51,740 bases of DNA. Source: Hydrogenimonas sp. GTDB taxonomy: Bacteria > Campylobacterota > Campylobacteria > Campylobacterales > Hydrogenimonadaceae. This document shows, piece by piece, positions 1-51,740 of the stretch. The notes beneath the pieces were generated by a model. The model was not told where the DNA came from. It made no database searches and saw only the letters and a program-made list of their open reading frames with translations. Each line of letters begins with the position of its first letter. Position 1 is the stretch's first letter. The position numbers were made by a program, and so were the translations under genes. The stretch spans positions 1 through 51,740 of the forward strand of contig WFYC01000022.1 in assembly GCA_015490295.1 (NCBI GenBank). Direction: 5' to 3'.

Positions 1-1316
<1,316 letters not shown>

Positions 1317-1320
<4 letters not shown>

Positions 1321-2471
1321 AGAATATCTCCTCTCTCTATCGCCTCATAGACCGCCAGTGCCTGTCTATGTTCGCCAACGTCATGGCAGCGCACTATCTC
1401 CGCACCGCGCCTTACCGCCTGCAGGTGCAGTGCGATGGTTCCCGGAAGCCGTTTCTCTACCGGAGCGGGCGATATCCTGTCTATCATCGACTTTCGGCTC
1501 GCCCCTATCATCAACTCGCAACCGAACCTGCCGAAGTGTTCGAGGTTTTTAAGCAGCATCAGGTTGTGCTCGAGCCTCTTCCCGAAACCTATACCGACAT
1601 CCAGAATCAGCTCCCTCTCGTCGAGCCCCAGCGCGAGCGCCCTATCTATCCTCTCTTCAAAAAAGCGGTCTACCTCGAGAACGACATTTTCGTATGTCGG
1701 GTTCTGCTGCATCGTAAGAGGCGTACCCTGCATATGCATTATAACCAGCTTCGCACCGAACTCTTTGGCCAGTACCCCGATACTCTCGTCACTGAGGCCG
1801 GTTATGTCGTTGACGATGCCAAAACCGTTTTCGAGCGCATACGCCACAACTTCCGGGGTATATGAGTCGATACTGAACTTCACACGCGACAGAAGCCCTT
1901 CGCGCTTTATCGCATCCACGATCGGCACTATGCGCAAAAGCTCCTCGTCGGCCGGCACCGGTTCGCTTCCGGGGCGCGAAGAGACTGCGCCTATGTCGAT
2001 GATATCGGCACCCTCCTGCACCTGCTTCCAGATAGCCGCCACAGCCGCCGACTCTCTGAAGCGGCTGGCCGGGTAGAAGCTGTCGTCGTTCGCATTGATG
2101 ACACCCATGATCCGCACATCTTTGTGCGGCGTGCGCATGAAAGTTGTCAGCGACTCGGCCAGCCTCTTTAGACCGAGCGGCTGAACCTTCTCTTTCTCAA
2201 TCAGGGCTTCTATCTGTCTGCGTGTTCCCATCAAGAGACCGTCGTAACTCTCGCGGTCGCAGCTCACCGTACCCTTTGGAAGCGCCAAGTCCGCACCGAC
2301 ACTGATGGCATCCTGTTTCAAGATATTTGCCGCCCCGCAGGAGAGACCGCGCACGGCAAAGAGCATCGTCTCCATCTTTTTGGCCATAATAAAGACGCCG
2401 CCCCTGTCGCATCCGAGCCTCTTTAAAAATGCTGCGGCATCGGCCGGAGCGTCTACCCTGTATATATCCAT
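1317..2471 (-). CDS. folP: dihydropteroate synthase FolP with N-terminal extension
   Basis: Condenses 6-hydroxymethyl-dihydropterin pyrophosphate with p-aminobenzoate in folate synthesis. Residues about 120-384 form the TIM-barrel with the family motifs in order: IMGVINANDDSFYPASRF, ADIIDIGAVSSRPGSEPV, the GFGKRLEHNLMLLKNL loop and IGASRKSM. At 384 residues it is about 100 longer than the usual enzyme. The N-terminal extension is, from memory, characteristic of Campylobacterota FolP. The usual NVTPDSF is replaced by NANDDSF, a variant of the pterin-site loop. It lies between holB (1-nt overlap) and the lipoprotein gene (ATGA overlap). Confidence 0.95.
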
Positions 2472-3082
2472 CAGCGCCTCCTTTTAAGAAGTTTCAATCC
2501 GACTCTGGTAAGCACGAAAGCGGGAGGCGAACCCATATCGAGCAGCCGTATGCTCTGCGAAAAGCTCTCGAGAAGCTCTTCGTCCGCCCTGTACCGCCCG
2601 CTTGCAAGTACCTCTTTGGCTATGCTCTCTATGAGCCTCGCCATACTCTTTGCGTCCGTGCGCCTGTTCTCCTGCAGCAGCTTGTAAAGAGCGGCCAGAT
2701 CGAACCTCTCTATATCGACACCGCTTTCAACAAGCTCTTTTTGCCCGAGACGGTTCTCTATCACCAGACGGGAGCGGATAGTAGGCAGAAGTCCAGATTT
2801 AGAGGGCGTCATCAAAATAAAGCCTGTTTTGGGAGGCGGCTCTTCGACTATTTTAAGGAGTTTGTTCTGTGCGATATGGGTGAATCTGAGCGCCGTCAGA
2901 ATTATGATCTTCTCTTTTTCACTGGTTAGACTCGCTTTGCGAACCGCCTCTTTCGCATGTTCGATCAGAAAATCCTCCGCATCTACGCGGTGAATCTCAT
3001 GATCAGGGAAATTCGTAGCAATCTCATCGCATACGCTTTCAAATGAATCTGTAAGGATGATCCTCGATACGGGAGCATCCAT
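2471..3082 (-). CDS. holB: DNA polymerase III delta-prime subunit HolB (short Campylobacterota form)
   Basis: Clamp-loader delta-prime subunit, which helps load the sliding clamp at replication forks. The product is about 203 residues, shorter than the E. coli protein (334), as is usual in this phylum. ALRFTHIAQNKLLKIVEEPPP and the TIRSR motif are typical of the RFC/DnaX/HolB fold. The ATG at 3082 is chosen because it sits one nucleotide after the hobA stop. An upstream in-frame TTG at 3109 would force a 26-nt overlap and looks less likely. The position between hobA and folP supports the call. Confidence 0.88.
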   Translation of the reverse strand: MDAPVSRIILTDSFESVCDEIATNFPDHEIHRVDAEDFLIEHAKEAVRKASLTSEKEKIIILTALRFTHIAQNKLLKIVEEPPPKTGFILMTPSKSGLLPTIRSRLVIENRLGQKELVESGVDIERFDLAALYKLLQENRRTDAKSMARLIESIAKEVLASGRYRADEELLESFSQSIRLLDMGSPPAFVLTRVGLKLLKRRR

Positions 3083-3083
3083 T

Positions 3084-3632
3084 CTATCCGTCCACATCCA
3101 CTTCGGCAAAGAGTGCGGCTCCGAGCGTCTTGTCGAAAAGCCTGAAGAGCTGAAGCAGTTTGATGTCTATCATCTCGTCGTACGATTTGAGGGTAAAACT
3201 GTTGGCCACCTCCTCGTCCATAACCCACAGCAAAGAGTCGTCGCTTCTTAGAGCGATGCGGGCCAGGGGGTGGTCCGCCTTCCCTATATACCAGAAGAAG
3301 AACCCCTGCGGATATGAAAGTGCCATCAGATCGAAGAGCAGATCTACATCCTGGTCTTTCCTGATCGAAGAGGCGAACGGGTAGAGGGCATCGAAGGAGA
3401 AAAAGGGCAGAAGCGGCCTGTTGGTGCCGGGGCGGTTTACCTGTCTTACGAGATACTCTTCGAACCATCTGTTGTTGTCGTCGGTTATTATGATGACACT
3501 CTGACCTTCGAGGATTTTCGAGATGGCGTTGCCGACGATGGGGGCCCACTCGTAGCGCCGCTCCTCCAGCCAGCTCATCATCGTATCGTCGCCGCGAATC
3601 GCCTCCAGCGTCCAGCTTAAAAGATCTTTCAA
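3084..3632 (-). CDS. hobA: DnaA-binding replication initiation protein HobA
   Basis: HobA is the Campylobacterota-specific DnaA partner, structurally related to DiaA, that promotes DnaA assembly at oriC. The 182-residue length and landmarks such as the N-terminal MKDLLSW, an internal FFWYIGK segment and the C-terminal DIKLLQLFRLFDKTLGAALF match HobA as remembered from Helicobacter. The start codon is TTG, with AGG a short distance upstream. The TTG is preferred because the N-terminus matches the known family start. The lysC-hobA-holB-folP order is the conserved one. Identification rests on weak motifs plus very strong context. Confidence 0.88.
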   Translation of the reverse strand: MKDLLSWTLEAIRGDDTMMSWLEERRYEWAPIVGNAISKILEGQSVIIITDDNNRWFEEYLVRQVNRPGTNRPLLPFFSFDALYPFASSIRKDQDVDLLFDLMALSYPQGFFFWYIGKADHPLARIALRSDDSLLWVMDEEVANSFTLKSYDEMIDIKLLQLFRLFDKTLGAALFAEVDVDG

Positions 3633-3655
3633 AGCCTACCGCTCCCGCTCTCTAC

Positions 3656-4861
3656 TCACTTGTCCAGCTCATACGCCTCGTGCAGCGCACGCACGGCCAG
3701 TTCGGCATACTTCTCGTCGATAACCATCGAAATCTTGATTTCACTCGTGCTTATCATCTCAATATTGATATTCTCTTTTGCCATTGTCGTAAAGGCTTTG
3801 GCCGCCACTCCGCTGTGGCTCTTCATCCCGACTCCGACGATCGAGACCTTCGCTACATCCTCTTCGTACTCGATCTCTCCGATACTCTCTTTGAAACGCT
3901 CCATAACGCCTTTTACGCGCTCTATTTCGCTCTGCGGTACAGTAAAGTCGATCTCGGTTTTTCCATCCGCACCTATGGTCTGGACTATCATATCTACATT
4001 CACAGACTCCTCTGCCAGTGCATTGAAGATCTCCGAAGCGATGCCGGGACGGTCTTCGACGCCTTTGAGGCTGACTCGTGACTGGTTTTTGTCGAGTGCG
4101 ATACCGCTGACAAGTGGTTTTTCCATGATATTCTCTTCCTTCGTTATCAAAGTTCCGGGATTGTCGTTGAAGCTGCTTCTCGTGATCAGATTGACACCCA
4201 TCTTCTTGGCCAGCTCTACAGAGCGGTTTTGAAGCACTTTGGCCCCCAAAGAGGCGAGTTCGAGCATCTCGTCGTAACTGATCTGCTCCATCTTCTTCGC
4301 CTTCGGCTCTATGCGTGGGTCGGTCGTATAGACACCGTCTACATCGGTATATATCTCGCACAGGTCCGCCCCCATCGCACCGGCAATGGCCACGGCAGTA
4401 AGGTCGCTTCCTCCGCGTCCGAGTGTAGTGACCCTGCCGTCCGGATTGATCCCCTGGAATCCTGCCACCACTACTATTCTACCCTCTTTTATCGCCCTGC
4501 CCATAGGAGCCGGGTCTATATGGTCTATTCTGGCGGACGTGTAGCTTTTATCGGTAAAAATTCCGGCCTGTCGTCCGGTCATCGCGACCGTTTTGTACCC
4601 CATCTCGTTCAGAGCTATGCTCAACAGTGCGGATGTCACACGTTCCCCGGAACTCAGAAGAAGATCCATAGCCTCTCTCTGCGGGGTTTTGGAGAAGAAG
4701 TGCGCATACTCTATCAGCTTGTTGGTCTCACCGCTCATGGCCGAAACGACGACGATCACATCATGACCTTCGTCCCTGGTCCTGGCGACGCGCTTTGCCA
4801 CATTGGCGATACGGTCAAGATCTCCGACGCTGGTACCGCCGAACTTTTGTACTATCAACAC
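3656..4861 (-). CDS. lysC: aspartate kinase LysC
   Basis: Phosphorylates aspartate at the first step of lysine/diaminopimelate, threonine and methionine synthesis. The 401-residue single-function enzyme has the N-terminal VQKFGGTSVGD motif of the amino-acid kinase fold, GFQGINPDGRVTTLGRGGSD in the kinase domain, and two C-terminal ACT domains (about 265-401) with SRVSLKGVEDRPGIASEIF and AKVSIVGVGMKSHSGVAAK. The ACT domains imply feedback control by lysine and/or threonine. The start is GTG with AGGA about 7 nt upstream. It sits 20 nt downstream of rppH and 23 nt upstream of hobA. Confidence 0.96.
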   Translation of the reverse strand: MLIVQKFGGTSVGDLDRIANVAKRVARTRDEGHDVIVVVSAMSGETNKLIEYAHFFSKTPQREAMDLLLSSGERVTSALLSIALNEMGYKTVAMTGRQAGIFTDKSYTSARIDHIDPAPMGRAIKEGRIVVVAGFQGINPDGRVTTLGRGGSDLTAVAIAGAMGADLCEIYTDVDGVYTTDPRIEPKAKKMEQISYDEMLELASLGAKVLQNRSVELAKKMGVNLITRSSFNDNPGTLITKEENIMEKPLVSGIALDKNQSRVSLKGVEDRPGIASEIFNALAEESVNVDMIVQTIGADGKTEIDFTVPQSEIERVKGVMERFKESIGEIEYEEDVAKVSIVGVGMKSHSGVAAKAFTTMAKENINIEMISTSEIKISMVIDEKYAELAVRALHEAYELDK

Positions 4862-4880
4862 AGACGATCCTTTTGAAACA

Positions 4881-5366
4881 TTACAGATAACCCTTTTTCC
4901 TGAAATAGTTCAACACCCTCTTGTATACGGGCCGTTTGAAGTATGTGATATAGTCGAAAATCTTACTGTACGGAACGAACGTATAGTGCAGAAACTCCGG
5001 CTCTTCGGTATCGAGGTTTATTTTGGCACCCGGTTTCAGGCGTACAAGAAAATATTTTTGGCGCTGACCGTCGAATGGATACATCTTCTTCGCTATAACC
5101 TCCGGAAAGTCGTAACTGACCCACTCCGGAAACTCCGCCACCACCTCCACCTGATCGGTGCCTATCTCCTCTTTAAGCTCCCTGAAAAGGGCCTGCTGAG
5201 GAGTCTCACCCTCATCTATACCGCCCTGCGGAAACTGCCACGCATCCTTGATGTCACTGCGCGAAGCTATAAAAAACTCCACCTTTTCCGGATATTTGGA
5301 CGAGAGAACGATAGCTGCAACATTTGGCCGGTACCTCTTCTCCTTCGACGATTTAAGATCATTCAT
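4881..5366 (-). CDS. rppH: RNA pyrophosphohydrolase / Nudix hydrolase (RppH/NudA type)
   Basis: Nudix hydrolase expected to remove pyrophosphate from mRNA 5' ends or to hydrolyse diadenosine polyphosphates. The Nudix box is intact: GGIDEGETPQQALFRELKEE followed by IG. WQFPQGG just before it and the C-terminal FVPYSKIFDYITYFKRPVY fit the RppH subgroup. The ATG at 5366 (MNDLKSSKEKRYRPNVAA) gives 161 residues, the normal size. A longer in-frame opening to 5429 adds residues unlike the family. It appears to be the first gene of the minus-strand run and is divergent from hemW. Confidence 0.9.
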   Translation of the reverse strand: MNDLKSSKEKRYRPNVAAIVLSSKYPEKVEFFIASRSDIKDAWQFPQGGIDEGETPQQALFRELKEEIGTDQVEVVAEFPEWVSYDFPEVIAKKMYPFDGQRQKYFLVRLKPGAKINLDTEEPEFLHYTFVPYSKIFDYITYFKRPVYKRVLNYFRKKGYL

Positions 5367-5443
5367 AGACTGGTTACTTTTCGACGCTGCCGCCGCGGTG
5401 CATCTACAAAATGTCCACACTGCCGACACGCTCTTTTTTTGGG

Positions 5444-5449
5444 TATGAT
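5444..5449 (+). promoter_or_regulatory. candidate -10 element for hemW
   Basis: TATGAT lies 43 nt before the hemW ATG and is preceded by a T-run. That fits the Campylobacterota sigma-70 style of a strong -10 with a T-rich upstream tract and no clear -35. It lies in the divergent rppH/hemW gap. Assigned by eye only. Confidence 0.4.
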
Positions 5450-5492
5450 TATAGAAAAAAACGGATTAAGGCCTTCTGAGAAAATAGTATCA

Positions 5493-6560
5493 ATGAGAAA
5501 CGAGACGCTCCTTTATCTTCATATCCCCTTTTGCGACAGCAAGTGCCACTACTGCAGCTTCAACTCCTATGTAGAAAAGTTTGAGCTGAAAGAGAGCTAT
5601 ATGGAAGCGGTCGCGAAACAGCTTCGAAACGACCTATGCGAATTCGACATACAGAAAGGCTCCCTGACGACCCTCTTCATAGGCGGTGGGACCCCTTCGA
5701 CAGTCAAACCGGAACTTTACAAGCCGTTTTTCAGGGTGCTGGAAGGGTACCTGCATGAAGATGCGGAGATTACGAGCGAAGCCAATCCAAACAGTGCGAC
5801 GAAAAAGTGGCTGAAGGGGATGAGGGATCTTGGGGTGAACCGCATCAGTATCGGTGTGCAGAGCTTTTTCGACGACAAACTCAGGCTGCTTGGACGATCC
5901 CATAGAGCCGATGATACCGTAGAGGCGATAGAGAGAGCCCGCGAAACCGGTTTCGAACACATATCCCTCGATCTGATCTACGCTACCGCGCTCGACACCG
6001 TAGAGCGTGTCAAATACGAAATCGAGCGGGCATTGAAGCTTCCCATAGACCATCTGAGTGCATACGAGCTCACTATCGAAGAGGGAACCCCATTTCAAAA
6101 CAGACCGGAAGTACGTGTGGAGTCGATAGAGCAGGCAAAGGTTGTAAGGGAGATACTCGTATCCAGGGGATGGGATGAGTACGAAGTCTCCAATTTCGCT
6201 CTTTCACCGTGCCGGCACAACCTCGGCTACTGGGAATACAGACCATATCTCGGAATCGGAAGCGGCGCGGTCGGACGAATACGAAACATGCGCTACTCCC
6301 CGCACAGAGAGCCTGAACTCTATATAGATGAGCCGCTTTTCAAAGAGTATGAAGCGCTGACAGAAGATCAAATGCTGCAAGAGCGCATACTCCTGGGGCT
6401 AAGAAGCTCTATCGGAGTAGAAAAGAGGCTGCTTGAGAAGAGGATGGCGGAGCGGGCAGAGCTTCTCGAAAGTGAGGGGAGGCTTCTATACAGAGAGGGC
6501 CGCTACTTCAACCCCGATTTTCTTCTCAGTGACGAAATAGCTCTCTTTATCATCGGCTAA
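5493..6560 (+). CDS. hemW: radical SAM haem chaperone HemW (HemN-like)
   Basis: Radical SAM protein, often annotated as oxygen-independent coproporphyrinogen III oxidase. This subgroup is now regarded as the haem chaperone HemW. The 355-residue product starts MRNETLLYLHIPFCDSKCHYC, giving the CxxxCxxC cluster motif at about residues 14-21 with the following Phe typical of HemW. FIGGGTPST, SEANPNS, RISIGVQSF and ISLDLIYA follow in the usual order. The ATG at 5493 is chosen because the family begins a few residues before YLHIPFC; the frame is open far upstream but overlaps rppH. A C-terminal HemN-type domain covers about 290-355. Confidence 0.92.
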   Translation: MRNETLLYLHIPFCDSKCHYCSFNSYVEKFELKESYMEAVAKQLRNDLCEFDIQKGSLTTLFIGGGTPSTVKPELYKPFFRVLEGYLHEDAEITSEANPNSATKKWLKGMRDLGVNRISIGVQSFFDDKLRLLGRSHRADDTVEAIERARETGFEHISLDLIYATALDTVERVKYEIERALKLPIDHLSAYELTIEEGTPFQNRPEVRVESIEQAKVVREILVSRGWDEYEVSNFALSPCRHNLGYWEYRPYLGIGSGAVGRIRNMRYSPHREPELYIDEPLFKEYEALTEDQMLQERILLGLRSSIGVEKRLLEKRMAERAELLESEGRLLYREGRYFNPDFLLSDEIALFIIG

Positions 6561-6792
6561 TCACTTTTTTGATAGACTTTGGCCAAATCGCTCTTTGGTG
6601 ACAGATAGAGCGTTATCCCGCTTTTTGAAGTGAAAATATGGGCAAAACCCGGCAAACAGACCTCAAAAGCGTAATAGTGTCTATAAATTTCGGATTTCGA
6701 AGCTTAAGGCGGATGCATGGGCGGCCGGACCCTGCCGAATTCAGGGCTTCGCCGGGGGTTTACGTAATATCAGCAATAAAAAAGGACATGCG
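6561..6792 (+). other. intergenic region before tatB
   Basis: No gene is supported in these 232 bases. There is a possible -10 (TATAAA, 6682-6687) that could serve tatB, and a GC-rich stretch around 6725-6765 containing a small hairpin with a CCCTG/CAGGG stem. No tRNA or known RNA was recognised. Confidence 0.4.
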
Positions 6793-7242
6793 ATGTTCGG
6801 CATGGGACTAAGCGAAATATTTTTTATCATCGTGATCGCCATCCTCTTTCTGGGGCCAGACAAGCTCCCCGATGCGATGGTGCAGATCGCAAAATTTTTC
6901 AGAAGCATCAAACGGACAGTCAACGATGCGAAGACGACTCTCGAAGAGGAGCTCAAAGTTAGCGAGCTCAAGGAGGAGGCGTTCAGATACAAAAAACAGC
7001 TGGACGAGGCTACGGCGAAGCTTGAGAGCATCTCGTCACCCGACCTTACCACGCTCGACGAACTGACCGAGACGGTCGAAGAGGTCAAGAGAGCGGAAGA
7101 TCGTCTCGAGAGCGAAGCGGAAGAGATCAAAGAGAAGACCGAGCCGAAAAGGGAAGTGGTCACTTTCGCCAAAAAGAGCAGAGAAAAAAAGAATGAACAG
7201 ATAGAAGATCCGGACGAAAAGCAAAAGGAGAGGAATGTTTGA
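6793..7242 (+). CDS. tatB: twin-arginine translocase subunit TatB
   Basis: Component of the Tat pathway, which exports folded proteins. The N-terminal transmembrane helix (FGMGLSEIFFIIVIAILFLG) is followed by the conserved GPDKLP hinge and an amphipathic helix (residues about 22-60). A long, highly charged cytoplasmic tail reaches residue 149. The Glu in the first helix (LSEIF) is typical of TatB rather than TatA. A GGA-containing ribosome site lies just before the ATG. It overlaps tatC by 8 nt. TatA is not in the window. Confidence 0.93.
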   Translation: MFGMGLSEIFFIIVIAILFLGPDKLPDAMVQIAKFFRSIKRTVNDAKTTLEEELKVSELKEEAFRYKKQLDEATAKLESISSPDLTTLDELTETVEEVKRAEDRLESEAEEIKEKTEPKREVVTFAKKSREKKNEQIEDPDEKQKERNV

Positions 7243-7990
7243 CGAACTGAAACCGCATATTGCGGAGCTCAGAAAGCGGCTCGCCTACTCGTTGGCGGCA
7301 CTTGTAGTCTGTTTTTTCGTTGCGTTCTATTTTTACGAACCTATTCTCGAGTGGATGACGGAGCCGCTCAAAACTGTACTGCCGGAAAGCTCCTATATGA
7401 TCGCTACCGGAGTGCCCGAAGTCTTCTTTACGGCTGTAAAAGTGTCGCTTTTCGCCGGTTTTCTTATGGCCTTGCCCTTCATCCTCTACCAGTTCTGGCT
7501 CTTTATAGCCCCCGGTCTCTACGAGCATGAAAAGAGATACATCTGGCCCTTCGTCTTTTTCGCATCCGGCATGTTCTTCCTGGGTGCACTCTTCGCCTAT
7601 TATGTCGTGGTTCCGTATGGCTTCGCTTTTTTGGTGAACTTCGCTGAGCAGGTAGTTACAGTGGCACCGAAAATAAACGAGTACGTAAGCTTTTTCACGA
7701 AGATAATGATCGGCTTCGGAATCGCCTTCGAACTGCCGGTATTGACATTTTTTCTGGCTCTTTTGGGACTGGTCGACGACAACACATTGAAGAGCTTCTT
7801 CAAATACGCCATAATCCTGATATTCGTGCTGGCCGCCCTCCTAACTCCGCCGGATGTCGTTACACAGCTGCTCATGGCGATACCACTGATCGTTCTCTAC
7901 GGCGTATCGATAATTATCGCGAAACTGGTCAACCCGTACAAACCGCCGGAAGATGATGAAAACGGAAACGGGGAGAATGATACTGAGTGA
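7235..7990 (+). CDS. tatC: Sec-independent translocase TatC
   Basis: Polytopic inner-membrane subunit that recognises twin-arginine signal peptides. The N-terminus FDELKPHIAELRKRL is the conserved cytoplasmic signature, and six hydrophobic segments follow over 251 residues. FALPF/FILYQFW and FGIAFELPV (the Glu in the membrane segment is a key family residue) are present, as is the LLTPPDVVTQ loop. AAGGAG lies upstream of the ATG. It overlaps tatB by 8 nt and queA by 14 nt, indicating one transcript. Confidence 0.96.
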   Translation: MFDELKPHIAELRKRLAYSLAALVVCFFVAFYFYEPILEWMTEPLKTVLPESSYMIATGVPEVFFTAVKVSLFAGFLMALPFILYQFWLFIAPGLYEHEKRYIWPFVFFASGMFFLGALFAYYVVVPYGFAFLVNFAEQVVTVAPKINEYVSFFTKIMIGFGIAFELPVLTFFLALLGLVDDNTLKSFFKYAIILIFVLAALLTPPDVVTQLLMAIPLIVLYGVSIIIAKLVNPYKPPEDDENGNGENDTE

Positions 7991-9026
7991 GAAGATACCG
8001 CTGAAAGAGAGCCTTGAAACCGAAAGCTACGACTACACTCTCCCGCCCGAGCTGATCGCGACGGAACCGGCGGAACCGAAAGAGAGTGCGAGGCTGATGG
8101 TCATAGATCGAAAGAGCGGTGAAATAACCCATGCGACATTCGGCGACATACTCTCTTTCATCCCACCAGGCTGCGGAGTCATCTTCAACGACACGAAAGT
8201 GGTCAAAGCCAGGCTCTTCGGCAGAAAAAGCAGCGGCGGAGCGGTGGAGCTGCTTCTTAACAGACCGCTTGACAAGAACCGCTTCAGCGTCCTTATAAAA
8301 GGGAGAGTTAAAGAGGGAACCGAACTCCGCTTCGGTGAAGAGCTCGGTGCAAAAGTCGAAAAGCTCTGCCCGGACGGCAGCAGAGTCGTAACTTTTTCAG
8401 ACAGCAAAAAAGAGCATATCTCTTTTGAGGAGCTGCTGCCTCATCTTGAAAAACTGGGCCATATGCCGCTTCCGCCATACATCGGCAGGGAAGATACCGA
8501 AGCGGATGAAGAGATGTATCAGCCCATATTCGCGAAACATGAGGGTGCGGTTGCAGCCCCTACCGCATCTCTGCACTTCAGCGACGAACTCTTCGCAGCC
8601 CTTGCCCGAAGATTCGAAACCGCTCCCGTCACGCTCCATGTGGGGGCTGGAACCTTCAAACCCGTAGAGGCGAAGATAATCACCGAACACCCTATGCACA
8701 GCGAATATTACGAGATTCCGGCATCTACGGCCAAGCTTATCGAATCGCAAAAAAAGATTCTCGCCATCGGTACGACGGTTACGAGAACCGTAGAGTACTA
8801 TGAACGCACGAAAAAACGCTCCGGAGAGTGCGACCTTTTTTTGCATCCAGGCAACCCTCCGGCAAGGGTGGATCATCTTCTTACGAACTTCCATCTGCCG
8901 AAATCGACACTTATTATGCTTGTAGCCTCTTTTTTGGGCCTGGAGGAGACGATAAAAGTGTATAATGAGGCGATAAAAGAGCGCTATCGCTTCTACAGCT
9001 ACGGCGACGCAATGCTGATTTTATGA
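7977..9026 (+). CDS. queA: S-adenosylmethionine:tRNA ribosyltransferase-isomerase QueA
   Basis: Makes epoxyqueuosine at the wobble base of tRNAs by transferring ribose from SAM. Diagnostic stretches are SYDYTLPPELIATEPAEPK near the N-terminus, VIFNDTKVVKARLFG, EGAVAAPTASLHF, VTLHVGAGTFKPV and LLTNFHLPKSTLIMLV. The ATG at 7977 gives 349 residues and a 14-nt overlap with tatC. An ATG at 7953 is also possible, and the exact start is uncertain. It is part of the plus-strand run with tatB and tatC. Confidence 0.95.
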   Translation: MILSEKIPLKESLETESYDYTLPPELIATEPAEPKESARLMVIDRKSGEITHATFGDILSFIPPGCGVIFNDTKVVKARLFGRKSSGGAVELLLNRPLDKNRFSVLIKGRVKEGTELRFGEELGAKVEKLCPDGSRVVTFSDSKKEHISFEELLPHLEKLGHMPLPPYIGREDTEADEEMYQPIFAKHEGAVAAPTASLHFSDELFAALARRFETAPVTLHVGAGTFKPVEAKIITEHPMHSEYYEIPASTAKLIESQKKILAIGTTVTRTVEYYERTKKRSGECDLFLHPGNPPARVDHLLTNFHLPKSTLIMLVASFLGLEETIKVYNEAIKERYRFYSYGDAMLIL

Positions 9027-9049
9027 TCCAATGATAAAAAGGAGTTCCC

Positions 9050-9199
9050 ATGCCGCAGGAGTTTTGGATAAAGATAACCGCAATCGGTCTCATCGCCGCA
9101 GGACTTATCGCGACACTGGTCTGGGAGCTTAGAAAGCCGAAACGCGACCCGAACGAAAATCCCGATACGAAGCGGATGAACGATATGCTGAAGGATTGA
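9050..9199 (+). CDS. 49-residue single-pass membrane protein
   Basis: A small open frame, MPQEFWIKITAIGLIAAGLI and onward to a stop at 9197-9199. It has one predicted transmembrane helix (about residues 7-26) followed by a basic and then acidic cytoplasmic tail (KPKRDPNENPDTKRM). AAGGAG lies 7-8 nt before the ATG, and the gene fits exactly between queA (24 nt upstream) and xth (6 nt downstream), which supports it being real. No family is recognised. It could be a small subunit or regulator of unknown partners. Confidence 0.7.
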   Translation: MPQEFWIKITAIGLIAAGLIATLVWELRKPKRDPNENPDTKRMNDMLKD

Positions 9200-9205
9200 A
9201 ACCGG

Positions 9206-10018
9206 ATGTCGATCTCGATCTGCACGTTTAACGTAAACTCGATCCGATCCCGCATCGATCTGATCTCCCGCTGGCTGAGGGAGAAGAGAGATGTCGATAT
9301 ACTCTGCCTTCAGGAGATAAAGTGCGAACGGGAGCAGTTTCCGTTCGAAGCGTTCGAATCGCTCGGATACAGCTGCGCGGTAAACGGTCAAAAACGGCTC
9401 AACGGCGTGGCAGTCTGCTCCAAAGCCCCGTTCTCCGCAATAAAAACGGAGTTTGGAAACGAGACTCTCGATCGTGAAAAGCGGCTAATCGAAGTTAAAA
9501 CAGGAGAGACATCCATTCTCAACTGCTATATTCCCCGCGGCGGAGAGGCAGGGGGTGAACGCTACAACTACAAAATTGAGTTTTTCGACGCTCTTCGTAC
9601 CTATGCAAAGGAACTACTCGAAAGAGACGAGAGAGTGATCGTGCTCGGTGACTTCAATGTCGCCCTCGAAGAGCTCGATGTGTACGATCCGGAAGTGTTC
9701 GAAGGGGCTGTCGGATTTTTGCCTTCGGAAAAAGAGAAGATGCGCAAGCTACTCGAAAGCGGACTACACGACTGTTTCAGGGAGCTGCACCCTGAAAGTC
9801 GAACGTTTACATGGTGGGACTACAGAAGTGCGGGCATCTGGAGAGACGAGGGGATGCGTATAGACTACATCCTCGCAAACGACATTATGTGCAAGGAGTG
9901 TCTCCGCGTAGAGGTCGACATGTGGACCCGCAGACGACGCTCACCTACACCGAGCGACCATGCACCCCTGATCGCGGAGTTCAGAGATTTAGGCGGTTCT
10001 GTCGGGAAAAAACGATAG
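9206..10018 (+). CDS. xth: exodeoxyribonuclease III (AP endonuclease, Xth)
   Basis: Endonuclease/exonuclease/phosphatase-fold enzyme that cleaves at abasic sites in base-excision repair. The 270-residue product shows the ordered family motifs TFNVNSIRSR, LCLQEIKC (catalytic Glu), LGDFNVALEELDVYDP, RTFTWWDYR, MRIDYILA and the terminal SDHAPLIAEF carrying the catalytic Asp-His pair. It follows the small membrane gene by 6 nt and is the last gene of the tatB run. The frame is intact. Confidence 0.95.
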   Translation: MSISICTFNVNSIRSRIDLISRWLREKRDVDILCLQEIKCEREQFPFEAFESLGYSCAVNGQKRLNGVAVCSKAPFSAIKTEFGNETLDREKRLIEVKTGETSILNCYIPRGGEAGGERYNYKIEFFDALRTYAKELLERDERVIVLGDFNVALEELDVYDPEVFEGAVGFLPSEKEKMRKLLESGLHDCFRELHPESRTFTWWDYRSAGIWRDEGMRIDYILANDIMCKECLRVEVDMWTRRRRSPTPSDHAPLIAEFRDLGGSVGKKR

Positions 10019-10109
10019 ATAGGGCCTATTTGTTCCACCCTCTCCAAAACTCCAAAATCGGTGCTGAACGCCTAAAATAAAAACCATAATTGCCGATAAT
10101 AGAACAATC

Positions 10110-11993
10110 ATGGAAACCAACCGTAAACTCTTTCTTCTTTTCACCGGCACCCTTACGCTCTTTGCGATAGCGATCATGATCAACGCTGCCGTAAATTTCC
10201 GCAACTACTCTTACAACAACGCGATAGGCAAAGCCCATATGGCGGCCGAGATTGTAAGAGACGGCCTTACCGCACATATGGTGAACGATATGATGGATAA
10301 GCGCAGCCACTTTCTTGAGATGATGTCGACCGGAAACGATGTAAAAAGATTATGGGTCGTCCGCTCCAAAAAGGTCGAGGAGCAGTATGGGAAGGGGCTA
10401 AAGAGCGAAATGCCAAGAGACGAGATAGACAAAAAGGTACTAGAAACCGGCAAAGAGATCGACAGGTTCTACGAAGATTTCGATAGTGCCGTTTTAAGAG
10501 TCACCATACCTTATACCGCTTCGTCATACGGCAAAATAGACTGCCTCCGGTGCCATAGAGCAAAAGAGGGGGATGTTCTGGGTGCGGTGAGCCTGGAGTT
10601 CGATATCAGCGACCTTAGAAGAGAGGGGCTGTGGACACTGGCTAAAATCGCGATGATAACAGTCGTATTCATCGTACTTTCGCTGCTTCTGGTAAAGTAT
10701 CTGGTAACACCCTACATACGCTTTTTCAAAACGCTCGAAGCCTCACTAAAAAGAGCGAAACACGGCGACTTCGGTCTGAAAGTACAGACCGATATAGATG
10801 CCGCCGACATACGGGCCGTGGCCGAAAGGTACAACGAACTGATAGAGAAGTTTCAAAACACTATCGGCAAGATCGAACAGAAGCTGGCTATCTTTTTAAA
10901 AGGATCTTCGCACTACTGCGAAGATCCGCTCGAAAAAGCGACACATACCATAGATATGCTATCGGAGATCCACCGTTTCAAAAACACGATAGAGCTTGAC
11001 AAAGATCTCAACCAAATCTATGGACGACTGGCGACGATAACAGGCGAAATCATGTCGGCCGAAGGTATGGCAATATTCGATGTAGATTCCGTGTCGAAGA
11101 CAAGGAGGGTTGTGTACAACAGCGGAAACGAGAGTGTATGCAGAACGGAAACATTCGAAAGATCCGATCTGTGCAGAGCCTTTAGAACGGACGCTCCGGT
11201 TGTATCCGACCAGTACCCTGAGCTCTGTCCGGGCTATTGCGGCAGCTACTCGTTCTACTACTGCATTCCGTTCGACATAACCGAAAGGCGCTGCCTGATA
11301 ATCACTCTGCTTACAGACAGCAAACAGAAGATAGAGCACTTCAAAAAAGAGGAGACGGTGCTCCGCTACTATCTGGAGAACTCGAAGCCGGTCATACAGA
11401 GCAAACTGCTGATGCAGCAGCTCGAAGAGAAGTCGCTTCGCGACGGCCTGACCGGCCTTTACAACCGCAAGTTTCTCGAAGAGATGATCGACAAGATCAA
11501 CAGACAGGGAAACAGACACATGACCAGGTACGGTGTCCTGATGCTCGATATAGACTCTTTCAAAATGATAAACGACACATACGGCCACGATGTCGGAGAC
11601 ACCTTCATAAAACTGCTGGTAGAGACGATAAACCACGAGATAAGAAGCTCTGATATCGCAGCACGCTACGGAGGAGAGGAGTTCGTGATCCTGCTGCACG
11701 AAGCTACACCCGAAGGCGCACTGAAAGTCGCCGAAAAGATCAGGAAGCTCTTTTCCAGAATACCCGTATCCGTCAAGGGTAAAAAGATAAGCTCTACGGT
11801 ATCCATAGGAGTGAGCTTCTACCCTGAATGTGCGTCAAATCTTAGAGAGGCTATAAAGTTCGCCGATATCGCTCTTTACAAAGCGAAAAAGAGCGGCAAG
11901 AACCACGTAGTGCTCTTCAGCGAAGAGCTGCCTGCGGATAACCCGCAGGAGAGTATCAACTCCTGCTCTTCAAAAGATAGCGCTCCAGAATGA
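10110..11993 (+). CDS. membrane diguanylate cyclase with haem-type CxxCH sensor domain
   Basis: 627-residue sensor. It has an N-terminal membrane helix (about 9-30) and a periplasmic domain (30-170) resembling the Tll0287/DUF3365 sensor with a CLRCH haem-c motif at 145-149. A second helix (about 172-196) and a HAMP-like linker follow, then a GAF-like region (about 290-430) with several cysteines. The GGDEF domain carries GGEEF at 521-525. An RSSD product-inhibition (I) site lies five residues before GGEEF, so the cyclase is probably active and feedback-inhibited by c-di-GMP. The ATG has no obvious ribosome site. The 3' end overlaps the convergent ruvX gene by 38 nt. Confidence 0.88.
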   Translation: METNRKLFLLFTGTLTLFAIAIMINAAVNFRNYSYNNAIGKAHMAAEIVRDGLTAHMVNDMMDKRSHFLEMMSTGNDVKRLWVVRSKKVEEQYGKGLKSEMPRDEIDKKVLETGKEIDRFYEDFDSAVLRVTIPYTASSYGKIDCLRCHRAKEGDVLGAVSLEFDISDLRREGLWTLAKIAMITVVFIVLSLLLVKYLVTPYIRFFKTLEASLKRAKHGDFGLKVQTDIDAADIRAVAERYNELIEKFQNTIGKIEQKLAIFLKGSSHYCEDPLEKATHTIDMLSEIHRFKNTIELDKDLNQIYGRLATITGEIMSAEGMAIFDVDSVSKTRRVVYNSGNESVCRTETFERSDLCRAFRTDAPVVSDQYPELCPGYCGSYSFYYCIPFDITERRCLIITLLTDSKQKIEHFKKEETVLRYYLENSKPVIQSKLLMQQLEEKSLRDGLTGLYNRKFLEEMIDKINRQGNRHMTRYGVLMLDIDSFKMINDTYGHDVGDTFIKLLVETINHEIRSSDIAARYGGEEFVILLHEATPEGALKVAEKIRKLFSRIPVSVKGKKISSTVSIGVSFYPECASNLREAIKFADIALYKAKKSGKNHVVLFSEELPADNPQESINSCSSKDSAPE

Positions 11994-12360
11994 TCTGCGC
12001 TGCGATGGAGTCCAGCTTTCCGTCTCTTTTTTGACGGGTAACACCCCTCATCCTCTCTGCCGCTTCGACGCTGCTGCCATACTCGTCGATATATTCGATC
12101 TCTCCTGCAAACGAGAGAAGATTTACAAAGTGGCCGATACGCTTTTGCATCTGCTCGACACTGCTTCCGCTCATCGGCACTCCGACAATGAGCCGCTCTA
12201 CACCCCACCCCCTCAAAAACGCATCGACATCTCTTGCGGCCTGTTCCCTGTTTTTTCGCAAAATAGGAGGCTGAGGAATAGCGCTCTCTCCATCCAGGCA
12301 AATTGCCGTTCCAATCCTTTTGAGTCCTACATCTATAGCCGCTATCTTCTCTCTTTTCAT
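11956..12360 (-). CDS. ruvX: Holliday junction resolvase-like RuvX/YqgF
   Basis: RNase H-fold protein implicated in 16S rRNA 5' maturation and/or junction resolution. Its 134 residues include the first acidic motif IAAIDVGLKRIGTAI, the central LIVGVPMSGS, EYIDEYGSSVEAAERM and the late acidic motif GKLDSIAAQIILERYL. The ATG immediately follows the stop of the membrane protein gene at 12361, implying co-transcription. The 3' end overlaps the opposing diguanylate cyclase gene. In Campylobacter it is close to dprA, as here. Confidence 0.92.
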   Translation of the reverse strand: MKREKIAAIDVGLKRIGTAICLDGESAIPQPPILRKNREQAARDVDAFLRGWGVERLIVGVPMSGSSVEQMQKRIGHFVNLLSFAGEIEYIDEYGSSVEAAERMRGVTRQKRDGKLDSIAAQIILERYLLKSRS

Positions 12361-12681
12361 CTACTGCTCCTTGAAGTAGTAGGCAACCATAAAAAAGAGC
12401 AGAACGGTGCCCAGAGAGGAGAACATCGCGAACGGATCGAGACGTCTTTTGAGCAGATACAAAAAGGCTCCGTACCAACAGTAAAGTGTAAGTGCGATAT
12501 GCAAAACCATTATGGGCTTGTATACGATCATGGTTCTGGTAAAAGCCGTGTAAAAGGCCGCTGCGGCTATGGTACCGGCACCTATCAGAAGGGTGGCGAT
12601 CCGTCTATCGGTTTTATAGGCTCTAACGAGAAGCACTGAAAGCAGCAGTATAAAAGCTCCCGCAAGAAGGTAGACGAACAC
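12361..12681 (-). CDS. small polytopic membrane protein, unknown function
   Basis: 106 residues with four predicted transmembrane helices (about 3-19, 29-48, 55-75, 86-104) and short basic loops such as RAYKTDRR and LLKRRLD. No family is recognised. The start is GTG, with AAGG about 8-9 nt upstream, overlapping the tail of the PEBP gene region. The stop abuts the ruvX ATG. Context offers no functional clue beyond co-expression with ruvX. Confidence 0.75.
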   Translation of the reverse strand: MFVYLLAGAFILLLSVLLVRAYKTDRRIATLLIGAGTIAAAAFYTAFTRTMIVYKPIMVLHIALTLYCWYGAFLYLLKRRLDPFAMFSSLGTVLLFFMVAYYFKEQ

Positions 12682-12687
12682 CGGTTT

Positions 12688-13233
12688 CTACCTTCCGTAG
12701 TATGAGATTAGCGAAGCTTTGGCGATTGCATGTTTTTCAAGCATGAAACCGACAAGTGCCGGCGCACTGTCGGCTTTAAGAGGAAGCTTCTGCACATCGA
12801 GTGCATATACGGTAAAGATGTAACGGTGCGGCCTGTCGCCCACAGGCGGACAGGCTCCACCGTAGCCTACACCACCAAAGTCCGTACGGCTCTGTACGGC
12901 ACCCTTTGGAAGCAGACGGCCGGAAGAGTCGCCGGCACCTCTGGGCAGAGTGTGCACGGAAGCCGGAATGTTGAAAACGAGCCAGTGCCACCAGCCGCTT
13001 CCGGTCGGCGCATCGGGGTCGTAAACCGTTACGGCGAAACTTTTCGTCCCTTTGGGAGCGTCACTCCACTCCAGCTTCGGAGAGATGTTTTTCCCGCTAC
13101 ATCCGAACCCGTTGTAGACCTGCTCCATGCTCAACTGACCCGAAAGATCGGGGCTTTTTAGTGTGAAGCTCTCCGCATACAGCACTGCAGCAAAAGCCGT
13201 CGCCGACAATAAAATAGAAAAGATCTTTTTCAC
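12688..13233 (-). CDS. secreted YbhB/YbcL-family (PEBP) protein
   Basis: Phosphatidylethanolamine-binding-protein fold, related to E. coli YbhB/YbcL and Raf kinase inhibitor proteins. The bacterial role is not well defined. A cleavable signal peptide (about 1-20, ending near VLYA-ES) sends it to the periplasm. The fold signatures are NGFGCSGKNISPKLEWSDAP, FAVTVYDPDAPTGSGWWHW (ligand-site DPDAP) and GGACPPVGDRPHRYIFTVYA. The start codon is GTG with AAGGGG upstream. It heads the minus-strand run with the membrane protein and ruvX. Confidence 0.9.
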   Translation of the reverse strand: MKKIFSILLSATAFAAVLYAESFTLKSPDLSGQLSMEQVYNGFGCSGKNISPKLEWSDAPKGTKSFAVTVYDPDAPTGSGWWHWLVFNIPASVHTLPRGAGDSSGRLLPKGAVQSRTDFGGVGYGGACPPVGDRPHRYIFTVYALDVQKLPLKADSAPALVGFMLEKHAIAKASLISYYGR

Positions 13234-13297
13234 GATTAGCCCCTTTTTTGTTCCGTCATTTGTGTTATTATATAGAAATTCAGATTAAGGATGTTGC

Positions 13298-13693
13298 ATG
13301 GCAGATAGGATTCTGGGCTACAAAGAGCTTCTGAAAACACTTTTGGAGTACCACATCCACTTCATAAAGAGACTCTCACGCGAAGGGTATGAACAGACCT
13401 TTTCGGTTCTTCTGATACCGCTGCCGGGTGCGGATGAAAATAGAATAAGAGAGCTCGTCAAACCTCTTCTGCGGGAGTCCGACAGGCTCTTTTATATCGA
13501 AGGGAACCTCATAGCCATGCTTCCCGGAACAGACTGGAACGGGGCACAAAAGGTTCATCGTACTATTCTGGAAGCACTGGGAGAGCCTCTTGTAGAAGAT
13601 TGCGTAGTGGAGTATCCCACAGACGGAAACGACGCCTTCAAACTTATAAGCAGTCTCTACGCCCGTTTGGAAGAGATAAAAACCAAAAGCTGA
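13298..13693 (+). CDS. small protein with degenerate GGDEF-like fold (hypothetical)
   Basis: 131 residues, no signal peptide or membrane helix. The stretch SDRLFYIEGNLIAMLPGTDW aligns by eye with the core of GGDEF domains (a strand, the GGDEF turn, then FxxLLPxTd), with EGNL in place of the GGDEF signature. If it has this fold it cannot be a cyclase. FSVLLIPLPGADENRIRELVK is consistent with the preceding strand and helix. It is a lone plus-strand gene between divergent PEBP and convergent dprA. The fold assignment is an inference; the gene itself is likely real (AAGG upstream of the ATG). Confidence 0.7.
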   Translation: MADRILGYKELLKTLLEYHIHFIKRLSREGYEQTFSVLLIPLPGADENRIRELVKPLLRESDRLFYIEGNLIAMLPGTDWNGAQKVHRTILEALGEPLVEDCVVEYPTDGNDAFKLISSLYARLEEIKTKS

Positions 13694-13698
13694 AACCC

Positions 13699-14469
13699 TC
13701 AGCGGGGTATTACCCGGCCGTTTACCACCGAAACCCTCCCTTCGAGCTCCGCCTCAAATAGATGTTCGCCGAACTTCTCCAGCACCTCTTCGTAGGTAGG
13801 GTGTCTTGAGCAGAAATCGATAAACTCCTCTTTTTCCCTGTTTGAATCTCCATCCGCAAAGAGTGCCGTGAACTCATCGATATCGTAGATAACTTCGGCC
13901 GCCCCCTCTTTAAGCAAGGCGTTCGTTCCGTCGCTGTCGCCGATTCTATGCGGCAGAACATAGATCTTTTTGCCCATCTTTCTGGCAAACTCCACGCTGC
14001 GCATTGAGCCACTCCCCTTTTGCGCCTCGGCAACCACCAGCACCTCCGATAGCGCTACAACAATCTCGTTACGCGCTACAAAACTCCATGGAGTCGCCCT
14101 GAACCCGGGTTCGAACTGGCTTATCAGCAGCCCCTCCGCAGAGATCTGCTCCAAAAGCTTGGCGTTTACGGCCGGATATCGCAGATCGATCCCGCAAGGA
14201 AGCACGGCGATAGTGTTTGCCGCCCCGGCTCCGCGGTGGGCAGCGGCATCGATACCCATCGCACCTCCGCTTACGACGGCTACACCGTATCCGGCAAGTG
14301 CTGATGCAATACGATGGGCAGCAGCGGATGCGTACTGCGTAGGCCTTCTGCTCCCTACGATGGAGACCCTCCTGCGCTCCAGCAATGCCGTACTGCCGCT
14401 GATATAGAGCCGCTCCGGATACCTGCGCATCGACTCCAGTTCCGGAATACGCCCCTGAATGGGCTTCAT
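13699..14469 (-). CDS. dprA: DNA processing protein DprA
   Basis: Rossmann-fold protein that binds incoming single-stranded DNA and loads RecA during natural transformation. Family motifs are RVSIVGSRRPTQYA, VAVVSGGAMGIDAAAHRGA, TIAVLPCGID, ISQFEPG, FVARNEIVVALSEVLVVAEA and SGSMRSVEFARKMGKKIYVLP. A C-terminal helical (winged-helix-like) domain covers about 205-256. The ATG at 14469 is preceded by GGAAGAG. A GTG at 14490 with AAGGGAG upstream would add seven residues and cannot be excluded. It lies 11-31 nt downstream of the DASS transporter gene. Confidence 0.93.
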   Translation of the reverse strand: MKPIQGRIPELESMRRYPERLYISGSTALLERRRVSIVGSRRPTQYASAAAHRIASALAGYGVAVVSGGAMGIDAAAHRGAGAANTIAVLPCGIDLRYPAVNAKLLEQISAEGLLISQFEPGFRATPWSFVARNEIVVALSEVLVVAEAQKGSGSMRSVEFARKMGKKIYVLPHRIGDSDGTNALLKEGAAEVIYDIDEFTALFADGDSNREKEEFIDFCSRHPTYEEVLEKFGEHLFEAELEGRVSVVNGRVIPR

Positions 14470-14500
14470 GGCTCTTCCGCCCTCATACACCCGGCTCCCT

Positions 14501-15835
14501 TCACAGCACCGACCTCCACAGTAGATAGGCGGTCACCGAAACGACAACCACACCGATAAGGTCTATAAAAAAACCGAACGCAGCCATACTCTTTACCTTT
14601 ATGATACGCGAACTCATGATGATGGCATTGGGCGGGGTCGCTATAGGAAGCATGAAGGCGTAGCTGGCCGCTACAGTGGAAACCATGAGGATCAGAACCG
14701 TAACGGGATTCTCAACACCGTAAAGCTGGGCCATGACCGGCAGTGCTATGGATGTAAGAGCCGTATTGCTGGTGATTTCGGTAGAAAAACTTATTACGAG
14801 CGCCACTACCGCGAGCGTCATCCACAACGGCAGCGAGTGTACAAACTCCAGTTTCATTGCTATCGCTTCGGCAAGATGGGTAGATCCGAAAGCGGCGGCT
14901 ATACTGAAACCTGCCCCGAACAGAAAGATGATTTCATAGGGGATGGCCCTGCTGTCTTCCCACTCCAGAAGGCCGACTCCCGGTAGAAAGAGGATGAGCC
15001 CGGCCGCAAGCAGAAGCCCCTTCTCATTAAGTCCCAAGCCCGGATACCACGGTTTTATCGGTGTATTCAGAATCAGAAGAAGGGAGAGCCCTCCAAGGAT
15101 CGCCATAAGCTTCTTCTGCTCTTTCGTAAAAGGCTCCGAACTCTCCGGTGGCTCACCGATCTTCTCATCTTCGACACCCAGACTGAGAATCCAGGGTATT
15201 ATAAGCAGCATTGTACCGACTACCGGAGCGGTCATGCCCATCCAGCCGGTAAAGGTGGGCGCCTGTACCCCTATCGTATCGAGGTATCCGAGCAGCAGCA
15301 GGTTCGGAGCCGTGCCTATGGGGGTAAGAATTCCCCCCACACTAGCCCCGTAGGCTATTGCAAGCAGGATTCTTATTTTAAGCCTCATATTTTCAGTGAG
15401 AAAAAGGGCTATCGGCATCAGCATCAAGGTAATCGTAGTGTTCGAAAGGATGGAACTCAGAAGTGCCGAAACTATCGCCATTGCATAGATAATTCCGCGC
15501 GGGGTATGCGGAAAGATACGCAGAAGCCTGTTCGATATCTGCGTATGTAGCCTACTCTTCTGCATCGCTATGGCGAGCATGAAGCCGCCCAGGAAGAGGA
15601 AAATTATCGACTTCGCATAGTTCGGGGTAACGGCTTTTAGCTCTATGATGCCGAAAGCGGGAAACAGAAGTATAGGCAGAAGCGAAACCACGCCGAGGGG
15701 AAGTGCATTGTTCGTCCACATCACCACAAGAAAGGTTACGATACCCAAAAGTTCCGCCTGTTGCAGAGTAAAGATGGAGGCGGCCGCAAATCCGACCGCC
15801 AGGCTCACAAGAAGTGCCGCCGCTATCCTCTTCAT
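14501..15835 (-). CDS. DASS/SLC13-family anion permease
   Basis: 444-residue, about 11-helix inner-membrane permease of the divalent anion:Na+ symporter family. It probably imports dicarboxylates, sulfate or phosphate; the substrate cannot be read from the sequence. The two substrate/sodium-site repeats are visible as SNTTITLMLMPIA and SNTALTSIALPVM (SNT motifs), with the following MLPIATPPNAII loop. It sits between the deacetylase gene (11 nt) and dprA. In the remembered Campylobacter order these two are adjacent, so this gene looks like an insertion into a conserved block. Confidence 0.88.
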   Translation of the reverse strand: MKRIAAALLVSLAVGFAAASIFTLQQAELLGIVTFLVVMWTNNALPLGVVSLLPILLFPAFGIIELKAVTPNYAKSIIFLFLGGFMLAIAMQKSRLHTQISNRLLRIFPHTPRGIIYAMAIVSALLSSILSNTTITLMLMPIALFLTENMRLKIRILLAIAYGASVGGILTPIGTAPNLLLLGYLDTIGVQAPTFTGWMGMTAPVVGTMLLIIPWILSLGVEDEKIGEPPESSEPFTKEQKKLMAILGGLSLLLILNTPIKPWYPGLGLNEKGLLLAAGLILFLPGVGLLEWEDSRAIPYEIIFLFGAGFSIAAAFGSTHLAEAIAMKLEFVHSLPLWMTLAVVALVISFSTEITSNTALTSIALPVMAQLYGVENPVTVLILMVSTVAASYAFMLPIATPPNAIIMSSRIIKVKSMAAFGFFIDLIGVVVVSVTAYLLWRSVL

Positions 15836-15846
15836 CGCTCCTCCTT

Positions 15847-16881
15847 TTAACGTATCACAGAGTATAGTTCATCCATGTAGACCACATCGACACCTCTTAA
15901 AATATCTCCGGATTTCGCCAGCGCCTTCAGTGTAGTGGTATGGGGATGGCCTATAGCTATGGCATATCCGTGAGCCTTTGCAATCCGGACCGCCTTCTTC
16001 AACTGGTTGCGAATATAGCCTATATCGGGCCTGTTGTCCAGGAAGATGTCCCGCCCTACATAGGGATCTTCATTCAGTTTCGCTATTTCCGGAACGACGG
16101 TTTTCGGAGTGGTTCTGCTATCTATGAATGTAAAACCGTAACGTTTTGCAAGCGGGTAGAACTTCGCCATAGATTCGGCATCCGCCGTAAATTTGCTGCC
16201 TGTATGGTTGTTGATGAATTTCGCGTTCGGAAACCAGCGACGGAGCTTTCTGAGTCTCAGATCGATCTGAGATTCGGAGCTCTCCAGTGTGAGTGTCTCT
16301 TTTTCGGCATGGTTGTAGCTTAGAGCCTCCATGGGCAGATGTATCATATAGTGGCGCAGGGATTTCGCAAACTTAGGAGTGTTAGGGTGCCTTGGAGTCG
16401 GCGGAAATATCGAGGGGGTGATTTTCCAGGGAAGGTTTTTTATCTCTTTAAGCTGGCTGGGGAACGCGACATCGTCGATGATGATCGCCAGCTTCGGACG
16501 CGCCAGCTCCACCTCTTTTTTTGCTGTAGGTTTTACGGCCGAAACCTCTCCGCCGGCCGAGGCGTAGTCTCTTATTTCGGAAGGCTCCTCTCTGCCCGCA
16601 GCGGTTTTTGTGGCGGAAGCCGGTTTGACGCTCTTGAGCCTGTCGCGTAGCTTCTGTATATCGCTTCTGTAGTTTCCGAGCCTCTTTTCGTAACTCTTTG
16701 CCGTATGCTCTTTACCCGCCTCGTAACCTATCCACCCCGCAAGTCCCATCAATATGGCGATAATGACAAATAGGACTGCCCCTGCAAGAAGGTTGTTTAC
16801 AAAGCGGCCAGATCGACCGCCTTTTTTGCCTCTCTTCAAAGAAGCCGAAGGTTTACGTGCGGGATGTTTTCTTTTCGCCAT
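15847..16881 (-). CDS. divergent polysaccharide deacetylase family protein (YibQ-like), membrane-anchored
   Basis: 344 residues. A very basic N-terminus, one transmembrane helix (about 30-52) and a coiled coil (about 55-95) precede a periplasmic divergent polysaccharide deacetylase domain (about 130-344). PKLAIIIDDVAFPSQLKEI gives the conserved DD pair. HLPMEALSYNHAEKETL, NHTGSKFT, TFIDSRTTP and AIAIGHPHTTTLKAL follow in family order, including the His residues expected for the metal site. Probably acts on cell-envelope glycans, but the substrate of this family is not established. It is just downstream of ilvC across a strong hairpin, with no clear ribosome site. Confidence 0.9.
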   Translation of the reverse strand: MAKRKHPARKPSASLKRGKKGGRSGRFVNNLLAGAVLFVIIAILMGLAGWIGYEAGKEHTAKSYEKRLGNYRSDIQKLRDRLKSVKPASATKTAAGREEPSEIRDYASAGGEVSAVKPTAKKEVELARPKLAIIIDDVAFPSQLKEIKNLPWKITPSIFPPTPRHPNTPKFAKSLRHYMIHLPMEALSYNHAEKETLTLESSESQIDLRLRKLRRWFPNAKFINNHTGSKFTADAESMAKFYPLAKRYGFTFIDSRTTPKTVVPEIAKLNEDPYVGRDIFLDNRPDIGYIRNQLKKAVRIAKAHGYAIAIGHPHTTTLKALAKSGDILRGVDVVYMDELYSVIR

Positions 16882-16894
16882 ATCGGATAGGAGC

Positions 16895-16921
16895 GGGTCA
16901 GCGCCCTATAGGGCTCGACCC
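16895..16921 (-). terminator. hairpin between ilvC and the deacetylase gene
   Basis: GGGTC and GACCC enclose an inner AGC-CCC/GGG-CT stem around TATA, forming a strong GC-rich hairpin 8 nt after the ilvC stop. There is no T-run after it on either strand, so it may be an attenuator or mRNA-stabilising structure rather than a full terminator. Confidence 0.45.
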
Positions 16922-16928
16922 GAAAGAC

Positions 16929-17986
<1,058 letters not shown>

Positions 17987-18164
17987 TTGAAACAGGACTT
18001 TGAAGCATATAAATCATCTTTTTGAACTCCCTTTTCTAAAATAGTGCAACAATTTTGCAAAATGACGATATATAGATTTACCATACATTAATTTATGCTG
18101 CGCATAAAGATGCGTCGTGTACAACAAGAAAATCAAAAGTTTTCCGCTGAAAGGTCTACCGCTC

Positions 18165-20447
18165 ATGCTAAAAAATTTTACAATAAAAAACCGGCTCATC
18201 ATTCTCAGCCTGATTGCGATAATCACCATCACACTCTATGCGCTGAAGGTATTGCACACGGACTACAACAGATATCTGGACGCCTCGACGACGATAAAAG
18301 GGACGGAGCTCTCCGTCAAGCTAAGCGACATGCTCCACGAGTTCCAGAAAGAGAGGGGTGCAAGTGCAGGGTTTTTGAGCTCTAAAGGCAAAAAGTTCAA
18401 AGATACCCTGACGAAACAGAGAGAAGTTACGGACAAGAAGATATCCGACTACAGAAGATATATAGAGAGTAATGACGACGAGTTTGCGGCCGAGGCCGAA
18501 AAGTCCATAGACCTCTCCGGATTGCAGGATATGAGAAAAAGTGTCGATTCCATGTCGGTCAGTACGAAAGAGGCGGTCGATTACTATACGGCCCTAAACA
18601 GATCCATCATCGATACTATCGGAAAACTCTCTACACGTGTCGCCGACCCGGAGCTAAAGAACCTGATGAACTCCCTTCTTCTTTTCATAAGCGGAAAGGA
18701 GCGGGCCGGAATCGAGCGGGCGGTTTTGTCCGGGGCCTTCTCAAAAGATAGATTCGACAAATTCCTATACTCCAAATTCATCTCAGTCCTCGCCCAGCAG
18801 AAAGCCTTTTTCCACCTCTTCGAGGTGACCGCCAACGACAAATTGAAAAAGTACTACGAAAAGATAAAAGCACAACCCGCCTTTTTGGAAGTGGAGAGGA
18901 TGAGAAGTATCGCACAAAGCAAAAGAAAAGAGTTCGGGATAGACGCTTCGTACTGGTTCAAAACCATCACAAAGAAGATAAACGGCCTGAAAGAGACGGA
19001 AAATTTCATCCAGAAGCAGATACTTGAGAAATCGAACGATGCTAAAAACGGTGCACTGGCAGAGCTGCTGTTTCTGACTATTCTGTCGCTGTTTACACTT
19101 GCAGCCATCGGGTATATCTCAAGAAGCGTGACAAAATCGATCATAAGCTCTATAGAGCGCCTAAGAAGCCTGATAGAGCAGATCAACAGAGGCGACCTCT
19201 CGGTGGAGGTAGAGCGCAGGAATGTAAGCCGAAACGAGATGGATGTGATCACGAAACTTATCGACTCCATGGTATCGACCGTTAGAGAGCTAACCGGTCG
19301 CATAAACCGCTCAGTCGATATGGCGGCCAGGGGCGATTTCAGCCAGAAGCTCAGTGACGAAAATATGGAAGGTGACTTCGCAACCGCCATACATATGGTA
19401 CAAAACGGAATCGTAGCGATGGAGGATTCACACAAAAAGCAGCAGATTATAAATTTCGCCTCGAAACTCCACTCCATAGGAGATGTCGGAGAAGGGCTCT
19501 CACTGATGCAGCACGAAATCTCGAAACTCATAGAGGACCTGGGGCATATTCTTAAAACCACAGGAAACACCAGTGAGCAGTCTTCTCGAAGCATAGAGAC
19601 CCTGGAAGATATTCTCCAAAAACTTCAATCACTCGTTATGCAGATCAACGACTCCAACAGCTCCATCGAACGCCTGAATACGATGAGCAACGAGATTACA
19701 TCGGTAGTGGACCTCATCAAGGATATTGCCGATCAGACGAACCTGCTGGCACTAAATGCCGCGATAGAAGCCGCCCGGGCAGGAGAGCACGGCCGCGGTT
19801 TTGCGGTAGTTGCAGATGAAGTCAGAAAACTCGCCGAACGTACTCAGAAAGCCACCAGCGAAATCAACGTATCGATAAATACGATGAAACAGGAGTCGGG
19901 CTCGATAATGGAAAAATCGGAGACAATGACGAAAGTTGCGGGAGTTGTATCTGAATCGGTGGCAGAATTCAAAGATATGATGCATAGACTCGACTCGGAT
20001 GCGAAAGAGATGTCGGAACTCATAGAGGAGATGGGGGACCAGGTTTTCGTCATTCGTACAAAAATCGACCACATTATATTTAAATCGAACGGCTACAACG
20101 CCATGGTCGAAGCCAAAAGCGATCTAAACCTCGACGACTACAGCAGCTGCAGACTCACTAAATGGTACACATCCGAAGGGAAAAAACGGTTCGGTTCGAC
20201 GGCAAGCTACCAGAAGCTGCAGGCCCCGCACAGAACGTTCCACGATCTGATCCTGCAAAATCTGCAGTTCATAAAAGGAGGGGATCACCGCCTGGAGCAG
20301 GAGGAGAGAATCATAGAAAATTTCGTCCACGTAGAGGAGGCTGGCAGAGAGCTTTTCATGCTGCTTGACAGCATGAGAGAGGAGATTCACTCAACCAAGA
20401 GGCGAAACCGTGCCAAAAGCGTTTCAGTCTCGGGAGGTACCGCATAG
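18165..20447 (+). CDS. methyl-accepting chemotaxis protein with NIT sensor and C-terminal CZB zinc-binding domain
   Basis: 760-residue chemoreceptor. TM1 is at about 7-25, followed by a helical periplasmic domain (25-290) with [16 protein letters not shown], the signature of nitrate/nitrite-sensing NIT domains. TM2 is at about 296-320, then HAMP (about 320-375). The signalling hairpin core is [20 protein letters not shown] (about 520-540). A CZB domain follows (about 634-740) with [21 protein letters not shown] and FVHVEEAG in order, supplying His/Cys zinc ligands. CZB receptors are linked to zinc or hypochlorite sensing. The ATG at 18165 with AAAGG upstream is preferred over a GTG at 18117. 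Confidence 0.92.
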
Positions 20448-20499
20448 CTCTGTATCTTCCGATAAATACGTCCGTAAGTATCCATGGTGTAAAATATTA

Positions 20500-20652
20500 C
20501 CGCACCAACCAATAGACTGAAACTTTTGATGCAGTGATTTCGTTCGTAATCGAGGCGTATTTTCGCAGTACTCGCCAAAGCGAATTCAAGAAAATCCAAC
20601 GCTGAGCAGGGTTAAAGCACAGCATCAAAATTCAACCTATTGGTCGGTGCGG
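20500..20652. repeat. 153-bp imperfect palindrome (MITE/ERIC-like or structured RNA)
   Basis: A rod-like palindrome fills most of the gap between the chemoreceptor and HDOD genes. The outer 16-bp arms are CCGCACCAACCAATAG (20500-20515) and CTATTGGTCGGTGCGG (20637-20652), differing at one position that would be a G-U pair in RNA. Inside, TGAA/TTCA and the perfect 9-bp TTTTGATGC (20524-20532) / GCATCAAAA (20622-20630) continue the stem. Shorter TTCG/CGAA and GGCG/CGCC pairings lie in the middle. It encodes no plausible protein. It may be a small non-autonomous repeat or an RNA; no second copy is seen in the window. Confidence 0.7.
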
Positions 20653-20687
20653 CAACAATTAACTTCCAAAACTTCGGAGTCTAAGCC

Positions 20688-21497
20688 ATGGTCGAAAAAA
20701 TTTTGAAAAAAATCAAGTCGCTTCCGCCGCTGCCCGAGAGTGTCAGCAAAGTCAGGCAGATATGCAACGATCCGGAAGGAACCGTCAAAGAGCTCATTCC
20801 GGTCGTAAAACAGGATCCTATGTTCACCGCCGACATTCTCAAAGCCGCGAACTCCCCCCTCTACGGTTTCAGCCAACAGATCACATCGATAGATCAAGCC
20901 GTAGCACTCTTCGGCATGGGAACCATACAGGGTTTCGCCATATCCTATACGGTTAGAAAAAGCTTCCCCGCAACCCTCTCTCCATACGGCGTGGAAGCAG
21001 CGCACCTGATGGAGGTTTCTACCTTGCAGAACGCACTGGCACTGCAGTGGGGTAAAAGCCAGGTCTCTACCAAAAGAGACGAGATGATTACACTATCTCT
21101 GCTTATGGAACTCGGCAAATTGGTCGCTTCGATCACCCTTGAAGAAGAGGGAAAGGAGGACGCTTTCAAAGCAAAGATAGCAGAAGCAAAGACACTGGAA
21201 GAGATAGCCGAAACGGAGAAGAGATTTCTAGATATAACAAGCGAATGGATCGCCGCACTCATGTTCAAACACTGGAAATTTCACGAGAGCATGATTTCTA
21301 TGATGCGATTTCTTTACACTCCTGAAGATGCCCCGGAACAGCTGCGCCTCCAAACCGAAATTCTGAGCGTTGTAAAAGAGGCAGTTCCGTTTTTGAAACC
21401 GCTGTGCGAGGAGTGTGTCCAGTCTGCATATGAAAAAGCGGACAGATACGGGCTTCAAGCGCAGACACTTAACGATGCGATCGAGAAAATCAGGTAA
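20688..21497 (+). CDS. HDOD-domain protein
   Basis: 269 residues made of an HDOD domain (about 5-210), a metal-free relative of HD phosphohydrolases often found in signalling proteins. ILKKIKSLPPLPESVSKVRQ, VKQDPMFTADILKAANSPLYG and SIDQAVALFGMGTIQGFAIS are the conserved HDOD blocks. The catalytic HD residues are absent, as usual for this family. No partner domain is attached. GGAG lies about 9 nt before the ATG. The stop touches the rnr ATG, so the two are translated from one message. Confidence 0.9.
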   Translation: MVEKILKKIKSLPPLPESVSKVRQICNDPEGTVKELIPVVKQDPMFTADILKAANSPLYGFSQQITSIDQAVALFGMGTIQGFAISYTVRKSFPATLSPYGVEAAHLMEVSTLQNALALQWGKSQVSTKRDEMITLSLLMELGKLVASITLEEEGKEDAFKAKIAEAKTLEEIAETEKRFLDITSEWIAALMFKHWKFHESMISMMRFLYTPEDAPEQLRLQTEILSVVKEAVPFLKPLCEECVQSAYEKADRYGLQAQTLNDAIEKIR

Positions 21498-23444
21498 ATG
21501 AGGGCATTTCTTACCCAAATTGCGAAAGGTGCCTACAGGAGCGATATCGAAAAGAGGTTTATTCCGCTTCTTGAAGAGCTGATACGCGAACATATCGTAA
21601 AAGAGAGTGGCAAAACCGTAAAGCTGAATGAGAGATACCGTGCCGGTACCATAGATCTCTTGCCCTCCGGTACGGCCTTTGTGGAGATAATAGGAGCCAA
21701 AGGTAGAGATCTTCTCGTAGAGCCCAAAAATCTTCACGGTGCGAAAAACGGAGACTACGTCATAGTCCGCCGTCTCTTCGGTAAAGCCGGCAGACCGTCG
21801 GCTAAAGTGGTAAAGATCGCACAACCCGCTTTCGTCTACTCGGTGGGCTACATAAAGCTTACCGAATCGGGCCCGATTCCCTTTCACATAAAGACCGACC
21901 TGCCAATGGAGCTCAAAAGCTCCACAGAAGAGCTGGAAACCGATACCATTTTCCAGGTCGACAACAGAACCTCCAAGATCACCGTAATACTCGGCTCTTT
22001 GAAAGATCCAAAAGTCGATGAAAAGATCTCCCTGGCCATTTTCGACAAGCAGGAGAGCTTCAGCGAGGAGGCCGAAGCGGAAGCGAGGAGCTGGGGAGAC
22101 GATGTGGACGCCTCTTTATACCCGGAGCGCACGGATCTGCGTCACCTTCCGTTCTGCACAATCGACCCGGTGGATGCGAAAGATTTCGACGATGCAATTT
22201 TCTGGGACGACAAACGGGGCATCCTCTATGTCGCCATTGCGGACGTAAGCAGCTACGTAACGGAAGATAGCGCCATCGACAAGGAGGCTAAAAAGAGAGG
22301 CTTCTCTATCTACTTTCCGCACAAATCGATACCGATGCTGCCGAGAGCCTTGAGTGAAAACATATGCTCTTTGAAGCCGGATGTCGACAGGCTGGCGTAT
22401 GTCTGCCGCATGGAGCTGGACAAAGATAGTCTCGAAGTGAAAAAGCACAGCTTCTTCGAAGCCGTTATCCGCTCGAAACGTCGCTACAACTACGACGAGA
22501 TAGACGGCTGGTTCAAAAAGGGTCTTAAGGAGTGCCCGCAAGAAGAGAAGCAGACACTTCCATTCATATTCGAACTGAAAAAAGTGACCGACAGACTGCG
22601 TCAAAAGCGTCTCAAAAAAGGTTACGACTTCCGATCCACCGAGGTTCGCATGGAGCTGGACGAAGAGCAGAACCTCCTCTCTACACGCATAGAAGAGTCG
22701 ACCCCCTCCCACCGGCTCATAGAGGAGTGCATGCTGCTTGCGAACAAGGCGGCGGCGGAGCATTTCGACTATGGACTCTTCAGGGTCCACGAACCGCCCG
22801 CACCGAAGCGCATAGAGAAGCTGGTGGACGAACTGGGAAAAATAGGGATCTATACCGAAGAGAGCATAGAGGATTTCCACTCACTGGTACTCTCTCTTCA
22901 GAAAGAGGCCCGCAAAATGGATATTGAGCCGTATGTGGATCAGCTAATAATACAGACCCAGAAACAGGCGAGCTACAGTGCCGAAAACTTGGGACACTTC
23001 GGTCTCGGTTTCGAACGATACACACACTTTACCTCCCCTATCCGACGCTACTCGGATCTGACGGTACACCGTCTTTTGAAAACCCTGCAGTCAGGAGACG
23101 AGAGCAAAAGAGAGTATCTGCTCAGGAACATAGAGCCGCTCTGCATAAAGATAAGCGAACTGGAACGTGAAGCGACACGTGTGGAGTGGGATTTTATGGC
23201 GCGTAAATATGCAAGGTGGGCTCAGTCGCACAACGAAGAGACTCTTCACGCGGTCGTCGTCGAAGCCGCACAGATTCCGGCCGCCACTACCGATGCGCCG
23301 ATTGTCGGAATGAGGCTCTTTTGCGACAAGAGCGACCTGCTGCTATTCGACAAGATAGAGGCGAAAGTGAACATCGTACACCTCCCGCAGGCGAAGATAT
23401 TCGTGCTTGTCGAACAGACAAAACATCTGCTCGAGGAGAAGTGA
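21498..23444 (+). CDS. rnr: ribonuclease R (RNB-family exoribonuclease)
   Basis: Processive 3'-5' exoribonuclease in RNA turnover. N-terminal cold-shock-like OB domains (about 1-200) precede the RNB catalytic domain with CTIDPVDAKDFDDAIFWD (metal-binding Asp cluster at about 222-232). YFPHKSIPMLP, RVHEPPAPKRIEKL and the late FGLGFERYTHFTSPIRRYSDL motif follow. At 648 residues it is shorter than E. coli RNase R, and the C-terminal S1 region is reduced, which is the usual Campylobacterota size as remembered. It directly precedes holA. Confidence 0.94.
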   Translation: MRAFLTQIAKGAYRSDIEKRFIPLLEELIREHIVKESGKTVKLNERYRAGTIDLLPSGTAFVEIIGAKGRDLLVEPKNLHGAKNGDYVIVRRLFGKAGRPSAKVVKIAQPAFVYSVGYIKLTESGPIPFHIKTDLPMELKSSTEELETDTIFQVDNRTSKITVILGSLKDPKVDEKISLAIFDKQESFSEEAEAEARSWGDDVDASLYPERTDLRHLPFCTIDPVDAKDFDDAIFWDDKRGILYVAIADVSSYVTEDSAIDKEAKKRGFSIYFPHKSIPMLPRALSENICSLKPDVDRLAYVCRMELDKDSLEVKKHSFFEAVIRSKRRYNYDEIDGWFKKGLKECPQEEKQTLPFIFELKKVTDRLRQKRLKKGYDFRSTEVRMELDEEQNLLSTRIEESTPSHRLIEECMLLANKAAAEHFDYGLFRVHEPPAPKRIEKLVDELGKIGIYTEESIEDFHSLVLSLQKEARKMDIEPYVDQLIIQTQKQASYSAENLGHFGLGFERYTHFTSPIRRYSDLTVHRLLKTLQSGDESKREYLLRNIEPLCIKISELEREATRVEWDFMARKYARWAQSHNEETLHAVVVEAAQIPAATTDAPIVGMRLFCDKSDLLLFDKIEAKVNIVHLPQAKIFVLVEQTKHLLEEK

Positions 23445-23449
23445 AAAAG

Positions 23450-24430
23450 ATGTACAAACGCGATTTCGACATGCTGCTCGAGCGAAGAGAGATACCCAAG
23501 TCCGTAATGCTCTACGGCGACAACGACTACTACATAGACGAATCGATAGAGCGCATAGTGGAGTTAACAGGAGCCGAAGAGACAATACTCAAGCTCTACT
23601 TCGACGAGTACGATTTCCAGAGCGCAAAAAACTATCTGGGGCAGAGCTCACTGTTTGGGGATGTGAACCTTCTTCTAATCAAAAGCGACAGAAAAATTCC
23701 CAAAAAGGAGCTCTCGCAGCTGATAGAGCTTGCGGCAAGAAACGACAACAGCTATTTCGTATACGCATACACAGGAAGCGATTTCAAAACTATGACTTCA
23801 AGCTTCTCTTCGAAATCGGATGCACAGCATATACGCTTCTTCCCGCCGAAGTTGAACGAAGCCGTTTCGATCGTGCAGCAAAAGGCTGCGCAGATGGGGG
23901 TCGAAATAGACCGCTATGGCGTAGAACATCTGCTGAACGCTCTCGGTCTGAACCTCTCGATGGCCGTCAACGAACTGAAGAAGCTCTCTATACTTTTGGG
24001 GCCTGTAGGTATCAAAGAAATAGATGAACATATCTTTTCACTGGTTCCGGTGGCGATGGAGAACTTTCTGGTTACACTCTTCTCCAAAAAGGGGCTCGAC
24101 GACCTTTTGAAGCAGATAAACCAGCTGGGCGAAGACGAATTCGCCATATTGCGTGCCGTCGAATACTTCATCTCTCAGCTTTTTCTGTTCCATGCCCATA
24201 TCAAGCTATTCGGAACGGCCGACTCCGGTGCCGTTTTGGGGTATCGTCTTCCAAAGACGCTCGAACTGCAGAGAGCGCAGCTCGCAGCGAGGATTTCGAC
24301 CGAACGATTCGAAAATATATTCGACACGCTTGCGGAGGGGGAGATAGCAATAAAGACAGCCGGCGGATCGTCACAGAAAGAGACCATCCTGCTTTCGACT
24401 TTAATAAAAATTAAATCTTTCTTAGGGTAA
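23450..24430 (+). CDS. holA: DNA polymerase III delta subunit HolA
   Basis: Clamp-loader delta subunit that opens the beta clamp. The 326-residue product begins MYKRDFDMLLERREIPKSVM with LYGDNDYYIDESIERI, the family's N-terminal strand-helix motif. Further landmarks are SSLFGDVNLLLIKSDRKIPK, the RFFPPKL region, YGVEHLLNALGLNLSMAVNELKK and a helical C-terminal domain. ATG at 23450 is favoured, with AGGAG about 11 nt upstream. An in-frame GTG nine bases earlier overlaps the rnr stop. A longer in-frame extension inside rnr is spurious. Confidence 0.9.
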   Translation: MYKRDFDMLLERREIPKSVMLYGDNDYYIDESIERIVELTGAEETILKLYFDEYDFQSAKNYLGQSSLFGDVNLLLIKSDRKIPKKELSQLIELAARNDNSYFVYAYTGSDFKTMTSSFSSKSDAQHIRFFPPKLNEAVSIVQQKAAQMGVEIDRYGVEHLLNALGLNLSMAVNELKKLSILLGPVGIKEIDEHIFSLVPVAMENFLVTLFSKKGLDDLLKQINQLGEDEFAILRAVEYFISQLFLFHAHIKLFGTADSGAVLGYRLPKTLELQRAQLAARISTERFENIFDTLAEGEIAIKTAGGSSQKETILLSTLIKIKSFLG

Positions 24431-24452
24431 AATCGCGATGCTCTTTGCTCTT

Positions 24453-24476
24453 TCTTTTCGAATCCGATCGAAAAGA
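24453..24476 (+). promoter_or_regulatory. leader hairpin upstream of rpsF
   Basis: TCTTTTCGA (24453-24461) and TCGAAAAGA (24468-24476) form a perfect 9-bp stem around the loop ATCCGA in the 85-nt holA-rpsF gap. A loop containing CCG upstream of rpsF recalls the S6:S18 autoregulatory leader, but the full consensus was not verified. It could also be a weak intercistronic terminator. Confidence 0.45.
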
Positions 24477-24515
24477 GAAAACCACAAGGGCTAATACCAC
24501 AAGGAGATCATCCAA

Positions 24516-24911
24516 ATGAGAAGACACTACGAAACTCTCTTCGTCGTCAAACCGACACTGACAGAAGAGGAGATCAAAGGACAGATCGAAGGGGTCAAGT
24601 CGATCCTGGAGAAGAACGGTGCCGAAATTGCCGCAACCTTCGACTGGGGAATGCGGAAACTGGCTTACGAAATAGAGAAGAACCCCCGCGGATACTACTA
24701 TGTAATCTACTATACCGCTCCAAGCAGTCTGATAAAAGAGCTTGAGAGAAACTTCCGCTACAATGAAGAGATTATCCGCTATCTGAACGTAAAATATGAA
24801 AACAAAAAAGAGATCAACGCATGGCAGAATCTCGTAAACAAAGCGGGTGCGGCGAGTGCGAAAAAAGAGGAAGCCGCCAAGCCGGCCGAAACAGCAGGCG
24901 AGTCTGCGTAA
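24516..24911 (+). CDS. rpsF: 30S ribosomal protein S6
   Basis: S6 binds S18 on the platform of the small subunit. The N-terminus [20 protein letters not shown], the central [20 protein letters not shown] and the [16 protein letters not shown] segment are textbook S6. The 131-residue protein has an Ala/Lys/Glu-rich C-terminal tail (about 105-131). The ribosome site AAGGAG lies in the leader. It is the first of the conserved rpsF-ssb-rpsR trio. Confidence 0.97.
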
Positions 24912-24929
24912 AAATTTTAAGGCCATTCG

Positions 24930-25403
24930 ATGTTCAACAAGGTAATCCTGATCGGGAATCTGACACGTGATGTAGAGCTGCGCTATCTTCCCAGCGGCCA
25001 AGCGCTCGCAAAATGCGGCATAGCGACCAACCGACGATACAAAGATGCCAGCGGAGCGCAAAAAGATGAGACGATGTTTATCGACTTCACCGTCTGGGGC
25101 CGCTCCGCGGAAGTTGCGAACCAGTACCTGCACAAGGGAAGCCGGGTACTTCTGGAGGGACGTCTCACTCTCGAGCAGTGGACCGATCAGAACGGTCAGA
25201 AAAGAAGCCGCCACTCCATAACGGTAGAGAACCTCAAGATGCTCGACCGCAAGGGCGAGAACGAGGCTCCAGTACAGGGAGGATACGGCGAACCGGCGCC
25301 GAGCAGCCAGCCGTCACAGCCTGCCTATACGGCTCCACAGAAGCAGCAGCCGTCTCAGGAACTGCCTAGTATTGACATCGATGAAGACGATATACCGTTT
25401 TAG
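24930..25403 (+). CDS. ssb: single-stranded DNA-binding protein Ssb
   Basis: Coats single-stranded DNA in replication and repair. The OB fold (about 1-108) begins FNKVILIGNLTRDVELRYLP and includes DFTVWGRSAEVANQYLHKGS and RLTLEQWTDQNGQKRSRHSI. A flexible Gly/Gln/Pro linker follows, then the acidic interaction tip ending DEDDIPF. At 157 residues it is of normal length. It sits 18 nt after rpsF and 45 nt before rpsR. Confidence 0.97.
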   Translation: MFNKVILIGNLTRDVELRYLPSGQALAKCGIATNRRYKDASGAQKDETMFIDFTVWGRSAEVANQYLHKGSRVLLEGRLTLEQWTDQNGQKRSRHSITVENLKMLDRKGENEAPVQGGYGEPAPSSQPSQPAYTAPQKQQPSQELPSIDIDEDDIPF

Positions 25404-25448
25404 CATAGAGCCGAAACACATATAGAAGAATAAGAAAAAGGATAGAAG

Positions 25449-25712
25449 ATGGCAGAAAGAAGAAAATACTCGAAAAGATACTGCAAATATTGCGAAGCGA
25501 AGGTCGAATTTATCGACTACAAAGATATAAACAGCATAAAAGCCTCTCTTTCGGAGCGCTACAAGATAATGCCCCGCCGCCTTACAGGTAACTGCAAGCG
25601 CCACCAGGAGATGGTTGAAAAGGCGATCAAGCGGGCACGCGCGGCGGCACTCGTACCGTATATTGTCGACCACAAACGCGTTATCGCAAACCCTTTCGAA
25701 GAGATAAAATAA
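25449..25712 (+). CDS. rpsR: 30S ribosomal protein S18
   Basis: S6 partner on the small-subunit platform. The 87-residue product contains [20 protein letters not shown] with two cysteines, a zinc-ribbon-like N-terminus typical of many S18 proteins. [20 protein letters not shown] and [12 protein letters not shown] form the conserved rRNA-binding part. AAGGA lies before the ATG. It is last in the operon, followed by a Rho-independent terminator. Confidence 0.97.
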
Positions 25713-25718
25713 CACTCA

Positions 25719-25752
25719 AGCCGCTCGCAATTTTCGGAGCGGCTCCCTTTTA
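25719..25752 (+). terminator. Rho-independent terminator after rpsR
   Basis: AGCCGCTC (25719-25726) pairs perfectly with GAGCGGCT (25737-25744) around a 10-nt loop and is followed by CCCTTTTA. It lies 6 nt after the rpsR stop and ends the long plus-strand run. Confidence 0.88.
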
Positions 25753-25826
25753 AACCACCTTTTAGGTTTCATAGCACTATCTGCAATTTATATTCAACTT
25801 ATACAACTGTCGTAAGAACTCTATAG

Positions 25827-25832
25827 TATAAT
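25827..25832 (+). promoter_or_regulatory. candidate -10 for the 25863 gene
   Basis: A consensus TATAAT 30 nt before the GTG start, following the rpsR terminator in AT-rich DNA. No convincing -35. Confidence 0.5.
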
Positions 25833-25862
25833 TTTACATATCCCGTTACGAAAAGATTTCCA

Positions 25863-26447
25863 GTGAAAAGTGCTGCCCTGATCGTTCTGTTCCTCATCGC
25901 CGTTTTGGTTCTGTGGCGTCTCAACGGCACAAAAAAACCTCCGCTGACATTCAGCGGGCGAACGCTGCATCTTCACGGCGGCGCCTGCTCGATAGAGCTC
26001 CCTTCACTGGGCAGCGAAGAGGAGCTCGTAGATCTACTCGATATCTCGAGACACTTCCTGAAACTCCCAAACGGTGCAAAAATAATCTACGAAAGTGTGG
26101 ATTTTCCGGCAACTTACGATTTCTCACTGCCACCAGATGCGATTGTATCAAAAATTTTCGGATTTATCCGCTTCAGTGTCGATACCGAAACTCGACATAT
26201 AGTGCTCATAAAGGGAGAAGATTCGGAAGACATAGCCTTCAATATGCTGGCTGTACCGGAGATGGCACACAGGCTTGAAATGATCTACCCTCTTGATGAA
26301 GAGACGGCGAATATCTTTGCGGAGTGCCTTGTAAAAGGTGTCAAAAAAGGGTTTCCAAATCCGTCAGTTACGGCAGATATAGATATCCAACCCGACTGGA
26401 GCGAAAGTGAAATCGTAAAGCAGAATATGATAGAAAAAGATATGTAG
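25863..26447 (+). CDS. membrane-anchored hypothetical protein
   Basis: 194 residues with one N-terminal transmembrane helix (about 3-20) and the rest probably in the periplasm. Repeating hydrophobic-strand patterns (LTFSGRTLHLHGGACSIELP, IFGFIRFSVDTETRHIVLIK) suggest an alpha/beta domain. No family is recognised. The start is GTG without a strong ribosome site; the TATAAT upstream supports expression as a single gene. It converges on the methyltransferase gene with a 5-nt gap. Confidence 0.75.
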   Translation: MKSAALIVLFLIAVLVLWRLNGTKKPPLTFSGRTLHLHGGACSIELPSLGSEEELVDLLDISRHFLKLPNGAKIIYESVDFPATYDFSLPPDAIVSKIFGFIRFSVDTETRHIVLIKGEDSEDIAFNMLAVPEMAHRLEMIYPLDEETANIFAECLVKGVKKGFPNPSVTADIDIQPDWSESEIVKQNMIEKDM

Positions 26448-26452
26448 ACTCT

Positions 26453-27148
26453 CTACCCTCTTTTTCGAAATAGCAGCACCTCTTTGTCCGGCTCGTCACC
26501 GCCGTAAAGTGCCATGGGATAGACCTGCAGAAGCTCCAGAGGGCTCGAAGCGGCAATATCTTCCACCTGGTGATAGTACTGCAGCACACTATCCTCTTCA
26601 CGTCTGTAACATCCACCCTCCTCTTCACTGAAATAGTCTATGGATGTCTCGAGACGGCCATCCAGAAAGAGAGACTCCAAAACTACAATACCCTTTTTTG
26701 AGCGTTTCACAAGAGCCCCCTGCGAAACCTCCTCGAAGCCGTAGAGCGTATTGATGTCGGCGACAAATATACCGCCCGGCTCCAGCAGATTTTCGACACA
26801 CCCCATAAAACGGCGCAGCTCTACGCTATTCAGATAGTTCAAAACATCAAATACCGCTGTAGCCGCATCGAATCTCCCGTTCAGATTGCAAATGTCTACA
26901 GCTTCGGCTTCGACTCCCCTCTTCCTTGCACGCTCTACCATCGTTTTGCTCAGATCCACCCCCAAAGCTCTCTTTAAAGATAGGCTCTCTTGCGCATATC
27001 GCAGAAATTTTCCGCTACCGCACCCAATGTCCAGAAGCGACTCGGGCCTCCACGACGCGGTTATTTCTACAAAGAGCCTATAGAGGCTCTCTATCTCCTC
27101 TTCGAATCCGAGAAGAGGTTCCACTTTGGCATAGAGCTCAAGCCCCAC
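26453..27148 (-). CDS. class I SAM-dependent methyltransferase
   Basis: 231-residue Rossmann-type methyltransferase. Motif I is SLLDIGCGSGKFLRYA (about 38-53), followed by the acidic ribose-binding position in GVDLSKTMVERARKRG. AEAVDICNLNGRFDAATAVF and the post-motif LLEPGGIFVADINTLYGF follow. The GTG start lies within the end of hisG (11-nt overlap), so it is translated with hisG. The acceptor substrate is unknown; the overlap alone does not prove a role in histidine synthesis. Confidence 0.88.
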   Translation of the reverse strand: MGLELYAKVEPLLGFEEEIESLYRLFVEITASWRPESLLDIGCGSGKFLRYAQESLSLKRALGVDLSKTMVERARKRGVEAEAVDICNLNGRFDAATAVFDVLNYLNSVELRRFMGCVENLLEPGGIFVADINTLYGFEEVSQGALVKRSKKGIVVLESLFLDGRLETSIDYFSEEEGGCYRREEDSVLQYYHQVEDIAASSPLELLQVYPMALYGGDEPDKEVLLFRKRG

Positions 27149-27755
27149 GTACTACCTTTTCCATCTCTGTGTAGAGCTCCATTATCTCACCTTTTTTCGC
27201 CAAAAAACTCTGTTTGTTGGCAATCAGGTGCGCGGACGACTCCATAATCGTCTCCGCCACCTTCAGGCCGTTCTCCTTCATGGTGGTTCCGGTCTCCACT
27301 ATATCCACTATCGCGTCCGCAAGCCCTACAAGCGGAGCCAGTTCGATGGAGCCGTATAGTTTGATGACCTCGACCCCCATTGCCTTTTTACTGAAGTAGT
27401 TTCGCGTTATGTTGACCATTTTGGACGCCACTTTCATATGCGGCCTGCTCCAGTCGATCTCATCTTCGTTTCTGATTCCCACGGCCACCTTGCATCTGCC
27501 TATACCAAGATCGAGAAGCCTGACAATATCGAGCCCCTGCTCCTCTATCACATCCAGCCCCACAACCCCTATATCGGCAGCCTGATGCGCCACGTAGGTC
27601 GGAACATCCTGGTTGCGCACCAGAAGAAAGCGGAAATCTCCCATTTCGAGTATCAGCTTTCTGGACTCGAACTTGAAGTTTCGCTCGAATATTGTCTCGA
27701 AAATCTCCAGAGTCTCATCGGCAATCCGCCCTTTCGGCAAAGCAACGGTCAACAT
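27138..27755 (-). CDS. hisG: ATP phosphoribosyltransferase catalytic subunit HisG, short form
   Basis: First enzyme of histidine biosynthesis. The 205-residue product begins LTVALPKGRIADETLEIFE and has DVPTYVAHQAADIGVVGLDV and the PRPP-binding loop region LADAIVDIVETGTTMKENGL. It ends without the C-terminal regulatory domain, so it is the HisG-S form. HisG-S enzymes normally need the HisZ regulatory subunit, which is not in this window. It overlaps coaX upstream (7 nt) and the methyltransferase downstream (11 nt). Confidence 0.95.
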   Translation of the reverse strand: MLTVALPKGRIADETLEIFETIFERNFKFESRKLILEMGDFRFLLVRNQDVPTYVAHQAADIGVVGLDVIEEQGLDIVRLLDLGIGRCKVAVGIRNEDEIDWSRPHMKVASKMVNITRNYFSKKAMGVEVIKLYGSIELAPLVGLADAIVDIVETGTTMKENGLKVAETIMESSAHLIANKQSFLAKKGEIMELYTEMEKVVRGA

Positions 27756-28372
27756 CTATTTTCCTTTATCATTTTTTCCATTCCCCTGAAAACAAGCAGT
27801 TCATCTACTGTGGCTTCGGGAAAAAGAGGTGCAAAAAAGCGTGCATCCCCACCCGTTATCGTAACCGGCAACTTATCGGCGTAACTCTCCACAAGCCTCT
27901 TTACAGGATCCAAAACCGCAAAACTGACGGCACTTTCAGTATCCTGAGGAAGTCGGGACAGATCCACATCGGGGTCTATATCGACAGCCAGCCTGGGAGA
28001 TATCCCGGCATATGCTTTGGTGAAAGAGGCGATTCCGGGCCAGATCCACCCACCCTTATGTATCCCTTTTTGTACAACATCGACGGTTACGGCACTTCCT
28101 GCATCTATTGCAACACCGTCGTAGAGCGCAAGACACGCGGCCTGCCTGTCTACACCGAGGCCGCGGTAGTCGCTTTTCAACATTCCCGTTCCGTCCAGTT
28201 CTATCCATCCGGGGGCCTCTTCGGCTATTTCGGCACGCATCTTCTCGTTTACACAGATAAAGTATACACTCCGATCTCTATAGCGCTTCAGACCTTCGCC
28301 GAAACCGAAATGCAAAAGAGTCCCGTTCTCCAGGAAGTGCATTCGGCTGTTTCCGACATCGCACAAAATCAT
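27749..28372 (-). CDS. coaX: type III pantothenate kinase CoaX
   Basis: ATP-dependent pantothenate phosphorylation, the first step of CoA synthesis. ASKHA-fold features are visible: MILCDVGNSRMHF (first phosphate motif with Asp), GVDRQAACLAL, AIDAGSAVTVDVV and WIWPGIASFTKAYAGISPRL. VTITGGDARFF is the late motif. The ATG at 28372 forms an ATGA overlap with the preceding gene and gives 207 residues. An in-frame GTG 18 nt upstream is less likely. Confidence 0.93.
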   Translation of the reverse strand: MILCDVGNSRMHFLENGTLLHFGFGEGLKRYRDRSVYFICVNEKMRAEIAEEAPGWIELDGTGMLKSDYRGLGVDRQAACLALYDGVAIDAGSAVTVDVVQKGIHKGGWIWPGIASFTKAYAGISPRLAVDIDPDVDLSRLPQDTESAVSFAVLDPVKRLVESYADKLPVTITGGDARFFAPLFPEATVDELLVFRGMEKMIKENRC

Positions 28373-28698
28373 AAGGCGATTACCTTCCACCCCTCCGACT
28401 CCAGAAACCGCTTCGCCTTCGAACAGATAGGGGCTTCCACAATAGCGAAATTGAGCAGTATCGAGTAGCCGTAGTAGCCCTCTATCATAGATTTCAGTTC
28501 AAGCCACTCTTTTACATCTTTTAACAACACCCTGCTTCGCCTCTTGACGACAAAGACGAGCAGATACCTATTCTGTTCATCGAGCCCATGATAGACAGAG
28601 ACTCTTTTCCGGCTGCCGACTCTTTTCAAAGAGAAAGGTTCGAAACGCCTGAAAATGTATCCCCTCTCCAGAAGGGGGGCTAAAACACTCTTCATCAT
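28369..28698 (-). CDS. conserved hypothetical protein upstream of coaX
   Basis: 109 residues, soluble, very basic in the N-terminal half (RFEPFSLKRVGSRKRVSVYHG). An alternating hydrophobic segment, YLLVFVVKRRSRVLLKDVKE, follows. The composition suggests a compact alpha/beta protein, possibly nucleic-acid-binding, but no family is recognised. It overlaps coaX by ATGA and follows the BamB-like gene by 3 nt, so it belongs to the 30329-to-26453 minus-strand run. Confidence 0.75.
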   Translation of the reverse strand: MMKSVLAPLLERGYIFRRFEPFSLKRVGSRKRVSVYHGLDEQNRYLLVFVVKRRSRVLLKDVKEWLELKSMIEGYYGYSILLNFAIVEAPICSKAKRFLESEGWKVIAL

Positions 28699-28701
28699 CC
28701 G

Positions 28702-29715
28702 TCACTCCCGATGGAGCTTGAAGTAGTAACGATCGTAATAGAGCCTATCTTTGGTAGCGAAAAACCAGCTCTCTATTCTGTCCGGAATCTTGAAGACGTG
28801 TGAACTCGAAAGATCGGTATCTGTCGCGATAATATACCCCTCCCTCTCGATCAGGTATATAAAATCGCCGTATATGGCACCGACGAAATGGGCGAAAGGG
28901 AACTTTTCGCTGTTCAGAATCTTCAGCTCGCTGTCGCAGTGATACACCTTACCCTCTTTGGAGAGAATATAGATTCCCTCTTTCATGAATAGAACATCGC
29001 TGATCTCCATATCCAGCGCATCCATCAGCTTCGGGCTGACAGAGATGATACGGTGCGGAGTAGCGGCCACAAGGCGGTCTCCTGCTACATCGAGAAAAAT
29101 AACATTGTTGAACTCTTCCCCTTTTCCGACAATTATTTCACGGACCCTCGCACCGTCCTGCGCTGCAAGTATCACCAGTTTTCCGTCGAGCGTGGGTATG
29201 AGAATGAGATTTTCCAACATCATCGGAGAGGCTATGCGGATGTCGGCGGTCATGGCAGTGTCGGACTCATATTTGGCAACAATACTATTTTTGCCGTAGT
29301 CGTAGATACCGTAGCTGTTTCCCTCGATCAAAAATGCGATCTTCTCGCTGCCCGGAATGAACATGGCCGCCAGCACTCTTCTGGGAAGATCGATTTCAAT
29401 GCTCTCTTTTGTCTCTTTATTGTAGATGATATTGGGTTTGCAGTCACCGGTGGCGACAACCAGGTCACCGCTTTGTGCTATAAACCGGTAACCTTCCGGG
29501 AGATGGTATTTCTGTATGCCTTCGGAAGTAATCACACCGCCGTTTTCGAGTGTCGCACTGCGATACCCAACCTCTACCATAGGTGCCGGCAGCTCTCCGT
29601 CATATACGACGGTTCCGTCGATTTTGGAGGGTTCATAATAGTTCTTCTCACTGCATCCGCCGGCCATAAAGGCGAAAACCACAAGAACGAGTATATAGAA
29701 GGAGCTTCGGATCAT
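28702..29715 (-). CDS. lipoprotein with beta-propeller repeats (BamB-like)
   Basis: 337 residues. A lipoprotein signal (hydrophobic stretch ending FMAGGC, Cys about 21) is followed by repeated short strand patterns of the type GDLVVATGD, GSEKIAFLIEGNSYGIYD, DGKLVILAAQDG and GDRLVAATPHRIISV. These fit a PQQ/WD-like beta-propeller such as BamB of the outer-membrane assembly machine. Downstream of a YfgM-like gene it mirrors the E. coli yfgM-bamB pair. The family call is by repeat pattern and context, not by alignment. It shares an ATGA overlap with its upstream neighbour. Confidence 0.75.
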   Translation of the reverse strand: MIRSSFYILVLVVFAFMAGGCSEKNYYEPSKIDGTVVYDGELPAPMVEVGYRSATLENGGVITSEGIQKYHLPEGYRFIAQSGDLVVATGDCKPNIIYNKETKESIEIDLPRRVLAAMFIPGSEKIAFLIEGNSYGIYDYGKNSIVAKYESDTAMTADIRIASPMMLENLILIPTLDGKLVILAAQDGARVREIIVGKGEEFNNVIFLDVAGDRLVAATPHRIISVSPKLMDALDMEISDVLFMKEGIYILSKEGKVYHCDSELKILNSEKFPFAHFVGAIYGDFIYLIEREGYIIATDTDLSSSHVFKIPDRIESWFFATKDRLYYDRYYFKLHRE

Positions 29716-30329
29716 TCGCCGCCTTTTTTACTCTTTGCCACTCCATAATGTTCCAGCATGTCGGCCACCGCTTTGAGCGGCGAATCCGCCTCTATCATCG
29801 CAAGGCGCTGTGCACCCTCCGCAACTTTCCCATCTTTCATAAGAAGGTACGCTTCATCAAAAAGGGCGAAATCCCTAAGAAGCGCTCCGCTTCGCATCCT
29901 GTAGCTCTTCAACCTTTCGGCATCTTCGTTCCATGTTCCCAGATGGTATGCGGCTAGATCGGAGACGACCGGATCTTTGCTGCCGCTCAACGACTCGAGA
30001 CTCTTTATATCTCCGCTTCCCGCAGCCTTTTTGAGCAGAAAGAGTTCAGCCAGCTGCGGATCGTTCTCTTTCAACAGCTTCAGTGCGGATGCGTCGTCGG
30101 GACTCTTCTCAAGCGTGAGCATGGCCCTGTTTGCAGCCTCCAGTCTCTTCTGCTTGTAGTACTCCATACCCATATACCCGACAGCGCCCAAAAAGAATAT
30201 CGCAGCAAGGGCTATTATCGCAACTCTGTTCTTCTTGTAGAAACGCTCTATCTTGATCAGTCCGGCAAGCAGCTTCTCGTCCTGCGTCAGTTCATCTTTG
30301 GCATAGTCTATCTGCTCTTTGATACTCAC
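29712..30329 (-). CDS. YfgM-like single-pass membrane protein with TPR-type periplasmic domain
   Basis: 205 residues from a GTG start (VSIKEQIDYAKDELTQDEKL), preceded by AGGAG at good spacing. An upstream in-frame start at 30380 lacks support. A short cytoplasmic N-terminus, one helix (about 35-56) and a helical periplasmic domain with TPR-like repeats (AANRAMLTLEKSPDDASALK, DEAYLLMKDGKVAEGAQRLA) match the YfgM/ancillary SecYEG-subunit style. It probably assists envelope protein folding with the BamB-like lipoprotein next to it. First gene of this minus-strand run. Confidence 0.75.
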   Translation of the reverse strand: MSIKEQIDYAKDELTQDEKLLAGLIKIERFYKKNRVAIIALAAIFFLGAVGYMGMEYYKQKRLEAANRAMLTLEKSPDDASALKLLKENDPQLAELFLLKKAAGSGDIKSLESLSGSKDPVVSDLAAYHLGTWNEDAERLKSYRMRSGALLRDFALFDEAYLLMKDGKVAEGAQRLAMIEADSPLKAVADMLEHYGVAKSKKGGE

Positions 30330-30420
30330 TCCAACTCCTGCATGAACGGGGCTCCGGTGCGGCAGGTATGAACTCTGCAATACTCCGGCACGTTAGAGCC
30401 GCCCTTAATTTTTTGTGTGC

Positions 30421-30426
30421 TATCAT
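30421..30426 (+). promoter_or_regulatory. candidate -10 for gatC
   Basis: TATCAT 38 nt before the gatC ATG, preceded by a T-rich tract, in the divergent YfgM-like/gatC gap. Weak evidence. Confidence 0.35.
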
Positions 30427-30463
30427 ATCAAAAGATTTGTTAAAAAAGAGAAGGGTTGAAATA

Positions 30464-30754
30464 ATGAAATTTGACGACGCCATGCTGCAAAAACTCGAAA
30501 AGCTCTCGATGCTCAAAATCGAAGAGGGCAGACGCGCGGAGATGATCGAAGAGCTCGAAAAGATCGTAGGTTTCGTGGATATTCTGGCAGAACTCGATAC
30601 TGAGGGGCTGGACCCATCGTTCAGCACGCTCGAAGGGGGAACACCTATGCGCGAAGATATACCGAAAGAGGACCCCGAAATCAGAGAGACGATACTCAAA
30701 AACGCTCCCGATGCGAAAGATGACTATTTCGTAGTTCCAAGCATCATCGAATAA
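30464..30754 (+). CDS. gatC: Asp-tRNA(Asn)/Glu-tRNA(Gln) amidotransferase subunit GatC
   Basis: Small structural subunit of the GatCAB complex that amidates misacylated tRNA. The ATG at 30464 gives 96 residues beginning MKFDDAMLQKLEKLSMLKIE, the usual helical opening. EELEKIVGFVDILAELDTEG and the C-terminal DYFVVPSIIE also match GatC. AAGG lies upstream. Longer in-frame extension to 30368 is not credible. GatA and GatB are elsewhere, as is common in this phylum. Confidence 0.93.
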   Translation: MKFDDAMLQKLEKLSMLKIEEGRRAEMIEELEKIVGFVDILAELDTEGLDPSFSTLEGGTPMREDIPKEDPEIRETILKNAPDAKDDYFVVPSIIE

Positions 30755-30764
30755 CCGTACTTCA

Positions 30765-31121
30765 ATGAAACTTTATGGCATCAAAAACTGCGACTCGGTA
30801 AAAAAGGCGGTAAAATTTTTAAGAAGTCGTAACATCGATTTTGAAACGGTCGATTTTAAATTGAGATCCGTCGGATGCGAAACCGTCGACCGTTGGCTTC
30901 GACAGATCCCTGTAGATACCCTTTTCAACAGCCGCGGCACGACATACCGTAAACTCGGGTTGAAAAAAGCGGATCTGGACGAAAAGGGTAAGCGCGAGTG
31001 GCTCTGCAGGGAGAATATGCTGATCAAACGGCCGGTGATAGAGTGTGATGACGGAAAGATCATCGTCGGATTCGATGAAGAACTCTACAAGGAAATTTTC
31101 AATGAGCAACATAACCCTTGA
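30765..31121 (+). CDS. ArsC/Spx-family thioredoxin-fold protein (YffB type)
   Basis: 118 residues with the ArsC/Spx fold: MKLYGIKNCDSVKKAVKFL carries the N-terminal cysteine at about position 9 (single Cys, not CxxC). PVDTLFNSRGTTYRKL and ENMLIKRPVIECDDGKIIVG are family blocks. Such proteins are annotated variously as glutaredoxin-like arsenate reductase or Spx/MgsR. True arsenate reduction is unproven here, and the YffB subgroup is the better match by size. It lies 10 nt after gatC and overlaps pilT by 20 nt. Confidence 0.88.
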   Translation: MKLYGIKNCDSVKKAVKFLRSRNIDFETVDFKLRSVGCETVDRWLRQIPVDTLFNSRGTTYRKLGLKKADLDEKGKREWLCRENMLIKRPVIECDDGKIIVGFDEELYKEIFNEQHNP

Positions 31122-32178
31122 TATAAGGAAGCTTCTTAAAAACGTCGTCGCATATAAAGCGAGCGACCTTCACCTCGTCAGCCGCAGCGAACCGCAGATC
31201 CGCATCGACGGCAGACTGGTTCCGCTCAACCTTCCAAAACTGGATGGAGAGGCTATCGAAGAGATGTGCTACTCCATCATCACGGAGAAGCAGAAAAAGA
31301 GCTTCGAAGAGCACAAAGAGCTCGACTTCTCCATCCAGATTCCGGAGGTGGGACGTTTCAGGGCGAACTACTACCGCACGATGGATGATGTTGCGGCTGC
31401 GTTTCGTGTCATTCCCACCCAGATTCCGAGCATCGACGATCTCGAAGCGCCTCAGATATATAAAAAACTCATCCAGCGTGAAAAGGGACTCATTCTCGTT
31501 ACCGGTCCTACGGGAAGCGGTAAATCGACCACACTGGCCGCTATGCTGAACGAGATCAACATGACCGAACGCAAACATATAATCACGGTCGAAGATCCGA
31601 TAGAGTTCGTCCACGAAAACAACCAGTCGCTCTTTTCGCACAGAAACATCGGAACCGACACCGACTCGTTTTCCCATGCGCTCAAATACGCTTTGCGTGA
31701 AGACCCTGACGTCATCCTGATCGGTGAGATGCGGGACAAAGAGACGATCGCGGCGGCGCTGACCGCGGCCGAGACCGGACACCTGGTCTTCGGTACGCTC
31801 CACACAAATTCGGCCGCACAGACCGTAAACCGTATAATCGACGTATTCAGCGGAGACGAGCAGCCGCAGGTGAGGGCGCAGCTCTCTACATCGCTCGTCG
31901 CAGTCATTTCGCAGGCCCTTCTTCCGAAAGTGGGCGGAGGACGTATCGCGGTGCCGGAAATTTTGATCAACAACCCCGCAATATCCAACCTGATACGCGA
32001 AGACAAGGTTCACCAGATATACAGCCAGATGCAGCTCGGACAGGGCGAGAGCGGTATGCAGACCCAGACTCAGGTGATGGTGAAACTCGTACAGGGACAC
32101 ATAATAGACAAGAGCGAGGCGCTCAGATTCTCTACCCGCCCGGATGAGCTTATAAAAGCTATCCAGTACATAAGCTGA
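31102..32178 (+). CDS. pilT: type IV pilus retraction ATPase PilT
   Basis: Hexameric ATPase that depolymerises type IV pili (twitching, DNA uptake). The ATG at 31102 gives 358 residues: [20 protein letters not shown] at the N-terminal domain, Walker [16 protein letters not shown], the [11 protein letters not shown] Asp box, [17 protein letters not shown] (Walker B), and the [16 protein letters not shown] His box. [19 protein letters not shown] corresponds to the AIRNLIRE retraction motif (Ser replaces Arg). No other pilus gene is in the window. dprA at 13.7-14.5 kb would fit a natural-transformation role. Confidence 0.93.
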
Positions 32179-32180
32179 CC

Positions 32181-32216
32181 GCTCTTTTCGGCACCTCAGC
32201 CTGTGCCGAAAAGAGC
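32181..32216 (+). terminator. 14-bp perfect hairpin after pilT
   Basis: GCTCTTTTCGGCAC (32181-32194) pairs exactly with GTGCCGAAAAGAGC (32203-32216) around CTCAGCCT, two bases after the pilT stop. It lacks a following T-run, so it is a terminator-like or 3'-protecting hairpin. Confidence 0.6.
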
Positions 32217-32258
32217 CCCCTGCCTCCTCATGTCACCTCTTTTTCGTTATTTTTATGG

Positions 32259-32264
32259 TATTAT
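32259..32264 (+). promoter_or_regulatory. candidate -10 for aroG
   Basis: TATTAT 33 nt before the aroG ATG, preceded by T-rich DNA, downstream of the pilT hairpin. It supports aroG being transcribed separately. Confidence 0.45.
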
Positions 32265-32291
32265 TGCGCAAATTTTTCAAGGATTTACGCA

Positions 32292-33641
32292 ATGAGCAGA
32301 TGGAGCAGATCGAGCTGGAGAGATTTTCCGATAAAACAGCAACCCGACTACAAAGATTTGGAGAGCGTAAAGAGAGTCGAAGAGGAGCTCAAGAGCTTCC
32401 CTCCGCTGATATTTGCGGAAGAGGCGAGAAACCTGCAAAACAAGCTTGCCAAGGTGAGTGAAGGCGATGCGTTTCTACTTCAGGGCGGCGACTGCGCGGA
32501 GAGTTTCAACGCTTTCAACGCCGATACTATCAAAAACCTTTTCAAAGTGATGATGCAGATGGCTGTCGTCATGACATACTCCAGCGGCAAGCCGGTTGTC
32601 AAAGTGGGACGCATAGCGGGCCAGTTCGCCAAGCCCAGAAGCTCCGACACCGAAGCCAAAGGGGATATGGAGCTGCCGAGCTACAGGGGAGATATCGTAA
32701 ACGAAGCCGACTTCGCCCCTGAAGCCAGGGAGGCGAGGCCGGAAAAGCTTATCAAAGCCTACTATCAGTCGGCCGCGACTCTGAACCTGCTGCGGGCATT
32801 TTCGCGCGGCGGTATGGCCGATCTTACGAAGGTACACAACTGGAACCTCGATTTTGTAAAAGACAAGGCTCTCGGAAAACGTTACGAAGAGCTTGCGGAA
32901 AAGATAACCCAGGCCATGCAGTTCATCGCCGCCTGCGGCATCACGCCCCAAAACACCCCGCAGCTTCATGAAACCGTCCTATACACTTCTCACGAAGCTC
33001 TGCTACTCGGTTACGAAGAGGCGCTGACACGCATAGACTCACTTACCGGAAAGTGGTACGACTGCTCAGCGCATATGCTCTGGATAGGAGACCGAACCCG
33101 TGATCTGGAAGGTGCTCATATAGAGTTTTTCAGAGGCATAAACAATCCTGTAGGGGTAAAAGTAGGCCCCAGCATGAAAGAGGATGAGCTTATAGCCCTG
33201 ATAGAGAAACTGAACCCCGAAAACATACCGGGTCGCCTGACTCTCATAGTGCGTATGGGGGCCGACAAAATAGGAGATATCTTCCCGCCGCTTCTAAGAC
33301 GCGTAAAAGCTGAGGGCAAAAAGATCGTATGGAGCTCCGATCCTATGCACGGCAACACTTTCAAAACCGAAAGCGGTTACAAAACCAGAGAGTTCGACAA
33401 TATCCTTTCCGAAGTGAAACAGTTCTTCCAGATTCATAACGCGGAAGGTACGGTAGCCGGAGGCATCCACCTCGAGATGACCGGCGAAGATGTCACGGAG
33501 TGTACGGGAAGCCAGAGCTGCAATATCACGGTCGACGCACTCGGCAACAGGTACCACACCCAGTGCGACCCGCGTCTCAACGCCAACCAGGCGCTCGAGA
33601 TGGCATTCATGATCTCCGAGTTTTTCAAAGATATGAAATAG
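32292..33641 (+). CDS. aroG: class II DAHP synthase
   Basis: Condenses phosphoenolpyruvate and erythrose-4-phosphate at the entry to the shikimate pathway. The 449-residue plant-type (class II) enzyme shows [14 protein letters not shown] near residue 65, [36 protein letters not shown] and [40 protein letters not shown] and [18 protein letters not shown] complete the metal- and substrate-binding set. AAGGA lies upstream of the ATG. aroE and trpE in the same window use its products. Confidence 0.96.
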
Positions 33642-33936
33642 AGCACTCTTGAACCGATTTTCAAGAACCTTTTTCCGCCCTGCAGGAGGCAGGGGAGGAG
33701 GTTCCCTCTCCTTCGGCTATACGAATGGAGCTGACCGAAAAAGCCGAATGGAAATAACGCCTTGCGTTCTGTTCTGTTCGGCAGGAGCGAAAAGTCGGGG
33801 GAAACTCTCTACACACTCCCATCTTATCGCTTTTTGCAACCCGTACATAACTTTATTTCAGCTTCGATATTTTATAATAAAATATTTTAGGCTGCCTATA
33901 AAAACGAACGACAAATAACCCGAAGCGGAGAAATCT
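33642..33936 (+). other. 295-bp intergenic region with promoter-like end
   Basis: No credible gene. A weak 6-bp hairpin (CTTGAA 33648-33653 / TTCAAG 33660-33665) followed by CCTTTTTCC could terminate aroG. A TTCGGCT/AGCCGAA pairing lies near 33712-33748. A consensus TATAAT at 33873-33878 in AT-rich DNA is the likely -10 for the following cyclase gene. An 89-codon open frame here has no family features and is probably spurious. Confidence 0.45.
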
Positions 33937-34872
33937 ATGCCATCACTAGAAAATATCACCGACGTTGTCCAGAAGAGCTGTGAAGAGATAAAAGAGTCTA
34001 TTGACACCAAAGATACGGAAGCCGTGGATGCGGCGGAAGTGATAAGAAATGTCGTAGAGACGTTTTTCGGCCGGCTAAGAAAATCGGGCTACTCCATATA
34101 CCTGGACGAATATCTCGAACAGGAGCACGAGAAGAAGTCGAAAAAGTGCATAGACCTGGCCAAAGAGAGCATAGACTCTTTCAAAGAGTCTAATACGAAC
34201 CTGAAAAATATCACACAGAACCACACCATCGAGATAGAGAATATTGTCGAAGGCAGCGAAGAGATAGATATACCCAAATTCAAAAACCGCATAGAGGCCT
34301 TTCAGAGCGACCTGATGAGTGAGCTTCACCGCGCAAACGAGCTTATCAAATCTCTCGAAAACGAGATAGAGGAGCTTCAAAAACAGTCCAACATCGACCC
34401 TCTGACCAAGCTCTACAACCGAAAAGCGCTGGAGATAGACGCCAAAGAGATGCTGAAACACTCGAAAGAGAGAAACCTCAATATTGCGGCTCTGATGATA
34501 GATGCAGACGACTTCAAAAAGCTCAACGACACCTTCGGCCACCTTGCAGGCGACAAGGTGCTCATACTGCTGGCAAAACTCTTCAAACTCTCGATAAGGG
34601 AGTACGACAGAGCCTACAGATACGGTGGTGAGGAGTTTCTCATCATCTTCAACCGTGCAGGGAAAGAGGAGGCGAAAAAAGTTGCCGAACGCATCATGAA
34701 TGCCGTTAGAAACAACAAACTGATATACAAGGGCAAGACAATTCGGATAACTTTGAGCATGGGTCTCACTTCGCACCAAAAAGGAGATACGCTCGAGAGC
34801 CTCATCGAACGTGCGGATGCCGCCGTCTATCAGGCCAAACACGACGGAAAAGACAAGCTGGTGGTGCGCTGA
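33937..34872 (+). CDS. cytoplasmic diguanylate cyclase
   Basis: Makes c-di-GMP. It has 311 residues and no signal or membrane segment. The N-terminal 150 residues are helical and charged, with a probable coiled coil (FQSDLMSELHRANELIKSLE), and likely form a dimerising input domain of unknown ligand. The GGDEF domain (about 152-311) begins DPLTKLYNRKALEID and has the active-site GGEEF at 230-234. REYD, five residues before, is an intact product-inhibition site. It is followed directly by cvpA (TGATG overlap). Confidence 0.92.
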   Translation: MPSLENITDVVQKSCEEIKESIDTKDTEAVDAAEVIRNVVETFFGRLRKSGYSIYLDEYLEQEHEKKSKKCIDLAKESIDSFKESNTNLKNITQNHTIEIENIVEGSEEIDIPKFKNRIEAFQSDLMSELHRANELIKSLENEIEELQKQSNIDPLTKLYNRKALEIDAKEMLKHSKERNLNIAALMIDADDFKKLNDTFGHLAGDKVLILLAKLFKLSIREYDRAYRYGGEEFLIIFNRAGKEEAKKVAERIMNAVRNNKLIYKGKTIRITLSMGLTSHQKGDTLESLIERADAAVYQAKHDGKDKLVVR

Positions 34873-35480
34873 TGGATATGAACTGGTTCGATATTGTCAC
34901 TGCATCATTGATCCTTCTAATAGGAATCAAAGGCATTTTCAACGGCCTGATAAAGGAGCTTGCAGGCCTGATCGGAATAGTTTTGGGTGTATGGATAGCC
35001 TCCTTGTTCGCTACGGAGTTCGGAAAGTGGCTCGGAAATTCGTTTCTGCACATAGAGTCGGAGTCGGCTCTGAGCATGATCGGTTTTCTTGTTCTGCTGG
35101 CACTCATATGGACAGGCTGCATAATAGCCGGGGTAGTTGTCGCGAAGCTGGTCTCTCTCTCCGGGCTGGGCATCGCGGATAGAGTTCTCGGGTTTCTTTT
35201 CGCTTCGGCAAAAGTTTTCATTATAATCGCCGTTATCGTATACGCTCTTTCAAATATCGACCTGATCAGAAAAAACACCAAAAGCTTTACCGGCCCCAGT
35301 CTGCTATATCCACTATTCATCAAAGCCGGCAACACGATTGTCCATATAGACACAGACGCACTGGCGGAAAAAGCCGGTGCGGCCGGAAACAGCACCAAAC
35401 AGCTTATTCAAAACGGCGCCCAAATCGTAAAAAAACAGATCGGATCGCAGGATACAAAGGAAACGGATGAAAAAGAGTAA
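34872..35480 (+). CDS. CvpA-family inner-membrane protein
   Basis: 202 residues: four transmembrane helices (about 5-22, 27-48, 66-90, 101-125) in the CvpA/colicin V production family arrangement, starting FDIVTASLILLIGIKGIFNG. A hydrophilic C-terminal tail (about 140-202) is rich in Lys, Asp and Glu. The family is linked to colicin V production in E. coli and to envelope stress, but its biochemical role is not clear. It overlaps the start of fur by 14 nt, the conserved Campylobacter order. Confidence 0.88.
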   Translation: MDMNWFDIVTASLILLIGIKGIFNGLIKELAGLIGIVLGVWIASLFATEFGKWLGNSFLHIESESALSMIGFLVLLALIWTGCIIAGVVVAKLVSLSGLGIADRVLGFLFASAKVFIIIAVIVYALSNIDLIRKNTKSFTGPSLLYPLFIKAGNTIVHIDTDALAEKAGAAGNSTKQLIQNGAQIVKKQIGSQDTKETDEKE

Positions 35481-35979
35481 CGAAGTTGAAACATCTCCGT
35501 TTATCTCATACGAAACTCTGCTTGCACAGTTCAAGCAGCTCCTGCGCTCGAACAATCTGAAGTTCACTAAGCAGCGCGAAACCATCCTGTATACACTCTA
35601 CAACCATACCGGACACTTCACCCCCGAAGAGCTCTACCGCCTTATAAAGAGCGAGGAGCCGGAGCTCAATACCGGTATCGCAACTATCTACAGAACACTC
35701 TCTCTTCTGGAAAATGCAGGCATCGTAACATCTATCTCCTTCGGAACACAGGGGAAAAAATATGAACTTGGAGTCAAAGCCCATCACGACCACATTATCT
35801 GCACAAATTGTGGTAAAATTCTGGAATTTTATGACGAGGCTATAGAGAAGAGGCAGGAGAAAATCGCCGAAGAGTTCGGCTTCATTATGGAAGACCACTC
35901 TATGAAGATCTTCGGTATCTGCCCTGAATGCCAGAAAAAATCGGACAAAAACCTCAATAAAAAGGGAACAGAAGATTGA
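35467..35979 (+). CDS. fur: Fur-family transcriptional regulator
   Basis: Metal-dependent repressor. It has 170 residues with an N-terminal winged helix (about 15-95: [40 protein letters not shown]). A dimerisation/metal domain follows, with [16 protein letters not shown] (HHDHxxCxxCG, sensing and structural sites) and a second CPEC pair near the end. The position cvpA-fur-lysS matches Fur proper rather than PerR in Campylobacter, so iron regulation is favoured. The stop overlaps the lysS TTG start. Confidence 0.93.
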
Positions 35980-37511
35980 TATTTGACAATCAGTACCAAA
36001 AGCAACGCATCGAAAAAGCGGATGCCCTCAGAGAAATGGGTGTCAATCCATACCAGAATCGTGTAGTAAAAGAGTGTACAAACAGGAAGTTTTTAGAGAG
36101 ATACTCCTACCTGAAAGATAGTCAAGAGAAAGAGGCGATAGACGAAAGCTGCACCGTGGCCGGGCGAGTCAAATTTCTAAGGCTCATGGGTAAAGCGGCA
36201 TTCGCAAAAATAGAAGACGAGAGCGGAATTTTGCAGATCTACTTCAGCCGCGACGATCTTGGCGACGAGTGGTTCAAAACCGTCAAGAAGATGGTGGAGG
36301 TAGGCGACATAGTTGCCGCTACGGGCTACCCCTTCATCACCAGAACCGGCGAGTTGACGATGCATGTAAAACGGCTGGAACTCGTAACGAAGGCGATAAC
36401 GCCTCTTCCGGAGAAGTTCCACGGCCTGCAGGACATCGAGCTGCGATACCGCCGCAGATACCTAGACATGATAATGAACCCGGATGTAAAAAAGACCTTT
36501 TTGCTCCGCTCTAAAATAGTGAGTCTGATAAGGCGTTTCTTCGAAGAGCACGGCTTTTTGGAGGTCGAGACTCCGATGATGCACCCGATTCCGGGCGGCG
36601 CCAACGCCAGACCGTTCGTAACCCACCACAACGCGCTCGGCGTAGACCGATACCTCAGGATAGCACCGGAGCTCTACCTCAAAAGATTGGTAGTAGGCGG
36701 ATTCGAAGCAGTTTTCGAGATAAACAGAAACTTCCGAAACGAAGGTATGGACCACACCCACAACCCCGAATTCACAATGATAGAGTTTTACTGGGCATAC
36801 CATCGCTACGAAGATTTGATGGAGCTTACAGAAAAGATGTTCGAGTATCTTTTCAAGGAGCTCGGGCTGCCGAAAAAACTCCCGTTTGGCGAATATGAGA
36901 TCGACTTTTCGACACCATTCAAGCGCATAGCCTACAAAGAGGCACTTGTTGAAATAGGCGGAGTACCGGAGTCGATTCTGGAAAATAAAGATGCAATGCG
37001 CGAATATCTGAAAAAGAGTGGCGTCGAGACTGAAGATAGTCTCGGCAAAGGGCAGCTTTGGGGTGAGCTTTTCGACGCATTTGTCGAAGATAAACTGATC
37101 GACCCCACTTTCGTCACGCACTTCCCGATAGAGATAAGTCCGCTTGCACGCAGAAGCGACGACAATCCCGATATCGCCGAGCGTTTTGAACTCTTTATAG
37201 CCGGGAAAGAGATCGCAAACGGATTCAGCGAGCTAAACGATCCGCTCGATCAGTATGAGCGTTTCAAGGCACAGGCAAGCCTGAAAGAGAGTGATGACGA
37301 AGCGATGCATATGGATGAAGATTATGTAGAGGCACTCGGCTACGGTATGCCTCCCACTGCGGGAGAGGGTATAGGAATAGACAGGCTGGTTATGCTTCTT
37401 ACAAATCAGCACTCTATCCGCGATGTCATCCTCTTCCCGGCCATGCGTCCCCAAAAACAGCAGAATGACACAACCAAAGAGGAAGAAAACAACAGCGAGG
37501 AAGAAAAATGA
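35976..37511 (+). CDS. lysS: lysyl-tRNA synthetase, class II
   Basis: Charges tRNA(Lys). The 511-residue class II enzyme has an N-terminal OB domain ([20 protein letters not shown]), the [20 protein letters not shown] linker and motif 1 ([19 protein letters not shown]). Motif 2 is [20 protein letters not shown] and motif 3 is [13 protein letters not shown]. The start is TTG, overlapping the fur stop as TTGA, with AAGGGA upstream. It is tightly linked to glyA (ATGA overlap). Confidence 0.97.
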
Positions 37512-38755
37512 CCGTTTTGCAGCAGAATGATCCTATAGTCTACGACATTATAGAAAAAGAGCTCGAAAGACAGACAGACCATCTTGAAATGATCGCCAGT
37601 GAAAACTTCACCTTTCCGGAGGTGATGGAGGCGCAAGGAAGCGTATTTACGAACAAATATGCCGAAGGCTACCCCTACAAGAGGTACTACGGCGGCTGCG
37701 AGTATGCCGATGCCGTAGAACAGCTTGCCATAGATAGAGCGAAACTCCTCTTCGGATGTGAATACGCAAACGTACAGCCCCACTCCGGCAGTCAGGCAAA
37801 CGGCGGGGTCTACGCCGCTTTGCTCAAAGCCGGCGATAAGATTCTGGGCATGGATCTAAGCCACGGAGGCCACCTGACCCACGGCGCGAAAGTGAGTTTC
37901 TCCGGCAAAAACTACCAGAGCTTTACTTACGGGGTGGAGCTCGACGGCCGGATCAACTACGACCGTGTCGCCGACATCGCGCAGATAGTAAAACCCAAAC
38001 TCATCGTCTGCGGTGCAAGCGCATATGCAAGAGAGATAGACTTCGCGAAGTTCCGCGAAATCGCCGACAGTGTAGGCGCACTGCTGCTTGCCGATGTTGC
38101 GCACATAGCCGGGCTTGTCGTAGCGGGTGAACATCCGCACCCCTTCCCCCACTGCGACGTGGTAACCACCACCACGCACAAAACGCTCAGGGGCCCGCGC
38201 GGCGGACTCATCATGACAAACGACGAAGATCTGGCAAAAAAGATAAACAGCGCGATATTCCCTGGAATTCAGGGTGGTCCGCTCGTGCATGTAATAGCGG
38301 CGAAAGCGGTAGGTTTTGCGAAAAACCTCGATGAATCATGGAAAGTATACGCAAGACAGGTCAAAGCGAACGCTTCCGTTCTGGCCGACGTATTGATGAA
38401 AAGAGGTTACGATGTAGTAAGCGGCGGCACCGACAACCATCTCGTACTCGTATCTTTTCTAAATAGAGACTTCAGCGGCAAAGATGCCGATGCGGCATTG
38501 GGCAGAGCCGGAATCACCGTAAACAAGAATACGGTACCGGGTGAGACAAGAAGCCCTTTCGTTACAAGCGGAATACGCATAGGCTCTCCGGCACTTACCG
38601 CACGCGGTATGAAAGAGGCGGAGTTCGAAACCGTAGCCAACGCCATATGCGACGTTCTCGACGACATATCGAACGAACAGAAGCAGGCGGAGATAAAAGA
38701 GAATATGACGGCGCTCGCCAGACGCTTTGTCATCTACGACAGACCTACATATTAG
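37508..38755 (+). CDS. glyA: serine hydroxymethyltransferase GlyA
   Basis: PLP enzyme interconverting serine and glycine and supplying methylene-tetrahydrofolate; it connects metabolically to FolP. Its 415 residues include [58 protein letters not shown] and the PLP lysine in [15 protein letters not shown]. It overlaps lysS by four bases. The frame is intact with the typical C-terminus. The next gene starts about 107 nt later, so a transcript boundary is possible here. Confidence 0.98.
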
Positions 38756-38862
38756 AGCGATGAAAAAGCTGCGAACTACCGCTGCAAATAGGGGTTTAGA
38801 CACATTTTCAAATACCCTGCGCCAAAATTGTGCGGCAGCCGCGGCTCCGCAAAAGGATTATG

Positions 38863-39405
38863 ATGTATAATGTCGAGACACAGCTCATAAAGATTGTGAC
38901 TGACCACTACTATGTGCAGCACTCCACCATTGTGGATAAAATAAATATGAACGGAAGAGTCTTCTACAACAAATTCGAACGCATCGACAAACCGCTCACA
39001 AGAACGGTCATGAACGAGCACGGCGACAAAAAGGTTGTAATAGCGCACGACCTGATAAACCGTCATCAAAAGGTGGAGAACATCGTATTCGACTACAACG
39101 GCCGCAATCCCGAAAGATTCTGGCACAGGGCGCAGCTTCTTCTAAGAGAAGAGGGGTTCATCAACTTTACAGCTTACGAGTCAAAAACACCCGGCCACCT
39201 GCATCTATATGTGCACAAAGGTCATACAACCTTGTCCGAAGCGTACCAGCTCGGGCGTCTTCTTTCGACAAAGCTGGCCACCAAGCTGCCGAGAGAGTGG
39301 AGGATGTTTCCATCTCCCGACCTGCCGCGGGAGTACAATATACTGATACTGCCATACAGGCTGTACGCAAAGGAGCGGGGAGCCTCCTGGTCCAAACATA
39401 TGTAA
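38863..39405 (+). CDS. DUF1882-family protein
   Basis: 180-residue soluble protein, starting [20 protein letters not shown] with AAAGG six bases upstream; an ATG three bases earlier is equally possible. It contains [40 protein letters not shown] and [20 protein letters not shown]. The glyA-DUF1882-SPOR order is conserved in Campylobacter as remembered. The His-rich stretch ([10 protein letters not shown]) is notable but no activity is known for the family. Confidence 0.82.
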
Positions 39406-39444
39406 TTTCAAAAACTGAACCGACACCGCACGGAAGGAGAAAAT

Positions 39445-40134
39445 ATGGAAGAGAAACAAGACGATCTTGACAATTTGATCATACAGTCCAAAAAACCGTC
39501 CGGTTTGAAAAAGATACTTCTTGCCGCTGCGATTCTACTGCTTGTGCTCATTTTGATCATACTCGTCACGAAAAGCCTGATAGAGGATGAGAATAGACCG
39601 AGCTCATCGGTCATACTGCCACCGGAACCTGTGACACAACCCTCCGAACCGGCAAAGGAGCCGCTGTTCAAACAGGTCCCGATCGAAGAGGAGAATGGGA
39701 GCGAAAAGAGAATAGAGCAGGCTATAGAGAGACTGAAGCAGAATGCTCCGAAAGAGGTGCAGCATACTGAAAAAGAGGCTCCAAAGGCTGCTAAAAAATA
39801 CGCAAAGCCTGAAACACCGAAACAGGTCACTGAAAAGGAGCAGACAAAAGCTGCAGCTGCCGTAACGAAGGAAGAGAAGCCGAAAACTAGTGAGACTGCC
39901 GGAAAATATTTTATACAGGTAGGTGCGTTTTTCCGTTACCCGCCGGATAAAAAGTTCCTTGACTCCATAAAAAAGGAGAACCTGAACTACATCATAGTCG
40001 AAGGCACAAAAAGCGGCAAGCCGTACAAAAAGGTACTCGTAGGCCCGTATCAGAGCAGAAGTGCGGCAAAAAAAGATCTGGACCGCGTAAAAAAGCGGAT
40101 AAACCAGAACGCTTACATAACGACAAAAAAGTAG
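39445..40134 (+). CDS. SPOR-domain membrane protein
   Basis: 229 residues: a short cytoplasmic N-terminus, one transmembrane helix (about 22-46), a long Pro/Lys/Glu/Ala-rich periplasmic linker (about 50-150) and a C-terminal SPOR domain (about 153-229). The SPOR domain reads KYFIQVGAFFRYPPDKKFLD, then PYKKVLVGPYQSRSAAKKDL. SPOR domains bind denuded septal peptidoglycan, so it probably acts in cell division or envelope remodelling. AAGGAG lies upstream. It ends 4 nt before trpE. Confidence 0.92.
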   Translation: MEEKQDDLDNLIIQSKKPSGLKKILLAAAILLLVLILIILVTKSLIEDENRPSSSVILPPEPVTQPSEPAKEPLFKQVPIEEENGSEKRIEQAIERLKQNAPKEVQHTEKEAPKAAKKYAKPETPKQVTEKEQTKAAAAVTKEEKPKTSETAGKYFIQVGAFFRYPPDKKFLDSIKKENLNYIIVEGTKSGKPYKKVLVGPYQSRSAAKKDLDRVKKRINQNAYITTKK

Positions 40135-40138
40135 CCTG

Positions 40139-41590
40139 ATGGTTTTTGTAAAAAAGATACTCTTCGACCAGTTCGCACCGCCGGCACTCTATGCGAAGGT
40201 AAGAGAGCACTTCAAAGATGAGATCACCATGCTCTTCGAGAGCGTGGGCGGCAGCGAAGAAGGAAACTTCAGCTTCATCTTCATAGGCGCCAAAGAGCGG
40301 CTTGTCTATAAAGATAACCGGACCACGTACATAGACGAAACCGGTATTGTACACAACCCGGAAACCGACCCCTTCACTTTTTTGAAAGAGTACTACTCCA
40401 CGATAGACAAAGATATATACATAAACAAGCGCATCGAAACCGGCCTCGGTTTTATAGACGGCTTTATCGGTTACATAGGCTACGACATGGTAAAGGTCTT
40501 CGAGCCGGTACTGAAGCCCTATATGGACTCACTGACCGACAGAGACCATATTCCCGACCTGGATATGATCCGCCCGAAGCTGGTACTTGCATTTTCACAC
40601 AAAACCAGCGAATTGAGCCTCATAGCGACCGACGAATCTACCGCCGAAACGTTCGATTCTCTCATCGAACTCATTGAGTCGCCCTACTCCTATCTCGACA
40701 TGATCCCGATAGAAGAGAGCGGCGGGGCGGCTTTCGCCTTCGACGAAAAAAGGTTTCACGATATGGTGAACCGCTCGAAAGAGATGATAAAAAGCGGCGA
40801 CGTCTTCCAGATACTTATGTCCAACCGCTACTGCGAAAAAGCGAAAGTGGACGCATTCAGCTTCTACCGTATACTGCGCTCGAAAAACCCCTCCCCCTAC
40901 CTCTTTCTGCTCGAATTCGAAGATTTCGCGATAGCCGGAAGCTCGCCCGAAGTTATGGTGCGCCTGACAGACGGCAACATACTGCTTCGACCAATAGCGG
41001 GAACCAGGAAACGGGGCAAAACCATAGACCGAGACAGGGAGCTCGAAGAGGAGATGCTGAACGACCCCAAAGAGTGCGCGGAGCATATAATGCTGGTCGA
41101 TCTCGGGCGCAACGATGTGGGGCGTGTCGCAAAAGCCGGAACGGTCAAAGTAACCGCCCTGATGCGCGTTGAGCGCTACAGCCACGTTATGCACATGGTG
41201 AGCGACGTAGAGGCGAAGATAGACGATGGAAAAGATATGTTCGACCTCTTCGCCGCCACCTTCACAGCCGGAACGATGACCGGAGCACCGAAGATCCGTG
41301 CAATGGAGCTCATAGCCAAGTTCGAGGGAATCAAGAGAGGCTTTTACAGCGGAAGCGTAGGCTACTTCGGCTTCGACGGCAATATGGACAGCTCCATAAC
41401 CATAAGGACGGCCCTCATAAAACCGGACGAAATAGTTTTGCAGGCTGGTGCCGGAATCGTCGCCGACAGCGTGCCGGAGCTGGAGTATCTGGAGGTCAAG
41501 AACAAACTGGCGGCACTGCGCAGCACACTCGACGACCTCAGATCGCCTCAGGCAAAAAGCGAGAGAGAGAAAGAGTCCGAATTTTCATGA
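40139..41590 (+). CDS. trpE: anthranilate synthase component I family (TrpE)
   Basis: Chorismate-utilising enzyme, 483 residues. The N-terminal domain has MLFESVGG, resembling the LLES tryptophan-feedback motif. The catalytic domain includes DVFQILMSNRY, SSPEVMVRL, PIAGTRKRG, HIMLVDLGRNDVGRV, SHVMHMVSDVEA, FTAGTMTGAPKIRAMELI and GYFGFDGNMDSSITIRT. The feedback motif and overall fit favour TrpE over PabB, but no glutamine amidotransferase partner is adjacent, so the distinction is not final. It overlaps aroE by ATGA. Confidence 0.85.
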   Translation: MVFVKKILFDQFAPPALYAKVREHFKDEITMLFESVGGSEEGNFSFIFIGAKERLVYKDNRTTYIDETGIVHNPETDPFTFLKEYYSTIDKDIYINKRIETGLGFIDGFIGYIGYDMVKVFEPVLKPYMDSLTDRDHIPDLDMIRPKLVLAFSHKTSELSLIATDESTAETFDSLIELIESPYSYLDMIPIEESGGAAFAFDEKRFHDMVNRSKEMIKSGDVFQILMSNRYCEKAKVDAFSFYRILRSKNPSPYLFLLEFEDFAIAGSSPEVMVRLTDGNILLRPIAGTRKRGKTIDRDRELEEEMLNDPKECAEHIMLVDLGRNDVGRVAKAGTVKVTALMRVERYSHVMHMVSDVEAKIDDGKDMFDLFAATFTAGTMTGAPKIRAMELIAKFEGIKRGFYSGSVGYFGFDGNMDSSITIRTALIKPDEIVLQAGAGIVADSVPELEYLEVKNKLAALRSTLDDLRSPQAKSEREKESEFS

Positions 41591-42381
41591 GAGAGCTCTT
41601 TGCCATCTTCGGCAACCCGGTACACCACTCAAAATCGCCGCTTATGCACAACCTCGCCTTTCAAAAACTGGGCTACCCAGGCTGCTACACCAGACGGCTT
41701 CTTGAAGATGGGTCGAAACTTCGCGAAACGTTCCTTAACCTCGGGCTAAAAGGGGCAAATATCACCGTCCCGCACAAAGAGGCGGCAATGCTCGCGGCGG
41801 ACGAGGTAGAGCCATTCGCGGCCGAAGTGATGGCGGTAAATACGCTTGTACTCAAAAACGGAAAACTCTACGGCTACAACACCGACGCCCCCGGCTTCTA
41901 CCGCGCCCTTACCAGACTGGGAGATGTAAAAACCGCCCTCATCATAGGCGCAGGCGGCACGGCAAGGGCACTCTCGCTCTATCTCAGAAGCCGCGGCATC
42001 GATGTAGAGGTGGTAAACAGGTCGGCAGGTAGGCTCGAGTGGTTCAAGAGAGAGGGTTTCGTATGCCACACATGGGACGGCTTCCATGCGGAGGCGAAGG
42101 ATGCGGTCATAAACAACACATCCGCAGGCCTCGAAGACGAGAGCCTCCCGATGCCCAAAGAGCTGCTCGACAAAGCCTTCTCAAGCGCCAAATGCGCGGT
42201 AGACGTCATCTACGGCAAAAAGACGCCGTTTCTAAAAGAGGCGGAAAAGCTGAACCTACCTACCTTCGACGGCTCGGAAATGCTGCTGCAGCAGGGGATC
42301 ATCGCCTTCGACCACTTCACCGACCACCGCTACGATCTTGACGAAATAGAGACGGCAATGCGACCGTTTTTGCAGCTGTAA
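41587..42381 (+). CDS. aroE: shikimate dehydrogenase AroE
   Basis: NADPH-dependent reduction of 3-dehydroshikimate. The 264-residue protein shows FGNPVHHSKSPLMHNLAF (substrate Ser pair), GANITVPHKEAAM (catalytic Lys), YGYNTDAPGFYRAL and the nucleotide loop LIIGAGGTARAL. VVNRSAGRLEW, INNTSAGL and the late EMLLQQGIIAFDHFT close the family set. It is the last core gene before the AT-richer accessory region on the opposite strand. Confidence 0.96.
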   Translation: MRELFAIFGNPVHHSKSPLMHNLAFQKLGYPGCYTRRLLEDGSKLRETFLNLGLKGANITVPHKEAAMLAADEVEPFAAEVMAVNTLVLKNGKLYGYNTDAPGFYRALTRLGDVKTALIIGAGGTARALSLYLRSRGIDVEVVNRSAGRLEWFKREGFVCHTWDGFHAEAKDAVINNTSAGLEDESLPMPKELLDKAFSSAKCAVDVIYGKKTPFLKEAEKLNLPTFDGSEMLLQQGIIAFDHFTDHRYDLDEIETAMRPFLQL

Positions 42382-42408
42382 CCTGAGAAGGTGTCGAAAA
42401 CAGCTTTT

Positions 42409-42436
42409 TTGGGACAAAAGGCAGTTCCTGTCCCAA
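42409..42436. terminator. hairpin between convergent aroE and cytochrome genes
   Basis: TTGGGACA (42409-42416) pairs with TGTCCCAA (42429-42436) around a 12-nt loop, 28 nt after the aroE stop. A T-run flanks its left side. It is the only terminator-like structure in the convergent gap, though the T-run is on the wrong side for a strong plus-strand terminator. Confidence 0.45.
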
Positions 42437-42491
42437 TCTACCCATATTTCAATAATGGGAGCGATCTACATCTCTTTCATGGCTCTGCCGC

Positions 42492-43004
42492 TTAATGTCC
42501 ATGCTCTTCATCTGACTTTTCTATCTTAAGTGCCGGAAATCTATGAGTTGCAAATTTGGAATGACAGTTTACACATGCATTGATCATCTTGGAAAAGTAG
42601 AAGTTGGCCAACTCAGCGTTTCTCTTTTCAGCTACATGCTTAAGCATTCCGGCATCTTTATGAAAAGATTTATCCAACTCTATAAAAGCCGGCGGTAGCT
42701 TACTGTGCAGCTCTTTTGCCTGCTCTTTTGTAAGCTTTTGCTTTAAAATATAACTGTTTTTTATTTTTTTGGATATTTTTTCAATTTCACCCCAATTACC
42801 TGAAGCAAGAGCCGGAACGAGCGACATTACTCCTTTTTGCAAGGCAGTCATCTCTTGTGACAACAGGCCTCTAAGTTCAGGCGAAAGCGCTTCGACTCCA
42901 GCTTCAGTATGCATCTCGTGATGTTTTGCATGCTCACCTGCATGCGTAGATATACATGATGCTGCTACCAATAGCAGAACAGAATTTTTCACCATTTTTT
43001 TCAT
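42492..43004 (-). CDS. exported cytochrome c'-like monohaem protein
   Basis: 170 residues: signal peptide (about 1-22, possibly a lipobox with Cys17), a His-rich segment (GEHAKHHEMHTEAG) and a mostly helical body. A single haem-c motif CVNCH lies near the C-terminus (144-148). A C-terminal haem motif on a four-helix-type protein is the layout of class II cytochromes c (c' and cytochrome c-556). It could bind small gases or carry electrons in the periplasm. It is the first accessory gene on the minus strand after aroE and has no close partner. Confidence 0.82.
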   Translation of the reverse strand: MKKMVKNSVLLLVAASCISTHAGEHAKHHEMHTEAGVEALSPELRGLLSQEMTALQKGVMSLVPALASGNWGEIEKISKKIKNSYILKQKLTKEQAKELHSKLPPAFIELDKSFHKDAGMLKHVAEKRNAELANFYFSKMINACVNCHSKFATHRFPALKIEKSDEEHGH

Positions 43005-43223
43005 CTTTTCACTCCCAAATCATAGTCGTGGTGATAGTATACCCTATCCACAGGCCTAAATGTAGGCTTCGATGAGAAAAGTTATCGGACTTCTTTCGAA
43101 AGAACGTTTATCGGGTGTATAGAATATACAGGCCAACACTCCTGAATGAATTGTTGGCCGGTATATGTAATTGTCCATTCTGCAGAACTTCAAAAACTTT
43201 GCAAAATTTGACAGCCTAATATC

Positions 43224-43535
43224 TTAGGCATATGTAGAAAAGCCGAATTCACTTGAACTGGACTCTTCTGAATTGGATTGACTCACCATATCTAAAAGTG
43301 TTTGTGCATAATCAGCACTACTCATAGATGTTGCATCGACTTGCTTCATTTGAGAAATCATTGACTGCCTGTCCGCTTGAGAAAGAGAGCTCATTTGCTC
43401 TTTCAATGCACTTCTCTCTTCTGGCGATAGTTTTTGCATGATATCTCTCATGCCACCCTTGCCTTGCCCTCCACCAACACCTTGCATATTTTGCATATGC
43501 ATCTGTTGCATTGAACCACTTGAGCTTACATTCAT
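43224..43535 (-). CDS. small Met/Gln/Ser-rich protein, unknown function
   Basis: 103 residues, no clear signal peptide. The N-terminus is rich in Met, Gln, His and Gly (MQQMHMQNMQGVGGGQGKGG). A helical acidic/basic segment follows (MRDIMQKLSPEERSALKEQM) with LSPEER, recalling Spy/CpxP or EF-hand-like sensors, then a Ser-rich tail. The Met/His cluster could bind copper, but that is only suggested by composition. A good ribosome site (AAGGAG) precedes the ATG. Flanking gaps are about 219 and 129 nt, with nothing recognised in them. Confidence 0.65.
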   Translation of the reverse strand: MNVSSSGSMQQMHMQNMQGVGGGQGKGGMRDIMQKLSPEERSALKEQMSSLSQADRQSMISQMKQVDATSMSSADYAQTLLDMVSQSNSEESSSSEFGFSTYA

Positions 43536-43664
43536 GGTTACTCCTTTTGATCTTATTGTGTTAATAAGTAAACATCACTCCTTTTTATTTAACACTATGT
43601 CTACAAGCAAAAATCATTCCTGTATGATTACCTTGGATATATTGTAGATATGAAGAGATATTGT

Positions 43665-44273
43665 CTATTTTTCAAGAGATTTAAAGAACTCATAAGCGGC
43701 AAAATTTTTGGGATCCAGAATCAAGATATCTTCATAAACTTTTTTAGCGTTCTCTATATCATTCGATCTTTGATATATCTTTGCCAAAAGCTCCAAAAAA
43801 GGAGTATCGGTTGGATATAGAGAGAGCATCTTGTAAGCTATGGCTTTAGCGTTAGTCAAATCTTTCTTTCCTATGAGGATTTTCATAAGATATAAATTTG
43901 CATAATAGCTATAATAATCCGTTTTTAAAATATCGTTACATATCTTAAGTGCGTCATCATATTTTTGCTGAAGAATATATATGTTAATTATTCCAAGTCT
44001 AGGAGGTATTGCGCTTTTTATGGCTATAGCCGCTTTTTTGTAATGATGGAGCGCATTTTTATACTTTTTATCTAGATAATAGAGCCACCCCAGCCTAAGA
44101 TTTGGCGTATAGGCATCGGGATATTTTTGTATTACGGGCATTAAAGATTTTATAGCATCTTCATAATCTCCCATCTTTTCATAATTATAGGAGTCATAAT
44201 AAGATTTCTTTATAAAATCATCATAAGCGAAAGAGAAAACGGCCAATATTGCAAACAAGACTACTTTTTTCAT
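43665..44273 (-). CDS. periplasmic TPR protein
   Basis: 202 residues with a signal peptide (about 1-16, ending FSFA) and at least four TPR-like repeats: YNYEKMGDYEDAIKSLMPVI, LGWLYYLDKKYKNALHHYKK, LQQKYDDALKICNDIL and LAKIYQRSNDIENAKKVYED. It is probably a protein-interaction scaffold in the periplasm. It lies 8 nt after the outer-membrane barrel gene and is last in the six-gene operon starting at 49877. Its place suggests it links the barrel to other parts of the system. Confidence 0.85.
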   Translation of the reverse strand: MKKVVLFAILAVFSFAYDDFIKKSYYDSYNYEKMGDYEDAIKSLMPVIQKYPDAYTPNLRLGWLYYLDKKYKNALHHYKKAAIAIKSAIPPRLGIINIYILQQKYDDALKICNDILKTDYYSYYANLYLMKILIGKKDLTNAKAIAYKMLSLYPTDTPFLELLAKIYQRSNDIENAKKVYEDILILDPKNFAAYEFFKSLEK

Positions 44274-44281
44274 AGTTCCCC

Positions 44282-45181
44282 CTAGAAAATATAGCTAAAC
44301 GACAACCCCGCCGCCAACATATTTGTATCTTCTGCTGTCTCGGTATCGGTGAATTTTTCATATGCCAGGTCGAAACTGAAGCCAAGACTCTCTTTTATTT
44401 TATAGTCTATTATCAGTCCGGCTCCACCATTGTGAATCTCCGCAAGATTATATACCGTGAACCCTCCATTTCTCACCGCATAGGCTTGTTTACCCCCCCA
44501 AACGTATCCGGTGGTTGTAAATTTTCCGTAATAGTTAGTAACTGAAAGCTGGACGGAGTGGTTGTTGTTGTCATACTCTGCAACACTCCTGATGGTATGC
44601 ATATTTGGTCTGGCACTGTGACTGTTTACCGTTTCTACAATGTTGCTCTCTTCAAACGTAATATAGAAATATTGCAGATTCAGGTAAAAATCCCCTGATT
44701 GACGAGTATGCAAATATTTACCTACCGATGGAGTCAGCTGCCATACGTTCAGAGTTGGAGAGAAGTTGCCATAGTTGGAGTAATACCCATCTATCCCAAT
44801 ATCGAAACTCTCTTTTTCATAATATCTTACCCCTCCGAAAAAGACCATGCCTCCGTCGGTAAGGTAGTCATCCGAATCAATATAGTGAACCCCTCCTTTA
44901 AGAATATAGTTCTGCACGCTGTAGTTTGAATATACAAACGTAAAATCGTTTTGGCCGAAAGTCTGAGTATTGTCTTTATAGTCCAGCTTTAAATAGCTAT
45001 ACTGTATATCCAACTGCTGTTGCATATCTTTTCTGCTCATATAGACTCCGCCGTAAAAACCATTCTCTTTTACGCTGTTGTCTCCATAGCCAACATAACC
45101 GGCAAACGGTGTAACCGTATTTATCTCCGACGCAACCAAAGATAAAACCGTTAACAAAAACAACAATACTGTTTTTCTCAC
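44282..45181 (-). CDS. outer-membrane beta-barrel protein
   Basis: 299 residues with a signal peptide (about 1-18). Many alternating-hydrophobicity strands rich in Tyr, Gly and Asn follow (MQQQLDIQYSYLKLDYKD, YILKGGVHYIDSD, GGVRYYEKESFDIGIDGYYS). The C-terminal strand ends GLSFSYIF with the terminal Phe recognised by the Bam complex. No porin family is recognised by eye; about 12-14 strands seem possible. It overlaps the upstream transporter-M23 gene by 4 nt, implying a joint role. Confidence 0.85.
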   Translation of the reverse strand: MRKTVLLFLLTVLSLVASEINTVTPFAGYVGYGDNSVKENGFYGGVYMSRKDMQQQLDIQYSYLKLDYKDNTQTFGQNDFTFVYSNYSVQNYILKGGVHYIDSDDYLTDGGMVFFGGVRYYEKESFDIGIDGYYSNYGNFSPTLNVWQLTPSVGKYLHTRQSGDFYLNLQYFYITFEESNIVETVNSHSARPNMHTIRSVAEYDNNNHSVQLSVTNYYGKFTTTGYVWGGKQAYAVRNGGFTVYNLAEIHNGGAGLIIDYKIKESLGFSFDLAYEKFTDTETAEDTNMLAAGLSFSYIF

Positions 45182-47274
45182 TTTTTTCTCCTTATAATCA
45201 AGTTTTCAACCATAATTGAGTCAAAAAAATGTATTTCATCTATCTTGACAGAGCAGATTATTTTTCTTCCATTCAACTCAATTTCACCTTTTATAAAATC
45301 ATTCTCTTTTTCCCAAGTCCCCCTATATAAAAACCTTCGACTGAAAAAAGAGGCCAAAAACATTAAAAGTTCTTTTTTAAACCAACCAAAAACGATTCTG
45401 GGTGTCAGCGTATCTCTCCATCTTACCCTTCTATTGTCGACAAGTGGGACTCTCGGAACGGCAATGAAAAACTTTTTGAGGTAACTGCTGTCACTTCCCA
45501 CATAATCATAAAAGTAGAACACTCCGTAATCTTTGGCGAAGAAGAGCCGGTTCTTCTTCTCATCTTCAAAGAAAAACCTCCCGCTGAATCTATCCATCTC
45601 CACTCTTATACTGAACTCGTCTATTCTCTTTTCATCTTCAAAAACTTCGTAACGATACACAGAATCCAATACGAAACTGAATTTGCTGTCCAATGATTTA
45701 TCGGCGCTGAAGCTGGATATCTTCTCATCTTTTTTAGGTCTATCATAAAAAAAGATACTCTCTTTTTTCAAATAGGCAACGAAGTTGAAAGGGATCGTTT
45801 TGGAGCCTAGATATGAATTTTCTTGAACCTGGATATGAATATGGGGTTCAGGCGAATATCCGCTGTTGCCGCAAAGCGCAACTATCTGTCCCGCTTCAAC
45901 GTAATCACCTTTTTTTACCCGCAAAGAGTTTTGAGCCAGGTGAGAGACCTCTACATAAGCGCCGCCGCTTGTAGATAAGACTAGGTAGTTCCCCCAGTTG
46001 TTAATATTGTCCACCTCTCCTATCGGGTTGTCTTTATGGTGTGATACCGCTTCGACAACATATCCGCTAACAGGAGACAACACCGGCTTTTTGAACGCAT
46101 AGTAGTCTTCAGGAAAGTTCCCGCTGTTTTTGTAGCTTTTGCCATCTTTGTCTCTTATAACAAAATCGTAGGCATATCTCCATCTGCCCTGATGGGTCCA
46201 GATATCATCAAAAGCCTGGTATACGCTCCATGTCCCCGAAAAGGGCAAAAATATACCGACTTCGTTCGTTCTGAACCTGAAAAGGCTCATAAGGTAGTAG
46301 CTCAAACTGTTTTCGGGGGTTCTCTTTATCACATATGCAAACTCTTTATATCTTACAAGACGCAGCACAAATAAAAAACTTATAACAGTGAAATTAAAAG
46401 GCAGGGTAAAAACGGGGATCTTGTATAGAGTCCAAAAAATCGCCGTAGAGTCTACAAGCAACACCGAAATTCCCACCCCGAGCATTGCCATCAAATAGCT
46501 TCTGATACCGGGGATCAAAAATATAGAGCCTAAAGCAATAGCGACCAAAACATAATTAAACCCGTACGGATTTAACAAAGAAGAGATAAACGAACCGCTT
46601 AGCAGCGAATGTATATAGACTCCAAAGTAGTATCCGGCAACTGCTAAAATTGCCATTATTCTGGAATGAAAAAGAATGAAAATAAAAAAGAAGACTCCAA
46701 CCCAAAAATTGGGCAAGAAAAGAATAGTCCCTATAGATTTGAAAAAAGAGTCTATCCAAACAGGTACGTAAATAGATCCGTTTAAAAGTCCGGAATGGTT
46801 GTAAAGAGTCTCTATAAAAAGGTTTGAGTAATTAAGCGACGCTAAATAAACGATAGAGCTGACTATTGCAAAAGGCAGCGATAATATAGGAATGAGATAG
46901 ATTGAAAAGAGAGTATGCAAAACTATGGTAACCAAAAAGGTTAAAACGGAAGCGACGGCTATCAAAAAAACGGTTACGAGTGAGAGTTTAAACAGAAAAC
47001 CTATGCTCATTCCCACCAGCAAAGGGTTATAGATATAAAAGCCGCTCTCCAAAAACTCGGGGTCCATCCTGATATAAGCGGCAAAAAGAAGGACGAAAAC
47101 CACTCCCAAAAGACCGCTTATCGCAACGTTTGGATTAATGAACGTCGCTATCAAAAGCAGGATGCCTATCTTTTTATTTTTAATAAACAGTATCTCCGCA
47201 TATGCGGATAAAATAGAGTTGGTGTAAGATTGAAAACTTTTCAAACCAGCCGTATCGATCAAAGATTTCATCAT
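45178..47274 (-). CDS. urea-transporter-like membrane domain fused to an M23 (LytM-type) domain
   Basis: 698 residues. Residues 1-310 contain about 10-12 helices with urea-transporter-like repeat motifs IYNPLLVGMSIGFLF (about 81-95) and LNPYGFNYVLVAIALGSIFL (234-253). Residues about 340-500 resemble an M23 peptidase: WRYAYDF (365-371), SHL (444-446) and PHIHIQV (477-483). The canonical HxGxD is replaced by RYAYD, so one zinc ligand is missing at the expected place, although His361 is close. Residues 510-698 form an additional, mostly beta, hydrophilic domain of unknown kind. It overlaps both operon neighbours by 4 nt. Confidence 0.8.
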   Translation of the reverse strand: MMKSLIDTAGLKSFQSYTNSILSAYAEILFIKNKKIGILLLIATFINPNVAISGLLGVVFVLLFAAYIRMDPEFLESGFYIYNPLLVGMSIGFLFKLSLVTVFLIAVASVLTFLVTIVLHTLFSIYLIPILSLPFAIVSSIVYLASLNYSNLFIETLYNHSGLLNGSIYVPVWIDSFFKSIGTILFLPNFWVGVFFFIFILFHSRIMAILAVAGYYFGVYIHSLLSGSFISSLLNPYGFNYVLVAIALGSIFLIPGIRSYLMAMLGVGISVLLVDSTAIFWTLYKIPVFTLPFNFTVISFLFVLRLVRYKEFAYVIKRTPENSLSYYLMSLFRFRTNEVGIFLPFSGTWSVYQAFDDIWTHQGRWRYAYDFVIRDKDGKSYKNSGNFPEDYYAFKKPVLSPVSGYVVEAVSHHKDNPIGEVDNINNWGNYLVLSTSGGAYVEVSHLAQNSLRVKKGDYVEAGQIVALCGNSGYSPEPHIHIQVQENSYLGSKTIPFNFVAYLKKESIFFYDRPKKDEKISSFSADKSLDSKFSFVLDSVYRYEVFEDEKRIDEFSIRVEMDRFSGRFFFEDEKKNRLFFAKDYGVFYFYDYVGSDSSYLKKFFIAVPRVPLVDNRRVRWRDTLTPRIVFGWFKKELLMFLASFFSRRFLYRGTWEKENDFIKGEIELNGRKIICSVKIDEIHFFDSIMVENLIIRRKK

Positions 47275-48620
47275 TTAAGTTTCAGTTTTTCCGGTAAAAT
47301 CTCTCTGTTTTCTATATCGCTCAACTCCTCTCTTTCTCTTATCAACTCCACGTTTCCGTCTTCCGTGACCATCAAAACTCTCGGTCTATACCTGATAAAC
47401 TGCATCCACTGGGTAATGTTATATGCCCCTACCGGAGAGATCACGAGCTTGTCCCCTCTTCTTAGCCTCGGAAGCAGGATCGACTCGTCTATTACGTCTA
47501 TGTTCATACATAGCGGCCCGTTTATCATGGCCGGTTCACTTATACCGCTAATTTCTCTCGTCAACTCAATGTTAAATTTATACCAGAAATAGGTATATAA
47601 AAGATTTACGCCCGCATCTACAATGTAGCTTCTCCTGGAATCTGGCAAAGTTTTGCTGGCAACCACCGAAGTCACCAGGTATCCGGCCTCGTCTATAAGA
47701 TGCCTTCCGGTTTCAAGATAGAGTTTTGGGTAGCTGTTTCCTCTGATGTTTTCATACAGTGCGCTTGTTATGGCTTCCGCATAATCGTCGATTGTCGGAA
47801 CGACAACTTCCGGCGGCTGGTAGATACCCCTTAGATGGTTTTTTGAAGCGAAACCTCCGCCGACATCGATATACTCTATCGTAAATCCGACCTTCTCTTC
47901 CACTTCATTCATCAACCTGACCATTTTTGTGGTCTCTACCTTATATGCGTTCGCATCCAGCATAAAAGTTCCGATATGAGCGTGAAGACCTGTGAGCCTG
48001 AGTTTACCGCCGGCTTTTATACGTTTTACCGCATCCATCGCCTGACCGCTTTCTATATTGAACCCGAAGCGACTCCATTGCGGGTAGATTCCGGTATCCA
48101 TATTGAGTCTTATGGCCACAGGAATCTCGGATCCAAGCTCATCGGCAACCTTTTCAAGATCGTTTATCTCATCGAAAGTATCTATATGGATCTTGGCACC
48201 CTCTTTCGCCGCCGTAACCAAAGAGTCGTAAGGCTTATAGGGACCGTTGTATATGATATCTTTCCCCTCTATGCCCAACTCTCTCGCTTTTTCATACTCA
48301 AATTCGCTCACAACTTCGGCAATAGCACCTTCCTGGTGAAAAACCGCACAGACCGCCTTTAGATAATTGGTCTTATAGCTCCATCCAAACTGCACATTTG
48401 GATATCTGCTCGAAAACGCTTCATAAGCACTTCTGTACTTCTCTCTTATAGCCTTTTCATCAAAAATAAAGAGCGGGGAGCCGAATCTCTCCACCATCTC
48501 GTCAATAGCCACTCCCCCTATCTTTTTTCTGATTTTCTGTTTCGGCATGGGAACTCCGGCTTTCGAGTGGCTGCTCTCTACCTTGATTATGGTAGGTTTT
48601 TCATAAGTTTTTATAGCCAT
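47271..48620 (-). CDS. fold-type III PLP decarboxylase (DapDC-like) with leader-like N-terminal tail
   Basis: 449 residues from the ATG at 48620, which has AAGGAG upstream; an in-frame start at 48647 is weaker. The PLP lysine is K83 (WSYKTNYLKA), with EVVSEFEYEKA, GLHAHIGTFM (211-220), DVGGGFASK (252-260), LETGRHLIDEAG and the second-subunit Cys region NGPLCMNIDVIDE. It belongs to the diaminopimelate/ornithine decarboxylase superfamily, but the substrate is unassigned. Residues 1-36 precede the normal start of the fold and include TYEKPTIIKV (YxxPxI), similar to RiPP leader motifs. It overlaps the ATP-grasp gene by 20 nt. Confidence 0.88.
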   Translation of the reverse strand: MAIKTYEKPTIIKVESSHSKAGVPMPKQKIRKKIGGVAIDEMVERFGSPLFIFDEKAIREKYRSAYEAFSSRYPNVQFGWSYKTNYLKAVCAVFHQEGAIAEVVSEFEYEKARELGIEGKDIIYNGPYKPYDSLVTAAKEGAKIHIDTFDEINDLEKVADELGSEIPVAIRLNMDTGIYPQWSRFGFNIESGQAMDAVKRIKAGGKLRLTGLHAHIGTFMLDANAYKVETTKMVRLMNEVEEKVGFTIEYIDVGGGFASKNHLRGIYQPPEVVVPTIDDYAEAITSALYENIRGNSYPKLYLETGRHLIDEAGYLVTSVVASKTLPDSRRSYIVDAGVNLLYTYFWYKFNIELTREISGISEPAMINGPLCMNIDVIDESILLPRLRRGDKLVISPVGAYNITQWMQFIRYRPRVLMVTEDGNVELIREREELSDIENREILPEKLKLK

Positions 48621-49644
48621 TGCTTTCTCCTTTCGTGGCCAGTTCACTCAGCTTGTCGATATCCGTAATAAGCTCGTATGTATATCTGACCATCATCTTT
48701 CCGCTCTCATAATCGCCCGACATATCACTATTCTTATCGAACATAACGTCTAAAACTCTTTTGGGAAGATTCACCCCCACACCCGTGGCAAAATATACCC
48801 AGGCCGGGAATCGCGGATTTATCTCTATCAAAATGATATTATCTTCATCGACTATACACTCGAGCTCAAAAGGACCTTTCCACTTATATTTGCCAACGAA
48901 ATCTTCGGCGACTTTCAGCAGCTTCTCATGCTTGATCGTAACGCCGTTCCATATCTTTCCTAGATGAGTAGTTGTCATCTTTTTTATAGCCACGAGCCCC
49001 AAAGAGTTCCCTTTTCCGTCACCAGCGCCTATGACGTTGAGCTCATCCCCTTTTACAATCTCCTGAACCAGTATGGGGAAGCCCCACTCGTTCGAGATCT
49101 CCGTAAAATAGTAAACGGCCTCAGGTAAAGATTTGGCTTTATATGCCTTGTAATAGTTACCTTTTACTACACACGGAAATCCTATCTCGTTTACCGCCTT
49201 TTTAAGCTGGTCGATATTGAAAACTTTTTTGGTTTTCGGATACGAAATTTCCAGTACTTCACTAATATCGCCAAGATTCTCTTTGCTTCTTAGTTCAAAC
49301 TGCTCAAGGTTCGGCAGGAAAGTTTTTATACCTGCCTCCTTCAAATCATCCTGATACTTGATATACGACGGCAACTCCGCATCCAGTGTGGGAATAACGG
49401 CATCAAGACCGTAACTCTCTTTTATATACAAAAGCCTGTTAAATATAGGCTCCCACCCTTGTGACGGGTAGGTCAAAACGTAGCTTTTGTCTATCACAAA
49501 ATCCATAAAGTTGCCCGGGTCCTGGACATCGTAGCTAAGACCCACGGTCTTTATGGAAGAGTCGGCTTCCTTTAAACTTCTCGCCACACCGATACCCGGC
49601 CCGGGATTGTCCGTATCGTTTACTCCGCTAATCGCTACAATCAT
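48601..49644 (-). CDS. ATP-grasp ligase (carbamoyl-phosphate-synthase-like)
   Basis: 347 residues. The N-terminal pre-ATP-grasp domain is Rossmann-like (MIVAISGVNDTDNPGPGIGV). The ATP-grasp fold follows (about 105-300), with FPCVVKGNYYKAYKAKS (ATP-binding Lys), PILVQEIVKGDELNVIGAGD and metal-binding ELECIVDEDNIILIEINPRF (EINPR). Such enzymes join a carboxylate to an amine or thiol through an acyl phosphate. The substrate is unknown. It shares an ATGA junction with the PqqD-like gene, so the two are translationally coupled, and it is the likely bond-forming enzyme of the operon. Confidence 0.9.
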   Translation of the reverse strand: MIVAISGVNDTDNPGPGIGVARSLKEADSSIKTVGLSYDVQDPGNFMDFVIDKSYVLTYPSQGWEPIFNRLLYIKESYGLDAVIPTLDAELPSYIKYQDDLKEAGIKTFLPNLEQFELRSKENLGDISEVLEISYPKTKKVFNIDQLKKAVNEIGFPCVVKGNYYKAYKAKSLPEAVYYFTEISNEWGFPILVQEIVKGDELNVIGAGDGKGNSLGLVAIKKMTTTHLGKIWNGVTIKHEKLLKVAEDFVGKYKWKGPFELECIVDEDNIILIEINPRFPAWVYFATGVGVNLPKRVLDVMFDKNSDMSGDYESGKMMVRYTYELITDIDKLSELATKGESNGYKNL

Positions 49645-49877
49645 GGCAGCAGTCCATAAAGTTTCAGTTTCTCTTTAAAATCCAAAACATCGTTCAGGGC
49701 CTCCTCCTGAGTCACATCATACTCTTCGGAAAGCTTTTTCGCTATCTCTTTCTCTTCAACTCCCCTGGCTAAATCTTCTATAATCTCTTTAGCCGTCTCA
49801 TTCAGAGTAAAAGTCTCGCCGCTTGTCGGATCGAACGCAAAACCGTTTTTGTTAACAGCCAAATTCTCTATCCTCAT
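49641..49877 (-). CDS. PqqD-family small protein (RiPP recognition-element fold)
   Basis: 78 residues with the PqqD pattern: GFAFDPTSGETFTLNETAKE (the strand pair plus helix that form a peptide-binding winged helix), then EIIEDLARGVEEKEIAKKLS and a DVLDFKEKLKLYGLL C-terminal helix. In other systems this fold binds leader peptides. No radical SAM PqqE or other PQQ gene is present, so PQQ synthesis is not implied. AAGGAG lies 6 nt before the ATG. First gene of the operon, ATGA-coupled to the ATP-grasp gene. Confidence 0.88.
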   Translation of the reverse strand: MRIENLAVNKNGFAFDPTSGETFTLNETAKEIIEDLARGVEEKEIAKKLSEEYDVTQEEALNDVLDFKEKLKLYGLLP

Positions 49878-49892
49878 TTTTTACTCCTTTAT

Positions 49893-49911
49893 TATAATGA
49901 TAATAACATTG
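49893..49911. promoter_or_regulatory. Fur-box-like sequence upstream of the PqqD-like gene
   Basis: TATAATGATAATAACATTG matches the classical 19-bp Fur box at about 13 positions by hand count, 16 nt upstream of the first operon gene. The match is mostly in the left half, and AT-rich DNA makes chance matches common. A Fur-family regulator is encoded at 35467-35979. Confidence 0.3.
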
Positions 49912-49940
49912 AATGGTTAATGAAACGTTAACGATAAGAG

Positions 49941-49978
49941 CGCAACCGCACGCAACCGGGGTCACGCAACCGGGGTCA
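49941..49978. repeat. short tandem repeats at the left end of the transposase unit
   Basis: CGCAACCGGGGTCA occurs twice head to tail (49951-49964 and 49965-49978), preceded by a partial copy, CGCAACCGCA (49941-49950). The second copy merges with the left inverted end of the transposase unit. Confidence 0.85.
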
Positions 49979-50835
49979 GGTGATGCCAATGCTACTTGCC
50001 GTCCTTTTTATAATCCTCTGAACAGTCGCCTGATTAAGCCCAAGAAACTTTGCGATTCTATACTGCGAAAAGCCTTCACGGTAAGCCTCTACTATTCGTC
50101 TGTTTCTCTCTTTTTTATCTTCTGCGTTTTCAAGCAGCTCTTTGAGCCGCTCATCTTTTAGCCCCTCATTCTCCAAAGGAGCGTCAATCGTAGATGCCGC
50201 CTTTTTCAAAAGCTTCATGTCATCCATATCGGGAGGGGTCCGGAAAAACTCATTCATGGCGTCTTTATCACCCCTGTATAGTTTTAAAAGCCAACTCTTT
50301 TTCAACCACTTCGGCATAGGTATATCGTTTAGAAAGTAGTATGAGGAGGCATATGGGTACTCGCCGCACTTTCGTACTATCTTTGCCTCTACCGGGTTTA
50401 GTTCAATATAGCGGATAAGCGTGTAGAGATACGCCTCATCGGTTACAATGAAGCTTTTGAAGCGCCCCTGCCAAAGGTGGCCGGATCTATCGTATTTTCT
50501 GTTGAAGTAGATGGCGTAGTTGGCATTAATCTGGCGCATGAATCTTGAGAGGTTCGGCTTTTTTGTCTCTATGAGCAGATGGTAGTGGTTGCTCATCAGG
50601 CAGTAGTTATGCACAACCACACCATACGCCCGTGACTCATTAGAGAGAATATCCAAAAACTTCAGATAATCCGCATCCTCTTCAAACACGTTTCGCTGTC
50701 CGACACCGCGGTTTACGATATGGTAATACCCCGGTAAATCGATCCTTGGTCTTCTTGCCATACCCTCTCCTTTTTTGCTTTGTTGGAAAGTTTAGCATGT
50801 TTATGTTTAAAATAGCATTAGCATCACCTGACCCC
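49972..50835 (-). mobile_element. REP-associated tyrosine transposase unit with 23-bp inverted ends
   Basis: The transposase gene is enclosed by inverted ends at 49972-49994 and 50813-50835. They begin GGGGTCAGGTGATGC and match at 22 of 23 positions. The left end supplies the last codons and stop of the transposase gene. The right end lies inside the C-terminal coding part of the membrane protein gene at 51491. The layout is that of RAYT genes flanked by inverted REP-like sequences rather than a classical IS. Confidence 0.78.
49976..50761 (-). CDS. REP-associated tyrosine transposase (TnpA_REP/Y1 family)
   Basis: 261-residue HUH-type nuclease. The N-terminus ARRPRIDLPGYYHIVNRGVG is the family start. 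The metal-binding HUH motif is in CLMSNHYHLLIET, followed by RFMRQINANYAIYFNRKYDR, HLWQGRFKSFIV and the YIELNPVEAKIV block near the catalytic Tyr. A C-terminal helix-turn-helix (about 220-255, YRIAKFLGLNQATVQRIIKR) is appended. The ribosome site AAGGAG precedes the ATG. The stop codon lies in the left inverted end, so element end and gene end coincide. It appears intact. Confidence 0.9.
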   Translation of the reverse strand: MARRPRIDLPGYYHIVNRGVGQRNVFEEDADYLKFLDILSNESRAYGVVVHNYCLMSNHYHLLIETKKPNLSRFMRQINANYAIYFNRKYDRSGHLWQGRFKSFIVTDEAYLYTLIRYIELNPVEAKIVRKCGEYPYASSYYFLNDIPMPKWLKKSWLLKLYRGDKDAMNEFFRTPPDMDDMKLLKKAASTIDAPLENEGLKDERLKELLENAEDKKERNRRIVEAYREGFSQYRIAKFLGLNQATVQRIIKRTASSIGIT

Positions 50836-51491
50836 GCATTTCTAAATATCAACCGGTTGGAAGCTTTTTTATCTATCACGGTAACTGGATATATATCTTT
50901 CTTTTTATTTCCATAGCCATCTATTCGTATTTCTACAATATCTTCTAAAGGAATCTTTTTTTTGTAAAAAATTCCCCAAATTGGCTTTAAAATTATAAAA
51001 TCAAACCAATTCATTTCTACATCGCTTGCTGGAATAAATAAAAAACCATCTTTCATAATAACTTTTTTATTTGTGAAATAAGCTTTTATTGCAGGTATCA
51101 GTGCTAAGACAAAAATACTCTCAAAAGCTAAAATACCAATAACGATTTCTTTTACTTTTGGATTTTCGAAAATAGTAAGTCCTCCTGTATAAAATAAAAA
51201 ACCTAGGACTACAAAAAGAACAATTGCAGCTAAAACATATAGTGCTGCTAAAAACTTAAGAAATCCAACAAATAAAATAAATAATAAAATAATAGGTAAT
51301 ATAGTATTATTAGCTGTATTTGAGGCCTGATCAGGAAAAATAAAAAATATATAATATATTCCTATGATAAATATTCCTATGGAAATTATATTAATAAAAA
51401 CATTTTCCGAGTATCGTTTTCCCAAATGAAAATCTACAATTTCTATTCCACCTCTTTTATATTCTTGTTCTAGTACTTTATTGTCTGACAT
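50682..51491 (-). pseudogene. membrane protein with bacterial-PH-like domain, 3' end replaced by transposase unit
   Basis: The native part (51491 to about 50836, some 218 residues) has four hydrophobic helices (about 31-51, 64-80, 84-104, 116-134). A PH/YcxB-like region follows (KVIMKDGFLFIPASDVEMNW, KKIPLEDIVEIRIDGYGNKK). At IFRN the frame enters the right end of the transposase unit and reads a foreign tail starting AGSGDAN for about 51 residues. The true C-terminus is therefore lost or altered. Its start overlaps the upstream HNH-like gene by 14 nt. The DNA is very AT-rich. Confidence 0.7.
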
Positions 51492-51740
51492 TGTTGATCC
51501 TTTTTAGCCTTTGTCTAAAAATATTACCAATTGCTTGACCAATTGGAGAAAATTCATCTATTTTATCATCAATGATAAATTCATCTGTTTTGGCATTATT
51601 GCACCAATAACAACAAACTACTGTATTATCATAGGAATATTCTTTGTTTGGATGCTTCCTGTCTAATTCAAAACTATATCCTCTTTCTCTTTTTGTATTT
51701 ATAGATGCATAATCATATAAAATATCAAGCTCTTTTTTAG
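51478..51740 (-). CDS. HNH-type endonuclease, C-terminal part (runs off right edge)
   Basis: About 87 C-terminal residues read to the right edge without a stop. They include YSFELDRKHPNKEYSYDNTV followed at once by VCCYWCNNAKTDEF. The LDR...YDN...CCxWCNNAKT series fits HNH nucleases of the LDRxDN variety often found in phage and defence loci. The stop overlaps the start of the membrane protein gene by 14 nt, so the two form an operon. Only the last part is visible, so fused domains cannot be judged. Confidence 0.68.
   Translation of the reverse strand, partial: KKELDILYDYASINTKRERGYSFELDRKHPNKEYSYDNTVVCCYWCNNAKTDEFIIDDKIDEFSPIGQAIGNIFRQRLKRINNVRQ

Follow-up and report, generated by a model that had tools for sequence, protein, structure and literature searches.

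A conserved, seemingly mobile six-gene cassette of Campylobacterota in which a PqqD-family RRE protein may dock on the tail of an FslC-like decarboxylase

The six minus-strand genes at positions 43665-49877 of the window (the 51,740-nucleotide stretch of Hydrogenimonas sp. DNA analysed here) form one real, conserved unit, present all-or-none in bacteria related to hot-vent species. We suggest, with a confidence that falls just short of even, that this mobile cassette builds a small specialised metabolite and carries it to the outside; we lean slightly towards a conjugate as the product, and regard export and uptake as evenly balanced, the direction of transport being a guess. This reading keeps the make-then-move outline of the original prediction—the first three gene products look cytoplasmic and biosynthetic, the rest inner-membrane, periplasmic or outer-membrane—and departs from it in its details: the kinship of the decarboxylase, the target of PqqD, the side of the membrane on which the peptidase domain lies and the supposed passage of urea.

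Working from the 5′ end of the operon, we find a 78-aa PqqD-family RRE protein (49641-49877; PF05402, 54 bits), an ATP-grasp ligase of the carbamoyl-phosphate-synthase-like family (48601-49644; 347 aa), a PLP decarboxylase with an alanine-racemase fold, of the FslC/DAPDC group (47271-48620), a 698-aa fusion of a UT channel to an M23 domain (‘UT-M23’; 45178-47274), an outer-membrane beta-barrel with a signal peptide (44282-45181), and a periplasmic TPR protein whose signal peptide was judged by eye (43665-44273); all six lie on the minus strand exactly where they had been placed before, and are joined, as already described, by four overlaps (4, 20, 4 and 4 nt) and a single 8-nt gap. The second of these overlaps depends on the start codon chosen for the decarboxylase: the mechanical ORF begins at GTG 48647, but the homologues start MKYEKPTI or MYEKPTI and so favour ATG 48620, thereby restoring the 20 nt. 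Ahead of PqqD is a promoter-like TTAACC-18-TATAAT, then an AAAGGAG ribosome-binding site (49891-49920, minus strand; a consensus match only). The AT-richness originally remarked upon is also apparent, the operon genes having a GC content of 32-45% and a GC3 of 0.31-0.51, compared with 48-56% and 0.59-0.69 for nine other (upstream) genes of the window.

Downstream of the operon, in the same AT-rich stretch, are genes for a small 103-aa protein (43224-43535) and a cytochrome c′-like protein (42492-43004), both of which also lie downstream of the operon in L021, the near twin of the window locus. Directly upstream of the operon promoter sits a RAYT-like REP-associated tyrosine transposase (49976-50761), bounded by inverted repeats of 27 nt (49971-49997 and 50810-50836) and with the tandem 14-nt repeat CACGCAACCGGGGT beside it at 49949-49976, all within 49949-50836; in related loci this upstream slot is held by a histidine kinase. 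A 269-aa membrane-protein ORF (50682-51491), with no Pfam or NCBIfam match, was probably truncated by the RAYT element, since its C terminus runs through the element's repeat.

With UT-M23, an ATP-grasp alignment and a barrel alignment as separate queries, scans of 298 Campylobacterota genomes independently recovered an identical set of 16, and no full-length matches elsewhere among the 298; the co-occurrence by which the original prediction was to be judged so holds within the phylum. Each carrier genome has one operon locus, which the PqqD, PLP decarboxylase and TPR genes adjoin, the TPR gene having gone from one decayed copy. The order ATP-grasp, PLP, UT-M23 is fixed across loci, and that of barrel and TPR is variable (swapped, or with the barrel moved upstream). 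One carrier, the complete genome G039, contains the har primer of Nautilia profundicola (PMC3701875) and is very probably that species.

Several lines of evidence point to a mobile cassette that has spread horizontally. In a tree of rpoB (disregarding the mis-framed row of G074), the six genomes of family f9 cluster together (98/100), whereas the operon tree places G053 and G057 with the window's copy (G000), distant from the remaining f9 copies, and the window's copy is nested within another family's clade. This conflict is accompanied by the low GC of the operon, by the lack of any UT gene in the majority of genomes sampled in the window's genus and by flanking genes that vary from family to family. 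The operon is also dispensable, as judged from decaying copies in G053 and G224 (at L025 6214-12433 and L038 6993-12973): the decarboxylase and UT-M23 genes are broken in both, and the barrel too in L038, with the PqqD and ATP-grasp frames remaining open. A scan of genome contigs gave only three close relatives, all Campylobacterales; viral contigs held no relative of UT-M23, and plasmids gave UT-only or M23-only matches with no UT-M23 fusion, the plasmid relatives of the ATP-grasp and decarboxylase genes sitting in unrelated loci. We found no paper describing the six-gene set, in line with the original statement that no characterised pathway contains it. A role in anti-phage defence was rejected, PADLOC matching 0/6 of the proteins.

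Many loci carry a regulator alongside the operon. In L024, a response regulator of the OmpR type (Pfam Response_reg and Trans_reg_C) lies upstream along with a histidine kinase, and L022, L023 and L025 have relatives; most other loci have a diverged response-regulator relative between TPR and barrel, or just past TPR, and the window and its near twin are without one. The relative at L026 10905-11495 has, by Pfam, the DNA-binding domain alone left, and that at L027 6589-7200 has no Pfam match, its L024 counterpart being canonical; the receiver domain of these operon-side regulators seems to be degenerating.

Turning to the enzymes, the ATP-grasp ligase is 47-97% identical to its homologues and has a single relative in the PDB (2pn1), its family giving no hint of substrate. 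The decarboxylase, previously labelled DapDC-like, is closest to FslC instead, by profile score (for the window enzyme: FslC 246, LysA 235, DokD 134, PEP1 116, SpeA 45 and NspC 14 bits), by its best PDB relative (the N-citrylornithine decarboxylase 7kh2; E 4e-62) and by the Cys-Met that its C-terminal domain has in common with FslC, in place of the Cys-Glu of M. jannaschii DAPDC. All of these scores fall below the curated cut-offs (FslC NF041039, 245.9 bits against 500; LysA TIGR01048, 234.7 bits against 297.9, for the window enzyme), and the FslC and LysA profiles each match 15/15 operon decarboxylases. A housekeeping role as LysA, SpeA or NspC was rejected, each having its own gene in the carriers: a separate, true LysA scoring 512-554 bits is found in 16/16, as are two more decarboxylase relatives per genome, read as SpeA and NspC by their length and score.

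The residues of FslC proposed to contact citrate, H357, R387 and N389 (PMC7857480), align with I, Q and M in the operon enzyme. Given the resemblance to FslC, the change in these residues and the presence of a separate LysA, the enzyme probably acts on an amino-acid conjugate, though not on N-citrylornithine. The nearest precedent would be the FslA/FslC (FigA/FigC) step of rhizoferrin synthesis, together with the SbnH, AcsE and BtrK decarboxylases, where an acid is ligated to an amino acid and the resulting conjugate is then decarboxylated; with FslC the operon enzyme shares its status as an alanine-racemase-fold PLP enzyme in which Cys-Met replaces Cys-Glu, but differs in its altered citrate-binding residues and in possessing a YxKPxI tail, and the partnering ligase is here an ATP-grasp enzyme. 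FslC is the closest characterised relative, and homologues in its clade probably work in specialised metabolism, for example on siderophores (PMC7857480); one might suppose from this that the conjugate is itself a metallophore, whether a siderophore of the carboxylate type or some different metal ligand, on the pattern of FslC, SbnH and AcsE. We consider this decidedly unlikely: an IucA/IucC-type NIS synthetase is found in 0/16 carrier genomes, the six genes include no TonB-dependent receptor, and the very residues proposed to hold citrate have changed.

Compared with FslC, the decarboxylase has about 29 additional N-terminal residues (position 9 of the FslC profile aligns at residue 38). Within this tail Tyr15, Lys17, Pro18 and Ile20 are invariant in 15/15 aligned decarboxylases, making up a YxKPxI motif (Tyr-Glu-Lys-Pro-Thr-Ile in the window, at 48588-48605 on the minus strand), and Pro33 and Gln37 are likewise invariant. 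The motif fits the published consensus [Y/W]xxPx[L/V/I/F/A], bound by discrete lasso RREs (PMC13381572; PMC12710340); in the first 25 residues of 261 other genes of the operon loci its loose form occurs once, and its strict form not at all.

The partner that we propose for this tail is PqqD. All 15 members match the lasso PqqD profile NF033530, the window's copy falling under the curated cut-off, and the best PDB relatives are the lasso RREs TbiB1 and TfuB1. The YxxP-binding, leader-contact residues reported for LppB (PMC13381572) map onto PqqD at a single constant offset, with 13/13 conserved in class and 6/13 identical (other offsets give at most 7 matches in class), a mapping made from the residue numbers in that paper as opposed to the LppB sequence. 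Residues N26, D63, F67, L71 and L76 of PqqD match YxxP-binding residues of LppB; D63 (LppB D70, which hydrogen-bonds the tyrosine) and F67 (LppB F74) are invariant, and N26 (LppB N33, at the proline kink) is kept in 13/15. Judged on its sequence, PqqD appears to be an RRE with the YxxP-binding pocket expected of a RiPP pathway. The resemblance to TbiB1 and TfuB1/FusB1 (discrete lasso RREs, with YxxP leaders) and to LppB extends to fold family, peptide-binding residues and recognition motif; unlike in those systems, it is an enzyme and not a precursor that bears the motif, and the six operon genes include neither a B2 leader protease nor a C macrolactam synthetase (cyclase). As to other roles for this protein, PQQ biosynthesis does not fit, the score against PQQ_PqqD being 21.4 bits for a cut-off of 46 and the operon having no radical SAM gene; we set aside a LysW-like amino-group carrier, the C terminus not being conserved as Glu or Gly.

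A lasso-RRE-like PqqD invites a RiPP interpretation, in which a precursor encoded elsewhere is presented by PqqD, modified by the ATP-grasp and PLP enzymes (ATP-grasp enzymes being known RiPP modifiers; PMC8939145) and relieved of its leader by M23, a task that would suit a cytoplasmic peptidase. No such precursor, though, was found: across 19 loci no conserved small ORF lies within 4 kb of the operon, bar the C terminus of the response regulator, and a genome-wide search of G039 for the strict motif returned 29 YxKPxI matches, the one plausible N-terminal case being the decarboxylase itself and none a plausible precursor. We therefore regard a RiPP pathway as unlikely. Taking together the leader motif on the tail, the RRE pocket and the failure of these searches to find a precursor, docking of PqqD on the decarboxylase is the simplest reading, and we think it probable, with good confidence, that PqqD grips this tail rather than the separate small peptide first envisaged. 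Saying this, the tail could instead serve folding or dimerisation.

In an AlphaFold model of UT-M23 (pLDDT 85), Foldseek identifies a UT fold (about 46360-47223), an M23 domain (about 45790-46245) and an uncharacterised, beta-rich C-terminal domain (about 45181-45789). The UT domain superposes on dvUT with a TM-score of 0.8 (normalised by target) and scores 211 bits against PF03253 (cut-off 25); against TIGR03441 (yut) it reaches 122.9 bits, the cut-off being 274.6. Residues F27, F190, F240 and T294 of dvUT are kept, with F80 becoming Tyr and T130 Ser. Gln24 and Glu187 of dvUT, which we take to be the urea-coordinating pair, are replaced, the former by Glu, Ser or Ala and the latter mostly by Thr (E in 2/15, S in 1/15). 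UT-M23 hence shares the fold and Phe slots of the SLC14/UT urea channels (dvUT, UT-B), but has lost this pair and is fused to M23 and beta-rich domains. Urease alpha is found in 0/16 carrier genomes, the only matches being three partial ones of 36-49 aa in other hydrolases. With the Q24/E187 pair lost and urease absent, urea is an unlikely substrate, and the ‘urea channel’ of the original prediction probably carries none; N. profundicola, probably a carrier, is reported not to grow on urea (PMC2628731). An operon for urea or amide uptake, serving nitrogen supply, would explain the retention of the UT fold with its Phe slots and Thr290; against the altered pore, the missing urease and the published no-growth result we judge it extremely improbable, and have rejected urea nitrogen supply.

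The M23 domain retains the fold of the LytM/M23 peptidoglycan endopeptidases (lysostaphin, ShyA, Csd) and all five of their metal/catalytic residues (H361, D370, H445, H478 and H480), invariant in 15/15. The M23 domains known to us act on peptidoglycan, and with an intact active site, and a barrel and TPR protein sited in the envelope, it could be argued that a modified amino acid is made by the products of the first three genes and that a periplasmic M23 domain cuts or remodels peptidoglycan to allow its insertion. The predicted topology argues otherwise. If the UT domain is taken to have 10 TM helices plus two re-entrant ones, Lys/Arg number 7-15 on the side of the termini and 0-4 on the opposite side in every homologue (n=15), which by the positive-inside rule puts the UT termini, and hence M23, in the cytoplasm; no further membrane helix lies between UT and M23, helix 320-334 being short and amphipathic and not transmembrane. 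The M23 domain is thus likely to face the cytoplasm, behind the channel, unlike the endopeptidases it resembles, and the beta-rich C-terminal domain is predicted to be cytoplasmic also. An M23 domain in the cytoplasm would, to our knowledge, be without precedent. Such a location argues against cleavage of the envelope, contrary to the role first suggested, and makes envelope modification very unlikely.

For the barrel, AlphaFold predicts 14 strands (pLDDT 88), and by Foldseek the model comes closest to OmpG (TM 0.61) and CymA; with these 14-strand porins it shares its predicted architecture, but at about 10% identity and, unlike them, co-inherited with a biosynthetic operon.

Assembling these parts, we propose that the ATP-grasp ligase would couple an amino acid and a carboxylic acid, that the FslC-like PLP enzyme would decarboxylate the amino-acid part of the conjugate to leave an amide-amine, and that PqqD, as an RRE adaptor, would hold the two enzymes in complex through its grip on the decarboxylase's leader-like YxKPxI tail. 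The product would then exit through the UT channel, gated or trimmed by the cytoplasm-facing M23 domain, and be carried over the outer membrane by the 14-strand porin with the assistance of the periplasmic TPR protein. Of this picture, the sequences themselves show the unit and its joint inheritance, active sites that are intact, the motif on the tail, the pocket of the RRE, the change in the UT pore and the pattern of charges; the rest is proposed. A large conjugate might not pass through a UT channel, since the solutes that such channels admit are polar and very small. A bolder version, in which an RRE outside RiPP chemistry serves as an enzyme-docking adaptor, with ligation and decarboxylation taking place in one complex and product being released at an M23-trimmed or M23-gated channel (a coupled ‘make-cut-export’ machine), we hold to be doubtful.

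RRE domains are taken to signal ribosomal peptide pathways. With the motif on an enzyme and no precursor found, genome mining guided by RREs would put this operon in the wrong class, and RREs may act more widely, as docking modules. UT-M23, for its part, would link a channel to a peptidase lying on the cytoplasmic side. Since the cultured Nautilia profundicola is very probably among the carriers, the product of the cassette can be sought directly.

What the first reader, a model, noticed from the sequence alone, without database searches (positions are those of the whole stretch)
48513..48620. Decarboxylase carries a RiPP-leader-like tail beside a PqqD-type recognition protein
Seen: residues 1-36 of the decarboxylase precede the normal fold start and contain Y6, P9 and I11 in TYEKPTIIKV. 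Known: lasso-peptide leaders carry YxxPxL, which is bound by the PqqD-like B1 recognition element. Inferred: the 78-residue PqqD-like protein may dock on the enzyme's own tail, either recruiting the decarboxylase to the ATP-grasp enzyme or acting on a tail that is itself modified or cleaved. An enzyme with a built-in leader would be unusual.
Basis: partly seen in the sequence, partly recalled or inferred. Interest (0 to 1): 0.78.

Follow-up and report, generated by a model that had tools for sequence, protein, structure and literature searches.

The report
Enzyme with built-in RiPP-leader docking tail
A widespread but undescribed bacterial pathway appears to have borrowed the 'address label' that antibiotic-like peptides use to find their modifying enzymes, and put it on the front of an ordinary decarboxylase so that a small adaptor protein can grip it and probably bring it to its partner enzyme.

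Summary
The decarboxylase (47271-48620, minus strand) starts with YEKPTI...SKAG ahead of its fold. I collected 120 distinct homologues from several phyla; all have [Y/W/F]xxPx[I/L/V/F/M], usually followed by NKFG. A PqqD-type protein lies upstream in all 112 with enough sequence. The one close homologue without the tail comes from a genome with no detectable PqqD; LysA-type paralogues lack the tail. The PqqD's nearest solved structures are lasso B1 proteins crystallised with YxxP leaders. Its Asp63, equivalent to the residue that hydrogen-bonds the leader Tyr, co-varies with the tail aromatic: acidic in 79/79 Y tails, never in the 4 F or 10 WxPP tails. It ranks first of 498 columns, but rests on only two independent evolutionary switches. 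The tail is disordered in a predicted model, and a profile of it finds no other tail-bearing protein in 50 genomes. The cassette is PqqD, ATP-grasp, tailed decarboxylase, urea-transporter/M23 fusion, usually plus TPR and outer-membrane-like proteins. Best reading: RRE-leader recognition reused to dock an enzyme, probably onto the ATP-grasp ligase. Docking partner and product are inferred. I found no published description in the open library.

The parts
48588..48605 (-). Y6-E-K-P9-T-I11: leader-like recognition motif at the N-terminus of the decarboxylase
   Evidence: Pro invariant and aromatic Y/W/F in 78 representatives under 80% identity
48555..48563 (-). K20-A-G22: the window's version of the second tail motif (NKFG in most relatives)
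   Evidence: K 66/78, F 53/78, G 65/78 at the register used; K20 and G22 nearly invariant in alignment A1
48522..48554 (-). variable linker, residues 23-33, between tail and enzyme fold
   Evidence: motif aromatic to fold start is 28 residues in 59/78 representatives; relaxed codon changes 14:14
47271..48620 (-). tailed alanine-racemase-fold (fold III) PLP decarboxylase, 449 aa
   Evidence: Pfam Orn_Arg_deC_N and Orn_DAP_Arg_deC; closest solved relative N-citrylornithine decarboxylase 7KH2
48601..49644 (-). ATP-grasp ligase, 347 aa; overlaps the decarboxylase start by 20 bp
   Evidence: Pfam ATPgrasp_Ter and ATP-grasp_3 above cut-off; found in all 59 loci compared
49641..49877 (-). PqqD-type RiPP recognition element, 78 aa; overlaps the ATP-grasp start by 4 bp
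   Evidence: PF05402 54 bits; sequence and model match TfuB1 and TbiB1 leader complexes
49800..49802 (-). PqqD Asn26, equivalent of LppB N33 (fixes the leader kink at Pro)
   Evidence: N in 108/112 homologues; role from PMC13381572
49689..49691 (-). PqqD Asp63, equivalent of LppB D70 (hydrogen-bonds the leader Tyr); co-varies with the tail aromatic
   Evidence: role from PMC13381572
49677..49679 (-). PqqD Phe67, equivalent of LppB F74 / PbaB1 F83 (wall between the two leader pockets)
   Evidence: F in 105/112; role from PMC13381572
45178..47274 (-). urea-transporter (UT) domain fused to an M23 peptidase domain, 698 aa; overlaps the decarboxylase stop
   Evidence: Pfam UT 211 bits, M23 44 bits; present in 58 of 59 loci; H361, D370, H445, H478, H480 in 55/55
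44282..45181 (-). 299-aa protein without Pfam or NCBIfam match, probably an outer-membrane beta-barrel (inferred); cassette member
   Evidence: homologues in 29 of 59 loci
43665..44273 (-). TPR-repeat protein, cassette member
   Evidence: TPR families; TPR protein in 49 of 59 loci

Best explanation
The N-terminus of the decarboxylase is a genuine RRE-binding tail. The discrete PqqD-type protein grips Y6-x-x-P9-x-I11 in its groove, in the way lasso B1 proteins grip leader peptides, and so holds the decarboxylase through a flexible tether. The most likely purpose is to bring it to the ATP-grasp ligase encoded between the two. In the proposed pathway the ATP-grasp enzyme makes an amide on a diamino acid, the tethered decarboxylase removes the alpha-carboxyl from that acylated intermediate, and the product is handled by the UT-M23 membrane protein with the OMP-like and TPR partners. 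Shown by sequence: the tail, its conservation, its linkage to PqqD, the matching pocket residues and their co-variation, and the conserved gene cassette. Inferred: physical binding, the ATP-grasp as docking partner, the order of reactions, and the product and its export.
For: (a) 120 distinct homologues, mean pairwise identity about 50% among representatives, keep the motif, Pro invariant in 78 of 78. (b) PqqD is upstream in 112/112 assessable loci and absent from the genome of the one close tailless homologue. (c) The PqqD's only PDB sequence hit is TfuB1 6JX3; the family profile's best hits are TbiB1, TfuB1 and PbaB1 (9X90), with LppB (9X8Z) and PQQ PqqD also found; the predicted fold best matches 6JX3 and 5V1U. 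(d) Asn26, Asp63 and Phe67 sit at the same spacing (37 and 4) as LppB N33, D70 and F74, which contact the leader's Pro kink, Tyr and pocket wall (PMC13381572). (e) Asp63 is D/E in 79/79 Y tails and 19/19 WxKP tails, Y/H in 4/4 F tails (no hydroxyl to bond) and A/S/G in 10/10 WxPP tails; top of 498 columns by normalised mutual information; both independent supported switches agree. (f) The tail is disordered in the model. (g) A tail profile over 50 genomes gave decarboxylases as the only hits below E 0.02. (h) Genes overlap by 4 and 20 bp and keep their order across phyla. (i) Thr343 replaces the DAP-binding Arg and Met372 follows the catalytic Cys, both as in N-citrylornithine decarboxylase, while that enzyme's citrate contacts His357 and Arg387 are Ile374 and Gln404 here, which suggests an acylated but non-citryl substrate.
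Against: No binding was measured and no complex could be co-folded here. The tailless homologues lack the whole cassette, so presence/absence cannot separate PqqD from ATP-grasp or UT-M23. The co-variation counts only two independent switches (sign test not significant alone). No sequence evidence shows that PqqD touches the ATP-grasp enzyme; the NKFG part has no assigned partner.
Confidence: 0.72

Rival explanations
1. The decarboxylase is itself a RiPP-like substrate: the PqqD presents the tail (or the variable linker) to the ATP-grasp enzyme, which attaches something to it, for example at the NKFG lysine; the tail may act as a swinging arm or be cleaved.
For: The tail looks like a complete leader followed by a variable stretch of near-fixed length. 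ATP-grasp enzymes modify RiPP precursors in other systems (general knowledge). BtrK, a fold-III decarboxylase relative, acts on a carrier-bound substrate (PMC7857480).
Against: The Lys is not invariant (66/78; Thr in L142 and L166, Arg in L024) and no linker residue is conserved as an acceptor. No leader protease is conserved in the cassette apart from the M23 domain, which is attached to a membrane protein.
Confidence: 0.17
2. The tail and PqqD form a regulatory rather than a catalytic contact: PqqD senses free decarboxylase and controls enzyme activity or transcription.
For: In a group of Pseudomonadota loci the PqqD is the C-terminal domain of a TetR-type regulator (for example L135: TetR_N 29.3 bits over a cut-off of 24).
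Against: Most loci, including the window, have a free 78-90 aa PqqD with no DNA-binding partner.
Confidence: 0.08
3. The real client of the PqqD is an undetected short precursor peptide, and the decarboxylase tail mimics or competes with its leader.
For: Very short ORFs (under 40 codons stop to stop) were not scanned in the loci.
Against: A tail profile over 50 whole genomes finds no second tail-bearing protein below E 0.02 apart from a near-duplicate decarboxylase copy; no precursor is conserved in the cassette.
Confidence: 0.03

Closest known systems
Discrete lasso-peptide B1 recognition elements TfuB1 (6JX3), TbiB1 (5V1U/5V1V), PbaB1 (9X90) and the LPP protein LppB (9X8Z)
   Same: PqqD-type winged-helix fold; same Asn/Asp/Phe leader contacts at the same spacing as LppB; same [Y/W]xxPx[I/L/V] ligand (PMC13381572)
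   Different: The ligand is the N-terminus of an active enzyme rather than a short precursor peptide; no lasso cyclase or B2 protease in the neighbourhood
PQQ biosynthesis PqqD-PqqE-PqqA
   Same: A small chaperone binding a leader-type sequence and delivering it to an enzyme
   Different: None of PqqA, PqqE or PqqC is in the cassette; the delivered partner is a decarboxylase
N-citrylornithine decarboxylase FslC/FigC (7KH2), rhizoferrin synthesis
   Same: Closest solved relative of the decarboxylase; Thr in place of the DAP-binding Arg and Met after the catalytic Cys
   Different: Citrate-contacting His and Arg replaced by Ile374 and Gln404; similarity starts only at residue 29, after the tail; its partner is not an ATP-grasp/PqqD pair
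BtrK (butirosin) with the ATP-grasp ligase BtrJ and carrier BtrI
   Same: A fold-III decarboxylase working after an ATP-grasp ligase (BtrK: PMC7857480; BtrJ: own knowledge)
   Different: Uses a carrier protein; no RRE or leader tail known
Distant decarboxylase/ATP-grasp pair in an exopolysaccharide-type cluster (L197)
   Same: Adjacent fold-III decarboxylase and ATP-grasp genes
   Different: No PqqD and no tail

Membership tests
RiPP recognition element (PqqD-type, PF05402) | Sequence match above the curated cut-off | tested here: met
   54.1 bits against a 23.4 cut-off
RiPP recognition element (PqqD-type, PF05402) | Winged-helix fold like solved RRE-leader complexes | tested here: met
   Predicted model, pLDDT 91; best PDB match 6JX3_B, E 8e-4, TM 0.81
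RiPP recognition element (PqqD-type, PF05402) | Leader-contacting Asn, Asp and Phe | tested here: met
   N26, D63, F67 at LppB spacing (PMC13381572)
RiPP recognition element (PqqD-type, PF05402) | Serves a ribosomal precursor peptide | tested here: not met
   No tail-bearing small ORF in the loci or in 50 genomes; the only bearer found is the decarboxylase. The domain is an RRE; its client differs
Lasso-peptide biosynthetic gene cluster | Precursor, B2 protease and asparagine-synthetase-like cyclase beside B1 | tested here: not met
   Pfam of the window neighbours shows none; not among the conserved cassette families
RiPP leader sequence | [Y/W]xxPx[L/I/V] motif matched to an RRE | tested here: met
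   120 homologues; co-variation with the PqqD pocket
RiPP leader sequence | Followed by a core that is modified and released | not testable with these tools
   The variable linker leads straight into the enzyme fold; modification needs mass spectrometry
N-citrylornithine decarboxylase (NF041039 FslC) | Score above the family cut-off | tested here: not met
   246 bits against 500
N-citrylornithine decarboxylase (NF041039 FslC) | Citrate-contacting His357 and Arg387 | tested here: not met
   Ile374 and Gln404
Diaminopimelate decarboxylase (TIGR01048 lysA) | Score above cut-off; substrate-carboxylate Arg; acidic residue after the catalytic Cys | tested here: not met
   235 against 297.9 bits; Thr343 and Met372 instead
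HPr-rel-A system PqqD (TIGR04353) | Score above cut-off, and HprK-related kinase A nearby | tested here: inconclusive
   Window protein 37.1 against 35, six relatives below cut-off; the kinase was not searched for specifically

The most novel reading that the evidence does not exclude
RRE-leader recognition has been lifted out of RiPP biosynthesis as a protein-docking module: the enzyme, not a precursor peptide, wears the leader, and the same tail-RRE contact serves both to assemble a metabolic complex and, where the RRE is fused to a TetR regulator, to report the enzyme's state to transcription. The cassette would be a new, widespread small-molecule pathway with its own envelope handling system.
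Probability: 0.4. Interest if true: 0.88.

Novelty: new variant of a known kind. Interest (0 to 1): 0.78.

Why it matters
RREs are used in genome mining as strong evidence of a RiPP cluster. A conserved system, found in roughly 5-11% of the genomes sampled in six phylum-level groups, in which the RRE's client is an enzyme could explain some RREs near which no precursor has been found, would warn against calling all of them RiPP clusters, and offers a natural short-tag tethering pair for enzyme engineering. It also points to an undescribed pathway (ATP-grasp, decarboxylase, UT-M23 transporter/peptidase) whose product can now be looked for.

Tried and rejected
Chance motif: rejected, 2.1% background against 120 homologues. 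Wrong start codon: rejected, the tail is conserved and under purifying selection. A lasso or other RiPP cluster with a separate precursor: searched loci and 50 genomes, none found; the second tail hit in G1225 proved to be a near-duplicate decarboxylase at a contig end. The NKFG lysine as an obligatory attachment site: disfavoured, since it is missing in several members. Apparent tailed homologues without PqqD: each is cut by a contig or fetch edge before the PqqD position; L162 has 1.8 kb upstream, but in its relative L148 PqqD ends about 2.1 kb upstream. L006 has no cassette genes upstream but its frame is a chimera of unrelated gene pieces, so it was not counted as assessable. Annotated plasmids gave no homologue. 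Open-access literature searches for this gene combination or for enzyme-borne leaders found nothing; subscription papers and preprints are not covered.

Full report
What is there. On the minus strand the window encodes a PqqD-type protein (49641-49877, 78 aa), an ATP-grasp enzyme (48601-49644, 347 aa), a fold-III PLP decarboxylase (47271-48620, 449 aa), a urea-transporter/M23-peptidase fusion (45178-47274), a 299-aa protein with no family match, and a TPR protein, with short overlaps between the first four genes. The decarboxylase begins MAIKTYEKPTIIKVESSHSKAGVPMPKQKIRKK before its recognisable fold starts near residue 34. The AlphaFold2 model, built on 40 homologues, has mean pLDDT 91, with residues 11-24 below 50 and an ordered fold from about residue 30.

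Is the tail conserved? One scan of the genome contigs gave 19 loci whose record titles name Campylobacterales, Sulfurimonadaceae, Hydrogenothermaceae, Thermodesulfobacterium, Chitinispirillum, Bacteroidota, Acidocella and Bacteriovoracaceae. Whole-genome surveys then found matches in 16/298 genomes of the window's phylum, 27/296 of the Bacteroidales group's phylum, 39/349 of Acidocella's phylum, 9/191 of the Bacteriovoracaceae phylum, and 14/247 and 7/150 of the Thermodesulfobacterium and Chitinispirillum phyla (two of the 14 are the distant L186 and a LysA-like protein). After removing duplicates, 120 decarboxylases carry [Y/W/F]xxPx[I/L/V/F/M]. Among 78 representatives under 80% identity, with mean pairwise identity about 50%, Pro is invariant, the aromatic is Y 61, W 13, F 4, and a second motif NKFG follows (K 66, F 53, G 65 of 78). 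The distance from the aromatic residue to the fold is 28 residues in 59 of 78. Membership was decided by the fold, not by the tail; the only close family member with an intact N-terminus and no motif is L161.

Is it tied to PqqD? PqqD is just upstream in 112 of the 120; in the other eight the sequence ends too soon to tell. L161 (G654, 39% identical) has no tail, and its genome has no PqqD match at E 0.01; its neighbours are TIR, MoxR-like AAA and WD40 proteins. A more distant relative, L197, pairs with an ATP-grasp gene in an exopolysaccharide-type cluster and has neither tail nor a PqqD over cut-off in its genome. LysA-type paralogues of cassette-bearing genomes, including the window's own (L002), have no such tail; one paralogue's upstream frame contains a chance match. 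The confound is that L161 and L197 also lack the rest of the cassette.

Does the PqqD look able to bind it? By sequence the window protein hits one PDB chain, TfuB1 of 6JX3; the family profile hits TbiB1, TfuB1, PbaB1 and LppB, all solved with leaders, and PQQ PqqD. Its predicted structure best matches 6JX3 and 5V1U, both leader complexes. PMC13381572 reports that LppB N33 fixes the kink at the leader Pro, D70 hydrogen-bonds the leader Tyr and F74 lines the pockets, and that N33A nearly abolishes and D70A reduces binding. The window's N26, D63 and F67 have the same spacing. Across 112 pairs, N26 is kept in 108 and F67 in 105. D63 is D or E with every Y tail (79) and D with every WxKP tail (19), Y or H with all four F tails, and A, S or G with all ten WxPP tails. 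By weighted normalised mutual information it ranks first of 498 PqqD and decarboxylase columns, although shared descent inflates all such values. On the decarboxylase tree the switch occurred independently twice on supported branches and agreed both times; two events are too few for significance by themselves. Because the column was named in advance by the crystal structures, I regard this as the strongest evidence for direct contact.

Is any other protein wearing this tail? In all fetched loci (frames of 40 codons or more) only the decarboxylase matches. In 50 whole genomes decarboxylases were the only hits below E 0.02; one extra hit in G1225 is a near-identical decarboxylase copy at a contig end. 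So no separate precursor peptide was found that would explain the PqqD.

What the pathway may do. In 59 loci the core order PqqD, ATP-grasp, decarboxylase, UT-M23 is kept, the UT-M23 protein being found in 58, a TPR protein in 49 and the OMP-like protein in 29. The M23 zinc and catalytic residues are kept in 55/55. The decarboxylase's nearest solved relative is N-citrylornithine decarboxylase. Like that enzyme, and unlike diaminopimelate decarboxylase, it has Thr343 in place of the substrate-binding Arg and Met372 after the catalytic Cys371, but the two citrate contacts are changed. I infer that the ATP-grasp enzyme first acylates a diamino acid and the decarboxylase acts on the amide. The product, and the role of UT-M23, are unknown.

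A regulatory twist. In a group of Pseudomonadota loci the PqqD is the C-terminal part of a TetR-type regulator, which suggests that the same tail contact may report on the enzyme to transcription there. This was not followed beyond the domain search.

Verdict. Binding of the tail by PqqD: about 85% likely. Its purpose being to couple the decarboxylase to the ATP-grasp ligase: about 60-70%. A modified or cleaved tail remains possible. The parts are known kinds; an enzyme carrying an RRE-bound leader as a fixed, phylum-spanning feature is, as far as the open literature I could search shows, not described.

Noticed in passing
L131-L137, L139, L140 (for example L135:8651-9457): In a group of Pseudomonadota cassettes the PqqD is the C-terminal domain of a 224-276 aa TetR-type regulator, a fusion that could link enzyme-tail binding to transcription.
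   Followed up: partly
window 45178-47274: A urea-transporter domain fused to an M23 peptidase domain with intact metal and catalytic residues, conserved in 58 of 59 cassettes across phyla; function unknown.
   Followed up: partly
window 49976-50761, arms 49971-49997 and 50810-50836: Y1 (IS200-like) transposase flanked by 27-nt inverted repeats (93% complementary), about 100 bp upstream of the PqqD gene; looks like a RAYT/REP-type element.
   Followed up: partly
L161 (G654 contig 72): A tailless relative of the decarboxylase sits beside TIR-domain, MoxR-like AAA and WD40-repeat proteins, a conflict-system-like neighbourhood, in a genome without detectable PqqD.
   Followed up: partly
L197 (G1371 contig 78): A distant decarboxylase and ATP-grasp pair inside a glycosyltransferase/polymerase cluster, with no PqqD and no tail.
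   Followed up: partly
L027, L040, L041: Decayed (frameshifted or stop-containing) copies of the decarboxylase in Campylobacterota, indicating recent loss in some lineages.
   Followed up: no
L006 (G007 contig 164): A second-type decarboxylase whose open frame runs in from pieces resembling acetyl-CoA carboxylase and serine hydroxymethyltransferase; probably a misassembly.
   Followed up: no
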